22,288 nt of DNA from positions 58,122 to 80,409 of the forward strand of contig PDIM01000055.1 of the NCBI GenBank assembly GCA_002811675.1. Reading direction: 5' to 3'. The number at the start of each line of letters is the position of its first letter. Positions within the stretch are counted from its first letter, which is position 1. Origin of the DNA: Ichthyosporea sp. XGB-2017a (Eukaryota; Opisthokonta; Ichthyosporea). Positions 1-22,288 of the stretch are shown here, piece after piece. The notes under the pieces were generated by a model that made no database searches, was not told the DNA's origin, and worked only from the letters and a program-made list of their open reading frames with translations. The position numbers and the translations under genes are program-made.

Positions 1-1683
1 GACAGGTTTGACCAGCAGACAATTCGAAAGGTCGAAGGTATTTTCCGGAAGATTGACCGAGAGCTAAAACGAACAAACTGCCCTGCAAAGGGTCCGGATA
101 AGAATCGGTTGTCAATCTATAGCCACTTTTTTGAAAAGTGTATTGAAAAGTTGAATGTGTATGGGGGATTACTTGCGCGGGTGAAGCAAGGTTATGACGA
201 GTATATTGAGCTACAAGACGCTATTGACGAGATGGTGGCTAATCTAAAGGCACAAGTTGCCAGCATGACCACCAAGAATAATAATCATTTGCTTTTGAGT
301 AGTTGCCAGAAGCGATTGGGGAATTTATCAGCCGAGATTGAAATTTTGAAGCAAGAGCATGAGGACTTGCGTGTTAAAGTGAGCAAGGAGAAAGGCAGGC
401 GTAAGCGTTTGGGGCTTCTTGCTGTTGAAGAGGTTAAAGACGCACAAGAAAAGGGGCCTGAGTCAACCAAAAATAAGGAGCCGTTAGAGGAATTGAACGA
501 CAGTGAGACTGAGGAGGAGGAGCTGGCGATACAGGAGGAGGAAAAGGATATTTTTATTCCGGAAAAGTTTCTTAAGCGCAATGAGGTTGTGACGTCCTAT
601 GACCGCGAAATTGAGTTGCTTGAAAAAGATGTCGCCATTCTTCGAGACGAGAGCAAAAAGATTAAAGAGTCTTTCGGGAATTCCTTTATTCTTAAAGAAG
701 ATAGAGATGCGGAAGAGGCAAAGAGGGGGCATCTATCGGCCGCATTGGAAAAGAAGTATGAAGCACACAGGAAAATCCTTTACAATAACCATCAGTACGA
801 AAAGGCTTATAAAAAGGCGAAAAAAGAGCGTGATTGCGTCGACAAAGAGCTAGCGAAGATTGAAAAAGAATTTCAAATTGCTCTGCAAGAAAAATTGGTA
901 AAGTTCAGTTAGTTTGTTGTCGTTTGTTTTTGTATATTTTATGCTGACATTTAATCGTTATTTCTGATGTTTTAGGGAATTGAGGAGCCAGAAAGAGTCG
1001 TACTGAAAGAAATTCCTCATGCAAATTCTTTGGACCCAACATTTTCTCCGAAGTACAGAAATCCCCAAGGATTGTACCGGCCAGTGAGTGTGACCGATCT
1101 GCGTGATGTACAATGCGCGTCGACTGAGAAGGCACACATGAGTCGCCTATTCACCATTCTGGCGGCATCTTGCAAGGAGGCGTTTGATTTGCTGATCAAG
1201 AAGAAGGTTGAAGCACTTGAGAAAAGTAAGCAAATGGACGAGGAAGAGCAGAACAAGCCTAAGACGAAACTGAAGAGGAGGAAATCCATAGCTTCAAAGT
1301 CTATGGTAAGTAGTAGTAAGGAAGAAGGTGCCAAACCTCACCCTTTGCGGCGGGGAATGACTTCTAGGAGTCTTCAAAAATCAGGAAGTATGAAGAGAAC
1401 AATGTCGTTTAACAAAGGCAAGGTACATAGAAAGAGCATTAGTGCCAGCCCCACCATTTCCAAACGGCCTTCACTAACAAAAGACGATTCCGACATCAGC
1501 GCAATTATGAGCAGTAGCTGTCCCCCATTTCCATCATTTCGGTATTCGGCTGGGACCAAGGAGTATAGCAAAAATGCATCGCTGCGTCGATGTTCTTCGG
1601 AGATGCATTTATCGAATCTAATTATTCCCCAAAATCTAGGGGGGGGGCAAAAACTCTTGGCCTGTGAAGAGATGTATTTATAG
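1..1683 (+). CDS. TSNAXIP1 N-terminal-domain coiled-coil protein (5' partial, 2 exons)
   Basis: The reading frame is open from base 1, so the 5' end lies outside the window. The visible exons are 1-897 and 976-1683 (stop TAG), joined in phase 0 across a 78-nt intron with donor GTAAAG and acceptor TTTTAG. About 299 plus 235 residues are seen. Visible residues 36 to about 90 (start RLSIYSHFFEKCIEKL) resemble the N-terminal domain of translin-associated factor X-interacting protein 1 and C6orf118: a RLxxYxxxFE motif, then a hydrophobic helix and a YDEY segment. Long Glu/Lys-rich coiled coils follow. The second exon is basic and Ser-rich (KPKTKLKRRKSIASKS), likely disordered. The family is linked to cilia and sperm in animals, which fits the tubulin-processing gene at 13.6 kb, but that link is inference. 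The stop is 44 nt from that of the convergent cyclin gene. The name rests on remembered motif similarity and could be wrong; the gene model is firmer. Confidence 0.6.
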
Positions 1684-1727
1684 AAAAAGAAATTAGAAAA
1701 AAAAAAATCTTAAAACGGAGGTTCCTC

Positions 1728-3803
1728 TTAGTACTTGCTCCATGAAACTACAGGGGCGCGAGAAGTGTCCACACCTAAATCTAAAGAAGACAGACAATTT
1801 TGAAAGCTTATTAAAGCGTCTTCTGCTGCTTTGGTTGACGTAAACTCGACAAACGCATATCCTCGATTTCGCCATCTGGACTTGCTACTTCTTGGTACAG
1901 CAAAGGTCGCCGCTCCTGTGCTCACATTGAGAAGATTTGAAATGTGGAGTTCTTGAAAGTGATATGGGATGTTTGAGACAAAAAGCGTTCTTTTTGGTTC
2001 GGTAGACAGGCATTTGCTCTTCCTTACAGAGAGTTTTAGACGGTCGAGCATACAATCAAAGTCGGGAAAGGTAATGTGCCTAATAGAGTCACTGTACTTG
2101 TCAGTAACGCCAGTCACCTTATTATTCCAAATCGACAAGTGATCTTTTGTGGAGCAGAGGCGGTACAAACTTATACACAATTTTGCTAAGCTTTTCAGAC
2201 TGTAACCGGTAAAGGATTCCAAGTCGGCATGCCAAGGGGTATCAAATTTCAGAACAAGACGAGCAAGCAAAATGCAAGCAGCCGCGACTAGAGACGAGGG
2301 TTGTTGGCCATATATACTGGCCATTAGTGTACACTCGCAAGCATAAGTGGCAACTGTTTGTAACGTTTTGTTTTGGCATTCCGTGGTGTTGAAATAGAGC
2401 AACAAAAAGTCATATGCGGTTGGCTGAATAAGTTTACCAGACAGTACCCCCAGTATTTCGCCAAACATGCGAACTACTGCAGCTGTTGAGTACATATCCT
2501 CGCACATCCATACTGATTCGTGAATGGTCAACATTTGTTCTTCGTTGATACGGGAAGCACAAAGCATTGATGTTATTCCCACTAGTTGAAAGTTGTCTCT
2601 GTCTACATTATTCCTATATAGGTATTCGTCCACATAATGGGCCGCGTAAAACACTGTACGGGGGCTGTAATTCCATTCCCTTGATATGACCACGAGCCAA
2701 TCCATGAGAATAGCTCTCATGGGTTCGTTAATCTCAGTTTCTTTTGAATATGGCCTGGTATCAGATAAGCGGCGCCGTCGGCCGATCCCCCCTTTTGACG
2801 ATGATGCCAACTTTGCCCAGTACGTAGCTTGCGTGAGCAGACGCTTTTTCTCGTCCATATTCGTAGCTACAGAGCTAGCATCTTCTAAAAGCCGCTGGGA
2901 AAGGTTGATTTGAGCCACCATATTGCCTTTCCGTGCCGCTTCCCCGGCAAATTTTTTCCACACGGTCACATTTTCTTCAGAACGCTCTCCAATCAAAAGA
3001 TGCGAAAGGTATGATTGCGCCTCCACTGACCCCATTTCAGCGGCGAGGTTGAGCCAATGCAGCGCCTCTTTTCGCTCACCTCTTTTGAAACAGAAGCACA
3101 TTCCAATACAATAAAAAAGACCCGTTCTCAAAAGATCCATTCGGTTAACTTTAATAAGGTATCGTGCCAGTGTCAGGAAATGGTCTAAAATCTGGGGCTT
3201 CGCCGAATGTATTGAAGGCCAAGGAGGGCGAAATAGTAGCCAACAGAGAGGCGGGCAGGTGTTGTTTTGCGACAAAAACGAGAGCCAAGCAGCCGCCTTT
3301 GAGCAGTCTCGCGGGAGAGACTCCCCATACAAATATGACAGGGCCAATTTGTAACATGCCTCAACATTTCCATGCGATGCAGCCGTTTCAAAGCAGTTCA
3401 AAAGTGAAACACTTTGCTTTTCCGGCCAATAGTCGCCCAAACGCAAACCCACCAAGATTTGACGACTCTCTCCAATTTCCCGAAAAGTGCGACAGCAGCA
3501 CTTTATGCGACATAGATCTCTGTAGTTTAGAAATGTGAAAATAAAGCAAATGATTTCCTCGGGCAGAGAAAATATGGATTCCTTGTTAAAAGCGCATTTC
3601 TCCACCTCCTGGACGCAGTTTGACTCCTCCCTCAAACACACTGTGCCCCCAGCACCACCCTCGAGGAGCCGCCCAGTGTGCGTTTCCATCGTGTGCTGTT
3701 GCCCAAAGTTCTCGCACAAGCTGAATCTGCCTTGGAACCTCTCAATGGGCAATGAGGGACAGGAGATGTGGCAGTGGCGGAGTTTTCTTGTAACACATTC
3801 CAT
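1728..3803 (-). CDS. CCNF: F-box / Sel1-repeat / cyclin-box / RRM protein (cyclin F-like)
   Basis: A single 691-residue frame without introns. Domains in order: an F-box at about 78-112 (LPEEIICFIFTFLNYRDL); Sel1-like helical repeats at about 135-175 and 225-300 (EALHWLNLAAEMGSVEAQ); a cyclin N-terminal box at about 355-460 with the signature MRAILMDWL at 362-370; a cyclin C-terminal fold at about 462-575; and an RRM at 604 to about 680 with RNP2 LFVSNI (607-612) and RNP1 RGYAFVEF (647-654). F-box plus cyclin box is the layout of animal cyclin F, the substrate receptor of an SCF ubiquitin ligase that uses the cyclin box to bind substrates. The RRM is not part of that family as I know it and suggests RNA-linked targeting (inference). 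ATG 3803 is the first start; ATG at residue 39 is an alternative. The gene is divergent from RABGGTA with 259 nt between starts. The symbol marks family resemblance, not proven orthology. Confidence 0.85.
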   Translation of the reverse strand: MECVTRKLRHCHISCPSLPIERFQGRFSLCENFGQQHTMETHTGRLLEGGAGGTVCLREESNCVQEVEKCAFNKESIFSLPEEIICFIFTFLNYRDLCRIKCCCRTFREIGESRQILVGLRLGDYWPEKQSVSLLNCFETAASHGNVEACYKLALSYLYGESLPRDCSKAAAWLSFLSQNNTCPPLCWLLFRPPWPSIHSAKPQILDHFLTLARYLIKVNRMDLLRTGLFYCIGMCFCFKRGERKEALHWLNLAAEMGSVEAQSYLSHLLIGERSEENVTVWKKFAGEAARKGNMVAQINLSQRLLEDASSVATNMDEKKRLLTQATYWAKLASSSKGGIGRRRRLSDTRPYSKETEINEPMRAILMDWLVVISREWNYSPRTVFYAAHYVDEYLYRNNVDRDNFQLVGITSMLCASRINEEQMLTIHESVWMCEDMYSTAAVVRMFGEILGVLSGKLIQPTAYDFLLLYFNTTECQNKTLQTVATYACECTLMASIYGQQPSSLVAAACILLARLVLKFDTPWHADLESFTGYSLKSLAKLCISLYRLCSTKDHLSIWNNKVTGVTDKYSDSIRHITFPDFDCMLDRLKLSVRKSKCLSTEPKRTLFVSNIPYHFQELHISNLLNVSTGAATFAVPRSSKSRWRNRGYAFVEFTSTKAAEDALISFQNCLSSLDLGVDTSRAPVVSWSKY

Positions 3804-4062
3804 AACTGCTTCCTTTTTTTTTGGTTAAGACAGGATTGTTTGATTTGCTTAACAACATTAAAATCAAAAAAAAAAAGAAAAAAAAATATTAAAAAACGAA
3901 AAACGAAAAAGAATTTTTTTTTCGTGTAAAAAAATTTTAAGCGGAAAAGTGCGGACATCAAAAAAATGGCGGATCAGCTGTTCTTTTCCCTTTTTTCTGT
4001 TGGTTTTGGAAATCTATCGGATTGTGAAGTAACAAAGAGGAAACAGGAGGAAGGGAAGAAGG
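3804..4062. promoter_or_regulatory. Divergent promoter, cyclin F-like / RABGGTA
   Basis: This 259-nt gap separates two start codons facing apart. From the cyclin side it has an A-rich tract on the + strand (about 3864-3915, T-rich when read in the cyclin direction). A T-rich tract (about 3980-4015) follows toward RABGGTA. Between them lies GATCAGCTGTT at 3972-3982, containing the E-box-like CAGCTG. The same 11-mer occurs in the other housekeeping divergent promoter at 7046-7056. No convincing TATA box at a fixed distance is seen. Confidence 0.5.
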
Positions 4063-5897
4063 ATGCATGGTCGAGCAAAAGTGAAGTCCTCTGCTGAGGA
4101 GGCTGAAGCCAAGAGGAAAGAGCAGTTTAAGAAATTAGCAAAATATCAACACCTCGTGGATGCCGTGCAGAAAATGGTAAAGAAAAACACATGCAACTCG
4201 TCTGAGGGGAAAGCATTCAAATGATGAAGAAAGTGTTGAGATTAACTTGAAGAGATTATTATATATTCTGTTTTTTGGTTTTGTTTGTTTTTGATTGTAG
4301 AAAGAAAATGGCCTTTTTAATAAGGAAGCCTTGATTTTAACAGAAAAGTTATTGTCCGTTAATGCGGATTTCTATTCGTGTTGGAACTATCGGCATGATA
4401 TTTTGAATAGATTAATGAAAGATGCAGAGGAAGAGGAGGAAGGAAAAGGGCAAAAGATGATGGACGAAGAGTATCGCTTCTCGGAAAGTGTGATTAGAAA
4501 TAATCCCAAGTCGTATTTTTGTTGGAATCATCGTCGCTGGCTTGTGCTCAAAAATGCCAGTTCTGAAGGGGTGTGGAAACGCGAGTTGGGATTATGTGAT
4601 GCCTTTTTGGATTTGGATAGTAGAAACTGTAAGTCTATCACTGCTTTTTTTTTTCTTGTTTTCCTTAAATGACCAAAGTAAATTGACTTTTTAACATACA
4701 CTCTCTCTATACATACTTATGTTAGTCCACTGTTGGGATTATCGGAGATGGGTTATTGGACACTATTCGGAAAGGCAGCCAAAGGATGAATTTAACTATA
4801 CCACTTTGAAAATCAATCAAAACTTTTCCAATTATTCGGCATGGCATTATCGCAGTGGGCTTTTGCCTCGGGTGGAAGGGGAAAGCATCGATAGCGAGCT
4901 TGATATGGTACAATCTGCCTGCTTTACCGAACCTGATGACCAGTCTGCGTGGCTGTACCAACAGTGGCTTCTGAGTAAAGTGGGTGGAGAGGGATTTCTT
5001 TCCCAGTGTGTGGTGGGCAGAGAGTGTGGGGAGGTGGTGTGTGTGTATTCGCAGCCTGCGGGGAAGCCTTCTCCAGGGATGGTTCGTGTGTATGCGGATG
5101 AGGAGGAGGCGGAGGGTGGTGGGAGCGAGGAAGGCTGTTGGCGCACTCCTCACGATGAGGTTAAAGCGCGCAATGGGGCGCGTAGTGTCTGTTGGATATT
5201 TAAATCGGCCCTTGGTCGCGCTGCCAAAGTCAAAATAGAGGGCAAAATATTCCGCGACGTTGCCACATTTAGTGCCAGTGTAGATGATATTGGGGAGGAT
5301 ACAAAAGCGCTGCTGGCGGAGCTGCTGGATTCTTGTGAGCAACTTGTTGATTTAGAGCCAGATTCCCGATGGGCTTTGTTCAATTCGGTATTGCTGATGG
5401 GGTTGGATAAGGGCCGGAAATGGGATCGGGCGGAGATGGTGGACTCGTTGATAGAGGTGGACCCCAAGCGACGAGGGTTTTATAGGGATTTGAAGAGTAA
5501 ACTGGTGATTGACGGCATGGTATTTGAGGGAAAGACCAGCGTGTCTCTTGCAGAAAAGTGCTTGACGACCATGCACTATGGCGAGCGAATGGTTGCTTGC
5601 CGGTCGTTGGACTTGAGTGGCAATCTGCTAGGCGGCCTTTCAGGACGAAACTTTAACTGTTTTTTGCTTTTTTTGGAAACACTCGTGCTTGACGACAATG
5701 CAGTTGAGTGTTTGAGTGATCTTTGCCTTGGTCGTTTGCGATCATTGAGGGTGCTGAGTGTGCGGAATAACCAGATTAGATCTTGTGTGTCTTGTGTGAA
5801 CCAGACTCTTGAGGACATTAACCTTTCAGGGAACCCATTAACCAATTATCGCGATGCCCTATTGGAAATATTTCCAAATTTAAAGTCAATAAAGTAA
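4063..5897 (+). CDS. RABGGTA: Rab geranylgeranyltransferase alpha subunit (3 exons)
   Basis: Exons are 4063-4176, 4301-4628 and 4726-5897, giving 537 residues (human about 567). The introns are 124 and 97 nt, with donors GTAAAG and GTAAGT and acceptors TTGTAG and GTTAG. The protein forms a heterodimer with the beta subunit that geranylgeranylates Rab GTPases in the cytosol. It starts MHGRAKVK; the His at position 2 matches the residue that reaches the active-site zinc in the mammalian enzyme. Prenyltransferase alpha repeats follow: CWNYRHDIL, CFWNHRRW-type and, across the second splice, NFHCWDYRRW, then NYSAWHYRSGLLP. Residues about 245-330 match the position of the Ig-like insertion of animal enzymes (GCWRTP motif). 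Residues 439-537 are leucine-rich repeats (LDLSGN, LVLDDNAVECLSD, LSVRNNQIRS, INLSGNPL). Splicing is fixed by frame: the split codon restores Phe148 in NFHCWDYRR. The tail is convergent with PEX19. Confidence 0.95.
5889..5894 (+). promoter_or_regulatory. Poly(A) signal of RABGGTA, inside the coding region
   Basis: AATAAA lies directly before the TAA stop (5895-5897), so the last sense codons encode the cleavage signal. No other AATAAA is seen before the convergent PEX19 stop. Confidence 0.55.
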
Positions 5898-5921
5898 AGA
5901 AAGCTTTTATACTTTGCTGGT

Positions 5922-5927
5922 TTTATT
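5922..5927 (-). promoter_or_regulatory. Poly(A) signal of PEX19
   Basis: AATAAA on the minus strand (TTTATT on +), 11 nt past the PEX19 stop and inside the 40-nt gap between the two convergent stop codons. Confidence 0.6.
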
Positions 5928-5937
5928 GGGTGTCCAT

Positions 5938-6946
5938 TTACATTATCAGACATTCTCCGTCTCCTTGCTGACTGCCTTGTAGCGTGGTCAAATTATTAAA
6001 AGGAAATCCCGGCATTGGCTCCCCATTCTCGGCCGTCGTTTCTGCGCTCAACTGGGCAGCAAGTTCTTCTGGTGGCTGCCCGCACTCTTGAAGTTTGCTG
6101 ACCAAATCCAGCACTTTTGTAAACTGTTCCTCGTTCATATTTGCGTTTTGATCATATTCTGCGATGATTAAATTACAGTATTCCAGCTGCTTTTCATACC
6201 GTTGACGATCTTCGGGGCTAATTGATTTGTTTTCGTTCAGAAACGGGGGATATGATTTTGACATATTTACTAGTGGATCATAAATGAGATCCTTGTTGAG
6301 CAAGGATTGCATAAGTCCCTCTAACATTGGCATAAAATCCGCCCCTTCCGTCAGCCCCTCTAGTTCCTTTACCATGTTTTCCATATATACCTCGTCCGCT
6401 AGCATGGGGTTACTTTCCGATTCATGTAAACCCGGCAAATGAGGATCCTAATACACAAAGATACAAAACAATCAATGAATAAAACGCAAAAATACATTTT
6501 CCTTTTTTTTCTCTTTCCTTTTTTACCTTTATCGCTTCTGCATTTTTCTTCATTTCGTTCAGGGTGTCGTCCACTGTTTTTGGTTGCGTGTTTGATGATG
6601 ATGGAGATGCTTGTGGCTGAATGGATGAGGAAGCAGAGGCATCCACGGAGAGCTTTTGCATGGCTTCCAGCATGGCTGTTGAATCTTCACCCATGAGCTG
6701 ACCCATCAACTCTGCTGTCTTTTCGGGATTCTTTTCCAGCTCCTTTGACAGATTTTCTAACTCTGAAGCAAATCGAGCGGCAATGGGGTCATCTTTGAAA
6801 AACTGTTCCTCGAGTCTCTGGTCGTCATAGTCATCTTTCAAACTATCGTCCAGATTAGGGGCCACGGGCGGTTTATTCTGATTAAAATCCCCCAAGGTAT
6901 CGTCCAATAGTTCACTCAACTCTTGATCATTTACCTTGTCACCCAT
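5938..6946 (-). CDS. PEX19: Peroxin 19, farnesylated peroxisomal membrane protein receptor (2 exons)
   Basis: Exons are 6946-6527 and 6447-5938, joined in phase 0 across a 79-nt intron (donor GTAAAA, acceptor ATTAG). The product is 309 residues (human 299). PEX19 is the cytosolic chaperone and import receptor that binds peroxisomal membrane proteins and docks on PEX3. The acidic N-terminus carries ELSELLDDTLGDF, the amphipathic PEX3-binding helix. The middle has FKDDPIAARF and a Met/Leu-rich stretch. The C-terminal half contains the cargo-binding helices (MVKELEGLTEGADFMPML, then LLNKDLIYDPL, YPPFL and YEKQLEYCNLI). The protein ends in CLIM, a CaaX box for farnesylation, as in animal PEX19. 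The spliced segment continues as DPHLPG. The intron's reading-through frame stops soon, supporting the splice. Its start is divergent from the CBM20 gene (314 nt). Confidence 0.95.
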
Positions 6947-7260
6947 ATTTCCAGTCTGTCTCTAAAAGATTTACCAACAAAAAAACAAATAGAAACCAAC
7001 AACAACAATGAAAATAAAAAAATTGAAAGTCTCGAAAAGGGAATTGATCAGCTGTTTCTTTAATCTTTTTTTTGTGGCTTAATTTTTCTATTTTTTGTTT
7101 TTTGTTTTTGTTCGCGGGATCTTTTTAATTTTTGTTTTGGTGAGAAAAAAAAAAATAGTTATTATCAAATAAATGGAAAGGTTTGTCTTTTGTTTTGTTT
7201 AGTTTTGTTTAGTTTTGATTTGAGTTGGTTTGTGTTGCGGAGATTTTTGTTTTGAACAAA
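6947..7260. promoter_or_regulatory. Divergent promoter, PEX19 / CBM20 tether gene
   Basis: This 314-nt gap has an A-rich tract on + near the PEX19 start (about 6970-7024), a long T-rich tract toward the + gene (about 7055-7140), and GATCAGCTGTT at 7046-7056 between them. This is the same 11-mer, in the same orientation and relative position, as in the promoter at 3972-3982. GTGAGA at about 7140 followed by an A-run and TAG could be a 5'UTR splice signal, but I cannot support an intron. Confidence 0.5.
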
Positions 7261-10200
7261 ATGAATGAGAATCATAGTGTTTGGTTTTATGCTGGAGCCG
7301 TGGCTGCCACTGTGTGTGTGGCGGCTGGAAGTGCAGCCTATTTTTTCCATGCAATGAGGAAAACCCCTGCACGTAAGCCCAACAGTGCTCCCGTGACAAA
7401 GGTATGTGTGGTTGTGTCTTTTGAGTGATGTGCGATGGCGTTCTGTAATTCTTTTACTAAGAAAAAACTGTTGTTGTGTGATGTACGTAGGTTGAGAATG
7501 TGTCTTCAAAACATGCCATGAATGGTTCGGATACTGAGGTAAATGTTACCAGTGCAAAAAAGAGAAGAAAGAACAAGGAGAAAGGTGACGGTCTGTCAAA
7601 AATTGAGCGCGAAGAGTCTCGTTTGAAGGCAGAAGCGTTGGCAAAGGCAGCGCATTTGGAAGAACTGGCCAAGAGACGCGAAAAGGAATTGGAAAAGGAG
7701 CGTGAGACAAAAAGGTATGTGGTTTTTTGTTTGGCTATTGTTTTGAGGTAACGAGTGCTAACCTGTTTATAAAATGTAGAGTTGCCCTGGAAAAGGAGCA
7801 AGCTGCGAAGGAAGCGCTAAAAGCGAAGGCTTTGGAAGAGGAAATGCTGAATACTGAAAGGAAGAGAATTGCCAAGGAAAAGGCAAAGGTTGAAGAGGAT
7901 GAAGCAAGAGCGCAGCGAGAGGCGCGCAAAAAAGCCAATGAAGAAAGGATGGAGCAAGAAAGATTGGCCAAAATTGAACGTTTGAAACGCGAAGAAGCTC
8001 GTGCAGAGCAATTGCGCAAGGAGGCCGAGGAGTTGAAAAAGCGGGAAGAAGAGGAGCGATTGAAGCGGGAGGAGGAGCTGCGCTTGAAGCTTGAAGAAGA
8101 GGAGCGTTTGAAACGTGAAGAAGAGGCTCGTGTTGAACAGTTGCGCAAGGAACTCGAAGAGTTGAGGAAGCGGGAGGAGGAGGAGCAATTGAAGCGCGAG
8201 GAGGAGCTGCGTTTGAAGCTTGAAGAAGAGGAGCGTTTGAAACATGAAGAAGAGGCTCGTGTTGAACAGTTGCGCAAGGAAGCCGAAGAGTTGAAGAAGC
8301 GGGAAGAGGAGGAGCAATTGAGGTGCGAGGAGGAGCTGCGTTTGAAGCTTGAAGAAGAGGAGCGTTTGAAACGTGAAGAAGAGGCTCGTGTTGAACAGTT
8401 GCGCAAGGAAGCCGAAGAGTTGAAGAAGCGGGAAGAGGAGGAGCAGTTGAGGTGCGAGGAGGAGCTGCGTTTGAAGCTTGAAGAAGAAGAGCGTGTGAAA
8501 CGTGAAGAAGAGGCTCGTGCTGAGAAATTGCGCAAAGAAGCTGAAGACTTGAAGAGACAGGAAGAAGAGGAGCAACTAAAGCGCGAGGAGGAGCTGCGTT
8601 TGAAGCTCGCAGAAGAAGAGCGTTTGAAACGCGAGGAAGATGCTCGCGCTGAGCAGTTGCGCAAAGAGGCTGAAGATTTGAAGAGGCGGGAAGAAGAGGA
8701 GCGATTGAAGCGAGAGGAGGAGCTGCGTTTGAAGTTTGAAGAAGAAGAGCGGTTGAAACGCAAAGAAGAGGAGCTGCGAAAGGAAAAGGAGGAGCAATTG
8801 AAGCAGCGAGAGGAGCTCCTTGAAAAGGAGGCCGAACTGAAGCGACAAGAGGCTTTGAAAGCAGAAGAGGAGCACCGCCGCAAGGAGGAGGAAGCGCGTA
8901 TCTTGTTGGAGGAGGAAATGGCCAAAAAGCAAGCCGAAGAAGATCGTCTTGCACAGGAGGCCGAACTGAAGCGACAAGAGGCTTTGAAAGCAGAAGAGGA
9001 GCACCGCCGCAAGGAGGAGGAAGCGCGTATCTTGTTGGAAGAGGAAATGGCCAAAAAGCAAGCCGAAGAAGAGCGTCTTGCAAAGGAGGCCGAACTGAAG
9101 CGACAAGAGGCTTTGAAAGCAGAAGAGGAGCACCGCCGCAAGGAGGAAGAAGCGCGTATCTTGTTGGAAGAGGAAATGGCCAAAAAGCAAGCCGAAGAAG
9201 AGCGTCTTGCAAAGGAGGCAGAACTGAAGCGACAGGAGGCTTTGAAAGCAGAAGAAGAGCACCGCCGCAAGGAGGAGGAAGCGCGTATCTTGTTGGAAGA
9301 GGAAATGGCCAAAAAGCAAGCCGAAGAAGAGCGTCTTGCAAAGGAGGCAGAACTGAAGCGACAGGAGGCTTTGAAAGCAGAAGAAGAGCACCGCCGCAAG
9401 GAGGAGGAAGCGCGTATCTTGTTGGAAGAGGAAATGGCCAAAAAGCAAGCCGAAGAAGAGCGTCTTGCAAAGGAGGCAGAACTGAAGCGACAGGAGGCTT
9501 TGAAAGCAGAAGAAGAGCACCGTCGCAAGGAGGAAGAAGCGCGTATCTTGTTAGAAGAGGAAATGAATGAAACGCAAGCTGAAAAAGAGATGAATGAAAG
9601 GACTGGCGAGGAGAAAAAGGAAGTCAATAAGAAAGAGCAAGCAAATCTCGTCCCACTAGAAGTGCAGTTGGTTGAAGCCGAACGCAAGGCCGAGGGGGCA
9701 GCAGACACTGAAACTCAAAGTGAGGATTTGTTGTCGCCTCATTTTGTAAATTACAATCCTGCGTCAACTGATAATTTTGCTCGAGAATACGAAGCAGCGG
9801 TAAAAGAGGAGGAAGAAAAGGTGAATGTAGAAAAGAAAGAAACAAATGAGGAAAAAAAGGAAATGGAAAAGGAACCAGAAAAGGAAGCCGTCGAGGAGGA
9901 AAAGAAATTTGAACATCTTTTAAGTACACCGGAAAAGCAACTGAGCAAGGAACATAAGAAACTGCTTTTATCGGAACGCAAAAAGATGGAAAAGGCTGCA
10001 AAAGAGGCGGAAAAGGAAGCCAAAAAGAAGGAAAAGTTTTTGAAAGATGCATGCAAAGCAATCGCAAAAGATTACGCGCATGGCGTTAAACCATTGGAGG
10101 AGGGTGGTGCAGACACCTTTTTGGAAACACCTAATACGAAGTCCACGGCCGAGGGATGTGTGCTTGTGCAATTTACCGTCTCTTCGAAGACAGTCCCCGG

Positions 10201-10471
10201 TGAAAACATTTTCGTATCAGGGTCAGCCCCCGAACTGGGTGGGTGGAACATTGAGAAAGCTGTACCACTAGTGACCTCTGAAAAGGAATATCCAAATTGG
10301 TCAGTCACCCTTGATATCCCCGCCAAACAGGACGTCGAATTTAAGTACTTTAAAAAGTCTGAAGCTGGTTCGACACATTGGGAATTCTCCTGGCACAATC
10401 GTAAACTCCACAGTGCCACTCTGTGTAGAGACCTGGTTGTCCAAAATTCCTTTGGAAATAGTAAACATTGA
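7261..10471 (+). CDS. Membrane-anchored giant charged-helix protein with C-terminal CBM20 (STBD1-like, 3 exons)
   Basis: Exons are 7261-7401, 7491-7714 and 7780-10471, giving 1018 residues. The introns are 89 and 65 nt; the second has a GTGCTAAC branch-point-like sequence. ATG 7261 starts MNENHSVWFY; residues about 8-29 are one hydrophobic segment followed by RKTPARK, predicting a signal anchor with the bulk in the cytosol. Residues about 85-720 are almost pure Glu/Lys/Arg/Leu helix, containing two arrays of 43-residue repeats. Residues 913-1018 are a CBM20 starch-binding domain: SGSAPELGGWN, NWSVTLDIPA, EFKYFKK and HWEFSWHNR. Trp944 and Trp989 align with the two glucan-stacking Trp of CBM20 site 1. 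Vertebrate STBD1 has the same order (N-terminal anchor, C-terminal CBM20) and ties glycogen to membranes, but is far shorter. I infer a glycogen or starch tether; a purely structural role is possible. AATAAA lies at 10509. Confidence 0.85.
8003..8776 (+). repeat. Coding tandem array 1: six 129-bp units (43 residues)
   Basis: Units start at 8003, 8132, 8261, 8390, 8519 and 8648, an exact 129-bp period. Each encodes a variant of AEQLRKEAEELKKREEEE continuing to LKREEEAR (protein residues 197-454). The copies are diverged by scattered substitutions. The last unit degenerates into the 54-nt linker before array 2. Confidence 0.95.
8831..9565 (+). repeat. Coding tandem array 2: 5.7 copies of a different 129-bp unit
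   Basis: Units start at 8831, 8960, 9089, 9218, 9347 and 9476, again exactly 129 bp. Each encodes AELKRQEALKAEEEHRRKEE followed by EARILLEEEMAKKQAEEERL and AKE (residues 473-717). The copies differ by only a few bases, so this array is younger or more strongly homogenised than array 1. The sixth copy breaks off at LLEEEMNETQ. Confidence 0.95.
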
Positions 10472-10508
10472 AAAAATGATACTGTTTTTATTTTTTATGT
10501 TTTTGGAT

Positions 10509-10514
10509 AATAAA
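10509..10514 (+). promoter_or_regulatory. Poly(A) signal of the CBM20 tether gene
   Basis: AATAAA 38 nt after the TGA stop, following a T-rich stretch. This is the expected place for 3' end formation. Confidence 0.65.
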
Positions 10515-10790
10515 ATCTCAAATTGAATACAAATAACGCAAATATTTGATTTTTGTGAAACTACCGACCCTCCTTGAATAGCACGTTAGTCTGGGGCTCT
10601 GGGCAGACGAACAAGACCATCACGAATCACGACTAAGGAAAGTGCAACTCACAAACATAAGCTATGGTTATTGGTCGTTCATCAAAACAACAAACAAGAC
10701 TGGAACGCTTATGATTTTATCTCTACTCCCTACAGATACAATACGAGCCCGAGATTTCGGCAGGTCCACCTCCACAATTAGTTAGTTTAC
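10515..10790. other. Intergenic, nothing recognised
   Basis: Between the poly(A) signal of the CBM20 gene and the 3' end of the disrupted minus-strand frame. No open frame of useful length, tRNA, repeat or clear regulatory motif was seen on either strand. Confidence 0.5.
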
Positions 10791-11688
10791 TCAAAGCAAC
10801 AAGACAGTCGAGAAAGAAGCAGAGGTCGACATCATGTTGTCACCCTCTTCATAACCCCAAATGTGCTTTTTCAGAATGGTGTACCTTTTCTTTGAAACCG
10901 CCTGCAAGTGGGGGTTTAAGTCAACAATCTTGATCTTACGTAGGCAACGTCTCATTGCTGATTCTGCCGAGTCCGAGATTGGTGTACTTTCTCTGAATAC
11001 ATAGTACGTTTTCCTGGATGGTTTACAGCAATTTTGGTGCATTGTAGACATATCCTCGGAATACTCAAAGGCAATACGCTCTTCATAAGTTATGTTTTCC
11101 TTCACAATGTCGCCGTATGCATTCTGGTCATCGGACGCGTTGTTTCGCGTTGTGCCTGTTGCCTTTCTTTTTCGTGGTTTCGTGTCAGATTTCTTTTTTT
11201 CGCTCTCTTCTTTGCCCTGTATTTTTTGGCAGCCAAATTATTTTTCTCTCTTTTATAAATCTGATCGTCAAAGTATCTTGGGCAAGAATTGCAGTTTTTA
11301 TCTTTGTGTTCAGGACAACCGTCCTCATATTCCTCTAGCCAGCACTTACATTCAGAATAAGTATGCCCTTTAATACAGAGCTTAACCTTTGCTTTAAGAT
11401 ACTTTTCCCTTTGTCTCCGCTCAGAGACTTTTGCATTATAGAGTTTTGCATACACACGATCAAAGTTTCTTGATTCGTATGCCGGAGATACGCTGTGTAC
11501 ATGGTTGGGCGATTAGCCTTACCATATTTTGCGCAAACAACACAAAAAGCTTTGCCACAAATACTACAAAATCTGTCTTCGTCAAACTCCAACTCGCAGT
11601 TATCGTCTTGGCATGTATGATCCTTTACATTTTCCTTTACACTGGGGTCATCAGGGTAATTTTCATTTCTCGTTGATTCCGAGGACAT
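10791..11688 (-). pseudogene. Frame-disrupted zinc-cluster / basic protein (two single-base losses)
   Basis: Three overlapping minus-strand frames follow one another: A 11688-11335, B 11512-11102 and C 11237-10791. Both steps need one extra base, and 898 nt plus 2 is exactly 300 codons. Frame A has ATG, then Cys pairs including FCSICGKAFCVVC. Frame B has a Cys/His cluster (CIKGHTYSECKCW, then CPEHKDKNCNSC) and a basic stretch, NNLAAKKYRAKKRAKK, resembling a bZIP basic region. Frame C continues with basic residues (TKPRKRK) and a tail ending in STVLLL. The B-to-C step could lie at the A7 run at 11200-11194 (minus). I do not recognise the family; a DNA-binding or transposon-derived protein fits the zinc and basic motifs. 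Explanations are a decayed gene, assembly indels in homopolymers, or unrecognised introns. The T-rich upstream tract seen at the other genes is weak here. Confidence 0.45.
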
Positions 11689-12392
11689 GGTGACAAACGA
11701 TCTCCTATGTATCTCGTACTTAATCTATGCTCACTTAATATGGATTTAATTTAGGTTTTAAACTATAAAGTTTAAAAAAAAACTGCCAAAATGTAAATAA
11801 ATTGAAATAACTTCAAAGTGACTGAAACTAACTAATCGTCCTTTACCAAATTTCTGATAATAATGGAAATGCCGGCCGAGGATGCCGGCCAGAACATTGG
11901 GGCTGAAATTTGAAAAACCTGCATCTGCTGACGATTTCACAGTAGTGAGACCAGTCAATTCTTGTGGTCTTTCGTCTGGTATCATAATTCATATGTCCTG
12001 CTGTAAACCCACGCCAAAAGTGCCCAACACACCTTATTTGCATTTTTTGCAGCATGAAACCAAGGAGTGTGATGAAACATTCCTCAGCCAAATTTTGCAG
12101 CAAAAAGTCTTTTCCTGCTATTTACCCCTTGATTTTCTGGATTTATTTCAATATAGGGACGAGAGAAACTCATCAATTTGCGTAACCCTAGAGGGCAAAA
12201 GTGGTCTCTAGCCTTGGGCCTCCGGCCAATTTGGGACGGCAACCAGGGGTGACCGAAATCTGACCAATCAGAGGACCTAAAAAGAATGTACCTAAACAGA
12301 ACGTCGGGGAGGGGGTATCGCTCGATAAGAGAGCGCTCAGCAAAAGTGGGATATAATATTGAAAATATAAGGCTCGAAGTGCAACTGAACAG
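11689..12392. other. Intergenic, no supported gene
   Basis: Short frames exist on both strands (such as 11882-12211 on +, 109 codons), but none has recognisable motifs, splice support or the promoter style of the other genes. Local features are a tandem GATGCCGGCC-type repeat near 11869-11890 and an imperfect pair of 15-mers (ACCTAAAAAGAATGT and ACCTAAACAGAACGT) at 12275-12304. The stretch could hold decayed material related to the adjacent broken frame, but this is speculative. Confidence 0.4.
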
Positions 12393-12465
12393 GCCTCGCT
12401 AGCTCAGTCGGTAGAGCATCAGGCTTTTAACCTGAGGGTCAGGGGTTCGAGCCCCCTGTGAGGCG
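12393..12465 (+). tRNA. tRNA-Lys (anticodon UUU)
   Basis: A 73-nt cloverleaf without intron. The acceptor stem is GCCTCGC paired with GTGAGGC (one G-U) with discriminator G at 12465. The D arm is GCTC AGTCGGTA GAGC. The anticodon stem TCAGG/CCTGA encloses the loop CTTTTAA with anticodon TTT at 12426-12428. The T arm is AGGGG TTCGAGC CCCCT. The internal polymerase III promoter is intact: A box at about 12400-12411 and B box GGTTCGAGCCC at 12444-12454. CCA is not encoded, as expected for a eukaryotic nuclear tRNA. Confidence 0.97.
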
Positions 12466-12470
12466 CTTTC

Positions 12471-12489
12471 TTTTTTGCTTTTTTTTTTT
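12471..12489 (+). terminator. RNA polymerase III terminator of tRNA-Lys
   Basis: T6 begins 5 nt after the discriminator base, and a T11 run at 12479-12489 follows as a backup. Both are standard polymerase III stop signals. Confidence 0.85.
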
Positions 12490-13574
12490 CCTTTTTTGTG
12501 AGCCGAGGATTCCACTGATTCTTTTTTTTCCCACACGCATGCCAGTTGCCAGGGGCGTTTGCAACAAAAAAGTTTCTTCGACCAAACTTTTGGAACGAGG
12601 AGGAACAAAACAAGAACCTTGAAAAACGTCAAGGAATCGAATCTACTGTAATATTTCAGAGAGTACTGTATGCTTCCTAGTACTCTGCGAAAATAACCGA
12701 TGAGAAAGGAATGGAGAAATAAAACTCCCCAGAGAAACCGAAAGAAATTATTAAGAACTCTCCTCAAGACACCCATCCTAGATCTAAAGCCCGAAAGCTG
12801 ATCGAAACACTACAACTCGCAAGTGCCAATTACTGTGAATGAACAGGGCGGCGAGGGACGGCATTCATGACTACATACTTTGTTAAGCCACCAGTAATGT
12901 ATAATGTGTCTCTGGGTTAACATACTGCAGCGTAGCGGCCACTACCATGTAGAGCACCCTCCAACAAACCTTGGCTCCAGGGCGAGCCTAGTGGGGGGTT
13001 ATTAGCGCTGTTCACACAGGGAAGTGTAAAGGAGCATGTCTCGTATCTCCTCTGTACGGCAATGAGATGGGATGAAGACCCTCATGCCTGGTAGTATTTC
13101 ATCTACTTTCAGTGCATAGAAATGCTTGGCCTTATGGTATCACGGCTTTACCACTTAGACTGAGAGGACCATCTAGCGAGGAAAGATCATAGAGGACTCT
13201 TTTTTCTTTCAAAGAGAATATTTTTGAGGGGTTTTCTAGACAGGGGATTTTGTTCCTTTGGGTTTCAAAGAAATTGCTCATTGGGGGGCTCCAGGAGTCC
13301 GTAGGGACGGGCCGGCTGATACCGTTGTCTATGGTAAGGGCTCGTCGAGGGGCTCATAACTCATAGAGGACCTCTATGTAGGGGCTCAAGGATTACTTAA
13401 GTTTACTATATAGTAATCCTTGGTAGGGGCTTTATGACCACGTGAGATTACTATTTTTATGAATTCTGGCACAAAAAAAAGAAATAAAATAAAAACTTTT
13501 TGAAAAAAAGGGAGGAGTCTTGCTTTCTTTTTTTTTTCTTTTATTTTCTTTTTTGTTTCTTGTTGCTTCTTTCC
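12490..13574. other. Gene-free stretch upstream of AGBL5, with hairpins
   Basis: About 1.1 kb without a credible protein frame on either strand. It has scattered short hairpins (GGCTC/GAGCC near 12972-12988), repeats of GGGGCTC-like words at about 13285-13430, ATAGAGGAC at two places, and a perfect 11-bp inverted repeat at 13387-13422. A CACGTG E-box sits at 13439-13444. Base composition is more balanced than the A/T-rich promoters elsewhere, so a noncoding RNA or old mobile-element remnant is possible, but I recognise neither. Confidence 0.45.
13387..13422. repeat. Inverted repeat, 11-bp perfect stem
   Basis: CAAGGATTACT at 13387-13397 is the exact reverse complement of AGTAATCCTTG at 13412-13422, with a 14-nt loop. 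It lies about 200 nt upstream of the AGBL5 start and is flanked on both sides by GGGGCT words. Confidence 0.8.
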
Positions 13575-13620
13575 ATGCATCTCGCTCTTCTCTCACAGTG
13601 CGCAGAGAGTCACAGACACG
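13520..13620 (+). promoter_or_regulatory. T-rich leader of AGBL5 with overlapping upstream ATG
   Basis: A long pyrimidine tract ends in TCTCTCACAG at about 13590-13599, which looks like a splice acceptor and may end a 5'UTR intron. An upstream ATG at 13575-13577 opens a 20-codon frame that stops at 13635-13637, overlapping the AGBL5 start out of frame. If the leader is not spliced there, this short frame could dampen translation. Confidence 0.4.
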
Positions 13621-16311
13621 ATGGCCGTGCTGGCTAGGGGCAAATATCTGTTCCGTTCAGACTTTGAGTGTGGGAATTTGGGCAATGTGGAAGAGGTGGC
13701 TCATGGGGAGATAGATGAATTCAACGTGTGGACTGTTCCAGATTGTCACAAGACGCCGTATGAAAATGGAAACAGGACATGGTTTTATTTTGCGGTGACA
13801 GGGGGGCGACCAGGGGAGAGTATCAAGATTAACATGATGAATATGAATAGGCAAGGCAAATTGTATAGTCAGGGAATGAAACCGTTTTGTTGCAGTCCCA
13901 ATTATTCACCAGAATGGAAGCACATCAAGGGCACCACGTTAACATCCTATGATGAAGCGAGATTTATCATGACGTTTTTCTATAGCTTTGAGGAGGAGGA
14001 AGATAAAACAGTGTTTTTCGCGTTCTGCTACCCGTACTCCTACTCCGAATGTATGCGAAAAGTGCTGGCTTGGGAGGAGGATGTCAAGCTTTCGACCAAA
14101 CAACTGTCTTTAAAAACCGCGCAGAGCTGTATATACTTTAACAAAGAGACTTTGATTCATTCATTGGATAATCTAGAGGTTCCCTTGCTGACCATTTCAT
14201 CGTATACGGGAATCATGAAGAAGCGGGAACCTCTCATTGCCAATTTGTTCCCAGAAGGCTTTGGCAAGCGGCCTTTTAAGTTTTTGCAGAAAAAGACATT
14301 TTTTCTAACTTGCCGTGTTCATCCGGGGGAAACACCTAGCAGCTATGCCTTTGATGGGTTTCTAGAGTTTATTTTGCGGCCCCATGATCCACGAGCACGA
14401 ATTCTTCGAGACCACTTTGTATTCAAACTCATTCCAATGCTCAATCCAGATGGAGTGGTACGCGGCCACTACCGCACGGATAGCAAAGGCGTCAATCTAA
14501 ACAGGGTCTACAAAAATCCTAGTCTGCGGGAGCATCCTACCATTTTTGCTACTAAAAAAGTAATCCTGGAGGCACACAAGGAGAGAAATTTAATGTACTA
14601 TGTAGACTTGCACGGACACGCTACCAAGCGGGGCTGTTTCATGTACGGCAATTGCCTCGACTATGAGCGCCAACTGCAGAATACGCTTTTCCCCAAGCTA
14701 ATTTCTCTCAATACTCCCCACTTTGACATGAGCGGATGCAACTTTACAGAACAAAATATGTACCAAAAAGGGAAAAATGACAACCTCTCTAAAGAGGGAA
14801 GCGGGCGAGTAGCCATTTTCAAAGAGACAAATCTTGTACACTGCTATACTCTCGAGTGCAATTACAACACTGGGAAAAGAACAAATATTTTGACCGCAGC
14901 GTACGGGGACGAAGGGCGTGCCTCCCCTCCTCTTCTGGACATTGAGCAGCCTCCCCTTCCATACACCCCTGAAGATTACAGCGATGTGGGCAAAGCCTTG
15001 GCTATTTCTATTCTGGATATGGAAGATCGAAATCCATGGAGTCGCATCCCAAATTCCGAGTACGGAAGTTTGGAAAATGTTAAAGGATGGATTAAGGAAT
15101 ATGTCAACAAGTCCTTTCCTTTCCGCCTCCAACCGAGGTCCGTCAGAGAGGCTCGTCTGGGAAAGACAAAGGCTAAGGGTAACGGTAGTAACAACATTGC
15201 TGCTACTAACAATAGAAAGAAAAGGCTCGCCTCCAAACCCAATGTCAATGAACTTGCCAGATCAGCAAAAGAAGGATTTAAATGGGAAGAAATCAGTGAA
15301 AACGTTGGAAAAGCCAAAGAAGAAGTGGAAGAAGAAGTAAAAGAAGAAGTAAAAGAAGAAGTAAAAAAAGAAGTGAAAGAAGAAGTGAAAGAAGAAGTGA
15401 AAGAAGGAGTGAAAGAAGAAGTGAAAGAAGAAGTGAAAAAAGTAGAGGAAGAAGTGGTGAAAGAAAGGGTCAAAGAAGCATCGAAAGAAGAAGTGAAGGC
15501 AGACATCAAAAAAGAAGCCAAATTTAAATACGAAAAAAAAGAACGTAGGCTGGCTGCCCAATTGTCAAAAAGGATAGTGGCCGACAAAGATGATGGGTCT
15601 CTCGCATCGTCTTGTCAGTCCTTAAATAGTTTATTGCCCGAAGAAGAAGAATCACTTTCCGATTCAAACCTTTCAGAAATTTCAACACACAAAAAAAAAA
15701 CAAAAACGAAACAGGTGCTTAAACCCAGCTACCATTCATCATGGCTTTTTGAAGAAACAAAAAAGACCTGTGCAATTAAAAAATCCCCATCATCATCGTC
15801 ATTATCAAATGCAAAGGACATTGGGTTCGTAAGTTCAGTTAGAAGAACAAAAGTCACACCTAAAAATTCAATCGATCCACTCTTAAAAAGGTCGTCTCCA
15901 AGCACTGAAAAGTCTCTTCCAAACGAAGGGAAAACAATCTCTAACAAACCTCAACTATTTTTCAATCAAGTAGCAACCAAAGCTCCTGTTCAAAACTGCA
16001 TCAAATCGACTACTACCACTTGCCAATTTCAACTGCGAAAGGAAAAATCTTCCGTTTTCAGGACTGGTGGCCTCAAAGGGTTGGTGCAGCAATGTAAAGA
16101 CTGCAGTGAATCAAATGACACTTTTAGCGCTATTGGAGTCTTGTCCAAACAGCAGCCCGAAAAGGCCAAAGAACTCCTGACGAGCTATCGCAAAGTCAAA
16201 AGCATAGCAACATCACTCTCCAAGGACATGCAAAAAGAACTGCGCGCGAAAGTGCGTGGCACCAAAAGTCCTACTGGAACAGCAACGGTAGTCAACAAAG
16301 GAAGCACATAA
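13621..16311 (+). CDS. AGBL5: Cytosolic carboxypeptidase 5-like tubulin deglutamylase (M14)
   Basis: A single-exon 896-residue protein starting at ATG 13621 in good context (ACGATGG). Enzymes of this group remove glutamates, including the branch-point residue, from polyglutamylated tubulin in cilia and microtubules. The N-terminal beta-sandwich domain has DFECGNLGNVEEV. The M14 zinc peptidase core has HPGETPSS (His234 and Glu237), MLNPDGVVRGHYRTDSKG, VNLNR, DLHGHATKRGCFMYG (His331, third zinc ligand) and HCYTLECNYNTG (Glu412, catalytic). All key residues are present, so activity is expected. After the core, residues about 567-630 are a KEEV-type repeat, then a Lys/Ser-rich tail to residue 896. 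AGBL5 of animals also has a long variable tail. The vertebrate insertion before YYVDLHGH is absent. Its stop is 9 nt from the stop of the next gene. Confidence 0.95.
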   Translation: MAVLARGKYLFRSDFECGNLGNVEEVAHGEIDEFNVWTVPDCHKTPYENGNRTWFYFAVTGGRPGESIKINMMNMNRQGKLYSQGMKPFCCSPNYSPEWKHIKGTTLTSYDEARFIMTFFYSFEEEEDKTVFFAFCYPYSYSECMRKVLAWEEDVKLSTKQLSLKTAQSCIYFNKETLIHSLDNLEVPLLTISSYTGIMKKREPLIANLFPEGFGKRPFKFLQKKTFFLTCRVHPGETPSSYAFDGFLEFILRPHDPRARILRDHFVFKLIPMLNPDGVVRGHYRTDSKGVNLNRVYKNPSLREHPTIFATKKVILEAHKERNLMYYVDLHGHATKRGCFMYGNCLDYERQLQNTLFPKLISLNTPHFDMSGCNFTEQNMYQKGKNDNLSKEGSGRVAIFKETNLVHCYTLECNYNTGKRTNILTAAYGDEGRASPPLLDIEQPPLPYTPEDYSDVGKALAISILDMEDRNPWSRIPNSEYGSLENVKGWIKEYVNKSFPFRLQPRSVREARLGKTKAKGNGSNNIAATNNRKKRLASKPNVNELARSAKEGFKWEEISENVGKAKEEVEEEVKEEVKEEVKKEVKEEVKEEVKEGVKEEVKEEVKKVEEEVVKERVKEASKEEVKADIKKEAKFKYEKKERRLAAQLSKRIVADKDDGSLASSCQSLNSLLPEEEESLSDSNLSEISTHKKKTKTKQVLKPSYHSSWLFEETKKTCAIKKSPSSSSLSNAKDIGFVSSVRRTKVTPKNSIDPLLKRSSPSTEKSLPNEGKTISNKPQLFFNQVATKAPVQNCIKSTTTTCQFQLRKEKSSVFRTGGLKGLVQQCKDCSESNDTFSAIGVLSKQQPEKAKELLTSYRKVKSIATSLSKDMQKELRAKVRGTKSPTGTATVVNKGST
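15319..15465 (+). repeat. 12-bp coding minisatellite (KEEV repeats)
   Basis: Around a dozen copies of a GAAGAAGTGAAA-like unit encode KEEV or close variants in the C-terminal tail of the carboxypeptidase. Imperfect units continue to about 15510. Confidence 0.9.
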
Positions 16312-16320
16312 CAAAAGGAA

Positions 16321-18130
16321 CTATATCTCTGGGTACATTTGGTCCAACGCTTGAATAAACGAGTCTACATTTTGTCGATATTTTTCTGGGAGCTCAACAA
16401 AACACGATTTTGAGGTGCTCACAAAATCAACCAAGGTGACATCATTCGGATAGCTGGTCTTAACATCATCTGCATTCGAGGTTACTGCTACTTTGCAAAG
16501 AAAGGCAGTCCAGCATTCGGCAGTATTTGACTTTAACGCATATATCTTTTTGCTGCTGCTTGTAGCCTCAAAACATCTTTTCGTTTTGGTTAATATCTTT
16601 GAGCACTGTAAATCCTGTCCAACATGTGAAACTACTGCTGGTTGTGATGGGTTGTCTGAAGTATTTTCATCATCACCACCCTCATCAGAGGAATTTCCAT
16701 CATTACTGCTATTATCATCATTACTACTATTATCATCATTACTACTATTATCATCATTACTACTATTATCATCATTACTACTATTATCATCAGAGGAATT
16801 TCCATCATCACTACTGTTATCATCATTATTACCACTATCACCAGTGCCACTATTATCACTGATATTATTACTACTATTATCTTCACTCCTTCTTCTTCTA
16901 TACAATAAACCTCCAAAATGAGGCATTATAGGATGTGACGAGGACGACGAATCCTCTTTGGTAGGAATGTCAAAAGTTCCAGCTTCTGAAGTAAGGGCGC
17001 CCAATTCGTACTCGTTATGGCTTATGCACAAATTTTTACCACCCCAAGAAGTCGTAGCAACTCCTTGTGGATCATATGTAATATCATATTGCTCCTTGCA
17101 AATACATCCATTAACCTGGTCGGTTACCAATGGCGCAAATCCATTTTTCTTTGAAGCTGCATAGAAAATATTTTCCGGGGCAGGTCCCACTAGTACAAAC
17201 TTGTCACTTTTGTAATTTCCAATTAGTGTGGGAACATGGAGTCTCCCAAAATCACTGAGCAGGACTTTTACTGCTTTATCGTAATCTTCGTCCTTTAAGG
17301 TCAGGGAACTATAAATGTCAAAGCCTCCCTTGCCATATTTTCTCAAGTGTTTCCAAAAAGCCCAGGCATCCTTCCTGTCCACGGCAAGGTTCTTCCATAG
17401 CATGGCAGAGTCGTATTCCGATAATAGATCAGTCAGTTTGGGAGGATGCGTAATACTGGTGCCCACCTCAAGGTTAATATTCTTCTCTTCTCGATTTTCA
17501 TACGCAAATAACATCATTCGATAATTCATATCACACCACAGAAATATGTCTTGCTCACTCTTTTGCAAAATTTCCTTTTGAAGGGTACACTTGTCTTGAA
17601 TGGAGCGAAGACACGCATTTGTAGAAAGATGAGATTCTCCTTTGTTGTTTTCCAAAAGGTCAAAACAATTATCATTGGCCATACGCAGATACGTATTAAC
17701 TATTGTCTTGGGGTTTTAATAATCATTCAAAAGGAAAAGAAAAGAGAAACCAAAGAAAGAAAGAACTGCTTACCATTTGGAGTCTGATTAGTACATTTCC
17801 CTTCTATCAACCCATTCCCCAGCTTTGTTAGAAGCTCAATCACCTTAAGGCCATGATCGAGAGCACTTTGTGGAGTCGAATCAAGCTCACGGCCTGCTCG
17901 ACAGGAAAGATAGGTATCGAGAAATGGATTCTGAATAGTCGGATTGTTATGTGTGAATTTTGTCACTATATAGAAAACATATGAAAGAATCTCAAAGTCA
18001 GTGAATAGGACATAAAAGAGAGGAGCACATTCGTGGCAAAAAGAAATGTACCGATAAATTGCCCCAGGCCAAGCAAAAAAACAAACACTACGAGCTTGAT
18101 CGCTCCAGGGGAAACATTATTGAAAGTCAT
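16321..18130 (-). CDS. Secreted Asn/Ser/Asp-rich protein, unknown function (3 exons)
   Basis: Exons are 18130-18052, 17965-17774 and 17699-16321, giving 549 residues. The introns are 86 and 74 nt, both phase 1, with donors GTACAT and GTAAGC and acceptors TATAG and AATAG. ATG 18130 opens a clear signal peptide (AIKLVVFVFLLGLGQ), so the protein enters the secretory pathway. Residues about 363-442 are low complexity, with DNSSND units rich in N-S-S glycosylation sequons. Just before them is YRRRRSED (Arg358-361), which fits a furin-type cleavage site. The folded parts have scattered Cys, including CIC, and no family I recognise. The TAG stop is at 16321-16323. The gene is divergent from the Cys-rich secreted gene. 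It is probably extracellular or surface-associated; lineage-specific origin is inference. Confidence 0.8.
16354..16359 (+). promoter_or_regulatory. Candidate poly(A) signal of AGBL5, inside the opposing gene
   Basis: AATAAA 43 nt after the AGBL5 stop, lying antisense within the last exon of the secreted minus-strand gene. Since only 9 nt separate the stops, the two mRNAs must overlap tail to tail. Confidence 0.5.
16694..16794. repeat. 18-bp coding minisatellite
   Basis: Four exact copies of ATTATCATCATTACTACT at 16711-16782 with degenerate copies on each side. On the minus strand the unit encodes DNSSND-type repeats. The sequence ATCAGAGGAATTTCCATCAT recurs on either side (about 16684 and 16789), suggesting a larger duplicated block. 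Confidence 0.9.
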
Positions 18131-18217
18131 ATTTCCTATATATAAATGGGAGAAATGATTATTGCGTGACGGGGGGCAAGCGCGCCTACTGTAAGCGCCC
18201 TGAAGCGAAGATGCCTT

Positions 18218-18251
18218 ACACAATAATTTTGATTACACAATAATTTTGATT
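18218..18251. repeat. Perfect 17-bp tandem duplication
   Basis: ACACAATAATTTTGATT occurs twice in a row (18218-18234 and 18235-18251) in the divergent promoter of the secreted genes. Confidence 0.95.
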
Positions 18252-18310
18252 CAAAACAGTGTGTTAAAAAGTAAAAAACATGTTGCTCTTAAAAAAGAAG
18301 AAAAGAAAAA

Positions 18311-18350
18311 AAGAATGAGAAGAATGAAGGAAGAATGAGAATAATGAAGG
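18311..18350. repeat. 20-bp tandem duplication, one mismatch
   Basis: AAGAATGAGAAGAATGAAGG is followed directly by AAGAATGAGAATAATGAAGG. Purine-rich, in the A-rich half of the divergent promoter. Confidence 0.9.
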
Positions 18351-18536
18351 GGTGGTCCCTAGTCCCTTAGCAACCATCTTTTAAACATTTATACCGTAAC
18401 CCTAGCAATTATATAGTGAAACACCACTGTGCCAGAATTTTTTTTTCTGCTTTTCTTTTGTTTTTTGCTCTTTCTTTTTTTTATTGATTTGAAGTGATTC
18501 TGGGTTAAATCTTTTAAATTTTCACATTATCACACA

Positions 18537-19415
18537 ATGAAAAAGTTTTATTCAGCGTTAGTTGGAGTCTCTCTGTTGCTTTTGGGGGGTGGACTTGTGT
18601 TGGGGACACCTGTTCCTGGCCCGAAAGAAGCTACCACATGTAATTCAACGAGTGGAGGAAACACCGGTCAAATTTGCCAAGAGCAACGAAACAAATGCAT
18701 AACAAAAGCAGATGTGGAGAGCGCCATTAGTGCCAGTGACATAGACAACAACAAAAGGACATTGCTCAGGCAAAAACTCAACTTTGCGATTGAACATTAT
18801 TTTCTAGAAAATCGAGTCACCCTTTCAGAGGACGGGGAAAGTCGAAAGCAGCCTAAATTCATCGGACTGGACGTCACGGGAGATACACCAGTTATGCCAT
18901 GCTCATCATGGCACAAGACGTTCATGTGCAATAGTAGTTTAGAGTTTGAATATTGCGAACGCGACTGGAAATGGTCGTCAAAAGATAACAAACATATTGG
19001 AAAAATTACCTTTAAGCCTGGAACAGTGGTTGTGGAAAAGGATGGAGTCGTGGAAATAGAGGACTCAAGCAAGCTCTGCACAGGCCGTGGGGAGAGGTGT
19101 GTGCGCCAAAAGGGAAAGACAATTTGCAAGCCTGCGGCGGGTTTCAAGTATGCCATTTCTCGGGGTAAGCTCGTAATGAAGACTTCACAAACAGATTCCT
19201 CAGTCCAAGTGCCCCAAATATTAGAATGCACAGATGCAGAAAAGACTTGCAAAAAGCTTCATGGAATTCAAGCAATCGCCGAAGCAATTAAAAAAGGCTC
19301 CCAAATGAAATTTGATAGCCAGGTTGCATGTGCTTGTGACGCATACGAAGGGGAACTTGCTGGAGACTGTGCATGCTACCCCCACAAAGAATTGTCAGCG
19401 TGGGGAGATTGTTAA
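18537..19415 (+). CDS. Cys-rich secreted protein, unknown function
   Basis: A 292-residue protein in one exon. It begins MKKFYSALVGVSLLLLGGG, a signal peptide with probable cleavage near VLG-TP (residue 23). The mature part has 16 Cys (35, 47, 54, 122, 131, 140, 181, 188, 197, 231, 238, 265, 267, 278, 280, 292), an even number with closely spaced pairs (CAC, CAC) near the end, consistent with a disulfide-rich extracellular fold. Sequons lie at Asn36 and Asn132. The last residue is Cys. There is no transmembrane segment after the signal and no obvious GPI tail, so it is probably soluble. I recognise no family. It is divergent from another secreted-protein gene and may share its regulation (inference). 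Confidence 0.85.
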   Translation: MKKFYSALVGVSLLLLGGGLVLGTPVPGPKEATTCNSTSGGNTGQICQEQRNKCITKADVESAISASDIDNNKRTLLRQKLNFAIEHYFLENRVTLSEDGESRKQPKFIGLDVTGDTPVMPCSSWHKTFMCNSSLEFEYCERDWKWSSKDNKHIGKITFKPGTVVVEKDGVVEIEDSSKLCTGRGERCVRQKGKTICKPAAGFKYAISRGKLVMKTSQTDSSVQVPQILECTDAEKTCKKLHGIQAIAEAIKKGSQMKFDSQVACACDAYEGELAGDCACYPHKELSAWGDC

Positions 19416-19525
19416 ATGCAAAAAAAAAACAGCAAAAACCAAAAAACTCACAAAGCAACTTGACGCCCCGTTATTTAATTGTCTCTTTTCCTCTTTTCAA
19501 AAACAACAAAAAAAGAAGAGTAAAG

Positions 19526-19531
19526 AATAAA
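19526..19531 (+). promoter_or_regulatory. Poly(A) signal of the Cys-rich secreted gene
   Basis: AATAAA about 110 nt past the TAA stop, after an A-rich 3' region. Confidence 0.55.
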
Positions 19532-19577
19532 CACAAAAACTGACGTATTTAAATGATAAATCAAAGGATCAACTATA

Positions 19578-19583
19578 TTTATT
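19578..19583 (-). promoter_or_regulatory. Poly(A) signal of HADHB
   Basis: AATAAA on the minus strand (TTTATT on +), 26 nt past the TAA stop of the thiolase. Confidence 0.6.
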
Positions 19584-19609
19584 GAAAAAAGGAAAGGTGG
19601 GTTGATTTC

Positions 19610-21392
19610 TTAGGCTCCTGGGTAACGTTCAACAATACAGGCATGTCCGATACCACCAGCAGCACAGGCGGCAAGGAGACCAAAGCGTCCGTCTTCCTTA
19701 ATCAGGCGGTTGGCAGTGTTGTTCAGAAGTCTGGTACCAGTGGCTCCGAAAGGATGCCCCAAAGACAAAGAACCACCCCACAAGTTAAGCTTGTCCATAG
19801 GAACAGACCCAACCTTGCCCTTCAGTCCCATGTGCTTGGTACAGAAGTAATCCGAATTCAAGGCGTTCAAGTTGGCGAGAACTTGCCCAGCAAAAGCTTC
19901 GTGGAATTCCCACACATCAATATCTTTCATGTCAAGTCCCATCATACCCAATACCTTCGGGGTCGCGTAAGCAGGTCCCAACAAAAGCTGATCTTTGGGA
20001 TCTTGAGAGACATATTTAAACGAACGAATATAGGCTTTGGGTTTCAAGCCAAGTTCCTTGGCCTTATCTTCGGTCATAATAAGAGCAGAAGATGCACCAT
20101 CAGTCAAAAATGAAGCATTGGCAGCAGTAACTGTTCCGTGGGGCTTCACAAACGCAGGCTTTAAGCTCGAAAGTTTTTCCATCGTCGACACACGTACACC
20201 ATTATCAGAGTTGATGACCTTTCCATTGATGTTCAAAGTCAAAATATCATCCAAATTGCCAGCTTCAAACGCCTTCTTGGCGTTAGTGTGAGAGCGAAGG
20301 GCAAACTCATCACTCTCCTTCCTACTCACATCAAAAGCAGTGGCGAGTCGATCCGCACTATGTCCCATTGTCTCATTTGTTGAAAACTCTGCAACAGCTG
20401 GCAACTCGGGGCCAAGGTCTCCCACTATAAATTGAACAAAAAGTATATAAGCAATTAGGAAAAAGAACAATCACACTAAACAAAACACCGCGAACACACA
20501 AACACATACTTTTCAGGCCTTTCAACAGTCCAAAGTAGCCAGCAGGAGATTTAATTTTACGTGACGCAAGCATTCTCTTGCGCAAAGCACGGCTAAAACG
20601 AATGGGTACATCACTCATAGTTTCAACACCACCACACAAAGCCACATCAATGGAACCAGCCTTCATAAGACCAATGGCAGTCGTTACTGCTTGGTTGGCA
20701 CTAATACACGCCTGTGTCACAGTGTGTGCAGGCACACTATCGGGAATACCTGCATTGACGTAAAATAATAAACAGATATTAGATTAGCTCGTCTATATCT
20801 TCTAAATCCTCTTTTCTTTTTTAAAATCTCGTGATAAACTTACCCGCTCCACGGGCGGCTTCTCTTGCAACATTGCTAGTTCTTGGTTCCTGAATAACTG
20901 TTCCCATCAACACATAATCCAAGGCAGCAGGGTCGATACCTGTTTTTTCAATCAGACCGGTCATGGACATGCGAGCCAAGTCATGGGCCATCAAGTCCTC
21001 GTAAACAGTACCAGACATGGAAAATGGAGTTCTGACACAATCGACAAGAACAATGTTAGGACCTTGGTTGACTGGGGCCTTCACAGTGGTCTTGGTGCTA
21101 GCAGCGGTAGCATATGCTCTCTGCACAATGGGTCTAGCGCCTGAAAGAAACAAAAAAAAAAGTCATAGTTGTAACAGTTAGTACTCTTCAATCAAATATT
21201 TAAGCTCTCACTTTCCCAGGCCAAAAAGCAAAAATGGCCGCTGCTGAGCTTAACCCGCATCCTTCTGTTCTCCTTTCTGGGCCCGCTCGCCATAAAATGA
21301 AGCAGCTAAAGAAAAGCAAAAAGAAAAGCAGTCTACTTACTCATGGACGCAACAGATTTCCCAATGGAAGAAGCTCTCACAGACATTGACAT
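19610..21392 (-). CDS. HADHB: Mitochondrial trifunctional protein beta subunit, 3-ketoacyl-CoA thiolase (4 exons)
   Basis: Exons are 21392-21341, 21140-20844, 20749-20510 and 20424-19610, giving 467 residues. The introns are 200, 94 and 85 nt, all phase 1, with donors GTAAGT, GTAAGT and GTATGT. The enzyme cleaves long-chain 3-ketoacyl-CoA with CoA, the last step of beta-oxidation. The first residues ([20 protein letters not shown], then RAYATAAS) form a typical Arg/Ser-rich mitochondrial targeting sequence. Thiolase motifs: [25 protein letters not shown] with nucleophile Cys131, [67 protein letters not shown] (His420) and CAAGGIGH (Cys450). The SDVPIRFSR and [14 protein letters not shown] segments are typical of HADHB rather than other thiolases. 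The alpha-subunit partner is not in the window. Confidence 0.96.
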
Positions 21393-22288
21393 GATTATAT
21401 ATACACGAATATTCAAAAACAAAACAAAACAAAAAAAGAAACAAACAAACAAGGAATCTCACAGGTAAATCTCTAATCAGCGAAATGTTATCCAGGCAGT
21501 TCACAAAGACACAAAGGGCCCACAGCTTGACCGTGTACACGTCCAGCAGCAGCTATAGTACAGTAAACTCTAAATTTGAAGCGGAAAAACCAACACTAAC
21601 AATAACAACACAGTGCTGCACTACCATAATAATAATAAAACTAGAGGGAACCACAGCCCCAGTACATAGTCCATATAATTACCCCGCAAAACACGTTTTT
21701 TCCATTGGGTTTGTTTTGGTTATGGGGGGATCTGGTAGTTAACAGTACTATCCAGGCGTGTCTCAGGAATGCAAAGTTTGTAAATAATGTGCAGATCTGC
21801 GCAATGATAAACAGGCGCTACCAATTATTGTCTATGGAGATGTATGGGGGACGGCCAGGTGATGATTCGCTGCCCCTTTGACAATGTCTCACATTTCATT
21901 GATAATTTACCGGGTGTTTTTGCGTGGGCCGAGGATGGAGCCCCCGGGCCCAAGCAGGGGGCGGAGAATCTTTATAGGTTACAGCTGTGTGGTTAACTAC
22001 TCGATCCCCGTCGTTAATTATATGTTGTGTGTTGGGAGGGAGCTGGACTGTCTCTCCTTTGCAATTGTACTCTGTAGCGTCCACTGTCGTCTTGTGCTGT
22101 TGTGTATATCTCGGGGATTTGGATTAGTGTAACCATTTGGATTTCTCTTCTTTTTTGTCGAGTTTTTTTTTTTTTTTTTTTTGTTGTTGTTGTTGGTTTT
22201 TTTGATTTGAGTTGTTTTTCTTTTTTTGTTTTGTCCGTGTTACATTTTTTCCTTTTTTCTCTTTCTTTTTTTTTTTTTCTTTCTATTT
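21393..22288. other. Gene-free stretch with promoter-like ends
   Basis: No credible protein frame on either strand. Near HADHB an A-rich tract on + (about 21408-21450) matches the leader style of minus-strand genes here. A GC-rich island around 21918-21972 contains GGGCC-type inverted words. The right end (22141-22288) is very T-rich, with a T run and (TTG) repeats, matching the tract that precedes + strand starts elsewhere in the window. Confidence 0.5.

Follow-up and report, generated by a model that had tools for sequence, protein, structure and literature searches.

The locus at positions 7261-10471 (forward strand) raises the question of why a single gene would join a hydrophobic N-terminus, hundreds of highly charged residues, and a carbohydrate-binding domain of family CBM20. 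The host is a single-celled eukaryote that is probably closely related to animals. In the explanation that we favor, to which we assign a probability of roughly 0.5, the gene product is anchored in a membrane, faces the cytosol, and serves as a glycogen scaffold whose parts are ordered like those of vertebrate STBD1.

Within the window (i.e., the whole stretch of 22,288 nt analyzed, with a GC content of 39-52% per 1-kb bin), computational splicing of 7261-7401, 7491-7714, and 7780-10471 produced a three-exon gene on the forward strand that encodes 1018 aa with zero internal stops, which bore out the gene structure proposed in the first-pass annotation. Exon 1 (7261..7401; residues 1-47) starts with an ATG that has an in-frame stop upstream at 7216, and ends at a GTATGT donor. 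This exon has its top coding score in the used frame (+22.3 bits), compared with +4.6 and +6.7 bits in the other forward frames (three stops each) and +8.9, +7.6, and +1.8 bits in the reverse frames. For exon 2 (7491..7714), the used frame reached +39.3 bits, and the remaining two forward frames scored +2.1 and +11.9 bits with three and five stops, respectively. Exon 3, including the stop codon (7780..10471), lies inside an open reading frame at 7706-10471 that comprises 921 aa. The lengths of intron 1 (7402..7490; 89 nt; GTATGT..TACTAA..TAG) and intron 2 (7715..7779; 65 nt; GTATGT..GCTAAC..TAG) are not divisible by three. The 5′ flank of the gene scored -16 to -26, a contrast to exon 1 that is partly built in because this flank and the introns belonged to the non-coding background. 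Another gene that we spliced by hand here has GTACGT/GTATGT and CTAAC signals, and its product corresponds to a database protein over the full length. The exon 1 junction is a prediction, made from the splice signals and the coding score.

Residues 82-730 (7593..9604), which span intron 2, form a stretch of 649 aa with zero Pro and zero Gly; these two residues together make up 8.7% of the protein elsewhere. This stretch is mostly composed of two arrays of 43-residue repeats and is followed by a linker and the C-terminal CBM20. Tandem Repeats Finder identified 6.2 copies of a 129-bp (43-aa) unit with 89% matches in array A (7979..8771) and 5.8 copies of a 129-bp (43-aa) unit with 97% matches in array B (8819..9565). 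The differences between repeats are chiefly synonymous, with pN/pS values of 0.23 for array A (15 pairs of six units) and 0.075 for array B (10 pairs of five units); the last printed row of each array was omitted from these values because it diverges from the 43-aa unit. For exon 3, single-sequence AlphaFold2 predicted a single continuous helix 606 residues long, with block pLDDT values of about 59-78. The charged fraction of the stretch is 0.64, compared with 0.41 in a control coil, taken from another protein that this genome encodes. These results agree with the charged helix of ~630 residues that had been proposed at first reading.

Pairs of opposite charges at positions i and i+4 are enriched in this stretch (z = 13.2 relative to shuffled sequences), compared with z = 4.3 in the control coil from the same genome. 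The value of 13.2 is inflated by repetition, and single 43-residue units of arrays A and B gave z = 3.8 each; residues 82-182 are without the salt-bridge pattern (z = 1.3). Hydrophobic periodicity at 3.5-3.67 residues was 0.2 or less in array B, which has no stripe, and array A has a moderate stripe (about 8 at 3.57-3.58, compared with about 23 in the control coil). The salt-bridge pattern favors a single alpha-helix, most clearly in array B, and dimerization is possible because residues 82-182 are pattern-free and array A has its hydrophobic stripe. Similar to the ER/K helices of myosin-6 and myosin-10, this helix is rich in Glu, Lys, and Arg, has i to i+4 salt bridges, and may be used as a spacer. 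However, it may involve about 530-650 residues, whereas the typical length of putative single alpha-helices is 40 to about 200 residues according to an excerpt of PMC5347031, such that the spacer would reach ~2.5- to 3-fold the usual maximum. With the persistence length of about 15 nm given for single alpha-helices in the same excerpt, we computed a root-mean-square reach of about 50 nm. The previously suggested spacing of 90 nm is a contour length, and the published stiffness reduces the mean reach to about 50 nm. The near identity of the units in array B suggests that the reach might shift by gain or loss of 43-residue units, at ~6.5 nm each. If the single-helix reading is true, this protein tests how far a single alpha-helix can work as a spacer.

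The C-terminal CBM20 domain (residues 916-1004; 10160..10426) was identified by Pfam PF00686 with E = 2.3e-25 (88.7 bits; cut-off 23.3), within residues 913-1018 where the first-pass annotation had placed it, and was also recovered by AlphaFold2 and by Foldseek matches to CBM20-bearing chains. It is the best of the five CBM20 matches in a search of the genome (291 contigs). Trp944 (10244..10246), Lys977 (10343..10345), and Trp989 (10379..10381) align with Trp616, Lys651, and Trp662 of Bacillus circulans CGTase, which we take to be glucan site 1, in keeping with the earlier claim that both site-1 Trp residues are present. Tyr959 aligns with CGTase Tyr633, presumably a glucan-site residue as well. 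This conservation is consistent with glucan binding. The solved relatives nearest by sequence are the CBM20s of CGTase and glucoamylase, and no STBD1 chain was among the 53 sequence matches at E up to 0.01; the Foldseek matches include the STBD1 CBM20-maltotetraose structure 8x8k at 31-32% identity. No NCBIfam match was found for the tail of the protein.

Searches for homologs covered candidates in two length windows (together about 176-1781 aa). None of the 658 candidates matched residues 860-1018 at E up to 0.001, and a second query, the final 161 residues of a 320-aa piece, had no match among 185 candidates. The gene itself may be missing from the database, since its protein was also not returned; earlier assemblies that break at the repeats could account for this.

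The weakest part of the favored reading is the anchor, which is plausible from the sequence. Residues 8-30 (7282..7350), a candidate signal anchor, comprise 23 residues, none of which is Lys, Arg, Asp, or Glu, and include the best 19-residue Kyte-Doolittle mean of the protein (1.66). The flanking charges (-1 before and +4 after, in residues 31-45) predict that the C-terminal side of the segment is in the cytosol. The hydrophobic segment of the original claim is present, but its score alone is no proof of membrane insertion, since a soluble-type control from the same genome, a fimbrin-CBM20 protein, reaches 1.61 in its best window inside the calponin homology (CH) region. The protein may instead be a soluble helical CBM20 scaffold, if the segment fails to enter a membrane or if transcription begins downstream of the predicted exon 1. 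The unweighted Hessa sum of +2.7, which is unfavorable for insertion, would fit such a protein, as would the genome's coil-CBM20 protein, which has no Kyte-Doolittle window above 1.26. We regard this alternative as rather unlikely, given the top score of exon 1 in the used frame, splice signals like those of the database-confirmed gene, and the 23 uncharged residues with their +4 flank.

In the membrane-anchored reading, the N-terminal segment would act as a signal anchor in the ER or mitochondrial outer membrane, and the charged helix of ~650 residues would serve as a semi-stiff spacer. The CBM20 would bind alpha-glucan chains on glycogen made by a cytosolic glycogen synthase, such that glycogen may be gathered or held in a zone some 50-90 nm off the membrane. 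Genes for glycogen synthase (GT3) and for branching-type and debranching enzymes are present in the genome. The comparison to STBD1 drawn at first reading is fair as to domain order: STBD1 has an N-terminal hydrophobic segment, a cytosolic body, and a C-terminal CBM20, with its autophagy motif placed between the anchor and the CBM20 (PMC5358331). However, the spacer is far longer and repeat-built in the protein examined here, and its residue 2 is Asn, whereas mouse STBD1 has an N-myristoylated Gly2.

This arrangement, with a candidate motif between anchor and CBM20, raises the alternative of an STBD1-like glycophagy receptor, in which a membrane-sited CBM20 binds glycogen and an FEHL motif recruits Atg8 for delivery to lysosomes. 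The pattern [WFY]xx[LIV] occurs once in the protein, as FEHL at residues 832-835 (9908..9919), preceded by acidic residues, and the genome has two GH31 genes, one of which can be read as acid-glucosidase-like. Nevertheless, FEHL is weak as an Atg8-interacting motif because chance alone would yield 1.1 such matches in the linker, and a receptor has no obvious need for so long a spacer. The search for ATG8 found no match in the genome, but was also empty in 14 of 14 control genomes and hence uninformative. We consider such a receptor unlikely.

Glycogen phosphorylase (PF00343) had zero matches in the genome, whereas 12 of 14 control genomes were positive, and the exact DNA pattern of its PLP site was also not found in the genome. 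In a completeness check, chaperonin matches were found at three places only, compared with an expectation of about nine genes. The lack of phosphorylase matches is thus no evidence of absence, because genes are being missed either in the assembly or by the search, and we dropped the idea that phosphorylase loss is the reason for lysosomal glycogen turnover. Another ichthyosporean, Creolimax, has a glycogen phosphorylase, as given in Table 1 of PMC7147346.

Instead of a passive tether, the protein could seed or cluster glycogen at a membrane, a role that SAGA1 and SAGA2 are proposed to have for starch. These two Chlamydomonas proteins are characterized by a long coiled-coil build and by the position of their CBM20. 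They differ from the protein examined here in being plastid proteins with Rubisco-binding motifs, and we presume that its host would not be expected to have a plastid. According to an excerpt of PMC13167743, they are non-enzymatic proteins that position starch at a structure of the cell; their CBM20s bind maltoheptaose, and local priming of starch has been proposed for these domains. The sequence has nothing to tell seeding from tethering, and we find this role improbable. The claim of an undescribed spacer system needs to be narrowed, because CBM20-based placement of alpha-glucan is already known from SAGA1 and SAGA2 (PMC13167743); the STBD1-like order with a longer spacer still stands. The same excerpt describes Arabidopsis MFP1, a membrane-bound coiled-coil protein that sets the site of alpha-glucan initiation with PTST2; there, two separate plastid proteins are involved, and glucan binding resides in PTST2 rather than in the membrane-bound MFP1. 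Finally, a secreted or luminal protein, whose hydrophobic segment would be removed as a signal peptide and whose CBM20 would work outside the cytosol, is very improbable: small residues near positions 20-26 could form a cleavage site, but there is no Lys or Arg before the hydrophobic core and a charge of +4 after it, and no glycoside hydrolase family was found in the CBM20 frames scanned.

The putative membrane-anchored protein may be one of several. Two further CBM20 proteins without enzymatic function are encoded in the genome; one carries a fimbrin actin-binding head, and the second has a long coiled coil. Besides the match examined here, the three CBM20 matches at E < 1e-10 are in or beside a GDPD gene, the fimbrin-like gene, and the coiled-coil gene, all of which we take to encode protein types expected in the cytosol. 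The coil-CBM20 protein has weak SMC matches in NCBIfam. A tentative possibility is that this protist owns a dedicated set of glycogen-positioning scaffolds, a toolkit that we did not find described, in which CBM20 is joined to a membrane through a single-alpha-helix spacer that would be among the longest natural ones, to actin through the fimbrin head, and to a further site through the coiled coil. In that case, a lineage that split off before animals would position its glycogen actively within the cell. Among open-licence papers in PMC, none was found that combines all of STBD1, glycogen, CBM20, and coiled coil, or all of CBM20, calponin homology, and glycogen. If this possibility is true, a relative of animals places glycogen beside membranes and actin by purpose-built scaffolds, and the origin of STBD1-type glycogen handling becomes testable in a lineage that is studied for animal origins. 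The fimbrin-CBM20 protein corresponds to EukProt Nk52_evm46s217; its CH domains match fimbrin 1pxy (E = 2e-36), it has a Tyr in place of one site-1 Trp, and its frame has no NCBIfam match. Similar to the membrane-anchored candidate, it is non-enzymatic and has a charged middle and a CBM20 towards the C-terminus, but it carries actin-binding CH domains at the place of the candidate anchor.

We favor a reading in which the product of the tether gene (7261-10471, +) would act as a membrane scaffold for glycogen, facing the cytosol. The first-pass annotation had proposed a long spacer that keeps glucan granules near a membrane; the anchor is plausible only. The three-exon structure predicted for this gene was reproduced by computation, as splicing of the exons (7261-7401, 7491-7714, and 7780-10471) yields 1018 residues and a terminal stop. 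Upstream of the start codon, the frame has a stop at 7216. The introns (89 and 65 nt) would shift the frame if read unspliced, and both begin with GTATGT, end with TAG, and have TACTAA or GCTAAC ahead of the end. Splice signals of this kind are in use in this genome, since a gene for a fimbrin-like CBM20 protein, whose donors read GTACGT and GTATGT and which also has CTAAC sites, gave a hand-spliced product (753 aa) identical over its full length to EukProt Nk52_evm46s217. Based on codon statistics trained on 8060 codons from 16 open stretches of the same genome, the used frame of exon 1 has a coding score of +22.3 bits. The remaining forward frames scored +4.6 and +6.7 bits with three stops in each, and the reverse frames scored +8.9, +7.6, and +1.8 bits, two of the three being stop-free. 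In the forward frames the 5' flank scored -16 to -21, and in the reverse frames -19 to -26, a contrast with exon 1 that is partly circular because the flank and introns belong to the non-coding background. A genome search for a second copy of exons 1 and 2 found none, its two matches being the tether gene itself.

The C-terminal CBM20 claimed at the outset was recovered by a profile search (Pfam, E=2.3e-25, residues 916-1004). Alignment to the Bacillus circulans CGTase pairs Trp944, Lys977, Trp989, and Tyr959 with Trp616, Lys651, Trp662, and Tyr633, respectively, which we take to have roles at glucan sites 1 and 2. An AlphaFold2 model of the last 149 residues (four sequences) had a mean of 64.6 and a pTM of 0.60; across its residues 41-130 the block means were 61-88, with five of nine blocks at 81-88. 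Foldseek returned 51 matches at E<=0.001, and the 50 listed include chains of CGTase, glucoamylase, beta-amylase, GPCPD1, and STBD1 (8x8k). The 53 sequence matches at E<=0.01 contain no STBD1 chain, so a specific relationship to STBD1 lacks support.

The charged helix of ~630 residues put forward in the first-pass annotation agrees with the composition of residues 82-730, which are free of Pro and Gly (8.7% in the remaining protein). Glu makes up 35% of these residues, Lys+Arg 28%, Leu 13%, and Ala 11%. This stretch is built mainly from two arrays of a 129-bp (43-aa) unit: array A (7979-8771, +; 6.2 copies, 89% matches) and array B (8819-9565, +; 5.8 copies, 97% matches). Oppositely charged residues spaced i to i+4 are more frequent than in shuffled sequences (z=13.2, a figure inflated by repetition); the control, a 961-residue coil of L008, another CBM20 protein of this genome, gave z=4.3. 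A single unit alone from either array gave z=3.8, and the salt-bridge pattern does not appear in residues 1-101 of the charged stretch (z=1.3). Hydrophobic stripe power near 3.58 residues is ~8 in array A, 0.2 in array B, and ~23 in the control coil. Judged by salt-bridge scores and stripe power together, array B resembles a single alpha-helix, and array A could be either a single alpha-helix or a coiled coil. AlphaFold2 with exon 3 alone predicted one helix at 2-607 (full-length 124-729; block pLDDT ~59-78, pTM 0.26), which is only suggestive given one input sequence; the CBM20 was left unfolded in that model. The repeat protein sequence seems to be maintained, as pN/pS among units is low in array A (0.23; 6 units, 15 pairs) and array B (0.075; 5 units, 10 pairs), with copying between units as a complication.

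At 0.15 nm/residue, the charged stretch has a contour length of 97 nm. Coiled coils have a persistence length of 150 nm, at which the rms end-to-end distance would be ~88 nm. For single alpha-helices, PMC5347031 gives a persistence length of ~15 nm, corresponding to ~50 nm.

An N-terminal membrane anchor, also part of the initial proposal, is plausible from the sequence. Residues 8-30 are placed right at the N-terminal end and contain no Lys, Arg, Asp, or Glu, and the charges flanking the hydrophobic segment (-1 and +4) predict a cytosolic C-terminal side. The best 19-residue Kyte-Doolittle window is 1.66, and the best past residue 40 is 0.82, within the CBM20. However, the case from hydrophobicity is weakened because the fimbrin-like CBM20 protein, whose CH region we presume to be soluble, attains 1.61 (the coiled-coil CBM20 protein, 1.26). 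The best four unweighted Hessa sums are positive (+2.7 to +3.1).

Under the scaffold reading, the protein may hold finished particles, seed particles, or pass particles to autophagy, among which the sequence does not discriminate. It has one FEHL motif, at 832, which is no more than chance predicts (1.1 expected). The combination of anchor and CBM20 is already known in STBD1, glucan placement by CBM20 proteins in the algal SAGA1/2, and glucan sites set by a membrane-bound coil in the Arabidopsis pair MFP1/PTST2. What appears to be new is the union of anchor, CBM20, and a ~650-residue spacer in one predicted protein, and its occurrence in a genome with putative actin-type and coil-type CBM20 partners.

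The 25.06-Mb assembly has five CBM20 matches, including the tether gene. The fimbrin-like gene (~4100-6498 of L009, a stretch of contig C163) encodes a CH head (match to fimbrin 1pxy, E=2e-36), a charged region, and a CBM20, and its product is possibly an actin-glycogen linker. In a database search with this protein (7992 candidates scored), CH and CBM20 occurred together in one of four matches, its own record. That identity suggests that the genome probably belongs to the organism with the EukProt label Nk52, Chromosphaera perkinsii, which PMC5560861 describes as a putatively free-living ichthyosporean; the 34.6 Mb given there differs from the present assembly size. The fimbrin-like protein has Tyr in place of one site-1 Trp. 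The coil-type frame (2466-6374, -, of L008, a stretch of contig C9) encodes 1303 aa, mostly coiled coil, with the CBM20 close to the C-terminal end. Another match adjoins a GDPD frame, an arrangement as in GPCPD1, and the fifth is weak (24 bits in the genome search; 22.5 against a cut-off of 23.3 on rescan). The genome also has genes for a GT3 glycogen synthase, a branching-type enzyme that combines CBM48 with amylase and C-terminal domains, a debranching enzyme, and GH31 (two genes, three matches). Despite these synthase, branching-type, and debranching genes, glycogen phosphorylase had no match in the genome; such absences are uninterpretable here because a chaperonin search matched at three places only, so that the assembly or the search misses genes. 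A GT5 starch-synthase-type glycosyltransferase frame (L007, contig C176) possibly encodes an alpha-glucan synthase.

Within the window, a PEX19-like gene (5941-6946, -; in two frames) and the tether gene are arranged head to head, ~315 bp apart; the C-terminal residues of the PEX19-like product, CLIM, resemble a prenylation motif. A single frame at 1731-3824 (-) contains F-box, Sel1-like, cyclin N, and cyclin C domains and a weak RRM match; its product may be cyclin F-like with an extra RRM.
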